In this document: positions 1 to 64,000 of the stretch, in pieces
Layout: each line of letters begins with the position of its first letter
How positions within the stretch are numbered: the stretch's first letter is position 1
DNA from: an uncultured Bacteroidota bacterium
GTDB taxonomy: Bacteria; Bacteroidota; Bacteroidia; Bacteroidales; P3
Assembly (NCBI GenBank): GCA_902791695.1
Contig: CADAWR010000006.1
Location: forward strand, 26,290 to 90,289
Direction: 5' to 3'
Length of the DNA stretch: 64,000 nucleotides
Translations under genes and position numbers: made by a program
The notes under the pieces: model-generated
Seen by the model: the letters and a program-made list of their open reading frames with translations, nothing else
Database searches by the model: none
Told to the model about the DNA's origin: nothing

Positions 1-1151
1 GCGCGTCGTGCGAGAGCATGATCGACCCCACCGGCTATGTGCCTGCCATCTATTTTGTCACTCCCGAGGGTTACTTCTGCCACATCTATGGCGAGAGCTG
101 GGGCTTCGGCACCAGCACCCCCATCAATACTGTTATGGCCAGAATCGATGCTCTGATTGCCAACCGTCCGACGCCTGGCAAGATCATGGCTGTTGATTAT
201 CCTTCAACCGTCGGTGTCAACACTCCGGTCTCTTTCAGCGTCAATTATGTTCCCATCGAGGGCGCCACTGTGAGCTGGAATTTCCAGGGTGGCTCTCCCG
301 CCACTGCCACTGGTGAAAATGCCACTTGCACCTGGAGCGCTTCCGGCACATACAACTGCAGTGTCACTGTGACCAGCGCCACCACCAATGAGACCAAGAA
401 CTTCACTGTCAACGTCATCAACGCTGTCGCTTATTTCGACTTCGAGGCCGGCACCATGCCCGCTGGCTGGCTGTCTATCGATGCTGACGGCGATGGCCAA
501 GAATGGATGTTCTCCTATTTGTACGGTCAGGGCGCTGCCCACGATGGATCGAACGGCATGCTTGCTTCTGCTTCGTGGACTCAGTCGACGGGCGCCCTGC
601 ATCCCGACAACTGGATCTTTACCAACGCCATCACTGTGCCTAACACCGACAACCCCACCTTGGTTTGGTTCGAGAAGGGTCAGGATGCCGACTGGTGTGC
701 AGAGAAATACAGTGTCTATGTGGCCACTGACCAGAGCATTGCTGCTGCCACCCAGCTTCACAGTTACACTGCCACTGCCGACTGGGTGCGCCGTGCTGTC
801 GACCTGAGCGCTTACAAAGGCCAGACGGTCAACTTCGCCTTCCGCCACCATGATGTCAGCGATATGTTCTTCCTTGACATTGACGATCTTATGGTTACCG
901 GTGACGCAGTTGTCGGCATCGAGAATGTCGGCAACGTCTCCATGTCGGTGTACCCCAACCCCGCCAGCGACATGCTGACCGTCAGCGCCGAAGGCCTGAA
1001 CAAGGTTGAGGTTCTCGATATCACCGGCCGTGTTGTGGCCACTTCGACCACCAACACCGTCGACCTGAAGAGCCTGAGCAACGGCAGCTACATTGTCCGC
1101 GTTGTCACCAACGAGGGCACCGCTATCGATCGCGTGAGCATCGTTAAGTAA
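1..1151 (+). CDS. T9SS-exported adhesin-like protein, 3' part only
   Basis: The frame is open from the first bases of the window, so the true start lies upstream. The visible 380 or so residues begin with a short stretch that resembles the end of a thioredoxin-like fold (YFVTPEGY), which is tentative. A PKD-type beta-sandwich follows (residues about 60-135), then a jelly-roll of the choice-of-anchor-J / cleaved-adhesin kind (about 140-290, DFEAGTMPAGW and DNWIF). The C-terminal 75 residues are a type A T9SS sorting domain with the YPNPASD motif and a lysine end. The protein is therefore probably exported through the outer membrane and anchored or released at the cell surface. Its substrate or ligand cannot be told. 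A strong hairpin follows the stop codon. Confidence 0.85.
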   Translation, partial: ASCESMIDPTGYVPAIYFVTPEGYFCHIYGESWGFGTSTPINTVMARIDALIANRPTPGKIMAVDYPSTVGVNTPVSFSVNYVPIEGATVSWNFQGGSPATATGENATCTWSASGTYNCSVTVTSATTNETKNFTVNVINAVAYFDFEAGTMPAGWLSIDADGDGQEWMFSYLYGQGAAHDGSNGMLASASWTQSTGALHPDNWIFTNAITVPNTDNPTLVWFEKGQDADWCAEKYSVYVATDQSIAAATQLHSYTATADWVRRAVDLSAYKGQTVNFAFRHHDVSDMFFLDIDDLMVTGDAVVGIENVGNVSMSVYPNPASDMLTVSAEGLNKVEVLDITGRVVATSTTNTVDLKSLSNGSYIVRVVTNEGTAIDRVSIVK

Positions 1152-1194
1152 GACGTGTTGCTGAGTCACTGAGTGACTGAGTGATATAAAAAAA

Positions 1195-1233
1195 ATAACG
1201 CGCGACGCAATAAAACAATGCGTCGCGCGTTAT
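1195..1233. terminator. Perfect 15-bp hairpin terminator
   Basis: Arms 1195-1209 and 1219-1233 are exact inverse complements around a 9-base loop. An A-run precedes the left arm, so the best T-run lies on the minus strand. The + strand downstream is only moderately T-rich. It separates the partial adhesin gene from the next + gene. Just before it, 1162-1185 holds three near-identical 8-base units (TGAGTNAN). Confidence 0.75.
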
Positions 1234-1257
1234 TATGTCTAAAATATTGTAAAATAC

Positions 1258-1854
1258 ATGAAAAGAACACTGACACTGGCAGCCTTGCTGCTGATGGCCA
1301 CGGCGGGCTTCTCGCAGCAGGTGGCATCGCGCGCAAAGGCTATGCGCATGATGAACTTCAGCCGTCCCGAATATCTCATCAAGGACATCAAGGTGTATAC
1401 CGACACAATGACCGTCTATTCGCTGGCGGGCTATGTCATCTACCCCTTCGGCGAATGGAGTTCGGTGGAGCAGTATATCACCGACAACCAGCTCTCGTGG
1501 TACCGTGACATCGGGTACAAGAAGTACTACGACTCGATGGAGGTGAGCGTGAACCGCATGCGTCGCTATGATGACAGCTACATAGATATGTACTACAGCA
1601 TCTGGACCAAGAAGGTGGAGCTGCTCGGCGGCTATATCACCGACAAGGAGGTGCAGCTGGTGAACGGCCTGCATGTGGGCATGACGAAGGACGAGGTGTT
1701 CAATGTGTTCTTCAAGAAGTATCCGAAGTCGTACACCTCGGACGTGACGGTGCTGAAGGTTGTCAGCGGCGCCGGCGAGGTGGCGGAGATATATACCTTC
1801 CGCGGCCAGAAGTTGAGACATATCAAGATAGAGACTGCGTACAAATACTATTGA
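1258..1854 (+). CDS. Secreted hypothetical protein
   Basis: The product is 198 residues with a clear signal peptide: a basic start, a Leu/Ala core and probable cleavage near residues 20-22 (GFSQQ). The rest is rich in Tyr, Asp and Lys. A recognisable feature is the segment GLHVGMTKDEVFNVF near residue 140, which resembles the short helix found in periplasmic SmpA/BamE-like and other small exported proteins, but the match is too weak for a family call. Its stop codon overlaps the nadD start (TGATG), so the two are translated together. No function can be assigned. Confidence 0.7.
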   Translation: MKRTLTLAALLLMATAGFSQQVASRAKAMRMMNFSRPEYLIKDIKVYTDTMTVYSLAGYVIYPFGEWSSVEQYITDNQLSWYRDIGYKKYYDSMEVSVNRMRRYDDSYIDMYYSIWTKKVELLGGYITDKEVQLVNGLHVGMTKDEVFNVFFKKYPKSYTSDVTVLKVVSGAGEVAEIYTFRGQKLRHIKIETAYKYY

Positions 1855-2438
1855 TGAAACGCGTTGCGCTCTTTTTCGGGTCGTTCAATCCGATACATGT
1901 GGGGCACCTCATCATTGCCAACACCATGCAGCAGCAGGAAGGCATCGATGAGGTGTGGTTTGTGGTGAGTCCGCAGAACCCGCTGAAGGAGCGCGCCACG
2001 CTGCTTGCCGACCATCACAGGATGCAGATGGTGCGCAGGGCAATAGAGGACAACTACCACTTGCGTGCCTGCGACATCGAGATGCACCTGCCGGTGCCGA
2101 GCTACACGGTGGTGACGCTGGCGGCTCTGGCGGAGAAGTACCCCGACCGCGATTTTTGCCTGATCATGGGCAGCGACAACTTGGCGAACCTGCACCGGTG
2201 GCGCAACTATGAGTACATACTGGAGAACTACAGGATATATGTCTATCCAAGGCCTGGGAGTGAGAGCTGCGCCCGCAGGGAGCACCCGAATGTGACCATG
2301 GTGGACGTGCCGATGATTGACATCAGCTCCAGCTACATAAGGGAGCAGATAGCGGCCCGCAAGGATGTGCGCTACCTGCTGACGGAGCCTGTATACAAGT
2401 ATTTAAGCGAAATGCACTTTTACGAAAGTGAAAGGTAA
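1854..2438 (+). CDS. nadD: Nicotinate-nucleotide adenylyltransferase
   Basis: This enzyme transfers AMP from ATP to nicotinate mononucleotide, giving deamido-NAD in the cytoplasmic route to NAD. The 194 residues are of normal family length. The nucleotidyltransferase signature GSFNPIHVGH is at residues 9-18, and the second motif SSSYIREQI lies near residue 160. The ATG at 1854 overlaps the stop of the upstream gene and gives the standard N-terminus. A TTG three bases earlier is in frame but unneeded. An AsmA-like gene follows after 11 bp, probably in the same transcript. Confidence 0.95.
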   Translation: MKRVALFFGSFNPIHVGHLIIANTMQQQEGIDEVWFVVSPQNPLKERATLLADHHRMQMVRRAIEDNYHLRACDIEMHLPVPSYTVVTLAALAEKYPDRDFCLIMGSDNLANLHRWRNYEYILENYRIYVYPRPGSESCARREHPNVTMVDVPMIDISSSYIREQIAARKDVRYLLTEPVYKYLSEMHFYESER

Positions 2439-2449
2439 TACAGAGGAAT

Positions 2450-4471
2450 ATGAAAAAAGGTTGGAAGATATTGCTTTGGGTGGTCGGCATAGTGCTGGCC
2501 CTGTTGCTTATTGTGTCGCTGTTGGCAGGTCCGATAGCGAAGGGCTACATCAACGGCCACGGCGAGGAGTTGACGGGCCGCAAGGTGGCTGTGGAGCATG
2601 TGGGGGTGAACCTCTTCAGCGGTAACGTGTGTGTGCGCGACCTTGCCGTGTACGAGGACAACGGCGAGGATGTCTTTGTGGGCTTCGACACGCTGGACGT
2701 CAGTGTGCGCCTGCTGAAGATACCCTTCAAGACACTGCATTTTGGACATATCACCCTGGCTGGCCTGCATGCCAATGTGGAGCAGGAGGGTAAGCGTTTC
2801 AACTTCACCAGCCTGCTGGAGCACTTCGCCAGCGACAGCACGGCGGAGAAGGACACTACGCCCAGCGACTGGACGATGAAGTTCTACAACATACGCATCA
2901 GCCACGCCAGCATCAACTACGACGATATACTCAATCACAAGGGCATGCACCTGCCGGACATCAACCTGCGTGTGCCGGGCTTCGTGCTTGGCGGCAACGA
3001 GGGCAGCGAAGGCGGCTTGACGATAGGCTTCGACAAGGGCGGTCACCTGAATGTGGACGCCAGCATGGACAATAAGGAGAACAGCTACCATGTGGACGTG
3101 GCCCTTGATGGGTTTGCGCTGCAGAACCTTGACAGTTATCTGGCCGACATGCTTCGCTATGAGGAGCTCGACGGCAGTGTCAGTGCCAACCTCACCGCCG
3201 ACGGCCGTGTGGACGACATACTGAAGAGCCGCATTGGTGGCACGGTGGCTGTGAATGACGTGGCGCTGACGGGCGAGAAAGGCCCTGTGGCAGGCTTTGA
3301 TGCATTGACGGTAAAGATCAACAATATCAATCTCTACGACAACCAGTACGACATTGACGAGGTGCGCCTTGGCGGCCTGAACGCCGTGTATGCGCAGTGG
3401 AAGGACTACAGCAACATCAGTCTGCTACTGCCTAAGAAGGAACAGCAGGGCGTGACGCTGCAGAGCGGCTTGGACGATGGGTCGCAGGCAGAGGTGCATG
3501 AGCCTGAAAAGAAGGAAGCGTCGAAGCCGATGCAGCTGCATGTGGGCAGGATTAGAATTGAGGATGCCGCAGTGACCTATGATGACTTTACGTTGCCCGA
3601 TGATTTCCACTTCCCGGTGACGGGGTTGAACATCACTGCCGATGACCTCACTACTGCCGGTGGCAACAACGCACAGGTGCGCGCCACGCTGCCTGGCGGC
3701 GGCCACCTGATGGTGCGCTGGAAAGGTGACATAGTGAACATAAAGAGCTATCAGGACCTCTTCCTTACCATCAAGGGGCTTGACATGAAGCAGTTGAGCC
3801 CATGGGCGGTGGCCTACACTGGCTACCCCATCGAGGACGGCATCTTCGGCCTCACTACACGCCTCAATATCACCAACAGCAACCTTGACAACCAGAACAA
3901 GATAGATATTTTCAAGGCTAAGGTTGGCGACCGCCGCAAGGATGTGGACCGCGAAGTGAAGATACCTCTCAAGGCGGCGCTGTACATACTGAAAGACAAG
4001 GACGACAAGATATTGATAGATATGCCCGTGAAGGGTAATGTGGATAATCCGGAGTTCAACTACATGAAGGTTGTGTGGAAGACACTGGGTAACCTGCTTG
4101 TGAAGGTGGCTACGTCGCCTGCACGTGCACTGGGCAGCGCTTTGGGTATCAACAGTGACGAACTGGAGTTTATGGCCGTAGAGCCCGACCAGCACGGCCT
4201 GACGTCTGAGCAGTACCACATACTGTCTGACTTGTCGACGATAGCGATGAGTGACTCCAAGGTCACCATTACCCTTACGCAGCAGATGCCTGCCAGCGAC
4301 GACGAGGATGCCGCCAAGCGTGCCGAATGGCTCAACGAACAGGTGCGCCGCTACATCGCCGAGCAGGGGGTGCCGGAAGGCCGCATTGTCGTGGTCGCCG
4401 GAGAGCCTCTCGCAGACCCCAAGGCCAAAGCTGGCTACGCTATAACATCGGAAATGAACATGGAAGACTGA
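2450..4471 (+). CDS. AsmA-like / DUF748 membrane-anchored protein
   Basis: The product is 673 residues with one N-terminal membrane helix (residues 8-27) and a long periplasmic part made of repeating beta-strand segments. Phrases such as TGRKVAVEHVGVNLFSG and TLHFGHITL are typical of the AsmA/DUF748 group. Related proteins (AsmA, TamB, YhdP) are thought to form lipid-conducting or outer-membrane-biogenesis bridges. That role is inferred here, not shown. The region around residue 500 (DMPVKGNVDNP) is a well-known conserved motif of this group. The gene sits between nadD and the topoisomerase gene with gaps of 11 and 3 bases. Confidence 0.75.
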   Translation: MKKGWKILLWVVGIVLALLLIVSLLAGPIAKGYINGHGEELTGRKVAVEHVGVNLFSGNVCVRDLAVYEDNGEDVFVGFDTLDVSVRLLKIPFKTLHFGHITLAGLHANVEQEGKRFNFTSLLEHFASDSTAEKDTTPSDWTMKFYNIRISHASINYDDILNHKGMHLPDINLRVPGFVLGGNEGSEGGLTIGFDKGGHLNVDASMDNKENSYHVDVALDGFALQNLDSYLADMLRYEELDGSVSANLTADGRVDDILKSRIGGTVAVNDVALTGEKGPVAGFDALTVKINNINLYDNQYDIDEVRLGGLNAVYAQWKDYSNISLLLPKKEQQGVTLQSGLDDGSQAEVHEPEKKEASKPMQLHVGRIRIEDAAVTYDDFTLPDDFHFPVTGLNITADDLTTAGGNNAQVRATLPGGGHLMVRWKGDIVNIKSYQDLFLTIKGLDMKQLSPWAVAYTGYPIEDGIFGLTTRLNITNSNLDNQNKIDIFKAKVGDRRKDVDREVKIPLKAALYILKDKDDKILIDMPVKGNVDNPEFNYMKVVWKTLGNLLVKVATSPARALGSALGINSDELEFMAVEPDQHGLTSEQYHILSDLSTIAMSDSKVTITLTQQMPASDDEDAAKRAEWLNEQVRRYIAEQGVPEGRIVVVAGEPLADPKAKAGYAITSEMNMED

Positions 4472-4474
4472 TAT

Positions 4475-6379
4475 ATGGCAGACGATATATTTGCGCCGCA
4501 GAACATCGCGGCAGACTATAATGACGACAGTATCGTCCACCTTGAAGATATGGAACATATCCGGCTGCGTCCGGGTATGTACATAGGCAAGTTGGGCGAC
4601 GGCTCATCCCATGATGACGGTATTTATGTGCTCATCAAGGAGGTTATCGACAACTCCATCGACGAGTTTACATCAGGTTTCGGCAAGAAGATAGAGGTGA
4701 AGATAAACTTTGCCGAGCGCAAGGTGAGCATACGCGACTATGGCCGCGGCATACCGCTTGGGAAACTTGTGGAGGCTGTCAGTAAACTCAATACGGGCGC
4801 CAAGTACGACAGCAAGGTGTTCCAGAAGTCGGTGGGCTTGAACGGCGTGGGTACCAAGGCTGTCAACGCCCTCAGTAGCTGGTTCAGGGTGCAGAGTTTC
4901 CGTGACGGCAAGACGCGATATGCGGAGTTCTCCGACGGCAAGCTCACAAATGACAGCGGTATTGTGGCTGATAAGGCTACCGAGACCGGCACCCTGGTCG
5001 AATTCGTACCCGACAGCAAACTCTTCGGCAACTATCACTTCATCAGTGAGTATGTGGAGCGCCGCATTTGGAACTATGCCTACCTCAACCGTGGGCTTAC
5101 CATGTACTATAACGACCGCCGCTACTACTCCAAGAATGGCCTTTTGGATTTGCTGGAGAATAACCTGCAGACCGAGCCGCTGTATCCCATAATCCACATC
5201 AAGGAGGGGGACTTTGAGGCAGCGTTTACGCACATCAACGGGCAGAATAACGACTACTACTACAGTTTCGTCAATGGTCAGCACACCACTGAAGGCGGCA
5301 CCCACCAGAGCGCATTCCGTGAAGCTTACGCACGTGTAGTAAAGGATTTCATAAAGAAAGACTATGCTCCTGAAGTGATACGTGGCGGCCTTGTGTGTGC
5401 ACTATGCGTACGCATACAGGAGCCAGTGTTCGAGGCGCAGACCAAGACTAAGCTCGGTTCAACGCACCTTGAGCCCAACAAGGTGGACGGCAGCAACGAC
5501 AGCCCATTGCTGAAGACCTATGTGCTTGACATCCTTAAACGCAACCTTGACAACTATCTGCACATACATGCCGATACCGCCGATGCGCTTCTCAACAAGA
5601 TAAACGCCAATGAGAAAGAGCGCAAGGAGATTGCCGGCATAAAGAAGGTGGCGCGAGAGGCCGGCAAAAAGGCCAGCCTCAACAATCGCAAGCTGCGCGA
5701 CTGTCATGTGCACTATAACACTAACCATGCCCGCCGTCTGGAGAGTACTATCTTTATCACCGAGGGTGACTCTGCTTCTGGCTCTATTACAAAGAGCCGC
5801 GATGTGGATACGCAGGCGGTATTCTCGCTGCGCGGCAAGCCGAAGAATACATACAGTATCAGCAAGGTCGATGTCTACAAGAATGAGGAACTCAACTTGT
5901 TGCATAATGCCTTGGATATAGATGACTCGCTCGACAATCTTCGCTACAACAATGTTGTTATAGCCACCGATGCCGATGTCGACGGTATGCATATTCGTTT
6001 GCTTTTGCTCACTTTCTTCCTGCGCTTCTATCCTGAGCTTATTTCCTCCGGCCACGTTTACATTCTCCAAACACCTCTGTTCCGTGTACGTAACAAGCAG
6101 AAGACAACCTATTGCTACACCGATGATGAGCGCATCGCCGCTATCAAGGCCACCCCTGGTGCTGAGATAACCCGCTTCAAAGGCCTCGGTGAGATAAGCC
6201 CCGAGGAGTTCAAGAACTTCATAGGTAAGGATATGCGCCTTGATCCAGTATTGCTCCACAAGGAGTTCGATACGGACCGTACCCTGACGTTCTATATGGG
6301 CGAAAATACCCTTGAGCGCCGCGAGTTTATTATGCAGAATTTGCGCGTCGAGGATGACGAGAGTATAGTGGTGGCGTAA
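4475..6379 (+). CDS. parE: DNA topoisomerase IV subunit B (type IIA ATPase subunit)
   Basis: The 634-residue protein has the full GyrB/ParE layout: a GHKL ATPase domain (RPGMYIG near residue 35, VIDNSIDEF near 60, GRGIPLG near 90, [12 protein letters not shown] near 130), a transducer domain, and a C-terminal TOPRIM domain with EGDSASG (near residue 430) and DADVDGMHI (near 500). With ParC it would unlink daughter chromosomes. The compact size, without the GyrB insertion, and its similarity to the Bacteroidota second B subunit favour ParE over GyrB. No parC lies next to it. The downstream neighbour is a protein with a DNA-binding-type tail. Confidence 0.88.
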
Positions 6380-6383
6380 AAAA

Positions 6384-6415
6384 TTTGGCTATATTAGGAT
6401 TTTTTGCTATTATTG
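6384..6415 (+). promoter_or_regulatory. Promoter for the acidic/H1-like protein gene
   Basis: TTTG at 6384-6387 is followed by exactly 20 bases and then TATTATTG at 6408-6415, one base off the Bacteroides -7 consensus TAnnTTTG. Transcription would start about 10 bases before the ATG at 6434. Confidence 0.55.
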
Positions 6416-6433
6416 CACCCAAATACAATGACT

Positions 6434-7264
6434 ATGTCGACTATACATAAACGCAAGAAAAACCTGATTGTCAGCTATAAGAATCTCTCTGACGACCTTA
6501 AGGAATTGTTTAAAGAAGCCTATCCGGAAGGCTATAACAACTATATCACCAAGTTTGTAAAGCCCAATGGTGAGGCTATTTTTGTTGTCCCCTTCGAGAC
6601 TGACGAAACCGCCTATATGGTCAAGTTCGACGTGAAGGTTGATACACTTGGCGAGGATCTTGACAAGGCGCTGTTCGACGACGACGGCGACGAGGCAGGT
6701 GAGGAGAACGAATTCGATACACTCACTGAGACACGAGAGAAGGAGGAGGGTATCGTCAACCATCGTGAGGAGCATCTGCGCCACGGCGACTTTGAGGATG
6801 TCCTGACCGAGGACAAGAAAAAGAAGGCCACCCTTGGTGTTGATAAAGAAGGCCTCAAGGAGGCTTTTGCCGACGACGAGGAAGCCGATGAGCTCGACAG
6901 CTATGATAGGCTTGATGATGATGAAGTTTCGGAAGATGATGACTTCGAACCTTCTGACGATGATCTCCGCGCCATCGATGATGAGTTCCTCGATGCAGAG
7001 ATACCACCCCTTGACGCCACAATCCCGGAGGAGGAGATGGCTCCTGTTGGAAAGCCCTCAAAAAAGTCCGTCAAGAAGCCTGCAGCGAAGCCTGTGGCCA
7101 AGAAGGCCGTAAAACCAGCAGTTAAAACCTCCGCAAAAACAACAGTTAAGGCCACAGCAAAACCTGCAGCAAAGCCTGCCCCCAAGGCATCAAAAGCCAC
7201 TATCAAGGCAACGGCAAAACCGGCAGCGAAGAAGCCTACCGTAAAGAAGGCGACAAAGAAATAA
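6434..7264 (+). CDS. Conserved Bacteroidota protein with acidic middle and histone-H1-like basic tail
   Basis: The chosen start (STIHKRKKN) has the recognisable conserved N-terminus; an ATG at 6428 is also possible. Residues 1-75 form a small folded domain known from many Bacteroidota genomes but without a known function to me (KNLSDDLKELFKEAYPEGY). Residues 80-200 are very rich in Asp and Glu. The last 75 residues are a low-complexity Lys/Ala/Pro/Val/Thr tail with repeated KPAAKP-like units, as in bacterial histone-H1-like proteins. The tail suggests nucleic-acid binding, with the acidic stretch perhaps self-shielding. It follows the topoisomerase gene but has its own promoter. Confidence 0.75.
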   Translation: MSTIHKRKKNLIVSYKNLSDDLKELFKEAYPEGYNNYITKFVKPNGEAIFVVPFETDETAYMVKFDVKVDTLGEDLDKALFDDDGDEAGEENEFDTLTETREKEEGIVNHREEHLRHGDFEDVLTEDKKKKATLGVDKEGLKEAFADDEEADELDSYDRLDDDEVSEDDDFEPSDDDLRAIDDEFLDAEIPPLDATIPEEEMAPVGKPSKKSVKKPAAKPVAKKAVKPAVKTSAKTTVKATAKPAAKPAPKASKATIKATAKPAAKKPTVKKATKK

Positions 7265-7292
7265 ATATGTAAACAATAAAATACAAGATATC

Positions 7293-8045
7293 ATGAACAG
7301 AATAGTAAAAGTTATGTGCCTCACAGCCGTTATGGCACTCGTCGGCACCTCCGTTAACGCTCAGTTTCGTCAGTCAATCTTCCTCAATGGCTCTCTCGCC
7401 ACAGGCCAGTTTGCCTCCAAGGTAAATACCAACAGGGTTAACATTGCCGGTGTCACCTTGACAGATGCTACCGTACCTCTCTATCGTGAGGAGATAGGCA
7501 AGGCCGCCACCCCCGGCTTCGGTCTCGGCTATCGTGCCAGCTACCGTTTCGACGTGGGTATGGGTGAGGTTGCTCCTTTCGCCCAGGCCGATGTGTTCTG
7601 GAACTTCATCAACAGCTCTTGGTCAGACAAGTACATCCAGGCCAAAGGTAAAGCACCCAACTACTTCAATATCCCCGTGATGCTCGGTGTCAGCTACCTT
7701 TACGACGAGTTGTGGAACGACATTACCCCCTATGCCGAGTTCGGCGTCGGTGCCGACCTCTTCATTATCGGCAGCGAAAAGGTTGTGAACCCTATCGATG
7801 GCAAGACCTACACCTATTCCTATAAGCCCACTGTGGCCCTGTCGTGGATGATTGGCGCCGGTGCCTACTTTGGCCGCCACGTCAGTGCTGGTCTCTACTA
7901 CTATGGCCTTGGCAAGCACGTCGTTAGCTATAATAAAAAGACCTACGACAGTTTTGACCCCGTCACGAAAGGTATTGTCGATGCCGGCACCATACCCACA
8001 CGCACGGTCGGCGAGTTCGCCCTCCGCATCGGTTTCCACTTCTAA
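7293..8045 (+). CDS. Outer-membrane beta-barrel protein (porin-like)
   Basis: The 250-residue product has a signal peptide cleaved after Ala near residue 24 (VNAQF). The body alternates aromatic and polar residues in strands, with Gly/Tyr turns, and ends in the aromatic signature FALRIGFHF typical of BAM-assembled barrels. Length and pattern fit the 8-10 strand barrel family common in Bacteroidales (OMP_b-brl type). Cargo or function is unknown. It starts 28 bases after the acidic protein gene and is followed by a terminator. Confidence 0.75.
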   Translation: MNRIVKVMCLTAVMALVGTSVNAQFRQSIFLNGSLATGQFASKVNTNRVNIAGVTLTDATVPLYREEIGKAATPGFGLGYRASYRFDVGMGEVAPFAQADVFWNFINSSWSDKYIQAKGKAPNYFNIPVMLGVSYLYDELWNDITPYAEFGVGADLFIIGSEKVVNPIDGKTYTYSYKPTVALSWMIGAGAYFGRHVSAGLYYYGLGKHVVSYNKKTYDSFDPVTKGIVDAGTIPTRTVGEFALRIGFHF

Positions 8046-8065
8046 GCCAAGCTATTGAAAAATCA

Positions 8066-8099
8066 AGAGCCCTGCCAATCGGCGGGGCTCTTTTTGTTT
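8066..8099 (+). terminator. Rho-independent terminator after the barrel gene
   Basis: Arms 8066-8076 and 8081-8091 pair over 11 bp with one G-T pair and a 4-base loop, followed by a T-rich tail. It ends the + strand block. The convergent serS gene stops at 8124. Confidence 0.88.
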
Positions 8100-8123
8100 G
8101 GTACTGCTGCGCTTGCGTCGCGC

Positions 8124-9398
8124 TTATGCTATTTTGTCGAACCCAAGGTAAGGCCGCAGGCATTCGGGCATCACGATGCCGTCAGCCGTCTGGTTGTTCT
8201 CCAACATGGCGGCCACGATGCGCGGCAGGGCCAGTGCCGAGCCGTTCAGGGTGTGGCACAACTGCATCTTGCCGTTCTCGTCCTTGAAGCGCAGCTTCAT
8301 GCGGTTGGCCTGGAAGGCCTCGAAGTTGCTCACCGAGCTCACCTCCAGCCAGCGCTTCTGTGCGGCGCTCCACACCTCGAAGTCAAAGGTCATTGCCGAC
8401 GTGAAGCTGATGTCGCCGCCGCAGAGTTTCAGTATGTGGTAGGGGAGGCCCAGCTTGTCGAGCAGGCCGCCCACATGTTTCTTCATCTCTTCCAGCATGT
8501 CGTAGCTGCGGTCGGGATGCTCTATAACCACAATCTCCACCTTGCTGAACTCGTGCAGACGGTTCAGACCGCGCACGTCCTTGCCGTAGCTGCCGGCCTC
8601 GCGGCGGAAGCATTCGCTGTAGCCCACACGCTTGATGGGCAGTTCCTTCGGGTCCACAACCTCGCCGCGGAAGATGTTCGTGATGGGCACTTCGGCTGTG
8701 GGAATCATATAGAAGCCGTCGAGCGGTATGGCGTACATCTGGCCCTCCTTGTCGGGCAGTTGGCCGGTGCCCAGACCGCTGGCCTCGTTGACCATCAGCG
8801 GCGGCTGTATCTCAAGGAATCCGGCATCGGCAGCCTCGTTGAGGAAGAAGTTGATAAGGGCGCGCTGCAGACGTGCACCTTTGCCCTTGTAGAACGGGAA
8901 ACCGGCGCCGGTCACCTTGTTGCCCAGCTCGAAGTCCACTATGTCGTACTTGGCGCAGAGCTCCCAGTGGGGCAGTGCGTCGGCGGGCAGTTCGGGCTTC
9001 ACGCCAAACTCGGCCACAACCACATTGTCGGCCTCGCTCTTGCCCATGGGTACCGTGGGGTGGGGGGCGTTGGGCAGCGAAATGAGCTTGTCGTTGAGAA
9101 CTTTCTCGGTCGCTGCCTGCTGCTCGCCGAGGGCTTTTTCCTCGGCCTTCAGCTCGGCGGTGCGGGCTTTGGCGGCCTCGGCCTCGTCTTTCTTTCCGGC
9201 CTTCATCAGGGCGCCAATCTCCTTGGCAATGCGGTTCGACTCGGCTTTCACACCGTCGGCTTTAACCTGAAGGGCGCGACGTTCAGCGTCGAGGGCTATG
9301 ATTTCGTCGATGCGGGTCTCGACGTCCTTGACATTCTTGATTTTTAAACGGGAGATGCACTCCTCACGATGATCTTTGATATATTGCAGCTGCAGCAT
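8124..9398 (-). CDS. serS: Seryl-tRNA synthetase
   Basis: This class II synthetase charges tRNA-Ser (and tRNA-Sec where present) with serine. The 424 residues are of normal length. Residues 1-105 form the long antiparallel coiled-coil arm that grips the tRNA-Ser variable arm. The catalytic core follows, with motif 2 (FRREAGSYGKD, near residue 265) and motif 3 (NGSALALPRIVAAMLEN, near 385), and the serine-pocket segment TAEVPITN near 230. Its natural substrate gene, tRNA-Ser(UGA), lies directly upstream on the same strand, separated by a terminator. Confidence 0.97.
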   Translation of the reverse strand: MLQLQYIKDHREECISRLKIKNVKDVETRIDEIIALDAERRALQVKADGVKAESNRIAKEIGALMKAGKKDEAEAAKARTAELKAEEKALGEQQAATEKVLNDKLISLPNAPHPTVPMGKSEADNVVVAEFGVKPELPADALPHWELCAKYDIVDFELGNKVTGAGFPFYKGKGARLQRALINFFLNEAADAGFLEIQPPLMVNEASGLGTGQLPDKEGQMYAIPLDGFYMIPTAEVPITNIFRGEVVDPKELPIKRVGYSECFRREAGSYGKDVRGLNRLHEFSKVEIVVIEHPDRSYDMLEEMKKHVGGLLDKLGLPYHILKLCGGDISFTSAMTFDFEVWSAAQKRWLEVSSVSNFEAFQANRMKLRFKDENGKMQLCHTLNGSALALPRIVAAMLENNQTADGIVMPECLRPYLGFDKIA

Positions 9399-9415
9399 AC
9401 TTGATGATTTTTAAA

Positions 9416-9441
9416 AAACACCCCGTTGTCTTGGGGTGTTT
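9416..9441 (-). terminator. Terminator between tRNA-Ser and serS
   Basis: A perfect 9-bp stem (9416-9424 with 9433-9441) has a T-run on the minus strand. It lies just 3' of the tRNA and 18 bases before the serS start codon, so much of serS expression must come from read-through or from a start within this short gap. Confidence 0.8.
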
Positions 9442-9444
9442 GTT

Positions 9445-9533
<89 letters not shown>

Positions 9534-9550
9534 TTGAGGTTTTGAGGATG

Positions 9551-9581
9551 CAAAATTACTACTTTTTGCCGATATGGCAAA
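9551..9581 (-). promoter_or_regulatory. Promoter of tRNA-Ser
   Basis: Reading the minus strand, TTTG (9581-9578), 19 bases, then TAATTTTG (9558-9551) matches the Bacteroides -33/-7 consensus exactly. Confidence 0.8.
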
Positions 9582-9669
9582 ATATTTTTGCAACTCCCTG
9601 ATTGATAGTCTTTGTTTGTTTGACACTAATTGCCGTCAATGTCCGCGAATTGTCATAAATGATTTCTAC

Positions 9670-9772
9670 GCACCCGCTCCGGACTTCCTCCGGCTCCGCT
9701 CCGACAAAAAACCGTTAAACAACCGGTGAACAGTCGGAGCGGGTACGGAGCGGGTACGGAGCGGGTGCGGAG
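9670..9772. repeat. 11-bp periodic palindromic array A
   Basis: Nine successive 11-base units with almost no length error. The left arm is of the form GCACCCGCTCC / GGCTCCGCTCC, the centre GTTAAACAACC, and the right arm three GGAGCGGGTAC-like units, which are the reverse complement of the left arm. It lies upstream of tRNA-Ser. Related arrays are at 33687, 45260 and 56535. The 9534-9829 gap otherwise holds only the tRNA promoter and the pepD terminator. Confidence 0.85.
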
Positions 9773-9777
9773 AAAAA

Positions 9778-9815
9778 AGAAAGCGGGGGTTAACATGCAT
9801 TGACCCCCGCTTTCT
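9778..9815 (-). terminator. Terminator of pepD
   Basis: Arms 9778-9790 and 9803-9815 form a perfect 13-bp stem. On the minus strand it is followed by a T-run, 15 bases after the pepD stop codon. Confidence 0.9.
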
Positions 9816-9829
9816 GGTGTTGGCGTTTA

Positions 9830-11293
9830 TTATTTCAGCTTCTTGAGGATTTCAAGCGTCTGGTTCCAGAACATCTCTACGGTCTTTATCTCGATGCGCT
9901 CGTCGGGGCTGTGCACGCCACGCAGCGTGGGGCCGTAGCTTATCATGTCCATGTTGGGGTATTTTTCGCCGATTAGGCCGCACTCCAGGCCGGCATGGAT
10001 GGCGCGGACGACGGGCTCGCGGCCGTACATCTTCTTGTAGACGTCGACACCGACTTTCAGCACACGGCTGTCGGGGTTGGGCGTCCAGCCGGGGTAGCCG
10101 TCGCTGTGTTTCACGCGGCAGCCCGCCAGGCGGAAGGTGCTCTCCAGCTTGGCTGCGGCGGCCATCTTGGCGCTCTCCACGCTGCTGCGCTGCGAGGTGG
10201 CGATGTGTATCACACCATCTTTCATCTTGATGCTGGCCAGGTTGGTGCTTGTCTCAACGAAGTTCTCTATCTCGCGGCTCATGGCCAGCACGCCGTGGGC
10301 GCAGGCGTAGAGCAGGTTGACAAGGCGCTCCTGTGTCTCCTTGTCGATGAGCTTCTTGGGCATCTCGACGTCGCGGAGTTCGAACTCCATGTCGGGCTCC
10401 GTCGAGCGGAACTCGAACACCATGGCCTTGCCCATCTTGGTGACCATGGTCTTGAAGGCGCGCACATTGTCGGCGGGCACTGTGACTATGGCCTCGGCCT
10501 CGCGGGCGATGGCGTTGCGCAGGTTGCCGCCGTCGATGGTGGCCAGGCGCATGGAGTGTTTGTAGGTGCCCTCCCAGAGGATGCGGTTGAGCAGCTTGTT
10601 GGCGTTGGCGCGGCCGCGGTTTATGTCGTCGCCGCTGTGGCCGCCGACAAGGCCGGAGACCTTGACGAGGAAGGCTTTGTGCCCCTTTGTGGCAGGCACG
10701 AGCTTATAGTCCATTTCGGCCGTGGTGTCGATGCCGCCGGCGCAGCCTATGCAGTATTCGCCCTCGTCCTCGTCGTCGAAGTTGAGCAGTATCTCGCTCT
10801 TGAGCCAGCTTTTGCTGAGGCCGTTGGCGCCGGTGAGGCCGGTCTCCTCGTCCACAGTGATGAGGGCTTCAAGTGCAGGGTGGGCTATCTTCTTGTCCTC
10901 GAGGATTGCGAGGATGGCGGCGACGCCAATGCCGTCGTCGGCGCCGAGGGTGGTGCCGTCGGCGGTGAGCCACTCACCGTCCAGCACAGGCTGGATGGAG
11001 TCTTTCATAAAGTCGAACTTCTTGCTGCTGTTCTTCTCGCAGACCATGTCCATGTGGGCCTGAAGGCAGACGCCGGCACTCTTCTCGTAGCCCTTGCTGG
11101 CGGGCTTGCGGATGAGCACGTTGCCCAGCTTGTCGCTCTTGGTCTCGAGGCCGTGGTCTTTGCCCCATTTGACGAGGTAGGCCGAGATGCGCTCCTCGTG
11201 CTTAGACGGCCGTGGAATCTGCATAATCTCTCCAAACCAGTGCCACACGCGCTCCGGCTTGAGCCCTTTCATGATGTCTTTCTGCTGTTTCAT
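9830..11293 (-). CDS. pepD: Aminoacyl-histidine dipeptidase (M20/M42-type metallopeptidase)
   Basis: This cytoplasmic zinc dipeptidase cleaves Xaa-His and related dipeptides. Of 487 residues from the chosen ATG, the di-metal motifs are visible: QAHMDMVCEK (near residue 80), the bridging Asp in GADDGIGVA (near 120), DEETGLTGA (near 150) with the catalytic and ligand Glu, and a final His in LRGVHSPDE near the C-terminus. The lid domain lies between about residues 190 and 390. The in-frame ORF extends 63 bases further, but the consensus promoter lies there, so the start at 11293 is right; 11272 is an alternative. Confidence 0.93.
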   Translation of the reverse strand: MKQQKDIMKGLKPERVWHWFGEIMQIPRPSKHEERISAYLVKWGKDHGLETKSDKLGNVLIRKPASKGYEKSAGVCLQAHMDMVCEKNSSKKFDFMKDSIQPVLDGEWLTADGTTLGADDGIGVAAILAILEDKKIAHPALEALITVDEETGLTGANGLSKSWLKSEILLNFDDEDEGEYCIGCAGGIDTTAEMDYKLVPATKGHKAFLVKVSGLVGGHSGDDINRGRANANKLLNRILWEGTYKHSMRLATIDGGNLRNAIAREAEAIVTVPADNVRAFKTMVTKMGKAMVFEFRSTEPDMEFELRDVEMPKKLIDKETQERLVNLLYACAHGVLAMSREIENFVETSTNLASIKMKDGVIHIATSQRSSVESAKMAAAAKLESTFRLAGCRVKHSDGYPGWTPNPDSRVLKVGVDVYKKMYGREPVVRAIHAGLECGLIGEKYPNMDMISYGPTLRGVHSPDERIEIKTVEMFWNQTLEILKKLK

Positions 11294-11325
11294 AGGTATG
11301 CTGTTTTTTATTGTTTTCGATGGTG

Positions 11326-11357
11326 CAAAATTACATATTTTCTGTGAACTGAGCAAA
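11326..11357 (-). promoter_or_regulatory. Promoter of pepD
   Basis: On the minus strand TTTG (11357-11354), 20 bases, and TAATTTTG (11333-11326) match the consensus exactly. It predicts a leader of about 27 bases and rules out the longer reading frame start at 11356. Confidence 0.82.
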
Positions 11358-11360
11358 CAT

Positions 11361-12215
11361 TTATTCCTCTATGTGGCTTTCTGGACCAAAGAGTCGTTTG
11401 GCGTAAGGTGATAGGGGGACGTGCTTGGAGAGCCAGAATATGGGTAGCACGACGCTCTGGATGCCGCATGCATAGGGTGCTATCTCGTAGAGGTTGTAGA
11501 CAACGGTGATGCTGTTGCGGGCACTGTCGACGATGAAGTTGCCGGGCATTGGCATGCGTGCCGCGTCACGGAACTCGTCGAAGAGGCATTCGCGCATCTC
11601 TTTATTCACGTCAAGGTCCTGTATGGCACGGGCCACAGCCTCGCACAGCAGGTTGGTGTCAGTGACCAGGTCGGCGAGATGGATGGCGTTGCCTGAGGCT
11701 TTGTCGATGGTCAGATAATCGACCGAATACATGCCATGGGCGGCGCCTACGACGAAGCTCTCGCTCTTGATGGTGAAGACGGCCAGCGTGCTGTCCTCCG
11801 TAACGATGCTCTCCAAGTGCATGAAGCCGTAATCTTCGTTCTCGTCGATTGCATCGATGGGCTTGCGCTTGCAGTCGAACTCGTCCTCATAGGAGAACGG
11901 CATGGCTAGCCACCGTTGCGCCGCTTCGTCGAAGTTGGTGGCCGTGCTGTCCATGAAGCATAGCTGAAGCAGCTCCCGCTCGGCCTCGGCCGACATGGCA
12001 CCCACGGCGGGCCACGCCAGCGTGTAGTCCGTCTTGGTGACGAAATCAATGCCCCATGGCTCTTTTTCTTTGTCGAACGTCACTTGGTAGCACTGCTCGC
12101 CGCTGAGTGTGCGGGTGGCGAAAGCCGTGCCCTCATGTGTATTTCCCGGTTTGTCGTGTTTGCAGCCAGCCAACGTCAAAACGAGGAGGCCAATGATGAG
12201 TGTCAGTCGTTTCAT
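11361..12215 (-). CDS. DUF3298-type lipoprotein (RsiV-like fold)
   Basis: The 284-residue product has a lipoprotein signal peptide ending in the lipobox LAGC (Cys near residue 18). The mature part has the DUF4163/DUF3298 arrangement seen in RsiV and many Bacteroidota lipoproteins: an N-terminal beta domain, then the segment VVGAAHGMYSVDYLTID (near residue 155) and the C-terminal VVYNLYEIAPYACGIQSV, which is the conserved core of DUF3298. In RsiV this fold binds lysozyme, but no anti-sigma helix is present here. Start and stop interlock with the upstream TfoX-like gene by 4 bases. Confidence 0.8.
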   Translation of the reverse strand: MKRLTLIIGLLVLTLAGCKHDKPGNTHEGTAFATRTLSGEQCYQVTFDKEKEPWGIDFVTKTDYTLAWPAVGAMSAEAERELLQLCFMDSTATNFDEAAQRWLAMPFSYEDEFDCKRKPIDAIDENEDYGFMHLESIVTEDSTLAVFTIKSESFVVGAAHGMYSVDYLTIDKASGNAIHLADLVTDTNLLCEAVARAIQDLDVNKEMRECLFDEFRDAARMPMPGNFIVDSARNSITVVYNLYEIAPYACGIQSVVLPIFWLSKHVPLSPYAKRLFGPESHIEE

Positions 12216-12535
12216 TTCTTGTTGTTTTTAGGTTTAGGTTCTGGTAAATTGGCGCAGGTGGCTTTCACCAGCGCCGACAGGTATTCGTGGTCGTCGACGT
12301 CCTCGATGTAGAAATGGGGCTTTGCGCTAGGATAAGGGGGACGCATGTCCTCTATGCGGAGCATACTGCGGCCAGCTTCGGTGGGCTTCACGTAGAAGCC
12401 GTTGTCACACACGAGGGCGAATGGCTTGCCGTTGCAGTAGATGCACCAGTCGCCGAACATCTTGCGCGCTTCAATTTTGCCTGCGCTTGTGCACTGGTCA
12501 ACGATATATTGTACAAAGTCGGGATTGCTAGCCAT
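12212..12535 (-). CDS. TfoX/Sxy N-terminal domain protein
   Basis: From the ATG at 12535 the product is 107 residues. It carries the TfoX-N core: IEARKMFGDWCIYCNGKPFAL followed by a Lys/Thr segment (FYVKPTEAGRS). In gamma-proteobacteria full-length TfoX/Sxy controls competence; stand-alone N-domain proteins are common elsewhere and lack a defined role. The open frame continues 186 bases upstream inside the carbonic anhydrase gene, but that part has no resemblance to the family. It lies 4 bases after the carbonic anhydrase stop, so the two are probably co-transcribed. Confidence 0.85.
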   Translation of the reverse strand: MASNPDFVQYIVDQCTSAGKIEARKMFGDWCIYCNGKPFALVCDNGFYVKPTEAGRSMLRIEDMRPPYPSAKPHFYIEDVDDHEYLSALVKATCANLPEPKPKNNKK

Positions 12536-12539
12536 AATA

Positions 12540-13082
12540 CTATTGTATTTCTTCCAAGAGTCCTGTCTCGCTGTCGATGATGAAGCCGCGTACTTCAATA
12601 TCCTTCGGTACGAGGGGATGGGTGCGGATAGTCTCGACGGTGCGGCGCACGGATTCGGGTGTGTCTTTGAAGCCTTCGAGCCAGTGGTTGAGGTCGATCC
12701 CGCATTTGCGTATGGTATCAAGTGTCTCTTCAGTCACACCGCGTGCAAGCATCTCGTCATGAAAATGGCCGTAACTCATGTGGCAAGCCCCACAGTGCGA
12801 GTGGGCGACTACCATGACATGCTTCACACCGAGTTCGTAGATGGCCACAATGAGGGATCGCATTGCCGAGTCAAAGGCCGAGATGACCAGTCCGCCGGCG
12901 TTCTTGATGATTTTGGCGTCGCCGTTGCGGAGGCCGAGAGCGGCTGGTAGTAGTTCGGTAAGGCGTGTGTCCATGCAAGACAACACAGCCAGTTTCTTGT
13001 CGGGGTATTTGTCGGTGCGATATTGTTCGTAGCCATTACTTGCCACGAACTCGCGGTTATACTGTACGATTTGGTCTATCAT
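12540..13082 (-). CDS. Beta-class carbonic anhydrase
   Basis: This zinc enzyme interconverts CO2 and bicarbonate, supplying bicarbonate to carboxylases and purine or pyrimidine synthesis. The 180 residues include CMDTR (zinc ligand Cys36 with the Asp38-Arg40 dyad) and HSHCGAC (ligands His94 and Cys97), with the conserved NAGG at 61-64. Length is normal for a single-domain beta enzyme. The gene begins a four-gene minus-strand run with the TfoX-like, DUF3298 and pepD genes, although pepD also has its own promoter. Confidence 0.92.
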   Translation of the reverse strand: MIDQIVQYNREFVASNGYEQYRTDKYPDKKLAVLSCMDTRLTELLPAALGLRNGDAKIIKNAGGLVISAFDSAMRSLIVAIYELGVKHVMVVAHSHCGACHMSYGHFHDEMLARGVTEETLDTIRKCGIDLNHWLEGFKDTPESVRRTVETIRTHPLVPKDIEVRGFIIDSETGLLEEIQ

Positions 13083-13101
13083 GATACAAATAGTATATAA
13101 T

Positions 13102-13133
13102 ACGGGGCATGGTATATTGTACCCATGCCCCGT
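13102..13133 (-). terminator. Hairpin downstream of purL
   Basis: Arms 13102-13112 and 13123-13133 are a perfect 11-bp inverted repeat (ACGGGGCATGG). It lies 16 bases after the purL stop. The following minus-strand bases are AT-rich rather than a clean T-run. Confidence 0.65.
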
Positions 13134-13148
13134 GAAGAGTCAGATATT

Positions 13149-16100
13149 CTATTTAAAGTACTCCACGCCGGACTCGAACAGCTGCTGGTCGAAGTTGCCG
13201 GGGATATTCATGGCACTGCCTTTGCTCCAGCGCTCGCTGTGGCCCATCTTGCCGAGCACGCGGCCGTCGGGGCTGGTGATGCCCTCGATGGCCATGTAGG
13301 AGCCGTTCATGTTGTACTCCTCATCCATTGTTGGGGTACCGTTGAGGTCGCAGTATTGTGTGGCAACTTGGCCGTTATTGAACAGGCGGTCAAGCCACTC
13401 CTGCGGAGCTACGAATCGGCCTTCGCCATGCGAGATGGGGATGGTGTAGACACCGCCCAGCTCGGCTTTGCGTAGCCACGGGCTGAGGTTGGAGGTTATG
13501 CGGGTGTAGGCCATCTTGCTCTGGTGGCGGCCGATGGTATTGAATGTCAGGGTGGGCGCATCCTCGGCCTGCGGGCGGATCTCGCCGTATGGAACAAGCC
13601 CGAGCTTCACCAAGGCCTGGAAGCCATTGCAGATGCCGAGCATCAAGCCGTCGCGTTTGTTGAGCATATCCATTACAGCATCGGCGATGCGCGGGTTGCG
13701 GAATACGCTGGTAATGAACTTGGCGCTGCCTTCGGGCTCGTCGCCGGCGCTGAAGCCACCGGGAATCATGATGATCTGGCTATTGTTGATGGCTTTCACA
13801 TAGGCATCCACGCTCTCACTAATCTGCAGGCCGTTCTGGTTGCGGAATACGATAATCTCGCTCTCGGCACCAGCACGGTTGAAAGCGCGTGCGCTGTCGT
13901 ATTCGCAGTTGGTGCCGGGGAAGGCAGGAATGAAGACATGAGGTTTCGCAACCTTGTGCTTGCACTGGTATATGCTTGTGAAGCGCGTTGGGTCTATGGT
14001 CTTGATGGGGCTTATGGGCGATGTGCTTCTCGTTGGGAATACACCTTCAAGTGTTTTCTGCCAGGCGGCGAGTACTTCTTCAAGGTTAATCTTTTCGCCG
14101 TTGCATTCGAAGATGGGGTCGGCGGTAACTTCGCCAATCTCCTTGTAGCGGAAGGGAAGTCCATTGACGTTGGCTACCTCGGCGACAATCCAACCGTAGT
14201 GTTTGGTGATAAGGTCGTTGGTGATGGAGAGCCGCACACCCAGTTTATTGCCGAAGGCCATCTTGCTGACAGCTTCAATGATGCCGCCGAAGCCGAGCGC
14301 ATAGGCGCTGCGCACCTGTCCGGCCTCGATGGCGCGACGCAGGGTGGCATACTGGTTCTGGGCGTCCTCATAGTCTGGCATGCCATATTCCTTTTCCTTC
14401 ACGTCAAGCAGGACGAGGCGGCTTCCGGCTTGCTTCAACTCGGGGGTGATGGTGTGCTGCAGGTCGCTGATGCCAACAGCAAAGGAGCAAAGCGTCGGAG
14501 GCACGTCAATGTCGTTGAAGGTTCCGCTCATGGAGTCTTTGCCGCCGATGGCTGGCAACTTCAGACCCATTTGTGCATTGTAGGCACCTAGCAATGCGGC
14601 GAAAGGCTCGCCCCAACGGTAGGGGTCGTTTCCGAGTTTCTTGAAATATTCCTGGAATGTCAGTCGCACACGGCTGGCGTCGCCACCCGCGGCAGCAATC
14701 TTGGCCACCGACGATAGCACAGCATACACGGCGCCGTGGAACGGACTCCACGATGTTTGGTAGGGGTCCATGCCGTAGCTCATGATGGTCACGGTGTCGC
14801 ATTTCCCGTCCAAGAGCGGCAGTTTGCCAATCATGCTCTGTGTGGGCGTCAGCTGGTATTTGCCACCGAAGGGCATTACAACGCTTCCAGCACCGATACT
14901 GCTGTCGAACATCTCGACCAAACCTTTCTGTGAGCAGACATTGAGGTCGGCTATGGTGTTAATCCAAAGGTCTTTGACGGACTGCTGTTGTGGAACAGTA
15001 GCAAACTTGGTCGGCATGGTGACCGATACGGTGGTCTCCTGATGGGCACCGTTGGTGTCGATGAAGCGGCGGCTAAGGTTGACAATTTCCTTGCCGCGCC
15101 AGCTGATGACCATACGTGGCTCCTTTGTGACGGTGGCTACGACGGTAGCCTCGAGGTTCTCCTCGTCAGCATATTTTAGCATCAGGTCGACATCCTTGGG
15201 GTCGACCACGACGGCCATTCGCTCCTGGCTTTCGCTTATTGCCAACTCGGTGCCGTCGAGACCAGCATATTTCTTGGGCACGCGGTCGAGGTTGATCTGC
15301 AGGCCGTCTGCTAACTCACCGATGGCTACGCTCACACCGCCAGCGCCGAAGTCATTGCACTTCTTTATGATACTGGAAACCTCCTCTCGGCGGAACAGGC
15401 GCTGTATTTTGCGCTCTGTGGGAGCGTTGCCTTTCTGTACCTCGGCACCGCAGGTGGTAAGACTCTTGGTGGTGTGGCTCTTGGAGGCACCCGTTGCACC
15501 GCCGATGCCGTCACGGCCGGTACGGCCGCCGAGCAGGATGATGACGTCTCCGGGGTCAGAAGTCAGTCGTTTCACAGCACGTCGTGGGGCGGCGGCTATG
15601 ACTGCGCCAATCTCCATGCGCTTGGCTACATAGTTGGGGTGGTATATCTCGTTCACCAAGCCAGTGGCTAGACCGATCTGGTTGCCGTAGGAACTGTAGC
15701 CGTGGGCTGCGGTGGTGACAATCTTGCGCTGTGGCAACTTGCCGGCGAGGGTCTCGTTGAGTGGCTTGGTCGGGTCGGCTGCACCGGTGACACGCATGGC
15801 CTGGTAGACGTAGGTGCGGCCCGACAGCGGGTCTCGGATACACCCGCCGAGGCAGGTGGCCGCGCCGCCGAAAGGCTCAATCTCCGTCGGGTGGTTGTGG
15901 GTCTCGTTCTTGAAGTTGATGAGCCATTCCTCCTTGTTACCGTCGATAACAACAGGCACGACAATTGAACAGGCGTTAATTTCATCGCTCGGCTCCTGGT
16001 CGTCGAGAATGCCGGCTTTCTTGAGGCGCTTGGCGGCAAGAGTACCGATATCCATCAGACAGACGAACTTGTCATTGCGGCCGGTGTATTGCTCTTTGTG

Positions 16101-16871
16101 ATCGGCGAGATATTGTTTGAATGCACCTTCAAGCAGCGGGCGGTAGTATCCTTCGTCAAACTTCACATCCTTCAGCTCTGTGGCAAAAGTGGTGTGGCGG
16201 CAGTGGTCACTCCAGTATGTGTCGAGCACACGTATTTCAGTCATAGTAGGATTGCGCTTCTCCTCTTCGTGGAAGTAGCGCTGTATGTGTTTGAAGTCTG
16301 CGAAAGTCATCGCAAGGCCGAGACCATTGTATAGCTCCTTCAACTGCGGTTCAGCCATATCCTTGAATCCGTCGAAGGTAATGACATCGGCGGGCTCGTC
16401 GAAGCGGTCTTCAAGGGTTGAAGGTTTGGGTTCGTCAGTCACGCGGCTATCCACGGGGTTGACGCAGTGCTTCACCACGGCCTGGCGCTGTTCGTCGCTT
16501 AACTTGCCGCTAATGACGTATGTGGTGGCCGATTTGATGATGGGCTCCTCGGCATTGTTCAGCAGTTTCACACACTGCTCGGCGCTGTCGGCACGCTGGT
16601 CGAACTGACCGGGCAGGTATTCCACCGTGAAGCAGAATTCTCCAGCCTTGTGCGGAAACTCCTCGTCGTAGACGTTGTCCACGGGTGGCTCGCTGAACAC
16701 GGTCTGTTTGGCCTGTGCAAAGGTGGCGTCGCTGACATTCTCAACGTCGTAGCGGATGAGAACGCGCACCTCCTCGGCATCGATGCCTAGGTATTCGCTC
16801 ATTTCGTTCTTCAGCTCCTTGGCCTTCACGGCAAACGGGGCTTTCTTCTCAACAAAGATTCTTCTAACCAT
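13149..16871 (-). CDS. purL: Phosphoribosylformylglycinamidine synthase, PurL-PurQ fusion
   Basis: This single 1240-residue chain converts FGAR, glutamine and ATP to FGAM in purine synthesis. In order it has an N-terminal PurS-like domain, a linker with the FGAR-binding helix (SDHCRHTTF near residue 230), two AIRS-type ATP domains (ETHNHPTEIEPFGGAATCLGG near 320, split metal-binding segments), and a C-terminal class I glutaminase with the nucleophile in GICNGFQAL and the His in PISHGEGRF near 1170. The linker before the glutaminase contains TSPISPIKTIDP, a short run that looks like a later addition. It stands alone on its strand. Confidence 0.97.
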   Translation of the reverse strand: MVRRIFVEKKAPFAVKAKELKNEMSEYLGIDAEEVRVLIRYDVENVSDATFAQAKQTVFSEPPVDNVYDEEFPHKAGEFCFTVEYLPGQFDQRADSAEQCVKLLNNAEEPIIKSATTYVISGKLSDEQRQAVVKHCVNPVDSRVTDEPKPSTLEDRFDEPADVITFDGFKDMAEPQLKELYNGLGLAMTFADFKHIQRYFHEEEKRNPTMTEIRVLDTYWSDHCRHTTFATELKDVKFDEGYYRPLLEGAFKQYLADHKEQYTGRNDKFVCLMDIGTLAAKRLKKAGILDDQEPSDEINACSIVVPVVIDGNKEEWLINFKNETHNHPTEIEPFGGAATCLGGCIRDPLSGRTYVYQAMRVTGAADPTKPLNETLAGKLPQRKIVTTAAHGYSSYGNQIGLATGLVNEIYHPNYVAKRMEIGAVIAAAPRRAVKRLTSDPGDVIILLGGRTGRDGIGGATGASKSHTTKSLTTCGAEVQKGNAPTERKIQRLFRREEVSSIIKKCNDFGAGGVSVAIGELADGLQINLDRVPKKYAGLDGTELAISESQERMAVVVDPKDVDLMLKYADEENLEATVVATVTKEPRMVISWRGKEIVNLSRRFIDTNGAHQETTVSVTMPTKFATVPQQQSVKDLWINTIADLNVCSQKGLVEMFDSSIGAGSVVMPFGGKYQLTPTQSMIGKLPLLDGKCDTVTIMSYGMDPYQTSWSPFHGAVYAVLSSVAKIAAAGGDASRVRLTFQEYFKKLGNDPYRWGEPFAALLGAYNAQMGLKLPAIGGKDSMSGTFNDIDVPPTLCSFAVGISDLQHTITPELKQAGSRLVLLDVKEKEYGMPDYEDAQNQYATLRRAIEAGQVRSAYALGFGGIIEAVSKMAFGNKLGVRLSITNDLITKHYGWIVAEVANVNGLPFRYKEIGEVTADPIFECNGEKINLEEVLAAWQKTLEGVFPTRSTSPISPIKTIDPTRFTSIYQCKHKVAKPHVFIPAFPGTNCEYDSARAFNRAGAESEIIVFRNQNGLQISESVDAYVKAINNSQIIMIPGGFSAGDEPEGSAKFITSVFRNPRIADAVMDMLNKRDGLMLGICNGFQALVKLGLVPYGEIRPQAEDAPTLTFNTIGRHQSKMAYTRITSNLSPWLRKAELGGVYTIPISHGEGRFVAPQEWLDRLFNNGQVATQYCDLNGTPTMDEEYNMNGSYMAIEGITSPDGRVLGKMGHSERWSKGSAMNIPGNFDQQLFESGVEYFK

Positions 16872-16887
16872 ATGATGATGTTTTATT

Positions 16888-17448
16888 TTATTCTACCTCT
16901 ATGAAATGGTCTGGATATTTGGCCATCGATGCGTGAAAGCAGCGGCGAACCTTCATTAGGTCGGCTTCGTAGTCATCTGTCGGCCAGATTGCCTCTTCCA
17001 GCCATATCTCTTTCTTACCGAAGTCTATGCATGCCGGCACTATGGGCACCCCGGCCTGTTTGGCAATCTCCCAAAAACCGCGTTTCCAGCGCTTCACAGG
17101 CTTGCGTGTAGCTTCTGGCGTTATGGCTATGGTGAATGTCTCGCCCTTGGCGAACTCTCTAACAGCCAGATCTACCATACCGTTGTGGCGGTTGCCGCGG
17201 TCTATCGGTATGCATCCGTTGCGCAGCATCGCATTCTTCACCGGCCAACGGAAAAACTCTTTCTTTATGAAGATATGCCCGTTGACGTTGAGCGACCACA
17301 GATATGCTGCACCTATGGTGAAATCGGCTATCGCCGTGTGGGGCGCTACGACGAACACGCAACGCCGTATTTCAGGACGCGAACCTGCATCTGGCAGGTG
17401 AAACTTCCAGCCTAAAAGCCTTACTATTGCAATCCAAATACGTCTCAT
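16888..17448 (-). CDS. PlsC-like lysophospholipid acyltransferase
   Basis: The 186-residue product belongs to the glycerophosphate acyltransferase fold. Visible motifs are PHTAIAD (H-X4-D catalytic motif, near residue 38), a central IPIDR segment that matches motif II, and ITPEATRKP in place of the usual EGTR motif near residue 113. It likely acylates 1-acylglycerol-3-phosphate or a related lipid at the inner membrane, but the modified third motif leaves the substrate open. The frame runs 57 bases upstream, but a promoter-like element there favours the ATG at 17448. It ends 16 bases before the purL start. Confidence 0.82.
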   Translation of the reverse strand: MRRIWIAIVRLLGWKFHLPDAGSRPEIRRCVFVVAPHTAIADFTIGAAYLWSLNVNGHIFIKKEFFRWPVKNAMLRNGCIPIDRGNRHNGMVDLAVREFAKGETFTIAITPEATRKPVKRWKRGFWEIAKQAGVPIVPACIDFGKKEIWLEEAIWPTDDYEADLMKVRRCFHASMAKYPDHFIEVE

Positions 17449-17457
17449 TTCGGAATG

Positions 17458-17491
17458 CAAAGATACGAATATTATTATAAATAAAGCAAAA
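17458..17491 (-). promoter_or_regulatory. Promoter of the acyltransferase gene
   Basis: The minus strand has TATCTTTG (17465-17458) with a TTTG 22 bases upstream (17491-17488). Its position implies a leader of only a few bases before the ATG at 17448. Confidence 0.55.
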
Positions 17492-17535
17492 TGATTTATC
17501 AACAAAGCAATAACAAAACGTAAGATGTACGTATG

Positions 17536-17721
17536 TTATTGTTTGTGTGTGGGTTTCTTGCCGCAGGTACAGTTCGCGCAACGTCCTGTCTTCGGGTCGG
17601 CGTTGGCGCAGGGACGTTTGAATTCTTTCTCCTTGTGCAATAGCATCTTGAGGCCCAAAGCGGCCATCATTAAGGCGAGGACGCCAACTGCAATGGCGAG
17701 AACTATGAGTATTGTCTTCAT
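17536..17721 (-). CDS. Small membrane protein with Cys-rich tail
   Basis: The 61-residue product has one N-terminal membrane helix (residues 3-27) and a short tail with four cysteines spaced C-N8-C-N2-C-N1-C (CANADPKTGRCANCTC). This shape occurs in other Bacteroidota genomes as a small conserved membrane protein; the clustered cysteines suggest metal binding or disulfides. No function is known to me. It lies alone between the acyltransferase and the next hypothetical gene, on the same strand. Confidence 0.6.
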   Translation of the reverse strand: MKTILIVLAIAVGVLALMMAALGLKMLLHKEKEFKRPCANADPKTGRCANCTCGKKPTHKQ

Positions 17722-17795
17722 CTTCAGAATAAACGCCTATGGCAACAGAATATTGTGCTTGGTACCAAAAACATTTTGGCTAGCTCTGTCGCCTG

Positions 17796-18554
17796 TCATT
17801 CCGTGAGTCCCCCGTAGCTTTTGGCGGCGGCTTGGAGGGCTTCTTCTGTGGTATAACGCTCGTAGTATTGGCAGTGTGTGACCACGCGCTGGTGCGATGC
17901 GAAACCATCCTTCGCCCTTGTCAGTCCGAAGCCCAGCATCGGGTCGCCATAGCGTTCTCCCACAAGTGCAAGGGTCCCGTGGACGTTCTTGTAGGGCGAC
18001 ATTAGCGTCGAAGGCACGTTGACAAAGTCGTCGGCCTTGAGGGTCTCGACCTTGATTCTCAGTCGGAACAAGTCCTCGTCTTTGCGCCAATGGGTAACCT
18101 TCTGCTCCAGCACATAGAGCAACAGGGTGTCCTTCTTGGCCGATGCCTTTGTGAGGTCGGTAAGCAGCGCAGGCTGTCCGTCGACATACCCCAGCTGGTA
18201 GCTGATGGGAGACAACGGGCCGTCGCTGACCACCATATCGGGCAACAGCAAGGCGTTGCCCGAATGGTATTGCTGCTTCTTCAGATAAGGCACAGGCGAA
18301 TACAGGTTGACAGACATAAACCGGTTGTAGGGGGCATTCTCTCCCTCGAAAAAGATCATCCTTGTAGCCTTCAGCGCGCGCCAGAGGGCATTGTTGTGAC
18401 TCTGTCGTTCGCGAATAAGCAGCTGCTTCCTCGACAGCCGTCGCGGTTGACGAATATGTTTGGGGCGGACAAAAGTCTTGTCCCCGCGTTTGTAGAATAG
18501 GAGCCCATCCAGTTGCCCCTCCAAATTCTCCAGTATACCTGTCGCTCGTGCCAT
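17796..18554 (-). CDS. Conserved Bacteroidales hypothetical protein
   Basis: The product is 252 residues with no signal peptide or membrane helix. The N-terminus (ARATGILENLEGQLDGLLFYKR followed by a very basic stretch rich in Arg) is reminiscent of phage- or conjugation-related structural proteins of Bacteroidales, but I do not recognise a named family. The rest is a mixed alpha/beta sequence rich in Tyr and Leu. Its upstream region carries an 11-bp periodic array and a candidate -7 box at 18794-18787, so a leader of over 200 bases is possible. Confidence 0.65.
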   Translation of the reverse strand: MARATGILENLEGQLDGLLFYKRGDKTFVRPKHIRQPRRLSRKQLLIRERQSHNNALWRALKATRMIFFEGENAPYNRFMSVNLYSPVPYLKKQQYHSGNALLLPDMVVSDGPLSPISYQLGYVDGQPALLTDLTKASAKKDTLLLYVLEQKVTHWRKDEDLFRLRIKVETLKADDFVNVPSTLMSPYKNVHGTLALVGERYGDPMLGFGLTRAKDGFASHQRVVTHCQYYERYTTEEALQAAAKSYGGLTE

Positions 18555-18616
18555 TATAGTGCTACTTTTATGTGTTGTTCATCGTTCTGTCCCGCAAACC
18601 CCCAAGCGAGTAGGCT

Positions 18617-18715
18617 TGTGGTAGGTAGTAGTCATGTGGTAAGTCCTATGTAAGTCCACGGTGGAAAGCCTAAAGTTTCGGTTTAGTTTCGGTTCAGTCC
18701 CGGTTAAGCTTCGCT
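18617..18715. repeat. 11-bp periodic array F (degenerate)
   Basis: Nine consecutive 11-base units, for example GTAAGTCCTAT, GTAAGTCCACG, AAAGTTTCGGT, TTAGTTTCGGT, TCAGTCCCGGT. Sequence differs from arrays A-D but the period is the same. It lies 63 bases upstream of the hypothetical gene that starts at 18554. Confidence 0.7.
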
Positions 18716-18786
18716 TCTCTCTTGGTTATTAAAGATGTCGTATGCTTGCGTGGCGGTAAGTGTCTTTCTCGTTTTGAAACCAAATG

Positions 18787-18794
18787 CAAAGATA
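18787..18794 (-). promoter_or_regulatory. Candidate -7 box upstream of the hypothetical gene
   Basis: The minus strand reads TATCTTTG, a match to TAnnTTTG, but no -33 TTTG lies at the right distance. If used, array F would lie inside the 5' leader. Confidence 0.35.
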
Positions 18795-18908
18795 CGACTT
18801 TTTTTTGAATTATAGCATCTTCAGCAGCACCTTGTGAACGTTCTTTTTTGAGCATACCACCAATTTATGTGGCTGACATACCACCTTTATGGTTCAAAAG
18901 GGAACATT

Positions 18909-18980
18909 GTTGGGTGTATTTTGGGTGTAAAAAAGAAAGAGCACTGAATTTCAGCGCTCGTTTCTTGCTCCCCCTGAAGG
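18909..18980 (-). repeat. Attachment-site-like relic: tRNA-Asn 3' end plus its terminator
   Basis: This 72-base block resembles 26465-26535 in the same orientation. It includes a 14-base exact copy (18967-18980) of the 3' end of the tRNA-Asn gene and a similar hairpin (18935-18964). The arrangement is that expected of the distal attachment site of an element inserted in the tRNA-Asn gene. Confidence 0.65.
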
Positions 18981-19073
18981 TACTGGGGGTTAGTTTTTCT
19001 CATGGTTCCCGATGGCTCCAATTTGTTACGAATTTTCTGTTTCTGAACTCTTTATAATAGCCTTTTGAGCCTT

Positions 19074-19364
19074 TTAGGTTCCCCTCGGTTCCACTTCTAT
19101 ATGTATGTTGTGGGTACAAAACGGGTACACGGTATTCGGCAGTAATCTTACTATTATCAGTTGCAAAATTACTACTTTTTTTTCATTTTCGTACAAAACA
19201 TTGTATTTCGCCATGCTTTCCTTCTTCAATTCATCCACGATGGCAACATAGGGTCTCATGGCCGTGAAGTCACTGTGGCCAGTCCATTTCATAATGACCT
19301 CCGCAGATATGCCCAGACGGAGATAGTTCACCACGAAGGTACGCATAGTTCGGTGGGCGCGATG
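19074..19364 (-). pseudogene. C-terminal fragment of a tyrosine recombinase (integrase)
   Basis: About 60 residues match the end of Bacteroidales phage/island integrases: HRTMRTF with the box II His and Arg, LGISAEVIMKWTGHSD with the catalytic His, then AMRPYVAIVDELK with the nucleophile Tyr. The catalytic domain upstream of box II and the whole N-terminal part are missing, because the glnN promoter region follows directly. The frame also runs on past the usual C-terminus. It is therefore a relic, not a working enzyme. Orientation and position fit an element boundary next to the tRNA-Asn-like site at 18909-18980. Confidence 0.8.
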
Positions 19365-19380
19365 AAAAAAAATACTGCTG

Positions 19381-19404
19381 TTTGGAAAATTTTTCGTATT
19401 TTTG
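19381..19404 (+). promoter_or_regulatory. Candidate glnN promoter
   Basis: TATTTTTG at 19397-19404 matches the -7 box exactly, giving a leader near 30 bases. The only TTTG upstream (19381-19384) is 12 bases away instead of about 20, so the -33 element is weak or absent, as might suit an activated gene. Confidence 0.5.
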
Positions 19405-19441
19405 CCGCTTTATTTTTCATCATATAACCATCATCTAAACA

Positions 19442-21637
19442 ATGAGTAATCTACGTTTTAAAGTGTTGCAGGAGGCTTTCGCCAAGAAGGCGGTGGCCGT
19501 CCAGCCTCCCGCAGGTATGGTTTCCGACTACTACGGCAACCATGTTTTTGGACGCAAACAGATGGCACGCTACCTCTCATCCGAGACCTACCGTGCTTTC
19601 TGCAATGTGCTCGACAACGGGGCTCCTTTCAACCGCGAGATTGCCAACAACGTGGCTGTGGGCATGAAGAACTGGGCGCTCGACATGGGTGCGACGCACT
19701 ACACCCACTGGTTCCAGCCACTCACCGAAGGCACCGCCGAGAAGCACGACGCCTTCATCGAGTATGCCGGGCAGCCGGGGAGCGACGTGATTGAGGAGTT
19801 CTCCGGCAAGCTGCTGGCACAGCAGGAGGCCGACGGCTCCAGCTTCCCCAACGGCGGCATCCGCAACACCTTCGAGGCCCGCGGCTACACCGCATGGGAC
19901 ACTTCGTCACCCGCCTTCGTGGTCGACGACACCCTCTGCATCCCCACGGTTTTCGTCTCCTACACCGGCGAGGCACTCGACTACAAGACACCGCTGCTCA
20001 AGGCGTTGCATGCCGTCGACTGCGCCGCCACCGATGTGTGCCGCCTCTTCGACCCCACGGTGCGCAAGGTCTATTCCTATCTGGGTTGGGAGCAGGAGTA
20101 TTTCCTCGTGGACGAATCCATCTATTCCGCCCGTCCCGACCTGCTGCTGACGGGCCGCACCCTGTTGGGTCATGAGTCGGCCAAGAACCAGCAGCTCGAG
20201 GACCACTACTTCGGAGCCATCCCCGCACGTGTGCAGGCCTTTATGAAAGAGCTGGAGTTCGAGGCCTACAAATATGCCATCCCCTGCAAGACGCGCCACA
20301 ACGAGGTGGCACCCAACCAGTTTGAGCTGGCACCCATATACAACGAAACCAATCTGGCCGTCGACCAGAACCTGATACTGATGTCGCTGATGCACAAGGT
20401 GGCCAGCCGTCACGGCTTCAAGGTGCTGCTGCATGAGAAACCCTTTGCCGGCGTCAACGGCTCGGGCAAGCATTGCAACTGGTCGCTGGGCACCGACACC
20501 GGTGTCGGCCTCCTCACCCCCGGCAAAACACCCGAAGAGAACCTGCGCTTCGTCACCTTCCTGGTCAACGTGATGATGGCCGTCAAGAAGCACAACGCCC
20601 TCCTAAAGGCCTCCATCATGACCGCCACCAACGCCCACCGTCTGGGTGCCCAGGAGGCGCCGCCCTCCATCATCAGCGTCTTCCTCGGCAGCCAACTGTC
20701 GGCGGTACTCGACCAACTGGAGAATGCCGACAAGGAACAGGCCATCCTCCTCGACGAGAAACGTCGCATGCAGCTCGGCGTGGCGCATATCCCCGAGGTG
20801 CTGGTGGACAACACCGACCGCAACCGCACCTCACCCTTCGCCTTCACCGGCAACCGCTTCGAGTTCCGTGCCGTAGGCTCTTCGGCCAACTGCGGCTGTG
20901 CCATGATAGCCCTCAACACCGCCGTCGCCTCGCAGATGAAGGAGTTCCGCCAGGAAGTGGATGCCCGCACGGCGGCAGGCGAGCAGACGGAGCACGCCAT
21001 CTTCGAGGTGCTGCGCGAGTATATCCGCGAGTCGAAAGCCATCCGCTTCGACGGCAACAGCTACAGCGACGAGTGGCGTCAGGAGGCGCAGCGGCGCAGC
21101 TTGGATTGTGAAAGCAGCGTGCCGCTCATCTACGACGCCTACACCTCGCCCTCGTCGGTGCAGATATTTGAGGCCACCGGAGTGATGAACCGCACCGAGC
21201 TGGCCGCAAGGAACGAGGTGAAGTGGGACACCTACATCAAGAAAGTGCAGATCGAGGCGCGTGTGCTGGGCGACATCGTCCTCAACCACATCATCCCCGT
21301 CGCCACGCGCTACCAGTCGGCGTTGCTCGACAACGTCTACAAGATGCGGCAGGTCTATGACATCGACAAAGCCCGCACCCTCTCGGCGCACGACGACTCG
21401 CTCATCGAGGAACTCTCCGAGCACATCGCCGCCATCAAGCAGAACGTCGACAATATGGTCGAAGCCCGCAAGCAAGCAAATCACATCGCCAGCGAGCGAG
21501 AGCGCGCCATCGCATATCACGACACCGTCCTCCCCTACTTCGACCCCATCCGCTACCACGTCGACAAACTCGAACTTATCGTCGACGACGAACTCTGGCC
21601 GTTACCGAAATACCGGGAGATATTGTTCTCGCACTAA
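19442..21637 (+). CDS. glnN: Glutamine synthetase type III
   Basis: This ATP-dependent enzyme makes glutamine from glutamate and ammonium and is the main assimilation enzyme in Bacteroidales. The 731 residues match the long type III class, with an extra N-terminal domain of about 100 residues (VSDYYGNHVFGRKQM) and a long C-terminal helical part. Catalytic segments include GWEQEYFLVD (near residue 220), NEVAPNQFELAPI (near 290), and the ATP-site GVNGSGKHCNWS (near 340). It is followed by pyrG and a purF-like gene, both glutamine users, on the same strand. Confidence 0.97.
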   Translation: MSNLRFKVLQEAFAKKAVAVQPPAGMVSDYYGNHVFGRKQMARYLSSETYRAFCNVLDNGAPFNREIANNVAVGMKNWALDMGATHYTHWFQPLTEGTAEKHDAFIEYAGQPGSDVIEEFSGKLLAQQEADGSSFPNGGIRNTFEARGYTAWDTSSPAFVVDDTLCIPTVFVSYTGEALDYKTPLLKALHAVDCAATDVCRLFDPTVRKVYSYLGWEQEYFLVDESIYSARPDLLLTGRTLLGHESAKNQQLEDHYFGAIPARVQAFMKELEFEAYKYAIPCKTRHNEVAPNQFELAPIYNETNLAVDQNLILMSLMHKVASRHGFKVLLHEKPFAGVNGSGKHCNWSLGTDTGVGLLTPGKTPEENLRFVTFLVNVMMAVKKHNALLKASIMTATNAHRLGAQEAPPSIISVFLGSQLSAVLDQLENADKEQAILLDEKRRMQLGVAHIPEVLVDNTDRNRTSPFAFTGNRFEFRAVGSSANCGCAMIALNTAVASQMKEFRQEVDARTAAGEQTEHAIFEVLREYIRESKAIRFDGNSYSDEWRQEAQRRSLDCESSVPLIYDAYTSPSSVQIFEATGVMNRTELAARNEVKWDTYIKKVQIEARVLGDIVLNHIIPVATRYQSALLDNVYKMRQVYDIDKARTLSAHDDSLIEELSEHIAAIKQNVDNMVEARKQANHIASERERAIAYHDTVLPYFDPIRYHVDKLELIVDDELWPLPKYREILFSH

Positions 21638-21685
21638 TTACCCAAACAATCAAGCAATCAAACAACATATATAATTTATCATCTT

Positions 21686-23284
21686 ATGGATACAAAGTAC
21701 ATTTTCGTCACGGGCGGCGTGGTCTCTTCGTTGGGGAAGGGCATCATCTCCGCCAGCATCGGCCGTCTGCTGCAGGCACGCGGCTATAAGGTCACTATTC
21801 AGAAATTCGACCCCTACATCAACATCGACCCCGGTACGCTGAACCCCTACGAGCACGGCGAGTGCTACGTGACGGACGACGGTTTCGAGACCGACCTCGA
21901 CCTGGGACATTACGAGCGCTTCACGGGCATCCACACCACACGCAACAACAGCATCACCACGGGCCGTATCTACAAGACGGTCATCGACCGCGAGCGCAAG
22001 GGCGACTATCTGGGCAAGACCATCCAGGTGGTGCCCCACATCACCGACGAAATCAAGCGTCGCATGCTGCGCGAGGACGAGAAGGACGAGCAGCTCGACT
22101 TCGTCATTACCGAGGTGGGCGGCACCATCGGCGACATCGAGAGTGCCCCCTTCATGGAGGCCATCCGTCAGCTGCGCTGGCAACTGGGTCGCAACGCCGT
22201 CTGTGTACATTTGACCTATGTGCCTTACCTGAAGGCTGCCGACGAGCTCAAGACCAAGCCCACACAACACAGCGTGAAGGAGTTGCAGTCGATGGGCATC
22301 CAGCCGGACATCCTGGTGCTGCGCACCGAACGCCACCTCGACGACCACATGCGTATGAAGGTGGCGTCGTTCTGCAACGTGGACCTCGAATGCGTGGTTC
22401 AGAGCGAGGATATGCCCAGCATCTACGAGGTGCCGGTGAACATGCAGAAGCAGGGTCTCGACGCCGCCATCCTGCGTAAGATAGGCATCCCCGTGGGCGA
22501 GACGCCGGAGATGAAAGCATGGCACGACTTCCTCGACAAGCAGCGCAACGCCAAGCGCGAGGTGCATATCGGCTTGGTGGGCAAGTACGACCTGCAGGAC
22601 GCCTACAAGAGCATTCGCGAGAGCCTGAACCTGGCTGGCATCTACAACGATGTGAAGGCCAAACTGCACTTCGTCAACAGTGAAGAGATTACCGAACAGA
22701 ATGTAGCCGAGAAACTTGAAGGGTTAGCGGGCATCGTCATCTGTCCGGGTTTCGGCACACGCGGCATCGAGGGCAAAATTATCGCTGCCGAATACACCCG
22801 CACCCACGACATCCCTACTTTCGGTATCTGCCTCGGTATGCAGATGATGGTCATCGAGTTTGCCCGCAACGTGCTGGGATACAAGGATGCCAACAGTCGC
22901 GAGATGGACGAAAAGACGCCCCACAACGTCATTGACATCATGGAGGAGCAGAAGAGCATCACCCAGATGGGCGGCACCATGCGACTGGGCGCCTACGACT
23001 GCGAACTGAAAGAAGGCAGCCGAGTGTATGAGGCCTATGGAAAGGAAAATCTTATCAAGGAACGCCACCGCCACCGCTACGAGTTCAACAATGCCTTCAA
23101 GGAAGAATATGAGGCCAAGGGCATGAAGTGCGTGGGCGTCAATCCCGCCGCCAACCTGGTGGAGATTGTCGAGATACCCGAAAAGCGCTGGTACATCGGC
23201 ACCCAGTTCCACCCCGAATACTCGTCGTCGGTGCTGAACCCGCATCCGCTGTTCATGAGTTTCGTCAAGGAATGCGCTCAATAA
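21686..23284 (+). CDS. pyrG: CTP synthase
   Basis: The enzyme aminates UTP to CTP using glutamine and ATP. The 532 residues show the N-terminal synthetase domain (FVTGGVVSSLGKGIISAS at residues 6-23, the P-loop-like site; EVGGTIGDIES near 150) and the C-terminal class I glutaminase with the nucleophile Cys in GICLGMQMM near residue 390 and the His-Pro-Glu triad partner in QFHPEYSS near 515. It begins 49 bases after glnN. A 7-bp repeat array separates it from the next gene. Confidence 0.98.
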   Translation: MDTKYIFVTGGVVSSLGKGIISASIGRLLQARGYKVTIQKFDPYINIDPGTLNPYEHGECYVTDDGFETDLDLGHYERFTGIHTTRNNSITTGRIYKTVIDRERKGDYLGKTIQVVPHITDEIKRRMLREDEKDEQLDFVITEVGGTIGDIESAPFMEAIRQLRWQLGRNAVCVHLTYVPYLKAADELKTKPTQHSVKELQSMGIQPDILVLRTERHLDDHMRMKVASFCNVDLECVVQSEDMPSIYEVPVNMQKQGLDAAILRKIGIPVGETPEMKAWHDFLDKQRNAKREVHIGLVGKYDLQDAYKSIRESLNLAGIYNDVKAKLHFVNSEEITEQNVAEKLEGLAGIVICPGFGTRGIEGKIIAAEYTRTHDIPTFGICLGMQMMVIEFARNVLGYKDANSREMDEKTPHNVIDIMEEQKSITQMGGTMRLGAYDCELKEGSRVYEAYGKENLIKERHRHRYEFNNAFKEEYEAKGMKCVGVNPAANLVEIVEIPEKRWYIGTQFHPEYSSSVLNPHPLFMSFVKECAQ

Positions 23285-23317
23285 TTGTCAATTTTCAATT
23301 ATCAATTGTCAATTATC
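23283..23317. repeat. 7-bp repeat array between pyrG and purF-like
   Basis: Five consecutive heptamers of the form AATTNTC (GTC, TTC, ATC, GTC, ATC) fill the junction and begin inside the pyrG stop codon. The same family occurs inside ispE at 51113-51147. Confidence 0.85.
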
Positions 23318-23321
23318 TGAA

Positions 23322-25070
23322 ATGGAACAGCTGAAGCACGAGTGCGGCGTGGCGATGGTTCGCCTCTTGAAGCCGCTGGATTACTATGAGAAGAAGTACG
23401 GCACCTGGGCCTACGGTTTCAACAAGCTCTATCTGATGATGGAGAAGCAGCACAACCGCGGTCAGGAGGGTGCCGGCATCGCGTCGGTGAGCCTGACGGG
23501 CGAGCCGGGCACCGAATATATGTTCCGCGAGAAGGCCGAGGGCAAGGACGCCATATCGGAGATTTTCTCGCGGGTGACGCAGGAGATGTCAGGCGAGCTG
23601 ATGATGGGCCACCTGCGCTACTCCACCACCGGCAAGAGCGGCCTGCAATACGTGCACCCCTTCCTGCGCCGCAACAACTGGCGGGCGAAGAACCTCTGCC
23701 TGTGCGGCAACTTCAATATGACCAACATCGACGAGGTCTTTGAGTTCCTCACCGCCCAGGGACAGTCGCCGCGTATCTACGGCGACTCATATATTACGCT
23801 GGAGCTGATGGGACACCGGCTCGACCGCGAGGTGGAGCGGCTCTTTGTGGAGGCCAAAGCGAAGGGCTTGGAGGGCAAGGACATCACCCGCTATATCGAC
23901 GACCACGTGGAGATGGCCAATGTGCTGCGTACCACGATGGAGCACTACGACGGCGGCTACGTGATGTGCGGCCTCACCGGCAGCGGCGAGATGTTCAACG
24001 TGCGCGACCCTTGGAGCATCCGTCCGGCGTTCTACTACCGCGACGACGAGATTGTGGCTGTGGCCAGCGAGCGTCCCGTGCTGCAGACGACTTTCAACCT
24101 GCAATGCGAGGATGTCCACGAACTGATGCCTGGGCAGGCACTCATTGTTCGTCGCAATGGCGAGAGTCATCTGGAGCAGATAATGCCCGCCAAGAAGTTG
24201 AGCGCTTGCTCGTTCGAGCGCATCTATTTCAGCCGAGGTTCCGACCGCGACATCTATCAGGAGCGCAAACGGCTGGGCGAGCAGCTGACTCCCGCCATTC
24301 TGCGTGCCATCGACGGCGACATCGAGAACACCGTCTTTTCATACATCCCCAACACCGCCGAGGTGGCCTATTACGGCATCACCGACGGTTTCCGCAAGCT
24401 GCACGACGAGGTGCGGACGGAGAAGGTGGTGTGGAAGGACATCAAGATGCGCACCTTCATTGCCGACAACAACGAGCGCAACGACCTCGCCGCCCACGTC
24501 TACGACATCAGCTACGGATCGCTGCGGCCCTACGAGGACAACCTCGTCATCATCGACGACAGCATCGTTCGCGGCACCACGCTGCGCGAGAGCATCTTCA
24601 AGATTCTCGACCGCCTGCACCCCAAGAAGATAGTGATGGTCAGCAGCTCGCCGCAGATACGCTATCCCGACTATTACGGCATCGATATGCCACGCCTGGA
24701 GGAGTTCTGCGCCTTCCGTGCCACGATGGCCCTGATTGAGGAACGTGGAATGTGGCAGTTAGTCAACGATACCTATCAGGCCTGCAAACACGAGTTGCAG
24801 AAGCCGAAAGAAGAGATGGAGAACCGCGTGCGCGCCATCTACGAGCCCTTCACCGTCGAGGAGATTAACCGGAAGATTGTGGAGATGCTGCGTCCCGAAG
24901 GCATGCAAGCCCCCGTCGAGCTGGTCTTCCAGAGCATCGAAGGGCTCCACGAGGCCTGTCCCAACCACCCGGGCGACTGGTACTTCACCGGCCATTATCC
25001 CACCCCCGGCGGCACCCGCCTCGTGAACCAAGCGTTTGTGAACTACATTGATAAGCAAAATGGACGATAA
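23322..25070 (+). CDS. purF: Amidophosphoribosyltransferase-type protein (PurF family, long form)
   Basis: The 582-residue product is of the Bacteroidales long PurF form. The N-terminus has HECGVAMVRL, where Cys8 would be exposed as the nucleophile after processing. The class II glutaminase domain follows (RGQEGAGIAS near 45, GHLRYSTTG near 93, CGNFNMTN near 128). The C-terminal phosphoribosyltransferase domain carries VIIDDSIVRGTTLRES near residue 410, the PRPP-binding loop. It would start purine synthesis from PRPP and glutamine. Bacteroidales often have a second, standard PurF elsewhere, so the exact role of this copy should be kept open. Confidence 0.87.
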   Translation: MEQLKHECGVAMVRLLKPLDYYEKKYGTWAYGFNKLYLMMEKQHNRGQEGAGIASVSLTGEPGTEYMFREKAEGKDAISEIFSRVTQEMSGELMMGHLRYSTTGKSGLQYVHPFLRRNNWRAKNLCLCGNFNMTNIDEVFEFLTAQGQSPRIYGDSYITLELMGHRLDREVERLFVEAKAKGLEGKDITRYIDDHVEMANVLRTTMEHYDGGYVMCGLTGSGEMFNVRDPWSIRPAFYYRDDEIVAVASERPVLQTTFNLQCEDVHELMPGQALIVRRNGESHLEQIMPAKKLSACSFERIYFSRGSDRDIYQERKRLGEQLTPAILRAIDGDIENTVFSYIPNTAEVAYYGITDGFRKLHDEVRTEKVVWKDIKMRTFIADNNERNDLAAHVYDISYGSLRPYEDNLVIIDDSIVRGTTLRESIFKILDRLHPKKIVMVSSSPQIRYPDYYGIDMPRLEEFCAFRATMALIEERGMWQLVNDTYQACKHELQKPKEEMENRVRAIYEPFTVEEINRKIVEMLRPEGMQAPVELVFQSIEGLHEACPNHPGDWYFTGHYPTPGGTRLVNQAFVNYIDKQNGR

Positions 25071-25087
25071 AAAATTGATTTTAACCT

Positions 25088-25798
25088 ATGAACAAACAAA
25101 TTGCATTAGTGACAGGTGCCAATAAGGGCATCGGATATGGAATCGCCAAGCACCTCGGCCTCAGTGGTTGGCAGGTAATTATCGGGGCACGTGATGAGCA
25201 ACGTGCCGAGAAGGCTATGAGTGAGCTACGGTCGCCAGGTGTCGATGTGCTCGGCTGGGTGAATATCGAACTGCGTGACCTCGACGGCATCGAGCTGGCC
25301 GCCAAGGAAATAGGCGAGCGGTATCCCGACCTCTCGCTGCTGGTCAACAACGCAGGCATCCCAGGCGACATGAGCGTTGATAGCCAACACACCGAGCTCA
25401 GCACCATCCGCGAGACACTCGACGTGAACTTCGTCGGCACCTTCGCCCTCACCCGGGCACTGATGCCGCTGCTCGCCAAGAACGAGGGCCGTATCGTCAA
25501 CATCACCGTTCCCTCGGAAATAAGCCCCTATTGGCACCCCCTAGCATACGTCGCCAGCAAAGCCGCCCAGAACGCCATGATGGGCGTGATGGCGATAGAG
25601 TTCCAGCAAACAGGCACTCCGCTGGAGGTCTTCTCCGTCCACCCAGGACCCACCACCACCGACCTCAACGGCAACATGGCGCTGCCTGGCTTCCACGACA
25701 TCGAGACAGTAGGACAAAAGACGGCGGAGCTTATAGGCGACGGCCAGCACCACCAAGGCGAGTTCATCGAGCTCTACCCGATAGTTAAGGAAGATTGA
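25088..25798 (+). CDS. Short-chain dehydrogenase/reductase
   Basis: The 236-residue protein is a classical SDR: TGANKGIG (residues 9-16) for NAD(P) binding, NNAG near residue 95, and the active site Ser143 with Tyr154-X3-Lys158 (YVASK). It resembles carbonyl-reductase-like SDRs that use NADPH, but substrate cannot be told from sequence. It starts 17 bases after the purF-like gene and has no obvious link with glutamine metabolism. Just downstream the coding pattern stops and gene relics begin. Confidence 0.88.
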   Translation: MNKQIALVTGANKGIGYGIAKHLGLSGWQVIIGARDEQRAEKAMSELRSPGVDVLGWVNIELRDLDGIELAAKEIGERYPDLSLLVNNAGIPGDMSVDSQHTELSTIRETLDVNFVGTFALTRALMPLLAKNEGRIVNITVPSEISPYWHPLAYVASKAAQNAMMGVMAIEFQQTGTPLEVFSVHPGPTTTDLNGNMALPGFHDIETVGQKTAELIGDGQHHQGEFIELYPIVKED

Positions 25799-25814
25799 TA
25801 ATAAGTTAGAAATC

Positions 25815-25927
25815 ATGGCAATAATGAGAATTGAGGCGTATCGCGATTACTATCTCTCGCTCGGGAGGGCCTCGAGGAGAAGTTCCCTTTCGCCAAGTTC
25901 AAAAACGGCGAGGAGGTGCTAAAGTAG
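25815..25927 (+). pseudogene. Remnant of a YjbR/MmcQ-family gene
   Basis: The frame at 25824 reads MRIEAYRDYYLSL, then after a one-step frame change GLEEKFPFAKFKNGEEVLK and a stop. Together these match the first 35 residues of YjbR/MmcQ (DNA-binding-like, DUF419) proteins, which normally run to about 110-120 residues. Both a frameshift and loss of the rest are visible. Confidence 0.65.
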
Positions 25928-25931
25928 ATGA

Positions 25932-26044
25932 CTAACAAATTTCCGTCAGGAATTCTTCAATGGTGACAACGTCAACCTTTGGGAACGGAATTGTCTTCAG
26001 GACATCAAAATGATGGTCTTGCGACACAATGTACTTACTTGTAT
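25932..26044 (-). pseudogene. C-terminal fragment of a PIN-domain toxin
   Basis: Reading the minus strand, the frame gives SKYIVSQDHHFDVLKTIPFP, then KVDVVTIEEFL and a stop. This is the last 35-40 residues of a PIN-domain (VapC-like) RNase toxin, with the acidic Asp of the SQDHHFD motif. The first 100 or so residues, including the initial catalytic Asp, are missing. It overlaps the end of the antitoxin gene in another frame. Confidence 0.6.
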
Positions 26045-26247
26045 GGTGTACGTTCGTGGAGGGTGGCGAACGACTGAACCTTTTCGTCGTTCAGCGTACC
26101 GTCGGACCAAAGGCCGTCAATTTCGCTATCCAACTGTTTGGCAAAATAGTCGGCGATGGCTTCTTTCATCCGTTGCCAGGAACTTTTGGTGTTGACAAAC
26201 GACATCATGTTCATCACCTCGACCTGCGCATTGTTCAAAGTAGACAT
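26035..26247 (-). CDS. Antitoxin of a broken VapBC-type pair
   Basis: The product is about 70 residues (ATG at 26247; an in-frame ATG at 26256 is also possible). It matches small Bacteroidales antitoxins that precede PIN toxins: an N-terminal NNAQVEVMNMMSFV segment, a central helix with AIADYFAKQLDSEIDGLW, and a C-terminal ERTPYK. It is intact but its partner toxin survives only as a 3' fragment. It would now be an orphan, perhaps protecting against a homologous toxin elsewhere. Confidence 0.6.
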   Translation of the reverse strand: MSTLNNAQVEVMNMMSFVNTKSSWQRMKEAIADYFAKQLDSEIDGLWSDGTLNDEKVQSFATLHERTPYK

Positions 26248-26256
26248 GGTTTCCAT

Positions 26257-26491
26257 AACAATCTTTTTCTCAATAACGCACTCTTTTCGATTTTATTGCA
26301 TGTACCGCCAATTTTTGGGGGGTTGAAGGGTATGAGGAAATAGGTTCGTGATAAACTGAAACCCAGTAGGGCAAAGGTTCATTTTTATTTGTACCCGTTT
26401 TGTACCCATTTAAGACGTAATTATTATGTTAAAAAGTAATAAATTGGAACCGTGAGAAACAAAAGTTGGGTTTATTTTGGGTGCACAAAAA
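26257..26491. other. Gene-free stretch upstream of tRNA-Asn terminator
   Basis: No coding sequence is visible. It contains a 17-base segment (26391-26407, GTACCCGTTTTGTACCC) that is an exact inverted copy of 19112-19128 next to the integrase relic, and the start of the block that resembles 18909-18980. Confidence 0.6.
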
Positions 26492-26519
26492 AATAAAGCA
26501 CTGATTTCAGTGCTTTATT
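26492..26519 (-). terminator. Terminator of tRNA-Asn
   Basis: Arms 26492-26503 and 26508-26519 pair perfectly over 12 bp with a 4-base loop. The minus strand continues into a T-run. It begins 4 bases after the tRNA 3' end. Confidence 0.88.
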
Positions 26520-26522
26520 CGG

Positions 26523-26596
26523 CTCCCCCTGAAGGACTTGAACCTTCGACCCCCTGATTAACAGTCAGGTGCTCTAACCAACTGAGCTAAGGAGGA
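26523..26596 (-). tRNA. tRNA-Asn (anticodon GUU)
   Basis: The minus strand gives acceptor TCCTCCT/AGGGGGA, D arm TAGCTCAGTTGGTTAGAGCA, anticodon loop CTGTTAA and T arm with TTCAAGT. CCA is not encoded (the genome reads CCG). The 3' end is partly duplicated at 18967-18980. Confidence 0.95.
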
Positions 26597-26605
26597 ATGT
26601 CAATT

Positions 26606-26633
26606 AATTTTGAATTCCGAATTTTGAATTTCG
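26606..26633. repeat. 7-bp repeat array upstream of tRNA-Asn
   Basis: Four heptamers of the form AATTNNG lie 10 bases upstream of the tRNA, between it and its promoter. They belong to the same 7-bp class seen at 23283 and 51113. Confidence 0.65.
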
Positions 26634-26665
26634 AGAATTCTTGCTTTCTCTCTCGAAAGCGGGTG

Positions 26666-26697
26666 CAAAAGTACAATCTTTTTGTAAACTGACCAAA
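26666..26697 (-). promoter_or_regulatory. Promoter of tRNA-Asn
   Basis: On the minus strand TTTG (26697-26694), 20 bases, then TACTTTTG (26673-26666) matches the consensus exactly. The transcript would carry a 5' leader of about 65 bases including the heptamer array. Confidence 0.8.
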
Positions 26698-26727
26698 TTT
26701 TTTTTGAAATATTTTTATCTCACTACG

Positions 26728-27522
26728 CTAACGGCTTGTTATATCGGTTGATATGAGGCGCAGATTGTCAATCATGTCGGAGGCTATGAGACTCGATTCC
26801 GACTGTTTTTGTGTGGCAATATCACCGATTTTGCCATGTGTCTCTACTGCTTTACACACGATATCATACATGGATGCGTGCAAGTGATTGGCAGAGAGCA
26901 TTCCGAGTAGTATTCCGGTCAGCACATCTCCACTGCCCGCTGTGGCCATACCGGCGTTGCCAGTCTGGTTGACAAACAGCTGTCCTTCGGGACAGTATAC
27001 ATGTGTTCGGTGGCTTTTCTTCACGACAATCAGGCTGTATTCTTTGGCCATCTGCGATGGGTCAGCGTCGCCGAAAAGCCGTTCATATTCGCGTGCATGG
27101 GGTGTGACGATGGCTCCTTTCGCCAGGGGCAGCCATTCTTTGTGCATCGCCAGCACGTTCAGCGCATCGGCGTCGAGCACCAGCGGCATCTCCTCTGGCC
27201 GTGTGGTGAGCAACATGTGCAGAGCCTCGGCGGTCGCCTTGTCTGTTCCAAGCCCTGGGCCTGCTGCTATGGCCGTGTAGTGGTCAAGGTTGGCTGGTGC
27301 TGAGGTGAAGAGGGTTGGCGAGGGGTCTATGCTCACCATAGCCTCGGGGAAAGCCGCCTGCATGGACTCCACGCACCGCTGCGGCAAGTGCGCTGTCACC
27401 AGTCCGCAGCCGCTCCTCAGCGCGGCCTTCGCCGCCAGTATGGCGCACCCCATGCGCCCGTAGGCCCCCGCTATCAATAGCCCGTGCCCGTAGTCGTGTT
27501 TCGTCGTCTCTTGGTTCCGCAT
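26728..27522 (-). CDS. nnrD: ADP-dependent NAD(P)H-hydrate dehydratase, stand-alone domain
   Basis: The enzyme repairs hydrated NAD(P)H using ADP. From the ATG at 27522 it is 264 residues and shows the ribokinase-like fold of the YjeF C-domain: GHGLLIAGAYGRMGCA near the start, GPGLGTDK near residue 100, VLDADALN near 125, and NAGMATAGSGDVLTG near 195 with the catalytic Asp. Most Bacteroidota encode a fusion with an N-terminal epimerase domain. Here that domain is absent, and the protein begins just at the domain boundary with its own -7 box upstream. The reading frame runs to 27609 but across the promoter. Confidence 0.9.
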   Translation of the reverse strand: MRNQETTKHDYGHGLLIAGAYGRMGCAILAAKAALRSGCGLVTAHLPQRCVESMQAAFPEAMVSIDPSPTLFTSAPANLDHYTAIAAGPGLGTDKATAEALHMLLTTRPEEMPLVLDADALNVLAMHKEWLPLAKGAIVTPHAREYERLFGDADPSQMAKEYSLIVVKKSHRTHVYCPEGQLFVNQTGNAGMATAGSGDVLTGILLGMLSANHLHASMYDIVCKAVETHGKIGDIATQKQSESSLIASDMIDNLRLISTDITSR

Positions 27523-27567
27523 GATAGGTAGTATGATAGTAACTGTTATTGCTTGTGAAATGATTTG

Positions 27568-27575
27568 CAAAGATA
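27568..27575 (-). promoter_or_regulatory. -7 box upstream of nnrD
   Basis: The minus strand reads TATCTTTG. No exact -33 TTTG is present at 20 bases. It would give a leader of about 45 bases to the ATG at 27522 and excludes the longer frame. Confidence 0.5.
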
Positions 27576-27656
27576 CATCTTTTTTTCGAATTGCCGCCAT
27601 GTCTGCCACCTTAGGTATACCTTCCTACCGTCCTTCATCGGTTTTTTCCCCTATTC

Positions 27657-27777
27657 TATGACTATCGTATAACCGTATTTCAACCATAATATATGGTAAA
27701 AGGATGGTCGAAGGATGGTTGAAATATGGTCGAAATGATGGTTAGTTGGCGGAGGAAAAGCGGAGGAATGGGGGTGG
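27657..27777. repeat. 11-bp periodic array E
   Basis: About eleven 11-base units (one step of 12) with dyad symmetry: the left side carries AACCGTAT and CAACCATAA, the right side AGGATGGTCGA, AGGATGGTTGA, AATATGGTCGA, then GGCGGAGG units. It lies 135 bases upstream of the nnrD start. Together with the terminator below it accounts for the gap 27523-27896. Confidence 0.75.
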
Positions 27778-27835
27778 GGGAGTGCTAGGACATCGAAAGC
27801 GGACCGCCATAGGGGCCGGAGGGGTGCAAAAAGGA

Positions 27836-27869
27836 AGCCTCCGCAGGAGCTATGGCTCCTGCGGAGGCT
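27836..27869 (-). terminator. Terminator of the M16 peptidase gene
   Basis: Arms 27836-27850 and 27855-27869 form a perfect 15-bp GC-rich stem with a 4-base loop. On the minus strand a T-run follows. Confidence 0.92.
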
Positions 27870-27896
27870 CTGTTAGTGTGTCTGTTTAGCCGAGAA

Positions 27897-30806
27897 TCAG
27901 TCGGCGGTTCCGACGGCGCCATCCTCCGGACGGAGCTTGACGACGACGTAGTTGTTCAGGTTGATGTACTTGGCAGCGACGGCCTTGATGTCGGCGGTGG
28001 TGATGGACTTGACGAGGCTGTCATAGTCTTTCACATGGTAGTCGCGGTCCTCGTTGTCCATGTAGCTGGCCTGGATCTGGCCGAGCCAGAAGCCGTTGTT
28101 CTGGACGCTCTTGGCGTGCTGGACGCACATCTGCTCCTGCACCTTGCCGAGGGTCTTCTCGTCGCAGCCTTTCTTCATGTACTGCTTCATGATGTTGATG
28201 CAGTCTTTCTCAATCTTCTTGGCCTTCTCGGGGTCGCAGCCGATGTAGAACTGCCAGCTGACGGTGGCGGGGCCTGCGTTGGGGATGCTGTAGTCGACGC
28301 CGGCGCTGGGGCTGTAGGCGTCACCGTTCTTCTCGCGGATGATCTCGAGGGTGGTCATGCCGAGGGCATCGCCGAACTCCTGGATGGCCAGGCGGGTCTT
28401 AACGTCGAGTTCCTCAACGGGGATGTCAATCTGGCCACTGATGAGGAGCATACCCTGGCGCTCGATACCCTTGACGGCTTCGGCGTGCTGGATGCCTTTG
28501 GCAAACTTGGGGCTGCGGTCGAGGCAGTAGTTCTTGGTGACGGCCTGGATGGTGGGCAGGTGGTTCAGATATTTGGCGATGAGGCCGATGGCGGTGTCGC
28601 TGATGTTGCCGACGAAGAAGAAGGTCTGGTTGTTGGCAAAGGCGAAGCGCTCTTTGTAGATGTCATACATGCGGTCGAGGTTGAGGCTGCGCACCTTCTC
28701 CTCGCTGGGGATGACGACCTGACGCTTGTCGTTGGGATAGGCAGTCTTGTAGTAGGTCTCGAGGAAGGCCACCTGCGGGTTCTCGCGGATGAACTTGATC
28801 TGCTGGATGGTGTTCTCTATGTTGCGCTCATAGGCTTCCTGGTCCTTGCGGGGAGCGGTGTAGTAGAGGTTGATGAGCTGCAGAGTGGTCTCGAGGTCCT
28901 TGGGCGAGCAGCTGCCGCTGAAGCCCTGGGTGGTGCCGCCGATGTAGGGGCTGATGCTGAGGTTCATGCCTTTGAGCTTCTTGTTGAGCTGGGTGGCGCT
29001 GAAGTTGGCGATACCGCCGGCATCGATGAAGCTGTCGGCGTTCTCGGCCTGGTAGCTGTCCTCGTCGCCATAGAGCGAGGTGCCGCCGAAGGAGTAGGAA
29101 CTGATCTGGATCTCATCGGCCTTCAGCTCGGTCTTCTTCACGATGAAGCGGATGCCGTTGGGGCAGGTGTACTCGGTGTAGTCCATGGTGCTGTTGCTGG
29201 CGGTCTTGATGGGAGTGACGTCGGCGACGGTCTCGTTGAAGAGGGGCTCGTCGTTGAAGTTGTCGACCCAAGGCTCAGTCTTGATGTTCTTGAAGTTCTT
29301 GAGGATGTCGAGGGCTTCCTTGTCGGTGGGCACCTTGAAGCCTTCCTTCTCGGGGGCGGTGAGGTAGAACACTATGTTCTCGTCGGTAATCCAGCTGCTG
29401 ACCAGGGCGTTGCACTCAGCGAGGGTGATCTCGGGGATGAACTCCTTGGCATACTTCCATTCCTGGCGGATGCCGGGGCAGGGCTCGTTGTCGAGGTAGT
29501 GGTTGGTGTACTCGTCGGCGAGGCTGTTGGTCTGGGTCTTGTTCTCCTCCTTGGCCATCTTGGTGTAGGTGCTGAGGAGGTCTTCTTTCTGGCGGTCGAG
29601 CTCGGCCTGCAGGAAGCCGTGGTCGTCAATCTGCTTGATCACCTGGAGCAGCATCTGGGCGGTCTCCTCGATGCGGTTCTCCTTGGGAGCGGCGCTTACC
29701 TCGAAGACGTCAATCTCGCGGCCGAGGAAGCCGCCGTGGCCGCCGCCGGCATACATCATGGGGGCGGTGGGCTTCTGGGTGAGCTCGCTGAAGCGCTCGT
29801 TGATCATCATGCCGATGAGGCTGCGGACGAGCATCTGGCGGTAGTCGCCGACAGTGCCGTTGTGGGCTTTCTTGTGCTTCCAGAAGATCTCAAGGGTGGC
29901 GTTGGTGGCCTCCTTGTCGGTGGCGATGGCCACGAGGGGCTCCACGTTGTTGGGTATCTCGTAGCTCAGGCGGGGCAGTTTCTCTTTGCCGAGGAACTGG
30001 TGGCTGCTGAACACGTCTTTCACCTTCTGCTCCATGGCTTTGTCGCCTTTCTTGCCGGCATACTCGAAGCCGTCAAGGTCGCCGACGATGACGATGGCCT
30101 GCAGGTCGGGACGGTACCAGTCGTTGAAGAAGTCGACGATGCTCTGGCGCTCGAAGTGCATTATGACCTCCTCCTTGCCGATGGGCAGGCGGTCGGCATA
30201 GCGCGAACCTTTGAGCATGATGGGCCATGTCTTCTTGCGGAGACGGTCGCCGTGGCCTACGCCACCGCGCCACTCCTCGTGGATGACGCCGCGCTCGCTC
30301 TCAATTTCCTTCTGGTCAAAGAGGATGTTGCCGGCCCAGCCGTCGAGGATTTCGATACCCATCTTCACCATCTCGGGGTCGTTGGAGGGCATGTTGACAT
30401 AGTAGACGGTTTGGTCGAACGATGTGTAGGCGTTGATGTCGCGGCCGAACTCCACACCGTGCTCCTGCAGCTTCTGGATCATGGTGTTGTGGGGGTAGCC
30501 CTTGATGCCGTTGAAGGCCATGTGCTCACAGAAGTGGGCCAGACCCTGCTGGTCGTCGCGCTCCATGATGGAACCGGCATTGCTGACCAGACGGAACTGA
30601 ATCATGTTCTCAGGCTTCTTGTTGTTGCGGATGTAGTAGGTGAAGCCGTTGTCCAGCTTACCGTAGCGGATCTTCTTGTCCAGGGGTACCTGGGCGGTCA
30701 GGTCGCTCTTCTTCTCCTTCTTGTCACCGCTGCCGGGCAGCTGGGCGAAGGACATGCCGCCGAAGAGGAACATCAGCAGCATTGCGAATAACATTGTTTT
30801 TTTCAT
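27897..30806 (-). CDS. M16-family zinc metallopeptidase, secreted
   Basis: The 969-residue product has a signal peptide (residues 1-21, MSFAQ) and the duplicated layout of pitrilysin-type M16 enzymes. The inverted zinc motif HFCEH is at residues 91-95, and the third ligand lies in the ESERGVIHEEW segment near 170. The second half contains the inactive M16_C copies. Bacteroidales carry these enzymes in the periplasm, where they degrade peptides of moderate length. It lies 48 bases downstream of the HTH regulator gene and may be read with it. Confidence 0.92.
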   Translation of the reverse strand: MKKTMLFAMLLMFLFGGMSFAQLPGSGDKKEKKSDLTAQVPLDKKIRYGKLDNGFTYYIRNNKKPENMIQFRLVSNAGSIMERDDQQGLAHFCEHMAFNGIKGYPHNTMIQKLQEHGVEFGRDINAYTSFDQTVYYVNMPSNDPEMVKMGIEILDGWAGNILFDQKEIESERGVIHEEWRGGVGHGDRLRKKTWPIMLKGSRYADRLPIGKEEVIMHFERQSIVDFFNDWYRPDLQAIVIVGDLDGFEYAGKKGDKAMEQKVKDVFSSHQFLGKEKLPRLSYEIPNNVEPLVAIATDKEATNATLEIFWKHKKAHNGTVGDYRQMLVRSLIGMMINERFSELTQKPTAPMMYAGGGHGGFLGREIDVFEVSAAPKENRIEETAQMLLQVIKQIDDHGFLQAELDRQKEDLLSTYTKMAKEENKTQTNSLADEYTNHYLDNEPCPGIRQEWKYAKEFIPEITLAECNALVSSWITDENIVFYLTAPEKEGFKVPTDKEALDILKNFKNIKTEPWVDNFNDEPLFNETVADVTPIKTASNSTMDYTEYTCPNGIRFIVKKTELKADEIQISSYSFGGTSLYGDEDSYQAENADSFIDAGGIANFSATQLNKKLKGMNLSISPYIGGTTQGFSGSCSPKDLETTLQLINLYYTAPRKDQEAYERNIENTIQQIKFIRENPQVAFLETYYKTAYPNDKRQVVIPSEEKVRSLNLDRMYDIYKERFAFANNQTFFFVGNISDTAIGLIAKYLNHLPTIQAVTKNYCLDRSPKFAKGIQHAEAVKGIERQGMLLISGQIDIPVEELDVKTRLAIQEFGDALGMTTLEIIREKNGDAYSPSAGVDYSIPNAGPATVSWQFYIGCDPEKAKKIEKDCINIMKQYMKKGCDEKTLGKVQEQMCVQHAKSVQNNGFWLGQIQASYMDNEDRDYHVKDYDSLVKSITTADIKAVAAKYINLNNYVVVKLRPEDGAVGTAD

Positions 30807-30853
30807 GGTTTGTTGGTTTTAAATGTTGTTTTGTTTATTTGATTGTTTTGTGA

Positions 30854-31075
30854 TTACTTTGTGTTGCTCTCGTCGTCGGGGCGGTATTCCAGCAGGTCGG
30901 CGGGCTGGCAGTCGAGCACCTGGCACAGGCGCTCAAGTGTGCTGAAGCGTACGGCCTTGGCCTTGCCGGTCTTGAATATTGACAGGTTGGCCGGCGTTAT
31001 GTCGATCTTTTCCGCCAGTTCGCCCAGCGATATCTTCCGCTTGGCCATCATCATATCCAGATTAACTACAATCAT
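30854..31075 (-). CDS. Small XRE-type HTH regulator
   Basis: The 73-residue protein is almost entirely a Cro/C1-type helix-turn-helix (KISLGELAEKIDITPANLSIFKTGKAKAVRFSTLERLCQVL in parts, with the recognition helix near residues 28-40) and ends DLLEYRPD. It matches the YozG-like family that is usually paired with a DUF2975 membrane protein, as here. An in-frame ATG at 31093 is possible, but the family normally starts at the chosen MIVVNLD. It may repress its own operon. Confidence 0.88.
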   Translation of the reverse strand: MIVVNLDMMMAKRKISLGELAEKIDITPANLSIFKTGKAKAVRFSTLERLCQVLDCQPADLLEYRPDDESNTK

Positions 31076-31096
31076 TCCTTTTTCAACTTTCACTTT

Positions 31097-31777
31097 TCAA
31101 ATCGTCAACTCCTGATCTTCCTGTATGTCGCGCCCAATCTTGAATATCTCGGCCATGAAGATTATCGTCAGGCCGAAGAGTATGCGGGTCATGTGTATCG
31201 ACACCTTTGCCGAGGGAACCCATTGGCTTTGCTGCAGCAGGTCGAAGGCAATGCTGCGCTCCAGGTAGGTGCTGATATCCATGCCGAGCGACATGAGTAT
31301 CATCAATATGCCGGCCCATGTGAGCCATGTGATGTTCTTCTTGGGGAACACCTTCCCGCGTCGCGTATAAATATAGAATGAAATAAGAGACATGATCACG
31401 AGCACCGTCATTGCAATGCCTGCCAGCACGCAGAACAGTTGCAGCCACATGCACCAGGCGGCTTTGCTTGCGGGAACGGCCTGCATGTCATTAGACATAA
31501 ACGTAACGTTGATGTCGAAGTTTTTTATAAAGGCCTTGGCATCGAAACCGTCGACGAGGCCATCGATGGCAATCTCTTGTTGGTAGAGTTGAGGTGAACT
31601 CTGCAAGTCGGTTATGATAATGCCGTAGTCACTGGTGTTGTCACCAATGTTGGCCACGCCGATAGGGTCGGCAGTGGTGAAAACGTTAAGGAAAAAGAGA
31701 GCAATGCACAATGCAATTACGCCCATGAAGATAGCGTAAAGTGTTCTTATTCGTGTTATTGTAGCCTTTTTTGACAT
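31097..31777 (-). CDS. DUF2975 membrane protein
   Basis: The 226-residue product has four membrane helices: near residues 12-32, 108-132, 148-165 and 190-208, with a periplasmic loop of about 70 residues after the first. The spacing and the end sequence (GLTIIFMAEIFKIGRDIQEDQELTI split as FKIGRDIQEDQELTI) fit DUF2975, whose members sit beside small XRE regulators. The role is unknown; the pair could form a membrane-linked sensor and repressor. The start at 31777 is supported by a -7 box 25 bases upstream. Confidence 0.85.
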   Translation of the reverse strand: MSKKATITRIRTLYAIFMGVIALCIALFFLNVFTTADPIGVANIGDNTSDYGIIITDLQSSPQLYQQEIAIDGLVDGFDAKAFIKNFDINVTFMSNDMQAVPASKAAWCMWLQLFCVLAGIAMTVLVIMSLISFYIYTRRGKVFPKKNITWLTWAGILMILMSLGMDISTYLERSIAFDLLQQSQWVPSAKVSIHMTRILFGLTIIFMAEIFKIGRDIQEDQELTI

Positions 31778-31801
31778 ATCGTTACCATTGTTTCTCGACG
31801 G

Positions 31802-31809
31802 CAAAGATA
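31802..31809 (-). promoter_or_regulatory. -7 box of the DUF2975/HTH operon
   Basis: The minus strand reads TATCTTTG, a consensus match; the -33 position has CTTG 18 bases upstream, a near match. The leader would be about 20 bases. Confidence 0.5.
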
Positions 31810-31991
31810 CAACTTTTTTCTTACATGCAAGAAAAATTTTGCGAAAAACGAAAAAAAATTATTGTTTTCCGATAAATATTATATGTAAAACATGAAATAT
31901 GGGCGGTTCGAAATGTTCCTGCCCGGGAGCGCAAACCATCGTTCAGAGTAATAGCGCTTGTTTTTGCGCCATAAAACAGTTTTCTGTTCGG

Positions 31992-32786
31992 TTAGCACTC
32001 GTATTTCTCAAGGGCTTGGCGGAGCTCCACAGGGCTGATGTCGTGGTGTATCTGGCCGCCAATGGCATAGCTGATGGCGCCAGTCTCCTCGCTGACGATG
32101 ACGGCCAGCACATCGAGTTGCTCGGTGACGCCAATGGCGCTGCGGTGGCGCAAGCCGAGGTTGGGGTCCACGTCGAGGCGCGACGTCACGGGCAGTATGC
32201 AGCGCGCCGCCAGCAGCTGGTTGCCGTGGGCTATTACGGCGCCGTCGTGCAGGGGCGAGTTCTTGAAGAACAAGGCCTCGATCAATGCGCTGGATGCCAG
32301 GGCGTCGATGCGCTCGCCGGTGTCGATTATCTCGTCCACCGAGTTCTGCCGTTTGAAGACTATCAGGGCGCCGGTCTTGCTCTGCGACATGTGCATGCAG
32401 GCGTTCACATAGGCTTCGTAGCCTACAGTGCCCTTGTTCTGCATATTGTGGCGCCAGAACTGCAGCCGTTTCCACAGGCTCTCATTGAGCTGTGTCTTGG
32501 TGCCGAGGAAGAGCAGGAACTTGCGTATCTCGGGCTGGAAGATGACAACGAGGGCAATGAGACCCACGCTTGCCACTCCGCCCAGCAGGGCGCCGAGCAG
32601 TCTCATCCCCAATGCGTTGGCTATGCGCCAGCCGAGGAACATGATGAGCAGTGCCCAGAAGATGAGCATCACGTTGGTGCCGCGCACCATGCGGTATAGA
32701 TAGTAAAGAAGTCCGGCGACGATGACAATGTCGAAGATGTCAACTACGCGCAGAGTGGGCAGGCCAAGAATTGCGTCTATTATCAT
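31992..32786 (-). CDS. cdaA: Diadenylate cyclase (c-di-AMP synthase)
   Basis: The enzyme joins two ATP into the second messenger c-di-AMP at the inner membrane. The 264 residues have three N-terminal membrane helices (about 13-30, 38-55, 62-82) and a DAC domain with HDGAVI (near residue 200) and RHRSAIG (near 232), the two catalytic motifs. The layout is that of CdaA/DacA, the membrane form. It overlaps folP by 4 bases, a pairing known in Bacteroidales, so the two are translationally coupled. Confidence 0.95.
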   Translation of the reverse strand: MIIDAILGLPTLRVVDIFDIVIVAGLLYYLYRMVRGTNVMLIFWALLIMFLGWRIANALGMRLLGALLGGVASVGLIALVVIFQPEIRKFLLFLGTKTQLNESLWKRLQFWRHNMQNKGTVGYEAYVNACMHMSQSKTGALIVFKRQNSVDEIIDTGERIDALASSALIEALFFKNSPLHDGAVIAHGNQLLAARCILPVTSRLDVDPNLGLRHRSAIGVTEQLDVLAVIVSEETGAISYAIGGQIHHDISPVELRQALEKYEC

Positions 32787-33631
32787 AATGTGTTGCGGTA
32801 TAACAGTTTAACGGTCTCCTCGGCAGGCCTTACGTCGTGCACCCGAATGGCCGCTGCGCCGCGGTCGAGGGCTATGGTGTCGAGAGCCACGGTGCCGTTG
32901 AGGGCCTCGGCGGGCGTGGTGCCGAGGGTGGTGTAAATCATGCGCTTGCGGCTCAGTCCGACGAGCACGGGCTCGCGGAAGAGGGTGGTGAGCTCGTCGA
33001 GGCGGTCGAGGAGCTCGAAATTCTGCTCCATGCTCTTGGCGAAGCCAAGGCCAGGGTCGAGCCATACATCCTTGACCCCCAGGCGGTATAGGACGTCGAG
33101 GCGCGCTGAGAAGAACTTTGTCAGGGTGTCCACGGGGTCGCCGTCGCCCATCTCCTTGATGCCGGCCAGGTGCTCCTTGCCGCCATGCATCAGTATGTAA
33201 GGCACTTGCAGCTCGGCCACAACGCCGAACATCTGCTCGTCGGCCTCGCCGCCGCAGATGTCATTGACCATGTCGGCCCCGGCCTCTATGGCTGCTCGCG
33301 CAGGCATTGAGTAACAGGTGTCTACGGAAATCAGAGCCTCAGGCAATTCGGTGCGCACCAGCCGCACAGCCCATGCCAGCCGTTCGGCCTCCACCTCGCG
33401 GGGCGGCAGCACAGCCCCGGGTCGGCTCGACGCGGCACCGATGTCGATGATGTCGGCCCCCTCGGCCACAATGGCTTGCGCGCGCCGCACAATGGCCTCC
33501 TCCGAGCGATAGCGGCCACCGTCGTAGAACGAGTCGTCGGTGACGTTGAGGATGCCCATCACCGCCGGCCGGCGGAACTCCACGAGGCGCCCGCGTGCCA
33601 CGATGCTGAACGGTCTGATTGTCTGTTTCAT
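32783..33631 (-). CDS. folP: Dihydropteroate synthase
   Basis: This folate enzyme condenses the pterin pyrophosphate with p-aminobenzoate and is the sulfonamide target. The 282 residues show the TIM-barrel motifs: GILNVTDDSFYDGG near residue 26, DIGAASSRPGA near 62, ISVDTCYS near 100, NDIC near 128, and DPGLGFAKS near 210. The C-terminus has IRVHDVRPAEE. Its upstream region holds array B and then a divergent gene. Confidence 0.97.
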   Translation of the reverse strand: MKQTIRPFSIVARGRLVEFRRPAVMGILNVTDDSFYDGGRYRSEEAIVRRAQAIVAEGADIIDIGAASSRPGAVLPPREVEAERLAWAVRLVRTELPEALISVDTCYSMPARAAIEAGADMVNDICGGEADEQMFGVVAELQVPYILMHGGKEHLAGIKEMGDGDPVDTLTKFFSARLDVLYRLGVKDVWLDPGLGFAKSMEQNFELLDRLDELTTLFREPVLVGLSRKRMIYTTLGTTPAEALNGTVALDTIALDRGAAAIRVHDVRPAEETVKLLYRNTL

Positions 33632-33686
33632 TACCTTTTAATAACGCCGTCGCACCGCGATTATTGCACCACCGCACAAAAAATAT

Positions 33687-33829
33687 TGCCCCTCCGACCC
33701 CGCTCCGTATCCTCTCCGTCTCTTCTCCGACTGTTTACCGGTTGTTCACCGGTTGTTTACCGGTTTATATCGTAGAACAACCGGTGAACAACCGTAGAAC
33801 AGACGGAGAGGGTACGGAGATGGTACGGA
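33687..33829. repeat. 11-bp periodic palindromic array B
   Basis: Thirteen consecutive 11-base units with no length error. The left half reads TGCCCCTCCGA, CCCCGCTCCGT, ATCCTCTCCGT, CTCTTCTCCGA, CTGTTTACCGG, TTGTTCACCGG, TTGTTTACCGG; the right half carries the reverse complement (GAACAACCGGT, GAACAACCGTA, GAACAGACGGA, GAGGGTACGGA, GATGGTACGGA). It fills the divergent gap between folP and the DUF1599 gene and is the cleanest copy of the family. Confidence 0.9.
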
Positions 33830-33894
33830 CTATTCATGTTTTTTTTTTATATTTATATGCAATAAATAAAATAGGGTGTCGTTATAAACAGAAT

Positions 33895-34458
33895 ATGACA
33901 AAAAATATGACAGAAAAACCGGATACACGGCGCGAGGTGGAGCGCGAGGCGGCGGTGTGCCGCGAGCTCTTCGAGAAGAAGACGCGCGACTATGGCACGT
34001 CATGGCGCGTGCTGCGCCTGCCGTCGCTGACGGACCAGATATTCATCAAGGCCAGCCGCATACGCAGTGTGCAGGAGACTGGCGAGAACAAGGTGGGCGA
34101 CGATGTGCGCGGCGAGTTCGTGGCTATGGTCAACTATGCCGTCATGGCCCTCGTGCAGCAGCAGCTGGAGGGTGGCGGCGAGCCGCTGGAGCTGCCGTTG
34201 GAGCGCACCATGGAGCTATACGACAAGCACTTGGGCCGTACCATAGAGCTGATGATGGACAAGAACCACGACTATGGCGAGGCTTGGCGCCAGATGCGCG
34301 TGAGCTCGATGGTCGACCTGATACTGATGAAGCTGATGCGTATCAAGCAGATTGAGGACCACGACGGCAAGACTCTCGTAAGCGAGGGCGTCGAGGGCGG
34401 ATACATGGACATAATCAACTATTCGCTGTTTTGCTTGATAAGATTGAGCGAGGAATAG
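33895..34458 (+). CDS. DUF1599 protein with duplicated domain
   Basis: From ATG 33895 (alternative 33907) the product is 187 residues. It contains two copies of the DUF1599 module (nucleotide-modification-associated domain 1): KTRDYGTSWRVLRLPSLTDQ near residue 30 and DKNHDYGEAWRQMRVSSMVD near 120, each ending in a helix before NYAVMAL or NYSLFCL. Function is not settled. The open frame runs further upstream through array B, but that part is non-coding repeat. In Bacteroidales this gene is usually beside the BT_3928-like gene, as here. Confidence 0.87.
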   Translation: MTKNMTEKPDTRREVEREAAVCRELFEKKTRDYGTSWRVLRLPSLTDQIFIKASRIRSVQETGENKVGDDVRGEFVAMVNYAVMALVQQQLEGGGEPLELPLERTMELYDKHLGRTIELMMDKNHDYGEAWRQMRVSSMVDLILMKLMRIKQIEDHDGKTLVSEGVEGGYMDIINYSLFCLIRLSEE

Positions 34459-34495
34459 ACTAAAACTAAATAGACACAATAGAATTGATAGAACT

Positions 34496-35626
34496 ATGGA
34501 GATAAAAGATTCGAAACTGAACTACACGTTGAACGTCGTTTGCCGCTGGGTCGTGGGCCTGGTGTTTCTGTTTTCGTCGTTCGTCAAGGGTGTGGACCCG
34601 ATGGGCACTACCTTCAAGGTGCAGGAGTATATGACCGCCTGGAGCATCGGCGGGCTTACGTTTGAATGGGCTCTGCCGTTTGCGGACTTCATGAGCGTGG
34701 CGCTGATATGCGCCGAGTTTCTCGTGGGTGTGCTGCTCATCACCAACGCCTACCGCCGCTTGTCGGCATGGATGCTGGTGCTGATGATGCTGTTTTTCAC
34801 CGTCACCACCCTGGTGGACGCCATCACCAACAAGGTGACCGACTGCGGCTGCTTCGGCGACGCCGTGAAGCTCACCAACTGGCAGACATTCTGGAAGAAC
34901 GTGGCCCTCGACGTGCCGACGGTGTTTATTTTCCTCACGCGCAACATGCGCCGTAAGCGTCGTTTCGAGCGCGACGGGATTATCTTCATCTTCGCCGTGG
35001 CTGCCATGCTGGTGTTCGAGATTTACAACATCAAGCACGAGCCGGTCATCGACTTCCGCCCGTGGAAGATAGGCAACAAGATGATGGACCTGGAGAGCAC
35101 TGAAGGGATGAAGAGCTATGTCACCTACCGCAACACGAAGACCGGCGAGAGCGAGGAGTTCGAGTCGGCACAGCTGATGGACAAGCTGTCGGACGGCGAG
35201 TGGGCCGCCGAGTGGGAGTGGGAGAGCAGCCGTGTGGTGGACCCGCGCGAGATTGCCGCGCCAGGCTTCTCGATGCTCGACCTTGAGGGCGAGGACCGTG
35301 CCATGGACCTGTTGCCCGCCGAGGACGGTATGCTGATTGTCACGGTGCATCATATCGACAAGGTGAACGCCAAGGGTGTGAGGGAGGTGAAGCGTGCTGT
35401 GACGCTGGCCGAGGAGAACGGCATCAAGATAGTGATGCTCACCGCAGCATTGCCCGAGGAGGTGCAGGCCTGGATGGCAGACAACGACATAAGCGGACTG
35501 GACTATCTCTTCGCCGATGCCACGGCCATCGAGACCATGATGCGCGGCAACCCCGGCTTCATGTACGTCAAGAACGCCACGGTGGTGGACAAAGGGCGCA
35601 AGGCCGGTGAACTGAAGATTGATTAA
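34496..35626 (+). CDS. BT_3928-family membrane protein (DoxX/MauE-like)
   Basis: The 376-residue product has four membrane helices in residues 15-145, of the DoxX/MauE kind, with the marker TDCGCFGDA near residue 117, whose two Cys are typical of MauE-type thiol handling. A further helix lies near 162-178. The C-terminal half (about 280-370) resembles a thioredoxin-like fold without a CXXC motif. It probably takes part in envelope redox or electron transfer, by analogy only. It begins the long run to the RluA gene. Confidence 0.8.
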   Translation: MEIKDSKLNYTLNVVCRWVVGLVFLFSSFVKGVDPMGTTFKVQEYMTAWSIGGLTFEWALPFADFMSVALICAEFLVGVLLITNAYRRLSAWMLVLMMLFFTVTTLVDAITNKVTDCGCFGDAVKLTNWQTFWKNVALDVPTVFIFLTRNMRRKRRFERDGIIFIFAVAAMLVFEIYNIKHEPVIDFRPWKIGNKMMDLESTEGMKSYVTYRNTKTGESEEFESAQLMDKLSDGEWAAEWEWESSRVVDPREIAAPGFSMLDLEGEDRAMDLLPAEDGMLIVTVHHIDKVNAKGVREVKRAVTLAEENGIKIVMLTAALPEEVQAWMADNDISGLDYLFADATAIETMMRGNPGFMYVKNATVVDKGRKAGELKID

Positions 35627-35645
35627 CGGACTAAAAGAAAGACCA

Positions 35646-36188
35646 ATGATACAGAGAATTCAGAGCTTTTGGTTGGTGCTGGCGGCATGCTGCATGGCAC
35701 TGTGTTTTATGACGCCGGTGGCAGAGTACCACATGGTGATAGAGTCGATGGAACAGACAGTGGAGGCTGAACTTAACCTGGTGGCCAAGGATGCCCCCGA
35801 CATGATGGAGCAGATGTTTGTGCCCGGTGCAACGGTGACGTACAGCCAGAAGATGAGCGGCTTCCGGACATGGCCGCTGGTGGTGCTGGCTATACTGACC
35901 GGTGCGGTGGCGCTGGTGAGCGTCTTCCTCTACAAGAACCGTGTTGCACAGATGCGCGTGGTGGCTGTGGCTTTCCTGCTCAACGTGGTGTATGTCTTCC
36001 TGGTCTTCTTCTGGGCCGTTGACGCCTACGCCAAGGTGGTGGCGCAGGCTATGAGTGCCAATGACCCGCAGGTGACATGGTACGTGGGTGCCTATGCGCC
36101 GATAGTGTCCATAGTGTTCCTTGTGCTTGCGCACCGCGGCATCAAGAGAGACGAGATGAAAGTGCGTGCGGCCGACAGGCTTAGGTAG
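35646..36188 (+). CDS. DUF4293 membrane protein
   Basis: The 180-residue product has four membrane helices (residues about 5-22, 80-98, 105-128, 140-160) and a periplasmic loop of about 50 residues after the first. The start MIQRIQSFWL and the layout match DUF4293, a Bacteroidota-only family of unknown role. The open frame begins 27 bases earlier with a non-ATG codon, but the ATG at 35646 matches the family. It is 19 bases downstream of the previous gene. Confidence 0.82.
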   Translation: MIQRIQSFWLVLAACCMALCFMTPVAEYHMVIESMEQTVEAELNLVAKDAPDMMEQMFVPGATVTYSQKMSGFRTWPLVVLAILTGAVALVSVFLYKNRVAQMRVVAVAFLLNVVYVFLVFFWAVDAYAKVVAQAMSANDPQVTWYVGAYAPIVSIVFLVLAHRGIKRDEMKVRAADRLR

Positions 36189-36193
36189 TTGAT

Positions 36194-36228
36194 AGTTAGA
36201 AGTTAGGAGTTTGAAGTTGAAAGTTGAA
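36194..36228. repeat. 7-bp repeat array covering the tsaE start
   Basis: Five heptamers (AGTTAGA, AGTTAGG, AGTTTGA, AGTTGAA, AGTTGAA) run through the ribosome-binding site and the first codons of tsaE. Confidence 0.8.
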
Positions 36229-36639
36229 ATACATAGCGTTCACGAACTGGCAGAAGTGGCACGGAAGTTGCTATGCACTTTTGGTGAGGAGCGCTTCTTT
36301 GCCTTCTTCGGAAAGATGGGGGTGGGTAAGACGACGCTGATAAAAGAGCTTTGTGCAGTGTTGGGTGTTAAGGACAATGTCTGCAGCCCCACGTTTGCCA
36401 TAGTGAATGAATACAGTGACCGTGACGATGAGCCTGTCTACCACTTCGACTTCTACCGCCTGAAGTCGGTGGCCGAAGCCTACGATATAGGCTATGAGGA
36501 GTACTTCTACAGTGGCTGCTACTGCTTCACGGAGTGGACCGAGAAGGTCGAGGAACTGCTGCCGGAGCATTATGTGAGGGTGGAGATTGAGGAGAAGGAC
36601 GGCGTGAGAATATTGAATGCGCAGATAATAGAACAATGA
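36217..36639 (+). CDS. tsaE: tRNA threonylcarbamoyladenosine biosynthesis ATPase TsaE
   Basis: TsaE is the ATPase partner of TsaB/TsaD in making t6A37 of ANN-decoding tRNAs. The 140 residues contain the Walker A site GKMGVGKTT (near residue 32), SPTFAIVNEY (near 60), the acidic HFDFYRL (near 75) and the conserved TEWTEK (near 107). No ATG is present near the start. TTG at 36217 gives the family N-terminus (MKVEIHS) and stands 7 bases after an AGGAG; TTG at 36211 is the alternative. Both lie inside a 7-bp repeat array. It overlaps rsfS by 4 bases. Confidence 0.9.
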   Translation: MKVEIHSVHELAEVARKLLCTFGEERFFAFFGKMGVGKTTLIKELCAVLGVKDNVCSPTFAIVNEYSDRDDEPVYHFDFYRLKSVAEAYDIGYEEYFYSGCYCFTEWTEKVEELLPEHYVRVEIEEKDGVRILNAQIIEQ

Positions 36640-37001
36640 CAAATAAAGAAAAGGAATCACTGGTGCTTGCCAAGCTGGCGGCCCAGATAATGGATGAGAA
36701 GAAAGCCGAGGATGTGCGCGTGCTCGACCTGAGGAAGGTGCACGGCGCTCCGGCGGAGTATTTCGTGATAGCCACGGGCAACGTGCCGTCGCACGTCAGT
36801 GCCCTGAGCGATGCCGTCTACGAGACGGTCAAGAAAGTTATGGGTATGGCTCCGCACAAGATAGAAGGCTACAACAATGCCGAGTGGATATTGATGGACT
36901 ATTTCGATGTGGTGGTGCATATCTTCCAGAAAGACAAGCGTACATTCTTCCGCCTCGACGAACTGTGGAGCGACGGGGAAGAGGTTTCGGTTAGGAGTTA
37001 A
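36636..37001 (+). CDS. rsfS: Ribosomal silencing factor RsfS
   Basis: RsfS binds uL14 of the large ribosomal subunit and blocks joining in slow growth. The 121 residues are the full domain: VLDLRKVHGAPAEYFVIATG near residue 30, then HVSALSDAV, and the typical end EGYNNAEWILMDYFDVVVHIF near 75-95. It starts within the tsaE stop (ATGA) and is followed 12 bases later by ftsH, the usual Bacteroidota order. Three heptamers (36989-37009) cover its stop codon. Confidence 0.95.
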   Translation: MTNKEKESLVLAKLAAQIMDEKKAEDVRVLDLRKVHGAPAEYFVIATGNVPSHVSALSDAVYETVKKVMGMAPHKIEGYNNAEWILMDYFDVVVHIFQKDKRTFFRLDELWSDGEEVSVRS

Positions 37002-37013
37002 TAGTTAAGGACT

Positions 37014-39032
37014 ATGGCACAACAGAACAACAAACAACAGCCGATGCAGCCAAACAACCGCGGCAACAAGCCTTTCAAGATGAGGCCTATGACGATAATA
37101 TACCTTGTGCTGCTAGTAGTCATAGGGTTCCTTTTATTCGGTGGAAACGGCAGTGCGCCTAAACAGCCCATCACGTGGGACAAACTGCAGCCAATACTGG
37201 AGCGGCATGACTACGAGAGCATCACCGTGGTGAACCAGGAGGTGGCCGAGGTGCGCATCAAGTCTGATGCCGTGAAACGCGACACCGTCACATACGGCGA
37301 CCTGCGTACACGCACCATGACCGGTCAGCCAGGCGTGCAGGGCTACTATACCTACAACATAGGTACCTATGAGCACTTTGACAACCAGCTTGCAAGAGTG
37401 GAGGAGAAGACAGGTGAATATATAAGCTACAAGATTGAGAACCGCAGCAGTGCGTGGAAAGAGATACTTGTGTTCTTTGGCCCGCTGCTGATGCTGATAT
37501 TCTTCTTCTGGATCATGAGTTCCATTACGCGGCGCCAGATGGGCGGCGACGGCAATGGCGGTGGCTTTGGCGGATTCTTCGGCATGGGCCGCTCTAATGT
37601 CAAACAGTATGACGCTACCAAGCAGAACAATGTTACCTTCAAGGACGTGGCCGGACTGGCTGGCGCCAAGGAAGAGGTGATGGAGGTGGTGGACTTCCTG
37701 AAGAACCCCAAGCACTACACCGACCTGGGCGGTAAGATTCCCAAGGGTGTGCTGCTTGTTGGTCCTCCGGGTACCGGCAAGACGCTGCTGGCCAAAGCAG
37801 TGGCCGGCGAGGCCGGTGTGCCGTTCTTCTCGATGAGCGGCAGCGAGTTCGTGGAGATGTTCGTTGGCGTGGGAGCTTCGCGTGTGCGTAGCCTCTTTGA
37901 CGAAGCCAAGAAGAAGAGTCCCTGCATAGTATTTATCGACGAGATTGACGCCGTCGGTCGCGCACGTGGCAAGGGCGGTTTCGCCGGCAGCAACGACGAG
38001 CGTGAGAGTACGCTCAACCAGTTGCTTACCGAGATGGATGGCTTCTCGAGCACCACCAACATCATAGTGCTCGCCGCCACAAACCGTGCCGACGTGCTCG
38101 ACAAGGCATTGCTGCGCGCAGGCCGTTTCGACCGCCAAATATATGTTGAACTGCCCGACCTCGAGGAGCGCAAGGCTATCTTTGCCGTACACATGAAGAA
38201 CCTGAAGCTTAATACCGACGAGAAGAGTGAAGAATATGTGGACAAGGATTTCTTGGCCAAACAGACTCCAGGCTTCAGCGGTGCCGATATCGCCAATGTG
38301 TGCAATGAGGCTGCACTGGTTGCCGCGCGCAAGAATAAGAAGCAGGTGGAGAAGCAGGACTTCCTCGACGCGGTAGACCGCATTGTCGGTGGCCTGGAAA
38401 AGCGCAGCAAGGTGCTCACCGACCAGGAGAAGCACACAATAGCCTACCACGAGAGCGGTCACGCCTCGGTTAGCTGGCTGCTGCGTTGGGCCAACCCGCT
38501 GGTGAAGGTTACCATAGTGCCGCGAGGCAAAGCCCTCGGCGCCGCTTGGTACCTGCCGGAGGAGCGACAGATTACCACATATGAGCAGATGTTCGACGAG
38601 ATGACCTCGCTGATGGCTGGTCGCGCTTCCGAAGAGATTGTGTACGGGAAGATAAGCACCGGTGCACTGAATGATATAGAGCGCGCCACCAAGATGGCGC
38701 AGGCGCTGGTGACCTACTATGGCATGAGCCCTGAGGTGGGAAATATCAGCTTTTACGACAGTACAGGCCAAAGCGAGTATGCTTTCGCCAAGCCCTTCAG
38801 TGAGAAGACCGCCGAAACCATCGACCGTGAGGTGCGCCGCATGGTGGAGGAAGCCTATGCGAAGGCCAAGGAACTGCTGACGACACACCGCGAGCAGCTC
38901 GATGAACTGGCCAAGCAGCTCTACGACAAAGAGGTGCTCTTCCGCGAGGATCTGGAGCGCATATATGGTCCACGTCCGTGGGAGCAGCCAGAAGAACAGA
39001 AAGAAGATAACCAAGAAAGCAAGGAAGAATGA
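37014..39032 (+). CDS. ftsH: ATP-dependent zinc metalloprotease FtsH
   Basis: This inner-membrane AAA+ protease degrades misfolded and short-lived membrane proteins. The 672 residues hold an N-terminal helix (about 25-43), a periplasmic domain, a second helix (about 147-167), the AAA domain with GPPGTGKT (near 250) and the second region of homology around RAGRFDRQ, then the M41 peptidase with HESGH near residue 480. The C-terminal tail is acidic. It overlaps cdsA by 4 bases and belongs to the tsaE-rsfS run. Confidence 0.97.
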
Positions 39033-39880
39033 AAAACTTTTGGGTACGCGCGGCGAGCGCAGTAGTATATGTGGCGTTATTCCTCGGCAGCATCTACAGT
39101 GGTGTGCTGACGGGCAACAAGACTGTGGGAGCGGTGATACTTGCTGCTTTCCTGCTCTTTGTGGCATGTGGCTGTACCTTTGAGTTCTTCCGCATAGTGA
39201 AACAGCAAGGTGCCGCGCCGTGCCGTCCGTTGGGCTATGCCTACACGGTAATGGCGCTTCTGGCGCTGGTCGGTGTTGCTTACGGTACACACATGGGTTA
39301 TCTTGCCCTCGGCATCGGTGTCACTCTACTGCCCATGGCCTTTGGTTTGGCCGCTATAGTGCAGCTGTGGGGTCACAGCGAACAGCCGTTCCGCGATGCA
39401 GCATACACTATGGTGCCTATGCTCTATGCCGCAATACCGCTCGGCCTCATGCCATCGCTGCATGAGAGCTATAATGTGTTGGTTATGGTGCTCATCATGG
39501 TATGGATGAACGACAACGGTGCTTACATGGGAGGCTCTCTCCTCGGCAAGCACAAGATGTGGGTGCGACACTCGCCTGGCAAGACATGGGAGGGTACGGC
39601 TATAGGTGTTGTGGTGACATTGGCTACGGCCTATTTCGTCGGTCCTCTGTTCAACTCCAGCATTGCGTGGTATCACTGGCTTGCCCTGGGCTTCATCTGC
39701 AGCGTTATCGACACGCTGGGCGACCTTGTGGAGAGCATGCTCAAGCGTTCGGTAGGCATGAAGGATAGTGGTAAGATAATGCCCGGCCACGGCGGTTTCC
39801 TCGACCGCTTCGACAGCTTGTTGATAGCTGTGCCTGTGGCATATGCTTATCTGGCGATTATTGTCGCTCCCGGAATGTAA
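39029..39880 (+). CDS. cdsA: Phosphatidate cytidylyltransferase
   Basis: The enzyme makes CDP-diacylglycerol, the branch point for phospholipids, from phosphatidate and CTP. The 283 residues contain about eight hydrophobic segments and the signature ESMLKRSVGMKDSGKIMPGHGG, with GFLDRFDS after it (near residues 235-260). CTP could come from the PyrG encoded in this window. It is followed by psd, so two steps towards phosphatidylethanolamine are neighbours. The start codon overlaps the ftsH stop. Confidence 0.95.
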   Translation: MKNFWVRAASAVVYVALFLGSIYSGVLTGNKTVGAVILAAFLLFVACGCTFEFFRIVKQQGAAPCRPLGYAYTVMALLALVGVAYGTHMGYLALGIGVTLLPMAFGLAAIVQLWGHSEQPFRDAAYTMVPMLYAAIPLGLMPSLHESYNVLVMVLIMVWMNDNGAYMGGSLLGKHKMWVRHSPGKTWEGTAIGVVVTLATAYFVGPLFNSSIAWYHWLALGFICSVIDTLGDLVESMLKRSVGMKDSGKIMPGHGGFLDRFDSLLIAVPVAYAYLAIIVAPGM

Positions 39881-39913
39881 TAAAATAGAGTTAACAGATA
39901 CTAAATATTAGAT

Positions 39914-40573
39914 ATGAAGATACACCGCGAAGGAAAGTCGATAATACTGCTCACGTTTGGCGTGACGTTCCTGATATGGTTTGTGATGTTGCTTTTTGTG
40001 CATCACTGGACGCCGTACCATTACATATTCTTGTCGGCACTGGTGCTGTTCGACTTGCTGGTGGCGTCTTTCTTCCGCATACCGCGCCGGATATTCACTG
40101 AGAATGAAACTGAGCTTATCTCGCCCGCCGACGGCACCATAGTGACCATTGAACAGGTCTTCGAGAAGAGCTACCTCAAAGCCGACTGCATGCAGGTGAG
40201 CATATTCATGAGCGGTACCGACGTGCATGTCAACCGCTATCCCTGTGACGGTGTGGTGGAGTATGTGAAGTTCCGCCGTGGCAACTATTTTGTGGCATCA
40301 TACCCCAAGAGCAGTGACCTCAACGAGCGTACCGAGGTGGGCATGAAGCTCGCCAACGGCAAGAAAATAATGATACGTCAGGTGGCCGGCGTAATGGCGC
40401 GCCGCATAGTGTGCTACGCCAAAGAGGGCGAGTCTGTGAAGCAGAATCAGGAGATGGGCTTCATAAAGTTCGGTTCTCGCATAGACCTCTTTCTGCCGCT
40501 TGATTTCCCAATCAATGTGGGGCTTCAAGACCGGGTTAAGAACGGCATTAGCCCCATAGCAGACATAGTGTGA
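39914..40573 (+). CDS. psd: Phosphatidylserine decarboxylase (short, membrane-anchored type)
   Basis: It makes phosphatidylethanolamine from phosphatidylserine using a pyruvoyl group. The 219 residues have two N-terminal membrane helices (about 12-32 and 36-52) and the decarboxylase domain with SPADGTI near residue 72, the DVHVNRYP segment near 105, and the self-cleavage site KFGSR near 190, where Ser becomes the pyruvoyl residue. The short form is the usual Bacteroidota kind. An RluA-family gene follows directly. Confidence 0.94.
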   Translation: MKIHREGKSIILLTFGVTFLIWFVMLLFVHHWTPYHYIFLSALVLFDLLVASFFRIPRRIFTENETELISPADGTIVTIEQVFEKSYLKADCMQVSIFMSGTDVHVNRYPCDGVVEYVKFRRGNYFVASYPKSSDLNERTEVGMKLANGKKIMIRQVAGVMARRIVCYAKEGESVKQNQEMGFIKFGSRIDLFLPLDFPINVGLQDRVKNGISPIADIV

Positions 40574-40575
40574 CA

Positions 40576-41274
40576 ATGACCATAGCGGACCAGATACTCT
40601 ACGAGGATAACCACCTGCTGGCGCTCAACAAGATGCCGGGCCAGATTACTCAGGGCGACAAGACGGGCGACACGCCCCTTGCCGACCTCGTCAAGGCCTA
40701 TATCAAGGAGCGCGACGGCAAGCCTGGCAATGTCTTCTGTGGTGTTATCCACCGCTTGGATCGTCCTGTGTCTGGTGTAGTACTGCTCGCAAAGACAAGC
40801 AAGGCACTGAGCCGTATGACACAGATGGTCAAGGAGCGTGACTTCCAGAAGCGCTATTGGGCAGTCGTCAAAGAAGCTCCAGAGATTCCTGCCGCCACGC
40901 TGGAGAACTGGCTTGTCAAGGACGAGGTCCGCAACAAAAGTCGTGTGGTACCCGAAGGCACCGCTGGTGCTAAATTCGCCAGTCTCGACTATCGTCATTT
41001 AGCGGTTAGCGACGGCGGCTACCACCTACTCGAGGTCAACCTGCACACCGGACGCCATCACCAGATACGCTGCCAGCTTGCGCAAATCGGCAGTCCAATC
41101 AAGGGCGACCTCAAGTATGGCGCTCCGCGCAGTAACCCCGACGGCAGCATCTCGCTCCATGCCCGCAGCGTTTCGTTCAATCATCCCGTAACACATGCTC
41201 CGCTCACTATCACGGCCCCCAATGCCGAGATAGAGCGGATGTTTAATATATCGGAAACAAATATAATATTATAA
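40576..41274 (+). CDS. RluA-family pseudouridine synthase
   Basis: The 232-residue enzyme carries the RluA catalytic motif HRLDRPVSG (near residue 58, active Asp) and the LHTGRHHQIR segment near 155. There is no S4 domain at the N-terminus, so it is a core-only enzyme of the RluC/RluD/TruC group; the substrate (23S rRNA or tRNA) cannot be told. The ATG at 40576 lies just after the psd stop; a GTG two codons earlier is also in frame. Confidence 0.9.
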   Translation: MTIADQILYEDNHLLALNKMPGQITQGDKTGDTPLADLVKAYIKERDGKPGNVFCGVIHRLDRPVSGVVLLAKTSKALSRMTQMVKERDFQKRYWAVVKEAPEIPAATLENWLVKDEVRNKSRVVPEGTAGAKFASLDYRHLAVSDGGYHLLEVNLHTGRHHQIRCQLAQIGSPIKGDLKYGAPRSNPDGSISLHARSVSFNHPVTHAPLTITAPNAEIERMFNISETNIIL

Positions 41275-41277
41275 ACA

Positions 41278-43638
41278 ATGAAAAAAATCATCATGTCGGC
41301 TCTGATGCTGACAACCTTCTTCGCAGCCTCGCAGGCGCAAACCGTTACGGAAGACAGCTTCTCTCGCCTGTCTCTCAGTTTCAACACACCCGATGTCGTC
41401 CTTGATGGGACAACGCTTGGTGACAATAAGTTTGCCACTGTCAACGTCGATGGCTACATCTTCGGCGGCACTGTCGGTAGCCCCGCGCTCCCCGTACTCA
41501 GTAACCTTGTTGTTGTGCCTTTCTGCACAGACATGATTGTCACTGTCACCAATGCCGTCTACGATACCTTGCAGTCCAATACCTCATACAACTGGATGCC
41601 TCTGCAGCCTTCGCGCAGCAAGAGCGACCGCAGCCCCCTGCAGGTGCAGTACAACGAGCAGGTCTATACCACCGATGCCTTCGTCTCCCTGCCTCTCGCA
41701 CAGATTGAGGAGGTTGGCATCGCCCGCGACCGTCGTCTTGCCCGCATCTCTTTCGCGCCGGTAAGCGTCAATCCCGTCACTGGTCAGTACATCATCTGCC
41801 GCAAGGCCGACGTCACCGTTACCTATGTCGGTGCCGACTCCACTGCCACGGTCGAGTACTTCCAGCGCTACAACACTCCCGCCTTCAGCATCGGCAACAC
41901 CCTTAACTCTCTCATAAACCCTAAGTCTGTCAGCACCGCCACCCCCTCGCGTATGGTGATTGTCTATCCGACGAACCTCAACGGCGCTGCTGTCAACAAC
42001 TTCGTCAAGTGGAAGAAACGCCAGGGCTACATTGTCGACAGAGTGACGTACGGTCAGGGTGGCATCACCAGCAACACCGCTCTTGCCAACTATCTCAAGA
42101 GTCTCTATGTCAACGCTACCGCTGACGAGCCCGCTCCCACCTACCTCATGCTCATCGGCGACCACAACCAGATACCCGCCTTCGACAGCCAGTTACCCAG
42201 CGGCGGATGGAGTGGCCCCGGCAATGACCATGTCACTGACCTCTACTTCGTCTCATGGACCTCTGGCGACAATTTGCCCGACTGCTATCAGGGCCGCATC
42301 TCCGCCACATCGGCTAGTGTAGTCGCCAATATCCTTAACAAAATCATGCTCTATGAGCAGTATGGCTTCGAGGATGATTCCTATCTTGCCAAGGGTATCC
42401 TTGTCAGCGGTGTAGACCAAGGCTACGAAGGCGACCATGGCTACAGCCACTGCGACCCCACCATGGACTATGCCGCCCGCTACTACATCAACAGTGAGCA
42501 TGGCTACGACCATGTATACTACTATAAGAACAATACTAACTTTGCCCCCGACGGTGTCTCCGTAACCGGTAGCAGTCAGGGGGGTAGCGCCGCTGCCTCA
42601 GCCCTCCGTAGCCTCTACAGTGCTGGCGCCGGTTGGGTCAACTATTCCGCCCACGGCGACATTGACCGCTGGCATGAACCCGAGCTCACTAATAGCCAAG
42701 CCAACTCGCTCAGCAACACCAACAAGCCCATGTTCATGGTAGGTAACTGCTGCCTCACTGGCAAGTTCGACGAGTCTGTCTGCTTAGGCGAGGCTCTCCT
42801 CCGTCGTGCCAACAACGCCGGTGCTGCCGCCTATATCGGTGCCACCAACGTGACCTTCTGGGACCAGGACTTCTATTGGAGCGTTGGTGTACGTAATGTT
42901 ATCTACAACACCATGAACACCACCTACATGTCCAACAAGCTTGGTGCCTATGACCATCTCTTCCACACCCACAACGAGGTCTTCTCCGATTATGCTGTTA
43001 CCGCCGGTGCCCTCGTCTTCTTCGGCAATATGGCCATCCAGGGTTCCTCCAACAACGCCACCTATAAGAAATACTACTGGGAAGTCTACGAACTCTTCGG
43101 TGACCCCTCGCTCATGCCTTGGCTGGGTCGTGCCCAGGACATCACCGACTTCTCCGTCAGCACGAGTGGTGTCAGTGAAGGTTCCTGCAACCTCGATATT
43201 TCCACTGTCCGCTACGCTTATGTGGCTGTCCGCGACACTGTCGCCAACGAAATCCTCGGCGCAGCCTTCACGGACGCCAACGGCAATGCCAGCCTGGCCA
43301 TTGCTGACTGTGCAGCGCTCTCCAATTCCGTTATTTCTGTAACCGCTCAGGGCTACAAACCCTTCTTCTACACCGACGGCACCCTCGATATCAACCGTGC
43401 CCCTGTCGCCACCTCTTCTGTCACCCTCTGCCCCAACCCCGCCACTTCGCAGTGCACCGTCACCGCCGACGGTATGATGAACGCCCGCCTGCTCGACAGC
43501 CGCGGATCGCTTGTGGGCACCTACTCCGCCGTGGACGGCTCCTGCACCATCGACCTCAAGAGCCTGCCTCGCGGCATCTACTTCGTCCAGGTTCAGACCC
43601 CCGGCAACGTCACTGCCAAGAAGCTGGTCGTGAAATAA
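41278..43638 (+). CDS. Gingipain-like C25 cysteine protease with T9SS sorting domain
   Basis: The 786-residue product has a signal peptide (cleavage near residue 20), an N-terminal propeptide of about 200 residues, and a C25 catalytic domain from about residue 225. The likely dyad is His459 (YSAHGD) and Cys492 (GNCCLTGKF); the 33-residue spacing equals that of RgpB (His211/Cys244). An Ig-like domain follows, then a type A T9SS sorting domain (LCPNPATSQ near residue 720, end KKLVVK). It would be secreted and act on extracellular proteins. It lies 3 bases after the RluA-family gene, but probably has its own regulation. Confidence 0.93.
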   Translation: MKKIIMSALMLTTFFAASQAQTVTEDSFSRLSLSFNTPDVVLDGTTLGDNKFATVNVDGYIFGGTVGSPALPVLSNLVVVPFCTDMIVTVTNAVYDTLQSNTSYNWMPLQPSRSKSDRSPLQVQYNEQVYTTDAFVSLPLAQIEEVGIARDRRLARISFAPVSVNPVTGQYIICRKADVTVTYVGADSTATVEYFQRYNTPAFSIGNTLNSLINPKSVSTATPSRMVIVYPTNLNGAAVNNFVKWKKRQGYIVDRVTYGQGGITSNTALANYLKSLYVNATADEPAPTYLMLIGDHNQIPAFDSQLPSGGWSGPGNDHVTDLYFVSWTSGDNLPDCYQGRISATSASVVANILNKIMLYEQYGFEDDSYLAKGILVSGVDQGYEGDHGYSHCDPTMDYAARYYINSEHGYDHVYYYKNNTNFAPDGVSVTGSSQGGSAAASALRSLYSAGAGWVNYSAHGDIDRWHEPELTNSQANSLSNTNKPMFMVGNCCLTGKFDESVCLGEALLRRANNAGAAAYIGATNVTFWDQDFYWSVGVRNVIYNTMNTTYMSNKLGAYDHLFHTHNEVFSDYAVTAGALVFFGNMAIQGSSNNATYKKYYWEVYELFGDPSLMPWLGRAQDITDFSVSTSGVSEGSCNLDISTVRYAYVAVRDTVANEILGAAFTDANGNASLAIADCAALSNSVISVTAQGYKPFFYTDGTLDINRAPVATSSVTLCPNPATSQCTVTADGMMNARLLDSRGSLVGTYSAVDGSCTIDLKSLPRGIYFVQVQTPGNVTAKKLVVK

Positions 43639-43656
43639 TATTAGTACTATAAAATA

Positions 43657-43692
43657 AAGAAGGGCCGGTATCATTCGATACCGGCCCTTCTT
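43657..43692. terminator. Bidirectional terminator
   Basis: A perfect 16-bp stem (43657-43672 and 43677-43692) with a 4-base loop, A-rich on the left and T-rich on the right. It serves both the C25 gene (+) and the convergent decarboxylase gene (-). Confidence 0.92.
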
Positions 43693-43704
43693 GTTTATGT
43701 GTGC

Positions 43705-45105
43705 TTAATACCCCAATATCTTAAGCATTGATTTGTAGCTCTGCTCCTTGGCGAAGAGCTTGGTGGTATAGTCGCCGTTCTCGTCCTTGTCGATTATCAC
43801 GTGTTTCGGCGCCGGTATCAGGCAATGCTGTATGCCGCCGTAGCCGCCTATGCTTTCTTGGTAAGCGCCTGTGTGGAAGAAGCCTATATACAGAGGCTCA
43901 TCCTCCTGTAGCTTGGGCAGGAAGATGGCGTTGGCGTGACTGTCGGCGTTGTAGTAGTCCTCCGAGTCGCATGTCAGGCCGCCGAGGAATACGCGCTGGT
44001 ACTCGCAGTCCCAGTGGTTGATAGGCAGCATGATGAAGCGCTGGTTGATGCCCCAGGTGTCGGGCAGGGTGGTGATGAAGCTGCTGTCAATCATGTACCA
44101 AAGCTCGCGGTCGTTCTGTTTCTTCTGGTCGAGAATGCTGTAAAGCGTCGCGCCGCTTTCGCCGACAGTGAAGCTGCCGAACTCGGTGAAGATGTTTGGC
44201 TCCTCCACCTCGCGGTTGGCGCATATCGCCTTGATCTGGGCCAGTATTTCCTCGGCCATATACTCATAGTCGTATGTCGCCGCCAGGCTCACCTTGCACG
44301 GAAAGCCGCCGCCGATGTTCAGCGAATCAAGTTCGGGGCATACGCGCTTGAGGTCGCAGTAAACATTCACGCATTTCGCCAGTTCGTTCCAATAATATGC
44401 GGTGTCGCGGATGCCGGTGTTGATAAAGAAGTGCAGCATCTTGAAGCGGAACTTCGCGTTCGGCTTAATCTCCTTCTCGTAGAACGACACAATGTCGTTG
44501 TAGCGGATGCCCAGGCGCGAAGTGTAGAAATCGAACTTCGGCTCCTCTTCCGACGCAATCCGGATGCCCAGATTCATCGGTTCCGCCCCCTTCTCCATCA
44601 TTCCGTCGAGCACGTAGAACTCATTTTTGTTGTCCAAAATCGGTATCACATTGCTGAATCCGTCTTTGTAGATTTCTACAATGTTCTCTATGTATTGCTC
44701 CTTCTTGAAGCCGTTGCAGACAATCACTTTGTCTTTCCCGATCAGGCCTTGTGCGTGCAATTCTTGAATCAGGTTTATGTCGAAAGCCGACGAAGTCTCG
44801 AGGTTGATATCGTTCTTCAGTGCCTCCTCCAGCACAAATGCAAAGTGGCTGCTCTTAGTGCAGTAGCAATAATTGTATGTGCCCTTGTAGTCGGTTTTGG
44901 CTATTGCGACATTGAACATGCGCTTCGCCCTCTGTATCTGCGAGCTGATTTTCGGTAAATAGGTGATTTTTAGCGGTGTGCCGTACTGTTTTATCACCTC
45001 CATCAAGGGGATATCGTGGAAATACAGCTCGCCGTCCTCGGTGCGGAATTCATCCTGCGGGAAGTCGAAGGTCTGGTCAATCAGGTCGTAATACTTGTTT
45101 TTCAT
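43705..45105 (-). CDS. Arginine-decarboxylase-like enzyme (PLP fold III)
   Basis: The 466-residue protein is of the alanine-racemase-fold decarboxylase class. Features are the PLP lysine in NYCYCTKSSHFA (near residue 82), LNIGGGFPCKV (near 270, phosphate-binding Gly), EFGSFTVGESG (near 310), and the second-subunit cysteine in GGLTCDSEDYY near 395. It resembles the Bacteroidota arginine decarboxylase that feeds polyamine synthesis, but is shorter than E. coli SpeA; carboxynorspermidine or diaminopimelate use cannot be excluded. The ATG at 45105 gives the family start. Array C lies upstream. Confidence 0.82.
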   Translation of the reverse strand: MKNKYYDLIDQTFDFPQDEFRTEDGELYFHDIPLMEVIKQYGTPLKITYLPKISSQIQRAKRMFNVAIAKTDYKGTYNYCYCTKSSHFAFVLEEALKNDINLETSSAFDINLIQELHAQGLIGKDKVIVCNGFKKEQYIENIVEIYKDGFSNVIPILDNKNEFYVLDGMMEKGAEPMNLGIRIASEEEPKFDFYTSRLGIRYNDIVSFYEKEIKPNAKFRFKMLHFFINTGIRDTAYYWNELAKCVNVYCDLKRVCPELDSLNIGGGFPCKVSLAATYDYEYMAEEILAQIKAICANREVEEPNIFTEFGSFTVGESGATLYSILDQKKQNDRELWYMIDSSFITTLPDTWGINQRFIMLPINHWDCEYQRVFLGGLTCDSEDYYNADSHANAIFLPKLQEDEPLYIGFFHTGAYQESIGGYGGIQHCLIPAPKHVIIDKDENGDYTTKLFAKEQSYKSMLKILGY

Positions 45106-45166
45106 TTCAACCGATTTAATTAGTTTACAATTATTTTTGCAATCCGGCTCACTTGGATTGGTGTTG

Positions 45167-45174
45167 CAAATATA
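45167..45174 (-). promoter_or_regulatory. -7 box upstream of the decarboxylase gene
   Basis: The minus strand reads TATATTTG. No -33 TTTG lies at the right distance. The leader would be about 60 bases. Confidence 0.4.
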
Positions 45175-45259
45175 CAACTAATTTGATTAAGTGGAAAGTT
45201 TTTTGAAAAAATAATATGTTTTTGCTGTTTGTTGATTTGCCAGCCATCTTTTTCCCCAC

Positions 45260-45369
45260 GTATCCGCTCCGTACCCGCTCCGTACCCGCTCCGACTGTTC
45301 ACCGGTTGTTTAACGGTTTTTTGTCGGAGCGGCTACGGAGCGGGTACGGGGTGGATACGGATTGGCTAC
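45260..45369. repeat. 11-bp periodic palindromic array C
   Basis: Ten 11-base units: GTATCCGCTCC, GTACCCGCTCC twice, GACTGTTCACC, GGTTGTTTAAC, GGTTTTTTGTC, then GGAGCGGCTAC, GGAGCGGGTAC, GGGGTGGATAC, GGATTGGCTAC. The two arms are inverse complements. It lies in the 384-base gap between the decarboxylase and FKBP genes. Confidence 0.88.
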
Positions 45370-45440
45370 GGCTCATACTTGCTTCCGGGTACCGACATCT
45401 GGCGGTGGAATGAGCCTGCAGGTATTAATGGTTTGTAAAA

Positions 45441-45466
45441 AAGGCCCTTCCGTGTGGAAGGGCCTT
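45441..45466 (-). terminator. Terminator of the FKBP/sugar-transferase operon
   Basis: Arms AAGGCCCTTCC (45441-45451) and its complement (45456-45466) pair perfectly; the minus strand runs on into T residues. Confidence 0.9.
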
Positions 45467-45489
45467 ATATTGTATGATGTGGTGTGGAA

Positions 45490-46191
45490 TTATATTTTGG
45501 CGATGTTGTGGAGCTCTACTTCGTAGATCATGGGGGTGTAGCCGGGTATGCTGCCGGAGCCCTGGGGGCCGAAGGCCAGCTCATAGGGGAAGTAGAAGCG
45601 GTAGATGCTGCCTTTGTTCATGAGCTGCAGGGCGTCGATAAGGCCGGGGAACATGGGCTTGCCGATGACGTGGCTGATGGCTTCGCGCTTGCCGTAGGTT
45701 TGGTCGAAGGGCTGTCCGTCGAGCATGGTGAAGCTGCGGTAGTCGAAGCTTATGAGCGAGGCATATTTGGCGTTGGGGCCGGTGCCGGTCTTGAGCACCT
45801 CGTAGTAGAAGCCCGAGGGGTGGCGCTTGACGTTGGGGTTCTCGGCGGTGAGCTTGGCAAAGTATTCTTCCTGCTGGCGGTCGATGGCCTGACTTTGCTG
45901 CGAGCTTTGCTGCATGGCCGAGGTCTGTGCGGCGTGCATGAGCATGGCCATGGTCTCCTGATAGATGCTGTCGCTGATGGGTTGTGCACCATTGTTGAGT
46001 GTGGTGCGTACAGCTTCGATGAATACTTCCTGGTCGATGTCTTTGAAGGGGCCGTTGTTGAGGCTTTCGGCGGTGCTGCGTCCGAGGATCCACGATATGG
46101 AGTCCATGGCGTCGTTGAGTTGCGGGGTTTTGTTCTGGCCGCATGAGGCAAGCATTATGCCGGCTGCTAAAAAGTAAAGGTACTTCTTCAT
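45490..46191 (-). CDS. FKBP-type peptidyl-prolyl isomerase, lipoprotein
   Basis: The 233-residue product has a lipobox (LASC, Cys17), an N-terminal helical dimerisation domain (residues 25-120, FkpA/Mip-like, rich in Gln) and a C-terminal FKBP domain. Recognisable parts are HPSGFYYEVLKTGTG, SFDYRSFTMLDGQPFDQTY, and the end YELAFGPQGSGSIPGYTPMIYEVEL, the typical FKBP closing strand. It would help folding in the periplasm or at the outer membrane. It is the last gene of a run after the sugar transferase. Confidence 0.9.
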   Translation of the reverse strand: MKKYLYFLAAGIMLASCGQNKTPQLNDAMDSISWILGRSTAESLNNGPFKDIDQEVFIEAVRTTLNNGAQPISDSIYQETMAMLMHAAQTSAMQQSSQQSQAIDRQQEEYFAKLTAENPNVKRHPSGFYYEVLKTGTGPNAKYASLISFDYRSFTMLDGQPFDQTYGKREAISHVIGKPMFPGLIDALQLMNKGSIYRFYFPYELAFGPQGSGSIPGYTPMIYEVELHNIAKI

Positions 46192-46212
46192 TATATGATG
46201 GTGTTTTTTGTT

Positions 46213-47637
46213 TTATTTTCCGCGTCCTTGGAAGATGATGATGACGGTGTAGAGGAGTATCTTGAGATCAGTGGTGAGTGACATGTTGTCAAGGTAGAGG
46301 AGGTCGTAGCGTAGGCGCTCCACCATTTCGTCGACGTTGGAAGCGTAGCCGTACTTGACCTGCCCCCAGGAGGTAATGCCGGGTTTGACACGTTGGAGGA
46401 GCATGTATTCGGGGGCTCGTTTGACAATCTGGTCGATGTAGAACTGGCGTTCGGGGCGGGGGCCGACGAGCGACATGGTGCCGCGCAGGACGTTGTAGAA
46501 TTGTGGTATCTCATCGAGGCGCACCTTGCGCATGAATCGACCGAAGGGTGTGATGCGCGGGTCGTCGTCCTTGGAGAGGGCAGGGCCTGCCTGCTCGGCG
46601 TCCACGTACATGGAGCGGAATTTGTGCATTTTGAAAGGCTTGCCAAGGTGGCCAATGCGCTCCTGGGCGTAGAAGACTGGTCCGGGCGAGGTGGATCGGA
46701 CGATGATGGCTGTGACGAGGTAGACTGGCGAGAGGAGGATGAGAGCGAAGAGTGATATGACGATGTCGAAGATGCGCTTGAGGGAGTACTGCCATTCGGG
46801 CATGAGGCGGTTGTTGATGACGATGAAGGGTGAGTGGAAGATGGAGCGCTGATGAATGGAGCCGACGGCTATGTCGCGCGCGTCGGGCGTAATCTTTATT
46901 ATGATGTCGCCACACGAGTTGATTGCGAGGAGTATTTCGGAGAGGCGGTCTTTCTCGTCGGGCTCGAGGGCTACGATGGCCTCCTCGACGTTGTGTTGCT
47001 TGACGATGGTGCGAAGGTCGGCCAGGGTGCCAAGGTGGGGCATGATGGAGTTGAGGGGCGAAGGCTGGGAGGCGGGAGGTGTGTTGACGTCGATGTAGCC
47101 TACGAAGATGTTGCCTGAGTAGGTCTCCTGGCTTTCAAGGTCGGTATAGGTCTGCAGGGCGCGTGGACCGGAGCCTATCATGACTGTGGGGAAGCCGAGG
47201 CGACGCGAGTGGACGGCATTGACGGTGTGGGTGGTGATTATTAGTCGCGGTATGTAGGTAAGGGTGAAGTGCACGAAGAAAAGGAATAGGAAGGAGGCGT
47301 AGTAGTTGAGGTATGTGTTGATGTTGTCGTCGACGAGGAGTACGAAGAAGATGACAACCACGCCGATGAGAGAGGCGAGGAGGGTGTCGAGCAGTTCGGT
47401 GAGTCGTGCGCGGCGTAGCACGTTGCGGTAGGCGCCCTGGATGGTGTAGAGTGATAGCCAACCGATAGGCACAAGCAAGAGGCCGAGCCAGAAGTTGGCG
47501 TCGCTGAAGACGTCGGCGACGTCGCTGAAGCCGGTGTGCTCGAGCGCCAATTTGCGGAAGAGGAACAGGTCCGCCCATGCAAGCATGGCGGAGAGGGTGT
47601 CGCTGATTATATATTTGGCTGTCTGTTTTTTCTCCAT
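46213..47637 (-). CDS. Undecaprenyl-phosphate sugar phosphotransferase (WcaJ/PglC-like)
   Basis: The 474-residue protein has the long polytopic layout of polyprenyl-phosphate glycosyl-1-phosphate transferases: four N-terminal membrane helices (within residues 10-125), a CoA-binding-like Rossmann part (VMIGSGPRALQTY near 145), one more helix near 290, and the conserved catalytic domain with KRIFDIVISL (near 283), KMHKFRSMYVDAE (near 345), RKVRLDEIPQFYNVLRG (near 385) and the MSLVGPRPE motif. It would start a capsule or exopolysaccharide repeat on undecaprenyl phosphate. No other polysaccharide genes are next to it. The start is at 47637; the longer frame runs into the next gene. Confidence 0.9.
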   Translation of the reverse strand: MEKKQTAKYIISDTLSAMLAWADLFLFRKLALEHTGFSDVADVFSDANFWLGLLLVPIGWLSLYTIQGAYRNVLRRARLTELLDTLLASLIGVVVIFFVLLVDDNINTYLNYYASFLFLFFVHFTLTYIPRLIITTHTVNAVHSRRLGFPTVMIGSGPRALQTYTDLESQETYSGNIFVGYIDVNTPPASQPSPLNSIMPHLGTLADLRTIVKQHNVEEAIVALEPDEKDRLSEILLAINSCGDIIIKITPDARDIAVGSIHQRSIFHSPFIVINNRLMPEWQYSLKRIFDIVISLFALILLSPVYLVTAIIVRSTSPGPVFYAQERIGHLGKPFKMHKFRSMYVDAEQAGPALSKDDDPRITPFGRFMRKVRLDEIPQFYNVLRGTMSLVGPRPERQFYIDQIVKRAPEYMLLQRVKPGITSWGQVKYGYASNVDEMVERLRYDLLYLDNMSLTTDLKILLYTVIIIFQGRGK

Positions 47638-47644
47638 GATGGTG

Positions 47645-48562
47645 TCAGAGTGTGATGTTTGTGGTGAGAAGCTTGACGTTGTCCAGGTCCACGATGCCGC
47701 CGGTGCCGTTTTCGTTGACGGCGGTGAAAGAGATGTGGAATGTCGATGGGTGGTTGAAGTAGGCCCAAGTGCGACCAAGGTTGATGTAAAGGTGTTGCCA
47801 ATGGTCGACGGGGTTTATGGTCATGACCGATAGGCGGTCTTCAGCGGCACCCTGTTGATAGGATGCTCGCATATAGACGGATAAAGGCAATGTGCACTTG
47901 ATGTCAAGCTCAAGGTACATGATGCGGTCGGGGTTGGTGACGACGAAGAGGTCTTCGGCATCGAAAGAAAGCGACTGGTCGGAAGGCTGCAGGGTGAGGC
48001 GGCCATAGCCGTTGCCGTTGCATGCTCCGGCGGGGTCGTCGGGAATCCACTCGAGAGGTGCCTGAAGGCGGATGTGCTCTGCCGGGCGCTCAAAGGGCTC
48101 GAAGAGCTGCACGGTGTCTATCTGTGGATAGGGGCGATAGGCGGTGGTAAGTGTGCCGAGATTGAGAGTGTCGCCGGTGCGTAGGGTGGTGCTGTCGGCA
48201 GCGGTTAGTGTGACGGGGAGATAATAGGTGTAGTAGGGGAGTGTTCCGGAGATGCCGCTCATTTCGACGGCAGGGTATACGGCTATGTAGTCGGCCTTGC
48301 CGTTGTAGAGTACCGGCACTGTGAAGGGCAGTCGGAATATGCCGACGGTGTCGACACTGGAGCGGTCGGGGTAGTGGGCTACGACATAGGCGGCGGGAAT
48401 CCGATAGTTGTAGAAGCCGTCGTCGGTGGTGATGGAAGGTGTTTTTGTGATTGTTATGCTGTCGAGGTGCAGGAATGCCGGCGGCGTGAAGTCGCTGCTT
48501 TTGCTGCAAGCGGAGAACACTGCTAGGGCTAGTAGCAGGATGGTTGTATGGTGTCGTTTCAC
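47645..48562 (-). CDS. Lipoprotein of unknown function
   Basis: The 305-residue product has a signal peptide with lipobox FSAC (Cys19), followed by a Ser/Asp-rich linker and a beta-rich domain. The C-terminal 120 residues read as a carbohydrate-binding-like jelly-roll (DHWQHLYINLGRTW, HISFTAVNENGTGGIVDLDNV), a pattern seen in Bacteroidota surface lipoproteins. Family membership is uncertain. It ends 7 bases before the sugar transferase start, so the lipoprotein, transferase and FKBP genes look like one operon. Confidence 0.7.
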   Translation of the reverse strand: MKRHHTTILLLALAVFSACSKSSDFTPPAFLHLDSITITKTPSITTDDGFYNYRIPAAYVVAHYPDRSSVDTVGIFRLPFTVPVLYNGKADYIAVYPAVEMSGISGTLPYYTYYLPVTLTAADSTTLRTGDTLNLGTLTTAYRPYPQIDTVQLFEPFERPAEHIRLQAPLEWIPDDPAGACNGNGYGRLTLQPSDQSLSFDAEDLFVVTNPDRIMYLELDIKCTLPLSVYMRASYQQGAAEDRLSVMTINPVDHWQHLYINLGRTWAYFNHPSTFHISFTAVNENGTGGIVDLDNVKLLTTNITL

Positions 48563-48638
48563 GATATGTGCAATAAATAAAACATAGATATTAACGACGT
48601 TGTGGATAAATTATTATCCTGGAATGAAAAATAATGCG

Positions 48639-48646
48639 TAATTTTG
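48639..48646 (+). promoter_or_regulatory. -7 box of the HATPase operon
   Basis: TAATTTTG matches the consensus; it lies 25 bases before the ATG at 48671, in the divergent gap with the lipoprotein gene. No exact -33 element is seen. Confidence 0.5.
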
Positions 48647-48670
48647 CAGTCGCAAAAAGGAACAAAGAAT

Positions 48671-49219
48671 ATGAAAGAACTTGCAATGCATGTATACGAC
48701 TTGATGGAGAACTCCACGGCGGCCAATGCAAAGGATGTGAAGCTAACGATAGTGGACAGCTTGAAGAACAATGATTTCCACTTTACCATAGAGGACAACG
48801 GCAAGGGTATGTCGCCCGAGTTTCTGGCTAAGGTGACGGATCCGTACACCACGAGCCGCACAACTCGCAAGGTGGGTCTCGGGTTGCCGCTTATCAAGAT
48901 GAACACTGAGAAGTGCGGCGGTGGCATGAAGTTGACGAGCGAAGTTGGGGTTGGCACACGGCTCGAGTTCTGGTTCGAGCACAACAACTGGGACCGTCCG
49001 CCGATGGGCGACCTGCCGGGTACACTGGTTATGCTGCTGTCGGCTCACGAGGACATACATTTCGTGATTACCTATCGCACCGATGAGGATGAGTTTGTGC
49101 TCGATACCGACGAACTGAAGGAGGCACTGGACGGTATGTCGATGAACGACATACACATCATCAATTACCTGAAGGAGATGATTGGCGAGAACCTGAAGGA
49201 GATAAAGGCCAACGAATGA
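48671..49219 (+). CDS. Stand-alone GHKL ATPase domain protein
   Basis: The 182-residue product is only a histidine-kinase-type ATP-binding domain: N box ENSTAANA (near residue 13), G1 box DNGKGM (near 43), an F-like segment with DPYTTSRTTRK, and G2 GLGLPLI near 75. No dimerisation or phospho-acceptor His domain is present. The N-terminus (MKELAMHVYDLMENS) resembles the small ATP-binding proteins found in clostridial [FeFe]-hydrogenase clusters; the last 75 residues are a separate small domain. Its stop overlaps the next gene start. Confidence 0.8.
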   Translation: MKELAMHVYDLMENSTAANAKDVKLTIVDSLKNNDFHFTIEDNGKGMSPEFLAKVTDPYTTSRTTRKVGLGLPLIKMNTEKCGGGMKLTSEVGVGTRLEFWFEHNNWDRPPMGDLPGTLVMLLSAHEDIHFVITYRTDEDEFVLDTDELKEALDGMSMNDIHIINYLKEMIGENLKEIKANE

Positions 49220-49713
49220 AACGTATTGGGGTTTTGTCTGACACACATGGTTTTATACCGAAGCAGGTCTATGAATTCTTCAAGGACTGTGATGAGCTGT
49301 GGCACGCGGGTGACATAGGTCCTGGTGTACTGGATGAGCTGCGTACATGGAAGACTGTGCGGGCCGTATGGGGCAACTGCGACAGCTTCAGCCTTCACTA
49401 TGAGCTTGAGGAGCGCGCCTTCTTCGAAGTTGAGGGGCAGCGAGTGTTGATGACGCACATAGGCGGTTGGCCGGGCCACTACCCCTACGAGTTGCGCCGG
49501 ACGCTGGAGCTGGCGAAGCCCGATATCTTCGTATGTGGCCACAGCCATATATTGAAGGTGATGTATGACAAGGACTACAACCTGTTGCACATCAACCCCG
49601 GTGCCGCCGGACGGCAGGGGTTTCACAAGGTTGGCACGTTGGTGCGCTTTGTGCTGAAGCCCGAACCGGCAGAACTTGAGATAATGGATTTCCCTAAAAT
49701 ATCAAAGGAATGA
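49216..49713 (+). CDS. YfcE/MJ0936-type metallophosphoesterase
   Basis: The 165-residue enzyme has the full di-metal set: SDTHG (residues 8-12), HAGD (30-33), GNCD (53-56), and near the end MTHIG and GHSH with the closing NPGA. This small class hydrolyses phosphodiesters or phosphomonoesters in the cytoplasm; the natural substrate is unknown. It is coupled by 4-base overlaps to the upstream HATPase and to phoH, so the three are made together. Confidence 0.92.
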   Translation: MKRIGVLSDTHGFIPKQVYEFFKDCDELWHAGDIGPGVLDELRTWKTVRAVWGNCDSFSLHYELEERAFFEVEGQRVLMTHIGGWPGHYPYELRRTLELAKPDIFVCGHSHILKVMYDKDYNLLHINPGAAGRQGFHKVGTLVRFVLKPEPAELEIMDFPKISKE

Positions 49714-50672
49714 ACGAACCATCGACAGAGAAGATATTTTCATTGGAAGAGATTGACTATTCGCGTTTCTGGGGACAGAACGACAAGCTGCTGGAGTTTG
49801 TTCGGCTCCTGTTCCCGAAGCTGAAGCTGATAGTGCGCGGAGACATGTTGAAGGCCATAGGCAGCGAGGAGGACATTGCCTGGTTCGACGGCAAACTGCA
49901 GGCAATGATGACCTACTACGATAAGTTCGGACGTCTGACCGAGAATGCCATCATGGGCATCATGGAGAACGGCGGAGGGAGCCCGGAGGCCGAGGTTAGC
50001 GACGAGGTGCTGGTGCACGGTCGCAACGGTCTGCTCATCAAGGCCCGCACCCCCAACCAGCAGCGTCTTGTGCGCTCGGTGTACGAGCACGATATGGTGT
50101 TCGCCATAGGCCCCGCCGGTACCGGCAAGACTTATACGGCAGTGGCTCTTGCTGTGCGTGCGCTGAAGAACAAGGAGATAAGGCGTATCATCCTCACTCG
50201 CCCCGCGGTGGAGGCTGGTGAGAACCTGGGTTTCCTGCCCGGCGACCTGCGCGACAAGCTCGACCCCTATCTGCAGCCGCTCTACGACGCTCTGCGCGAC
50301 ATGATACCGCAGCAGAAGCTGCTTTCCTATTGGGAGGACAACACCATAGAAATTGCGCCGCTGGCTTTCATGCGCGGACGCACGCTCGACAACGCTTTCG
50401 TCATCCTCGATGAGGCGCAGAATGCTACGTCGGCCCAGCTTAAGATGTTCCTCACCCGTATGGGTCGCAACGCTAAGTTCGTCATCACCGGCGACCTTAC
50501 GCAGGTCGACCTTCCGCGCCACCAGCAGAGCGGCCTCCTCCAGGCTACCCAGCTGCTTAAGGACGTTAAGGGCATCGACATCATCCAACTTGACAACTCC
50601 GACGTTATCCGCCATCGTCTGGTAACCGACATTATCCGCGCTTATGATAACATACCCAAACTGCAAGATTAA
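49710..50672 (+). CDS. phoH: PhoH-family ATPase
   Basis: The 320-residue protein has a small N-terminal domain (residues 1-100) and the PhoH ATPase domain with Walker A GPAGTGKTYTA near residue 132, RPAVEAGENLGFLPGD near 165, and Walker B VILDEAQNAT near 230. PhoH proteins are linked to RNA metabolism and ribosome maturation; here the class is clear but the cell role is inferred. The gene overlaps the start of ispE by 29 bases, an unusually long overlap that would couple them. Confidence 0.95.
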   Translation: MNEPSTEKIFSLEEIDYSRFWGQNDKLLEFVRLLFPKLKLIVRGDMLKAIGSEEDIAWFDGKLQAMMTYYDKFGRLTENAIMGIMENGGGSPEAEVSDEVLVHGRNGLLIKARTPNQQRLVRSVYEHDMVFAIGPAGTGKTYTAVALAVRALKNKEIRRIILTRPAVEAGENLGFLPGDLRDKLDPYLQPLYDALRDMIPQQKLLSYWEDNTIEIAPLAFMRGRTLDNAFVILDEAQNATSAQLKMFLTRMGRNAKFVITGDLTQVDLPRHQQSGLLQATQLLKDVKGIDIIQLDNSDVIRHRLVTDIIRAYDNIPKLQD

Positions 50673-51420
50673 CCTCGGCCTACATGTGGTGGGCAAGCGG
50701 CCCGACGGCTATCACGACTTGGAGACCATTTTCCTGCCGGTGCTTGACCTCTGCGACGAGTTGGAAATAGTGGAGAACGACACGTTACAGATGGTGCAGG
50801 AGGGTATAGTGCTCGACAATGCGCCGGAGGACAACCTCTGCACCCGTGCCTGGCGGTTGTTGCATGACGAGTACGATATACCGCCGGTGAGCATCCGCCT
50901 CAATAAGAACATACCTTTTGGCGCTGGTCTGGGTGGTGGTAGCAGCGATGCCGCCTTTACCCTCAAGATGCTCAACGAGATGTTTTCTCTCGGTCTCAGC
51001 GATAGTCAGCTCGAACAGCGTGCTGCACGCCTCGGAGCCGACTGCGCCTTCTTTATCCGCAACACCCCAGCCTACGCTACCGGCATCGGTGACCAAATTC
51101 AACCTCTGCCCGAATTCTCAATTCTCAATTCTCAATTCTCAATTCAAGTTGAGATACCGGAAGGGGAACATGTGTCGACCAAGGAGGCTTATTCTGGCCT
51201 CAAGCGCGACCTCTTCGGAGCCACTCGTCCCGACCTGCGCAAAGCGGTCAAGCAGTCGATAGGGGAGTGGCGCCATCTCATCGTCAACGACTTCGAGACC
51301 TCGGTCTTTCCGACGCATCCCGCTATCTCCGCCCTCAAAGAGGACATGTACCGCCGTGGTGCCCTCTATGCCTCTATGACAGGTAGCGGCGCCGCCGTAT
51401 TCGGCATCTTCGACAAATAA
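50644..51420 (+). CDS. ispE: 4-diphosphocytidyl-2-C-methyl-D-erythritol kinase
   Basis: This GHMP kinase acts in the MEP route to isoprenoids. The 258 residues show the substrate end PNCKINLGLHVVGKRPDGYHDL (at residue 5 on, split here), the ATP loop PFGAGLGGGSSDAAF near 95 and the closing SMTGSGAAVFGIF. The middle holds FSILNSQFSIQ, encoded by four and a half AATTCTC heptamers (51113-51147), in place of the usual loop. The start lies inside phoH. MEP-pathway isoprenoids include the undecaprenyl carrier used by the sugar transferase in this window. Confidence 0.94.
   Translation: MITYPNCKINLGLHVVGKRPDGYHDLETIFLPVLDLCDELEIVENDTLQMVQEGIVLDNAPEDNLCTRAWRLLHDEYDIPPVSIRLNKNIPFGAGLGGGSSDAAFTLKMLNEMFSLGLSDSQLEQRAARLGADCAFFIRNTPAYATGIGDQIQPLPEFSILNSQFSIQVEIPEGEHVSTKEAYSGLKRDLFGATRPDLRKAVKQSIGEWRHLIVNDFETSVFPTHPAISALKEDMYRRGALYASMTGSGAAVFGIFDK
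51113..51147. repeat. 7-bp repeat array inside ispE
   Basis: Four exact AATTCTC heptamers plus one variant (AATTCAA) lie inside the reading frame. They encode FSILNSQFSIQ. A gain or loss of one unit would shift the ispE frame. Confidence 0.88.
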
Positions 51421-51421
51421 A

Positions 51422-51453
51422 TTTGGCTGATTAAAATAAAGTTAGTACTTTTG
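51422..51453 (+). promoter_or_regulatory. Promoter of fba
   Basis: TTTG (51422-51425), 20 bases, TACTTTTG (51446-51453): exact consensus, starting 1 base after the ispE stop codon and 36 bases before the fba start. Confidence 0.85.
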
Positions 51454-51489
51454 CATTTCCAAAACAACAACAAATAAAACAACAACAAT

Positions 51490-52488
51490 ATGGTAGACTA
51501 TAAGAAAATCGGTCTCGTGAATACTCGCGAGATGTTCAAGAAAGCCGTGAACGGCGGCTACGCTATTCCCGCCTTCAACTTCAACAACATGGAGCAGATG
51601 CAGGCTATCATTCAGGCCGCTGTGGAGACGAAGAGCCCCGTCATACTGCAGGTGAGCAAGGGTGCCCGCGACTACGCCAACCCGACCCTCCTGCGCTACA
51701 TGGCCGAAGGTGCTGTTGAGTATGCCAAGGAGCTCGGATGCCCCAACCCCCAGATTGTACTGCACCTCGACCACGGTGACAGCTTCGAGACCTGCAAGTC
51801 CTGCATCGACATGGGCTTCAGCTCGGTGATGTACGACGGCAGCGCACTGCCCTATGAGGAGAACATCAAGATTTCCCGCCAGGTGGTGGAATATGCCCAC
51901 AAGTACGACGTCACTGTCGAGTGCGAGCTCGGCGTTCTGGCTGGCGTTGAGGATGAGGTGGCCTCCGAGGTCTCCCACTACACCAAGCCCGAAGAGGTTA
52001 TCGACTTCGCTACCCGCACAGGTTGCGACTCCCTCGCTATCAGCATCGGCACCAGCCACGGCGCCTACAAGTTCAAGCCCGAGCAGTGCACCGTCGACCC
52101 CAAGACGGGCCGTCTGCTGCCTCCTCCGCTGGCCTTCGATGTTCTTGAGGCCGTCGAGAAGAAGCTCCCCGGCTTCCCCATCGTGCTCCATGGCTCCAGC
52201 TCCGTGCCGCAGGATGAGGTGGACACCATCAACGCCAATGGTGGCGCCCTTAAGGCCGCCGTCGGTATCCCCGAGGAACAGCTCCGCAAAGCCGCCAAGA
52301 GTGCCGTCTGCAAGATCAACATCGACTCCGACAGCCGTCTGGCAATGACCGCCGCTATCCGCAAACATCTTGCCGAACACCCCGATCACTTCGACCCGCG
52401 CCAGTACCTGAAGCCCGCCCGCGAGAGCATGAAGAAGATGTACATCCACAAGATTGTCAACGTCCTCGGCTCCAACGACAAGCTCTAA
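51490..52488 (+). CDS. fba: Fructose-bisphosphate aldolase class II
   Basis: This zinc aldolase of glycolysis and gluconeogenesis splits fructose 1,6-bisphosphate. The 332 residues show HLDHGDSFE (near residue 96, zinc His and catalytic Asp), DGSALPYEENI (near 118), the zinc Glu in VECELGVLAGVED (near 145), GTSHGAYKF (near 185) and VLHGSSSVP (near 235). It matches the class used widely in Bacteroidales. It has its own strong promoter and terminator, so it is a separate unit. Confidence 0.96.
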   Translation: MVDYKKIGLVNTREMFKKAVNGGYAIPAFNFNNMEQMQAIIQAAVETKSPVILQVSKGARDYANPTLLRYMAEGAVEYAKELGCPNPQIVLHLDHGDSFETCKSCIDMGFSSVMYDGSALPYEENIKISRQVVEYAHKYDVTVECELGVLAGVEDEVASEVSHYTKPEEVIDFATRTGCDSLAISIGTSHGAYKFKPEQCTVDPKTGRLLPPPLAFDVLEAVEKKLPGFPIVLHGSSSVPQDEVDTINANGGALKAAVGIPEEQLRKAAKSAVCKINIDSDSRLAMTAAIRKHLAEHPDHFDPRQYLKPARESMKKMYIHKIVNVLGSNDKL

Positions 52489-52503
52489 AAGCTGCGATAA
52501 ATT

Positions 52504-52540
52504 AAGAAAGGCTCCACAACCGTGGAGCCTTTCTTTTTTA
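52504..52540 (+). terminator. Terminator of fba
   Basis: A perfect 14-bp stem (52504-52517 with 52522-52535) and a following T-run. The sppA gene converges from the other side, ending at 52554. Confidence 0.93.
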
Positions 52541-52553
52541 TGTCATATCGTCG

Positions 52554-54371
52554 CTACTCACTCACAATCACGTACGGCAGTCTTGCCTGCAGCCCTTCGG
52601 CCGTGCTGATGTAGTTGATGTCCTGTTCGAGGCGTGATAAGGCTTTGATGTCGCTCTTGACGGCTTTCCAGCGGAGCGCCAGACGTATTTTGGCCATAAG
52701 CGTCAGGTCGTCGTTCTGGCTCTCGCCGAAGAGCTCGGCGAGTTGTGTCCATGTATCTTTCTCCTCGGGATATTCCTTTACCTTGTAGTTTTCGAGGCCG
52801 GCCTTCTCTGCGGCAATGCGTATGGCGAGGTCGAGGCCGCCGAGGGTGTCCACGAGGCCTATGCCAATGGCGTCGGCGCCCGTCCACACGCGGCCGCGGG
52901 CAATCTTGTGCACCTCATCGTAGCTCATGTGGCGTCCTTCGGCCACGCGGCCCACGAACACCTTGTAGAAATCCTCCACGTTGCGTGTCCACAGCTCCTT
53001 GACCTTCGGCGACAGCGGGCGGAAAATGCTCATTCCGGCAGCGTTCTTGTTGGTGCACACGGTGTCGGTGTGCAGGCCGAGCTTCTGGTTCATCAGTTTG
53101 CCTACATTGGGTATGGTGCCGAAGACGCCGATCGAGCCGGTGATGGTGGTGGGCTGTGCCACAATGACGTCGGCCATGCAGCTCATCTCGTAGCCTGCGC
53201 TTGCGGCCAGGTCGCCCATGCTGACGATGACGGGCTTCTTGGCCTTTGCGGCCATCACGGCGTGCGTCATGCTCTCGCTGGCAGTGGCGGCACCGCCGGG
53301 CGAGTTGACACGCAGCACTATGGCTTTCACGTCGTCGTCCTTCGTGGCCTTCTTCAGAGCCTTGACTATGTCGTCGCCATAGACGCCATCCTTGAAGCCT
53401 TTTGCCGAGCCGTCCTCTACATTGCCCTCGGCATAGATGATTGCGATGGCCTCTTTGGCTTTGTTGGGCATTTTCTTCACATTGGAGGCATATTCGTCGA
53501 GCGGCATCAGCTGCTTGCCGTTATGCTGCTCTTTGAGCATCTGGCGCACATCCTCTTCGAAGCATAGGGTGTCCACCAGGCGCGAGGCCACGGCGTCCTC
53601 GGCCATGAAGCCGCTGAGGTTGTCGGCTATGGTGTTGAGCTCGGCCACATCCATGCCGCGGCTGGCGGCAATCTGCTCCGTCGTGGTCTGCCAGATGCTG
53701 CCTATGTAGGCGCGTATCTGCTCGCGGTTGGCGTCGCTCATGTGGTTCAGCGTGTATACCTCGCCGGCGCTCTTGTAGGAGCAGCTCTCGGGGCGTATCA
53801 GCTGCATCTCCACGCCCAGCTTGTCCAGCAGGTCTTTGTAGTACATCACCTCGCCGCCTATGCCGCGGAAGTCCACCATGCCGCTGGGGTGCATGCACAC
53901 CTTGTCGGCCAGCGACGCGGCGTAGTATTCGCCCTGCGAATAGCTGGTGGCGTAGGCCACGATGGGCTTCTCGCTGCTCTTGAACTCGGCCAGCGCGTCG
54001 CGCAGCTCGGTGAGCGAGCCCCACGAGATGACCAGTCCGTCGTCGCCTTTCAGCAGCAGGCCCGCCACCCTGTCGTCCTTGGCGGCGGCACGTATGGCGC
54101 CCACGGCGTCGATGAGGCCTACGCTGTTGTCCTTGTTGAAGGTGAGAAACAGGTTGCTGTCTTCGCGGTCACCGCTGATCTGGCTCATGTCGACGGTAAG
54201 GAACGTGCCTGCCTTCACCGGCTTGAGCTCTTTGTTGCCGCTGCTGCCGAGCGCCACAACCATGCAAATCATCGAGATAAACATGACGATGCCGCTGAGC
54301 ACAGACACAATCACCACGCCCACGGCCGAAGCCAGCATGGTCATACCGAAACTTAAAGGTTTTCTTTCCAT
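52554..54371 (-). CDS. sppA: Signal peptide peptidase SppA, 67K type
   Basis: The 605-residue protein is the long, duplicated form that acts at the inner membrane on leftover signal peptides. It has one N-terminal membrane helix (residues 13-43) and two S49 domains. The general-base Lys lies in the first half (SCSYKSAGEVY, near residue 200), and the nucleophile Ser in the second (GDLAASAGYEMSC, near 390). The ATG at 54371 was chosen; a TTG three codons earlier is in frame. It follows tex with a 1-base gap and is probably co-transcribed. Confidence 0.95.
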   Translation of the reverse strand: MERKPLSFGMTMLASAVGVVIVSVLSGIVMFISMICMVVALGSSGNKELKPVKAGTFLTVDMSQISGDREDSNLFLTFNKDNSVGLIDAVGAIRAAAKDDRVAGLLLKGDDGLVISWGSLTELRDALAEFKSSEKPIVAYATSYSQGEYYAASLADKVCMHPSGMVDFRGIGGEVMYYKDLLDKLGVEMQLIRPESCSYKSAGEVYTLNHMSDANREQIRAYIGSIWQTTTEQIAASRGMDVAELNTIADNLSGFMAEDAVASRLVDTLCFEEDVRQMLKEQHNGKQLMPLDEYASNVKKMPNKAKEAIAIIYAEGNVEDGSAKGFKDGVYGDDIVKALKKATKDDDVKAIVLRVNSPGGAATASESMTHAVMAAKAKKPVIVSMGDLAASAGYEMSCMADVIVAQPTTITGSIGVFGTIPNVGKLMNQKLGLHTDTVCTNKNAAGMSIFRPLSPKVKELWTRNVEDFYKVFVGRVAEGRHMSYDEVHKIARGRVWTGADAIGIGLVDTLGGLDLAIRIAAEKAGLENYKVKEYPEEKDTWTQLAELFGESQNDDLTLMAKIRLALRWKAVKSDIKALSRLEQDINYISTAEGLQARLPYVIVSE

Positions 54372-54372
54372 A

Positions 54373-56481
<2,109 letters not shown>

Positions 56482-56486
56482 GACTG

Positions 56487-56518
56487 CAAAGGTACAAAGA
56501 TTTCCACTAACCGCCAAA
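56487..56518 (-). promoter_or_regulatory. Promoter of tex
   Basis: On the minus strand TTTG (56518-56515), 20 bases, TACCTTTG (56494-56487): exact consensus. The -7 box ends 6 bases before the tex ATG, so the transcript would have almost no leader. Array D begins 17 bases further upstream. Confidence 0.8.
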
Positions 56519-56534
56519 GGTTTTCTGCAAAAAA

Positions 56535-56671
56535 GTATCCTCTCCGTATCCTCACCGTACCCGCTCCATCTGTTCACCGGTTGTTTACCGGTTGTTCACC
56601 GGTTTAAACCGTTAAACAGTCGGTGAACAACCGGTGAACAGACGGAGCGGGGTCGGTGAGGGGGCGGTGCG
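56535..56671. repeat. 11-bp periodic palindromic array D
   Basis: Twelve 11-base units: GTATCCTCTCC, GTATCCTCACC, GTACCCGCTCC, ATCTGTTCACC, GGTTGTTTACC, GGTTGTTCACC, GGTTTAAACCG, TTAAACAGTCG, GTGAACAACCG, GTGAACAGACG, GAGCGGGGTCG, GTGAGGGGGCG. The centre of symmetry is at the GGTTTAAACC unit. It lies between tex and tRNA-Leu; the rest of the 56482-56853 gap shows no gene. Confidence 0.9.
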
Positions 56672-56829
56672 GCTAAAGGCTTCCGTTCGCTCGTGACTTA
56701 TGTGATGCAATCTATCCGGAGGACGGGCATATAGCGGAGTCATGATATGCGGGCGTTCGTCAACTACCTGTAAACAAACATAATGGACTTTGCGTTAAAA
56801 ATAAATTATTCCATGTCGGAAATTATTAG

Positions 56830-56837
56830 TAATTTTG
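56830..56837 (+). promoter_or_regulatory. -7 box of the tRNA-Leu transcript
   Basis: TAATTTTG lies 16 bases before the tRNA 5' end. No -33 TTTG at 20 bases is seen. Confidence 0.5.
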
Positions 56838-56853
56838 CACGATTTTTCTCACC

Positions 56854-56935
56854 GCGGATATGGCGTAATTGGTAGCCGCGCAAGACTTAGGATCTTGTCC
56901 CGAGAGGGGTGGGGGTTCGAGCCCCCCTATCCGCA
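56854..56935 (+). tRNA. tRNA-Leu (anticodon UAG)
   Basis: Acceptor GCGGATA/TATCCGC, D arm with GTAATTGGTAG, anticodon stem GCAAGA with loop CTTAGGA, a class II variable arm (CCGAGAGG) and T loop TTCGAGC. CCA is not encoded. A protein gene starts 4 bases after its 3' end. Confidence 0.95.
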
Positions 56936-56939
56936 CGAA

Positions 56940-58202
56940 ATGAAACGGTTGCTGGCAATTCTGCTTGTTTTGCTTTTCGCGCGGGCGCACGCGTCTTTTA
57001 TTGTTATACCCATGGACGAGGCGCAGAAGAACCACCTGAAGGCTTACGGTGTGGCCTACTGGGCCCTGCAGCGCGATGTGGAGGTGACGTGGCTCCTCAA
57101 CTATCGCGGCGGCAGCTTCATGACGAAGTATGCCGAGGGCATCGAGAAGGAATGCCGCCTGAGGGGGGTCAGCTGTGAGGTGATTGCCGACGGGCAGAGC
57201 AGCGCCATACTGAGCCACATTGCCGACCCTGCGGTGAATATGGATGCCGTGAGGCTGCAGAAGGCCCCCAGGATAGCAGTCTATTCGCCTAAGAACAAGT
57301 TGCCGTGGGACGACGCGGTGACGCTGGTGCTCACCTACGCCGAGATACCGTACGACGTGGTTTACGACGAGGAGGTGCTGAGCGGTGTGCTGCCCACCTA
57401 CGACTGGCTGCACCTGCATCATGAGGACTTCACCGGCCAGTACGGCAAGTTCTGGGCCAACTACCGCAACCAGCAGTGGTACATCGAGGATGTACGCCTC
57501 CAAGAGGCTACGGCCCACAAGCTGGGCTACAGCAAGGTGAGTCAGCTGAAGCTTGCCGTGGTGCACAAAATCAGGGACTTCGTCCTCGGTGGCGGATTCC
57601 TCTTTGCCATGTGTTCGGCACCCGACAGCTACGATGTGGCTCTGGCTGCCGAAGGGGTCGACATCTGTGCCGAGATGTTCGACGGCGACCCCATGGACCC
57701 TCTCGCCCAGGAGCATCTGGACTACAGCAAGTGTTTTGCCTTCAAGGATTTCCGCATAAGTACCAATCCGTCTGAATACGAGATTTCGTCCATCGATATC
57801 GACGACCGGAGCCGTCTGCGCATAGTGAACGAGAAGACCGACTTCTTCGTGCTCTTCGACTTCTCGGCCAAGTGGGACTGGGTGCCCACAATGCTCACGC
57901 AGAACCACACGCGTGTGGTGCACGGCTTCATGGGGCAGACCACGGCTTTCCGCAGCCAGTATGTGAAGAGTTCGTGCGTGGTGCTGGGCGACAACAAGGA
58001 GCTGGGCGAGGTGCGCTACCTGCACGGCGAGTACGGCAAGGGCACATGGACTTTCCTGGGCGGTCACGACCCCGAAGACTACCGCCACTTCGTGGGCGAC
58101 CCTCCTACGGACCTCTCGCTCTATCCCAACTCTCCTGGCTATAGGCTGATACTTAACAACATCCTCTTCCCGGCGGCAAAAAAAGAAAAACACAAAACAT
58201 GA
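56940..58202 (+). CDS. Conserved secreted Bacteroidota protein (often mislabelled asparagine synthetase B)
   Basis: The 420-residue product begins at the ATG 4 bases after tRNA-Leu; it has a signal peptide (residues 1-18, ARAHASF). The conserved family text IPMDEAQKNHLKAYGVAYW and TWLLNYRGGSFM follows. It lacks the glutaminase and ATP sites of asparagine synthetase, so that label seems wrong. A segment PTYDWLHLHHEDFTGQYGKF and the later FAMCSAPDSYDVALAA suggest a Rossmann or glutamine-amidotransferase-like fold outside the cytoplasm. It heads a four-gene run with a propeller protein, dsbD and a C10 protease. Confidence 0.75.
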   Translation: MKRLLAILLVLLFARAHASFIVIPMDEAQKNHLKAYGVAYWALQRDVEVTWLLNYRGGSFMTKYAEGIEKECRLRGVSCEVIADGQSSAILSHIADPAVNMDAVRLQKAPRIAVYSPKNKLPWDDAVTLVLTYAEIPYDVVYDEEVLSGVLPTYDWLHLHHEDFTGQYGKFWANYRNQQWYIEDVRLQEATAHKLGYSKVSQLKLAVVHKIRDFVLGGGFLFAMCSAPDSYDVALAAEGVDICAEMFDGDPMDPLAQEHLDYSKCFAFKDFRISTNPSEYEISSIDIDDRSRLRIVNEKTDFFVLFDFSAKWDWVPTMLTQNHTRVVHGFMGQTTAFRSQYVKSSCVVLGDNKELGEVRYLHGEYGKGTWTFLGGHDPEDYRHFVGDPPTDLSLYPNSPGYRLILNNILFPAAKKEKHKT

Positions 58203-59479
58203 GAAAGACAATCATAATAGGCTTGATGGGCTTGATGGGCCTGATGGGGAGTATGAAAGCCCAGAATGGCACGTGGACATTGTTTGACACGCGTACAAGC
58301 GATATCGGCGGCAACAACATTGCTGCTTTGGCGCCCGACAACAAGGGCGTGTGGGTGGGCACCTATCAGGGACTGAGCCGCCTCAACGGGGGCTCGTGGA
58401 CCGACTACTCGATGTTCAACGAGAAGCTCAAGGACCAGTCCATCAACTGTATGATGACCGACAACCGCGGTGTGGTGTGGATCGGCACCGACGATTACGG
58501 CGTCATTGAGTTCGACGGCACCCACTGGACCGAATACAGCGACGAGACGCGCCGTCTGAAGATGAAGTTCGTCAAGGAGATGGTGCAGGACAAGGACGGC
58601 GTGTTCTGGATTGGTGTGACGCTGGGCGGTGTGGTGCGCTACGACGGCTACACGTGGGAGAAATACACGCCCGACGATTGCGGCTTGCTGAGCGACTTTA
58701 TCCTCGATATTGCTGTGGACCGCGCCAACCGCAAGTGGATAACCACCAACGCGGGCGTTTGCGTCTTCAACGACCGCCGCTGGGTCAACTACACTGTCGA
58801 AAACTCCGGCTTGCCGGACAACATTGTGCCCGCAGTGGCTATTGACAAGGATAATGTCAAGTGGTTCGGCACCCTCAACGGCCTCTGCTCATACGACGGC
58901 GAGGATTGGCACAACTGGAACACAGGCAACAGTCCGCTGCCTGCCAATCAGGTGAACGACATAGGCATCGATGCCGACGGCCTCCTCTGGATAGGCACCA
59001 GCGGCGGTGTGGCGGTGTTCGACGGTGTCGACCGTTGGGTGGTCTTCACCTCGAAGAACAGCCCGCTGCCTGCCGGAAACATCTACAAGGTGGCCAGCGA
59101 CAAGAAGGGCAACCACTGGTTCGGCCACGACAGCAAGGGCTTGGCGCGCCTCAGCGGCTTCGTGATGCCCGATAAGGAACAGGCTTCGCCCAGCGTCGAC
59201 CACACGTCTACCCAGACGCCCGGCACACCGGTGGCTCATGGGCCGAGCGACGAGCGCGTGCGCATCAACCCGCATCTGCAGGAAGGCTATGTAACCATCT
59301 CCATCGAGAGCTCGTCGGCCACCGTGACCTTTACCAACAGTCAGGGCAAGGTCGTCAAGACCATCAATGGTTACAAGAACAACCAGCATATCTCCATAAA
59401 GAAGATGCCTAAAGGTATGTATATGGTCGGGGTGAAGACCGTGCGCGGAGAGAAGAAGATTAAATTTAACCTCAAATAG
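58199..59479 (+). CDS. Secreted beta-propeller protein (two-component-regulator propeller repeats)
   Basis: The 426-residue product has a signal peptide with the unusual repetitive core GLMGLMGLMG. Residues 25-325 hold about seven Reg_prop-type blades (WVGTYQGLSRLNGGSW, WIGTDDYGVIEFDGTHW, WIGVTLGGVVRYDGYTW, WIGTSGGVAVFDG), the repeat normally found in the sensor part of hybrid two-component systems. Here there is no membrane helix or kinase. The C-terminal 75 residues resemble a T9SS sorting domain (GKVVKTINGY, MPKGMYMVGVKT, KIKFNLK), without the PNP motif. It could be a surface binding protein for glycans. It overlaps the previous gene by 4 bases. Confidence 0.85.
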   Translation: MRKTIIIGLMGLMGLMGSMKAQNGTWTLFDTRTSDIGGNNIAALAPDNKGVWVGTYQGLSRLNGGSWTDYSMFNEKLKDQSINCMMTDNRGVVWIGTDDYGVIEFDGTHWTEYSDETRRLKMKFVKEMVQDKDGVFWIGVTLGGVVRYDGYTWEKYTPDDCGLLSDFILDIAVDRANRKWITTNAGVCVFNDRRWVNYTVENSGLPDNIVPAVAIDKDNVKWFGTLNGLCSYDGEDWHNWNTGNSPLPANQVNDIGIDADGLLWIGTSGGVAVFDGVDRWVVFTSKNSPLPAGNIYKVASDKKGNHWFGHDSKGLARLSGFVMPDKEQASPSVDHTSTQTPGTPVAHGPSDERVRINPHLQEGYVTISIESSSATVTFTNSQGKVVKTINGYKNNQHISIKKMPKGMYMVGVKTVRGEKKIKFNLK

Positions 59480-59480
59480 T

Positions 59481-61538
59481 ATGAAAAAGTTAATTATACT
59501 GGGCTTAATTGGTTTAATGGGCATTATGGGCGTTGCAAGCGCCCAGCAGCTCGACCCTGTGAAGTGGAAATACAGCGTCAAGGAGACCTCGGCTACCGAG
59601 GCCGAGCTGGTGTTCACCGCACAGCTCGACGCCGGATGGCATCTCTATTCGCAGTACACGTCGCCCGACGGCCCTCTGGCCATAGAGTTCACCTTCGAGG
59701 AGAGCAAGGACTACGAACGTGTGGGCAAGGTCATGGAGCCTAAGCCCCACGAGGAGATGGACGATATCTTCAATTGCATCGTCAAGTCGTTCAGCGGCAA
59801 GGTGGTCTTCCGTCAGAAGGTGAAGCGCATCAGCGACAAGGACTTCACCGTCAAGGGTACAGTGGCTTACCAGCTCTGCAACGACGGCAGCTGCATAGCC
59901 CCAGAGGACCACGACTTCAGCTTCAAGGTGCCGGGCGCAAAGCCCGAAGAGGCTCCGGTGGCTGAATCTGTCGAGGATGCTGATGAACAGCCTGCGGACA
60001 GCGCCGTGACCGCCGAGAGTGAACAGCAAGCCATTGCGGGCGCGGAGCCCAGGCAGGAGGATGAACCTGAGAAGAAGCACCAGAGCTTGCTTATGGTGTT
60101 CCTGCTGGCATTGGGTGGCGGCGTGCTGACGATGTTCACACCCTGCGTGTTCCCCATGATACCTATGACAGTCAACTTCTTCGTCCGCGGCGCTGAGAAC
60201 AAGCGCAAAGGGCGCCGCCAGGCATGGTTCTTTGGCTTCAGCATTGTGTTCCTCTTCGCCGTGCTTGGCGCCATTCTGGCAGCCTTCCTCGGTCCCGAGT
60301 CGCTATACATCCTGGGTACCCACTGGATTCCCAACCTGATATTCTTCATCATCTTCTTTGTCTTCGCCCTGAGTTTCTTTGGACTCTTTGAGATTAAGAT
60401 GCCGGAGAAATGGATCAACAGCAGCGACGAGCAGGCCGACAAGGGCGGTCTGCTGGCACCTTTCTTCATCGCACTGACCACCGTACTGGTGTCGTTCAGC
60501 TGCACAGGCCCTATCCTCGGCGCCGCCTTGGTGGGCCTGACCACCAGCAGCACCGACCGCTGGGTGAGCCTCGTCACCATGCTGGGCTTTGGCATAGGCT
60601 TCGCAGCCCCCTTCACCCTGCTGGCTATGTTCCCGCAGGCCCTGAAGAACATGAAGAGCGGCTCGTGGCTCAACACGGTGAAGATTGTCTTCGCCTTCCT
60701 CGAACTGGCTTTCGGCCTCAAGTTCCTCCAGCAGGCCGACCTCTACTGCAACTGGGGTCTGCTGCCGCGCGACACCTATCTGGCGCTGTGGATTGTCATA
60801 TTCGGCATGCTGGGCTTCTATCTGCTTGGTAAGCTGCGCTTCAAAGGCGACGACGAGGTGAAGGAGATCGGTACCCTGCGCCTCTTCCTCGCTATTGCCG
60901 ACCTGGCCTTTGTGGTCTATATGATTCCCGGCATGTGGGGCGCCCCGCTCAAGGGCATCAGCGGTTTCCTGCCCCCCATGGAGAGCCAGAGCTTCAACAT
61001 CGAGAAGATTGTGGCCGAGAACACTCCCGCCATCAGCGTCGGCACGGTGCAGGTGGGCAAGCTGCCTGCCGACCGCAAGTATGTCGACAAGCTGCACGTG
61101 CCCCTCGGCTTCGAGGCATTCTTCGACCTCGACGAGGCCAAAGCCTACGCCCGCCAGCAAGGCAAGCCCGTGTTTATAGACTTCACCGGCAAGACCTGCG
61201 CCAACTGTCGCGAGATGGAACATTATGTGTGGTCTGACTCCGAGGTGAAGCGCCTCCTCAACGAAGAGTTTGTCATGGTGTCGCTCTACGCCGACGAGAA
61301 CACCATAGAGTTGCCCGAGGAGGAATGGGTCGTGGATGAAAAAGGCAAGACTTTAAAAACTCTTGGACGCAAGAATTTGAACTTTCAGAAGACTGAATAT
61401 AATATGAACGCTCAGCCATACTATGTCATCGTCGACGCCGACGGCAAGGTGCTCACCAAGGAGAACTACAAGTACGACCGCGATGTGCAGAAGTTCATAG
61501 GCTGGCTCAACGAAGGAATAAACAATTATAAGAAATGA
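59481..61538 (+). CDS. dsbD: Thiol:disulfide interchange protein DsbD
   Basis: DsbD carries reducing power from cytoplasmic thioredoxin to periplasmic partners. The 685 residues have a signal peptide, an N-terminal DsbD-alpha domain with Cys133 and Cys138 (QLCNDGSC), eight membrane helices with the core Cys in MFTPCVFPMIP (near 225) and SCTGPILG (near 340), and a C-terminal thioredoxin domain with KTCANC near residue 570. An acidic linker (about 150-190) is long for the family. Neighbouring exported cysteine proteases could be its clients. It lies 1 base after the propeller gene. Confidence 0.95.
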   Translation: MKKLIILGLIGLMGIMGVASAQQLDPVKWKYSVKETSATEAELVFTAQLDAGWHLYSQYTSPDGPLAIEFTFEESKDYERVGKVMEPKPHEEMDDIFNCIVKSFSGKVVFRQKVKRISDKDFTVKGTVAYQLCNDGSCIAPEDHDFSFKVPGAKPEEAPVAESVEDADEQPADSAVTAESEQQAIAGAEPRQEDEPEKKHQSLLMVFLLALGGGVLTMFTPCVFPMIPMTVNFFVRGAENKRKGRRQAWFFGFSIVFLFAVLGAILAAFLGPESLYILGTHWIPNLIFFIIFFVFALSFFGLFEIKMPEKWINSSDEQADKGGLLAPFFIALTTVLVSFSCTGPILGAALVGLTTSSTDRWVSLVTMLGFGIGFAAPFTLLAMFPQALKNMKSGSWLNTVKIVFAFLELAFGLKFLQQADLYCNWGLLPRDTYLALWIVIFGMLGFYLLGKLRFKGDDEVKEIGTLRLFLAIADLAFVVYMIPGMWGAPLKGISGFLPPMESQSFNIEKIVAENTPAISVGTVQVGKLPADRKYVDKLHVPLGFEAFFDLDEAKAYARQQGKPVFIDFTGKTCANCREMEHYVWSDSEVKRLLNEEFVMVSLYADENTIELPEEEWVVDEKGKTLKTLGRKNLNFQKTEYNMNAQPYYVIVDADGKVLTKENYKYDRDVQKFIGWLNEGINNYKK

Positions 61539-63364
61539 AAAAGACAGGATTTCTGATAGCCGTTATTGCCGTCTTGGCCGGTGTGGCCAGCGCAAAACCT
61601 GTGGACTTTGCGATGGCACGAACGGTGGCTGCCAATTTCTGGAACACCTACCATCCGGCGGATGTGAAGCCCGTCACCGAGGGCGACTTGTCGCCAATGG
61701 TCTATGAGGACATAAGCCACATGCATGTCTTTGCCGTGGGACAGACGGGCTTTGTCATTGTGTCTGGCGACGACCGCGTGGAGCCGGTGCTGGCCTATTC
61801 GTTCGACAGCCCCTTCCCCAAGACTCTGCATGCTACACTGCGCTATTGGCTTGGCGGCTATGAGAGCCAGCTCGCCGAGGTGGCTTCGTCCCCGCTTGAA
61901 GGGGATGGCCTCGCCGCTACCAGATGGAACAGCCTCCTCTCTGTCAAAGACACTTCGGCCCCAGCTCCGCTGCTTAATGTGCCGCCACTGGTGGCCACCC
62001 ACTGGGACCAGGGAGCCCCATACAACCGCTATTGCCCCTACGACACCAACTATAACGATCTTACCGTGGTGGGCTGCGTGGCTACGGCTATGGCACAGAT
62101 CATCCGCTTCTGGCGGCATCCGTCGTGCGGCATCGGCGAACATAGCTATGTGCCCGAACCACGACACTATGAGGGCGATAACGGATGGTTCACCTATACC
62201 TACGATACTCAGTATGCCGACTTCGCTCATACCACGTATATCTATGACCACATGCCTAACTATGTGGAGAACCATCTGTCGCGCGAGCGTGATATCAAAG
62301 CTGTCGCTACCCTCTCGTACCACTGCGGCGTCGCTGTGAATATGATGTACGGCACAACGCGTGTCGGCGGCAGCGGCGCCTATTCCGAGGACGCCGCCAC
62401 GGCATTTGTGAATTATTTCAAGTACCAGCCTTCTCTCCAGCGCATGTATCGCGACGGTATACCGGACAGCGCTTGGCGCGCTATGATTGACGAGGACATC
62501 GCCGCCGGCCGCCCGGTGTATTATACCGGCCGCGACAACACCGGCGGACACGCCTTCATCCTCGATGGCGCCGACCTGCAGGGGCGCTACCACTTCAACC
62601 TCGGATGGAGCGGCTCCGGCGACGGCTACTACTACTGCAACGACATCTCCATAGGTACCGGCGGTGCCGGCGGCAACGCCACCTATACGTTCAACCTCAG
62701 CCAATCGGCCATCTTCCGCATCGAGCCTATAGAGACACAGCTCGATACTGTGGACTACTACGACACGGTATGCTCCGACGCCACAACCTATACCTTCTAT
62801 GACTACGAAATAACGGCGCAGAACGGCGTCTACTACTTTGTGCACCTCGATAGCATCTACCGTGTGCACCTCGCCAAAGCTCAGCAGCGTTATATTTACT
62901 ATCACCCTAACGGGGGCTCGGGCAATACTGTCACCTCGCGTTACTGCTACCTCAACGGTGCCGTGCTGACACAGTGCTCCTTCAGCCGCGAAAACAGCCG
63001 CTTTGTGGGCTGGTGCCCCTCGCCCGATGGCGACGACACCATCTATCAGCCGAGCGACACCCTCAAGATACGCCGTAATCTCAATCTCTACGCCATCTGG
63101 GAAGACACTACGCTGGGCATCGGTAATCTTTCGCCCCTCACCGTCAGCGTCAGCCCCAACCCCACCTCAGGAGAGCTCTTCATCACCGTGGGCGGTGGCC
63201 AACAGGCGCAGCTGTCGGTGCTCGACGTCATGGGCCGCACGGTGCTTAGCGAGACCGTTTGCGACAAGGCCGAAATATCGCTCCATGGCCTCCCGGCTGG
63301 CGCATATACAGTGCAGGTGAGGTCTGCAGATGGCATATGTAACCGGCGTGTAATCAAACGATAG
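61535..63364 (+). CDS. C10 cysteine protease (streptopain-like) with T9SS sorting domain
   Basis: The 609-residue product has a signal peptide (residues 1-20), a SpeB-type propeptide (about 22-130, with VIVSGDDRVEPVLAYS), and a C10 catalytic domain with Cys181 (VVGCVATAMAQ) and His339 (GGHAFILDGAD), followed by the usual GWSGSGDGYY. A domain with the InlB-repeat look (FVGWCPSPDGDD, LNLYAIWED) comes next, then the T9SS sorting domain (VSPNPTSGE near residue 540). It would be secreted and cleave extracellular proteins. Its start overlaps the dsbD stop, so the protease and the reductase are made together. Confidence 0.94.
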   Translation: MKKTGFLIAVIAVLAGVASAKPVDFAMARTVAANFWNTYHPADVKPVTEGDLSPMVYEDISHMHVFAVGQTGFVIVSGDDRVEPVLAYSFDSPFPKTLHATLRYWLGGYESQLAEVASSPLEGDGLAATRWNSLLSVKDTSAPAPLLNVPPLVATHWDQGAPYNRYCPYDTNYNDLTVVGCVATAMAQIIRFWRHPSCGIGEHSYVPEPRHYEGDNGWFTYTYDTQYADFAHTTYIYDHMPNYVENHLSRERDIKAVATLSYHCGVAVNMMYGTTRVGGSGAYSEDAATAFVNYFKYQPSLQRMYRDGIPDSAWRAMIDEDIAAGRPVYYTGRDNTGGHAFILDGADLQGRYHFNLGWSGSGDGYYYCNDISIGTGGAGGNATYTFNLSQSAIFRIEPIETQLDTVDYYDTVCSDATTYTFYDYEITAQNGVYYFVHLDSIYRVHLAKAQQRYIYYHPNGGSGNTVTSRYCYLNGAVLTQCSFSRENSRFVGWCPSPDGDDTIYQPSDTLKIRRNLNLYAIWEDTTLGIGNLSPLTVSVSPNPTSGELFITVGGGQQAQLSVLDVMGRTVLSETVCDKAEISLHGLPAGAYTVQVRSADGICNRRVIKR

Positions 63365-63384
63365 TAAAATAAATTAAAGAAATA

Positions 63385-63416
63385 TTTGGTAGATTGGGAA
63401 AAAGTTAGTATTTTTG
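63385..63416 (+). promoter_or_regulatory. Promoter of initiator tRNA-Met
   Basis: TTTG (63385-63388), 20 bases, TATTTTTG (63409-63416): exact consensus, 40 bases before the tRNA. Confidence 0.85.
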
Positions 63417-63456
63417 CACTCGATTTCAAGAGGCTTAGGCCTCTGAAATAAGAGAG

Positions 63457-63528
<72 letters not shown>

Positions 63529-63543
63529 CCTAAATCAAAATTG

Positions 63544-63570
63544 AGCAGGACGTCAGTCCTGCTTTTTTTA
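63544..63570 (+). terminator. Terminator of tRNA-fMet
   Basis: AGCAGGAC (63544-63551), 4-base loop, GTCCTGCT (63556-63563) and a T-run. Confidence 0.9.
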
Positions 63571-63583
63571 TGCAGATACCGCG

Positions 63584-63670
63584 GCGAAAGCTTGCTTTCA
63601 AGTTGTGGTATGTGCATAAAAAGGCAAGGACAGCAAAGCTGTGCTCACTTTTGATTATGGTAAAGCCCCC
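63584..63670. repeat. Direct repeat, copy 1 (86 bp)
   Basis: It starts GCGAAAGC and ends GGTAAAGCCCC. Copy 2 at 63740-63825 shares the ends and several inner blocks (GCTTTCAAG, GCATAAAAA, GTGCTCA, TTTTGATT), with other parts diverged. Confidence 0.75.
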
Positions 63671-63739
63671 TCCATAGGATCGCGAGCTTTATGCTCGCAA
63701 TCCTTCCCCCTCCCCCTTCCCCCCTTCCCCCCCTCCCTA

Positions 63740-63825
63740 GCGAAAGCTCGCTTTCAAGCCGAGTCGTAGGCATAAAAAAAGAAGAACCGCACAGCGGTGC
63801 TCAATTTTGATTTAGGTAAAGCCCC
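63740..63825. repeat. Direct repeat, copy 2 (86 bp)
   Basis: Second copy of the repeat at 63584-63670, 156 bases downstream. Both copies contain small hairpins such as GAAAGC-GCTTTC. Confidence 0.75.
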
Positions 63826-63857
63826 CCTCCCCCCCCACCGATTCTCCTTCCCCACCG

Positions 63858-63953
63858 CATATACATCGGCTATTGTTAGGATATACTTACCATATACTTA
63901 CCATATACAAAACATATACCTCAGCATATACAAAACATATACAAACCATATAC
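63858..63953. repeat. 11-bp periodic array G (CATATAC)
   Basis: CATATAC (or GATATAC) starts at 63858, 63880, 63891, 63902, 63913, 63925, 63936 and 63947: steps of 11, one of 12, and one of 22. No gene is visible in the remaining 47 bases of the window. Confidence 0.88.
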
Positions 63954-64000
63954 CGATTAGAGTAATTAGTTTATTATTATGTTGTGTAATAGTTGGTTGT

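Follow-up and report, generated by a model that had tools for sequence, protein, structure and literature searches.

Arrays of 11-bp units upstream of predicted promoters suggest a new kind of promoter element in Bacteroidales

What are the spacer-free arrays of 11-bp units that lie between ordinary genes in this genome? An initial annotation of the window, the whole stretch of 64,000 nucleotides analyzed here, had singled out four related arrays, at 9670, 33687, 45260 and 56535, and described them as built on a strict 11-bp step from common inner and outer units, without CRISPR-like spacers. All four are there. A lag scan of the window returned five segments at lag 11 with at least 32 of 44 matches, and at lags 4 to 40 other than 11 it returned none, except one at lag 24; lag 11 thus stands out, in agreement with the strict step. 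The inner unit TTGTTYACCGG, with up to one mismatch allowed, matches 16 times in the window, compared to a mean of 1.56 and a maximum of 5 in 100 shuffles, and the sharing of inner and outer units among the four arrays was borne out. The units run head to tail in all four. With head-to-tail 11-bp units, inverted halves and no spacers, a CRISPR array was rejected. The scan of the window also uncovered two further 11-bp array families that had been missed. The features are as follows.

9670..9775, minus strand: type 1 array (asymmetric), between the tRNA-Ser/serS side and an M20 peptidase gene
27680..27749, no strand assigned: 11-bp array of another unit family, unit ATGGTCGAAGG, with an inverted copy TTTCAACCAT on the left
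33687..33829, no strand assigned: type 2 array (dyad), arms 33704-33757 and 33776-33829, 83% complementary
45259..45371, plus strand: type 1 array (asymmetric), upstream of a pyridoxal-dependent decarboxylase-domain gene
56487..56494, minus strand: -7 promoter motif TANNTTTG on the tex side, reading away from the array at 56535, distance 85 (L011 L)
56535..56675, no strand assigned: type 2 array, arms 56536-56605 and 56606-56675, 80% complementary
56830..56837, plus strand: -7 promoter motif on the tRNA-Leu side, reading away from the array at 56535, distance 198 (L011 R)
63863..63953, no strand assigned: 11-bp array of a third family, CATATACTTAC / CATATACAAAA (CATATAC), downstream of tRNA-Met, near the contig end

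The palindromic halves ascribed to all four arrays hold for those at 33687 and 56535, which are full dyads, but not for those at 9670 and 45260, which represent an asymmetric second type: a single arm holds two inner units, and there are also a TTTTTTG tract and outer units in inverted orientation. The array at 33687 separates the divergently transcribed folP and a DUF1599 gene; it has inner units TTGTTYNMCGG in both arms and CTCCG/CGGAG units outside them. The array at 56535 occupies the gap between tex (minus) and tRNA-Leu (plus) and has a central TTTAAA. At 45260, the left arm carries the two inner units, and outer units lie to the left and right; the gene downstream, labeled speA, encodes an Orn_Arg_deC_N domain. 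The array at 9670 adjoins a terminator-like hairpin that closes the M20 peptidase gene. A syntenic site for the array at 27680 is found in RUG12227 (G091; L348, ~18138-18197), where the units are ATCGTTGAAAT. The same base differs across the compared units, CCAT in the source genome and CGAT in RUG12227, which looks, from these sequences, like a concerted change of all units together. Downstream of the tRNA-Met that precedes the third family, RUG12227 has a CCGG-family type 1 array instead (L194, ~1685-1754).

The initial annotation had asked for a genome-wide count of copies. The source genome (G000) is a 95% complete draft of 2.17 Mb in 37 unordered contigs. Searching it for ACCGGTTGTTYACCGG with up to one mismatch gave 72 + 61 matches, with 0 in the reversed control, and BLASTN with positions 45250-45375 as the query gave 75 matches, of which 40 places were scored. 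Merging the BLASTN places with those of ACCGGTTGTTYACCGG (100 listed of 133) yields at least 95 array sites. The arrays are neither few nor, among the families compared, part of a known transposon. We analyzed 91 of them; L140, which the unit pattern missed, and L345-L347 are outside this set, and the second rows of L156 and L165 were removed from the 93 rows as chance matches in coding-looking sequence. By pattern, the set comprises 55 dyads, 32 type 1 arrays and 4 type-1-like arrays. In two of the type-1-like arrays (L154 and L172), the right side consists of consecutive 11-bp units resembling ACGGAGGTTGG, which look recently expanded. The exact unit pattern was found in 3 of 120 genomes of the genus, the source genome included, and this is an undercount, since other unit forms occur.

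Aligning 53 dyads at the center gave a picture of their anatomy. The inner-unit AACA never varies, which is due in part to how the search pattern was built; the CGG and CGGAG boxes, which the pattern did not impose, are strongly conserved. There are five main forms of the inner unit, with CAC, CTA, TAA, CGA or TAC at three positions. Outer boxes fade past about four units: in right arms, CG is in register at +3, +4 and +5 units in 46/55, 22/55 and 9/55 arrays, so that the outer units are lost gradually. There is a register shift at the dyad center, which is 6 nt in most dyads of the source genome and mostly 7 nt in RUG649 and RUG12227. The center is also systematically unlike between the arms. 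The innermost units of the source genome's dyads usually end one arm with TTGTTTAACGG or TTGTTTACCGG and the other with TTGTTC(G/T)ACGG, and this central asymmetry is accounted for by none of the explanations proposed below.

We then considered that the arrays might act as RNA hairpins, namely terminators, attenuators or mRNA stabilizers. Dyads would fold into long hairpins if transcribed, 8 of the 91 arrays lie in convergent gaps, and arm positions 29, 30, 36, 37, 52 and 61 match above the shuffled level (z 2.1-3.7). However, most of the variable outer positions do not match between arms above the shuffled level; because these do not covary, the arms appear to be kept mainly by sequence rather than by pairing. 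In the innermost unit, positions 8-9 match even less than expected, at 0.15 versus 0.41 and 0.11 versus 0.50, that is, in 15% and 11% of the 53 dyads. On both grounds the hairpin is disfavored as the main constraint. An Rfam search of the window at the gathering score gave 4 tRNAs and nothing else, so the arrays match no known structured RNA. The arrays also lie upstream of promoter motifs that read away from them. Taken together, these data make an RNA-level role extremely unlikely.

According to the gene caller, 49 of the 91 lie in divergent gaps, 29 in codirectional gaps and 8 in convergent gaps, 4 are inside a gene and 1 is at an edge. The arrays are therefore mostly intergenic: 86 of 91 are placed in a gap, and 4 are called inside a gene. 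One of these, L009, is the array at 33687, and here the call is a caller error, since the gap between folP and the DUF1599 gene is divergent; L055, L060 and L159 remain inside as called. Among the genus's 40 sampled stretches, 32-40% of the gaps that reach a minimum length of 150-250 bp are divergent, a baseline that includes the array-bearing gaps, and the 49/86 observed exceeds it with a P value of 1.5e-6 to 8e-4. The neighbors are ordinary genes, such as tex, folP and those for seryl-tRNA synthetase, IMP dehydrogenase and fumarase, as well as tRNAs. We compared 28 array-adjacent proteins with Pfam; 3 had no match and the others had unrelated functions, and a regulon of common function was rejected. 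The lack of a function common to the flanking genes counts against reading the arrays as promoter elements.

To place promoters we used TANNTTTG, the known -7 motif of the Bacteroidetes sigma factor ABfr, as described in PMC7366714; promoters here are predicted from motif matches rather than from mapped starts. The motif reads away from the arrays of the source genome on 47/90 and 49/90 sides, compared to 5.5 and 6.2 after shuffling. Reading toward the array, it is found on 9 and 13 of 90 sides, with 7 after shuffling, and it is found inside 0 of the 91 arrays. At the array at 33687, a motif position check showed no TANNTTTG to about 130 bp out on either flank. This missing motif, and the half or so of the dyad arms that have none in range (57/110 have one), count against the promoter-element reading. 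Upstream of folP, at about 33620-33675 on the minus strand, there is a pair of CACAATAA and a GCGTTA-like sequence where TANNTTTG is not seen. The same pair recurs before folP in several genomes (L236, L237, L241, L242 and L244), and it is perhaps, to judge from its sequence, a second promoter class beside arrays.

Distances to the -7 motif were counted starting at the outermost inner unit. For dyads, these distances cluster at 76-78, 85-90, 97-101, 107-113 and 118-123, and 40 of the 57 fall at residues 10, 0, 1 and 2 modulo 11. This comb has an nR2 of 15.4 at 11.25 bp, a value reached by 0 of 5,000 jittered controls, and stricter versions of the -7 motif give 12.0-15.3. Fifteen permuted motifs, with 8-20 arms each, give at most 5.0. 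Taken singly these are weak controls, because the true arms cut down to 10-20 reach 3.9-6.2; pooled, the permuted motifs (257 positions) give 2.1. Decoys of similar size give 0.75 (GCAA, 62 arms), 1.9 (TATT, 84 arms) and 4.7 (GGAA, 52 arms). The register recurs in family B, an unrelated family of TTCTTCAGTAG units, in which 47/86 arms have a motif and nR2 is 9.9 at 11.0 bp (3/5,000). Among relatives, 32 arms of family A dyads, mostly from RUG649 and RUG12227, give 7.8 (18/5,000), with peaks at 10.5 and 11.5 bp (7.7 and 7.8) and 6.0 at 11.0 bp. Type 1 arms showed no clear comb (left, 23 arms, 5.2; right, 37 arms, 4.1). This result and the relatives' peaks away from 11.0 bp weigh against the promoter-element reading. 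Where a -7 motif is present by a dyad, then, it tends to lie whole helical turns from the array register.

A register of this kind could also arise from a fixed insertion point followed by gain or loss of 11-bp units. Over six rising distance classes, the mean number of visible units is 2.0, 3.9, 3.1, 3.9, 3.2 and 4.9. Visible units show no steady increase with distance, so a variable count of units behind a fixed end explains the comb poorly, and we did not retain it, although old units may have faded.

Another possibility is that the arrays are structural DNA elements, in which repetition at one or two turns curves the DNA or makes it superhelical upstream of promoters. The sequence would then matter little, and units could therefore change while the geometry is kept, as is seen between species. 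A/T tracts are phased too (AAAAA 12.8, TTTTTT 5.5, AAAA 9.6, TTTT 6.0); because both A and T tracts are in register, a structural cause could be at work, which counts against the promoter-element reading. Two-turn steps in other genera, described below, agree with it as well. But many unit positions are strongly conserved base by base within the genome, which curvature alone does not need, and we consider a purely structural role decidedly unlikely. The idea in the initial annotation of a protein that reads one helix face is strengthened by the promoter register of the dyads and by the variable outer arm positions, most of which do not covary, but the protein, suggested by sequence patterns, is putative.

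A further property of the arrays emerged from relatives within the genus, including two rumen assemblies, RUG649 (G082) and RUG12227, and one from sheep rectum, RGIG6226 (G043). In relatives whose tex is about 84% identical, arrays of this design occur throughout the genome but are made of unrelated 11-bp units, and some of these arrays lie at the same gene pair. At the tex gap, units are TTCTTCAGTAG in G068 and RGIG6226 and ATTGACCTAGT in G054 and G015. The folP gap has TTCTTCAGTAG units in G068 and G078, TAGTATTACGG in G037, ATGACNNAAGG-like units in G015, and type 1 arrays in RUG12227 and RUG649; G092 has TTCTTATGTAT units at folP, where the neighbor gene differs. No array was seen at the folP gap in RGIG6226, G051, G069, G056 and G035. 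Type 1 and type 2 arrays substitute for each other at orthologous sites (24 comparisons, two of them the same locus, with relatives picked for carrying an array), and at some gene pairs one species carries an array that another lacks; both observations weigh against the promoter-element reading. The CCGG/CGGAG box, which the initial annotation had seen as facing one side of the DNA, is therefore not what defines them: the design is shared between species while the unit sequence is replaced.

We also scanned without presupposing any unit sequence. In 40 stretches from 40 genomes of the genus (756,557 bases), there are 24 lag-11 segments in 17 stretches, compared to 0 at lag 10, 2 at lag 12 and 0 at lag 13, and for 11 of the 24 the dyad exceeds the 99th percentile of 120 control windows. 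Lags 7, 14 and 21 gave 24, 17 and 14 segments, inflated by a separate repeat habit, 7-bp tandem repeats (for example, AATTCTC, GTAACCT and ACTCATC). These are frequent in the genus and occur in the window at 23283-23317 and 51113-51145 and in L194, L196, L199, L212 and others. Genome-wide, the TTCTTCAGTAG family has 300 hits in RGIG6226, 211 in G068 and 50 in G078, with 1, 0 and 0 in the reversed control. When 37 TTCTTCAGTAG sites of RGIG6226 and G068 were compared with the flanks of the source genome's arrays, 10 matched on both sides, 10 on one side and 17 on neither, some of the flank matches sitting 0.5-2 kb off the array; for these 37, the two unit families do not clearly occupy common sites more often than a preference for divergent gaps alone would produce. 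RGIG6226 has both unit families and also hybrid arrays (L323 and L309) with one arm or unit of each. In this genome, several family B arrays (L308, L310, L313, L316, L320, L325-L327) run on into a short palindromic CCGTCGCGGAGGCGACGG or close variants, possibly another module.

The main rival to a promoter element is a selfish, nonautonomous mobile repeat of the REPIN or MITE kind whose insertions fall upstream of promoters; the register could be produced by, for example, an insertion complex that docks on promoter-bound polymerase, if not by the fixed insertion point considered above. The similarity of at least 95 copies requires a copying process, families specific to one species take each other's place, hybrids occur, and the arrays are located where insertion harms least. 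Against this, the one transposase family searched, the RAYT family (Y1_Tnp, PF01797), is present in 6 of 12 genomes tested and missing from the other 6, including the source genome, a draft at 95% completeness; mobilization of its arrays by a RAYT was rejected. Outer units appear to fade rather than end sharply, the number of visible units accounts poorly for promoter distances, and the same design would have to re-arise in each unrelated family. We consider this explanation unlikely, though it deserves real weight.

Beyond the genus, arrays take a different step. In 20 stretches from 10 other genera of the family (380,135 bases), scanned at the same threshold, there are 0 segments at lag 11 but 16, 6 and 4 at lags 21, 22 and 23, with 0 at lag 20 and 1 at lag 24; at least one of these two-turn segments looks coding (L371, 9161). 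Arrays with a 21-23-bp step were noted at L359 5043-5500, L353 1155-1411 and L371 326-559 and in L366, L367 and L369. In L353 and L359, they are dyads of inner and outer units at the two-turn step. In 18 arrays of G130, 82 of the 83 steps between GATGTACATC units measure exactly 22 bp, and the exact two-unit pattern is found at 86 places in this genome, with 0 in the control and none in three congeners. Eight of the 18 arrays are divergent; of the others, 3 are ++, 3 are --, 1 is +- and 3 have one side unknown. The -7 motif reads away on 27/36 sides and toward the array on 5, as raw counts without a shuffled control, and 27 arms of this family showed no clear comb (best, 4.8 at 9.25 bp).

What emerges is an array in which 11-bp units follow one another in a dyad or half-dyad, most often between divergent genes. 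The evidence favors a cis-element that acts on promoters through the helix face. Our best explanation, which we hold tentatively and at a shade under an even chance, is that the arrays are promoter-upstream cis-elements bound by a putative cooperative protein, in units that vary like dialects from species to species. The simplest mechanism would have this protein assemble on the DNA one turn after another, from the dyad center toward each promoter. The putative protein would bind successive turns on one helix face; loading would begin at the inner units and proceed outward along both arms. Once bound, it could offer a surface to RNA polymerase, as class I activators do, or it could separate the two promoters. 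Its specificity would drift between species. Copying, by transposition or by gene conversion between arrays, would then spread a new unit to most sites and could also yield hybrids; copying is required, as point mutations arising independently could not change about a hundred sites in the same way. The outcome would be a separate dialect in every species on an unchanged geometry, with other genera at the two-turn step. It is possible, if on the doubtful side, that a Bacteroidales family has a promoter code set by geometry rather than sequence, in which a cooperative protein that evolves fast and keeps in register with RNA polymerase reads dyad units at one or two turns, and about a hundred sites are rewritten between species.

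Bacterial repeat families are defined by sequence. These arrays appear to be defined by geometry, that is, by the step, the dyad, the two unit classes and the register between dyad and promoter, while even close species differ in unit sequence. Any protein that reads them would be a global factor of promoter architecture, with a specificity that changes fast along with about a hundred sites, and a test case for the joint change of a regulator and all of its targets. The arrays also provide many natural replicates of phase-dependent promoter action, and a scan at lag 11 or lag 22 is a cue for finding such systems without knowledge of their sequence.

No known repeat family tested fits the arrays, in line with the initial view that no named family does, and we found no description of promoter-phased 11-bp arrays in the open-license papers searched. 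That the design is shared between species while the units are replaced suggests a new kind of promoter element. Class I activators work at positions one helical turn apart, and CRP-type class I sites are usually single, one per promoter, with one conserved sequence. The arrays resemble them in lying upstream of promoters at distances one helical turn apart, but they are multi-unit, and their unit sequences differ between species. Whole-turn promoter spacing was found for dyads, was not clear for type 1 arrays and was not seen in the two-turn family of G130.

The sites parS, matS and parC organize chromosomes, and the arrays could be sites of this sort, with the link to promoters being secondary. 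A number of at least 95 sites per 2.17 Mb would suit such a role. ParR of plasmid R1 is described as needing at least two 11-bp repeats, and parC, like the arrays, has 11-bp direct repeats on which a DNA-binding protein builds a higher-order structure (PMC9426499), the protein of the arrays being putative. However, parC is one plasmid locus, whereas the arrays are about a hundred chromosomal sites beside many unrelated genes, and promoter register and upstream placement are unexpected for chromosome organization, a role we judge highly unlikely.

REPs and REPINs with their RAYTs are, as the arrays are, dispersed, intergenic and palindromic, in species-specific families (PMC3733652, PMC3116915). 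GTAG and CGTC do occur inside units of the arrays (e.g., CCGTAGAACA, CCGTCGAACA), as bare strings irrespective of stem-loop position. REPs are reported to lie mostly between codirectional and convergent genes (PMC3733652), a placement that differs from that of the arrays counted above, most of which are divergent. The arrays also have an 11-bp register, unlike REPs and REPINs.

The nearest repeat is BrickBuilt of Porphyromonas gingivalis, a MITE/minisatellite with 19 copies, a 23-nt step and reported promoter activity (PMC4596501). It too belongs to the Bacteroidetes and is intergenic, dispersed and made of spacer-free tandem units at about two turns. It differs in having a leader and a tail with terminal inverted repeats and up to 18 full repeats per copy, and comparison with its printed consensus shows a different unit, the 23-nt AGAYCATARTATCCTCTCRTRTG, where the arrays have a step of 11. 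The main text of the paper that describes it contains neither "helical" nor "palindrom" (PMC4596501). BrickBuilt may belong, with the arrays reported here, to a wider world of two-turn arrays.
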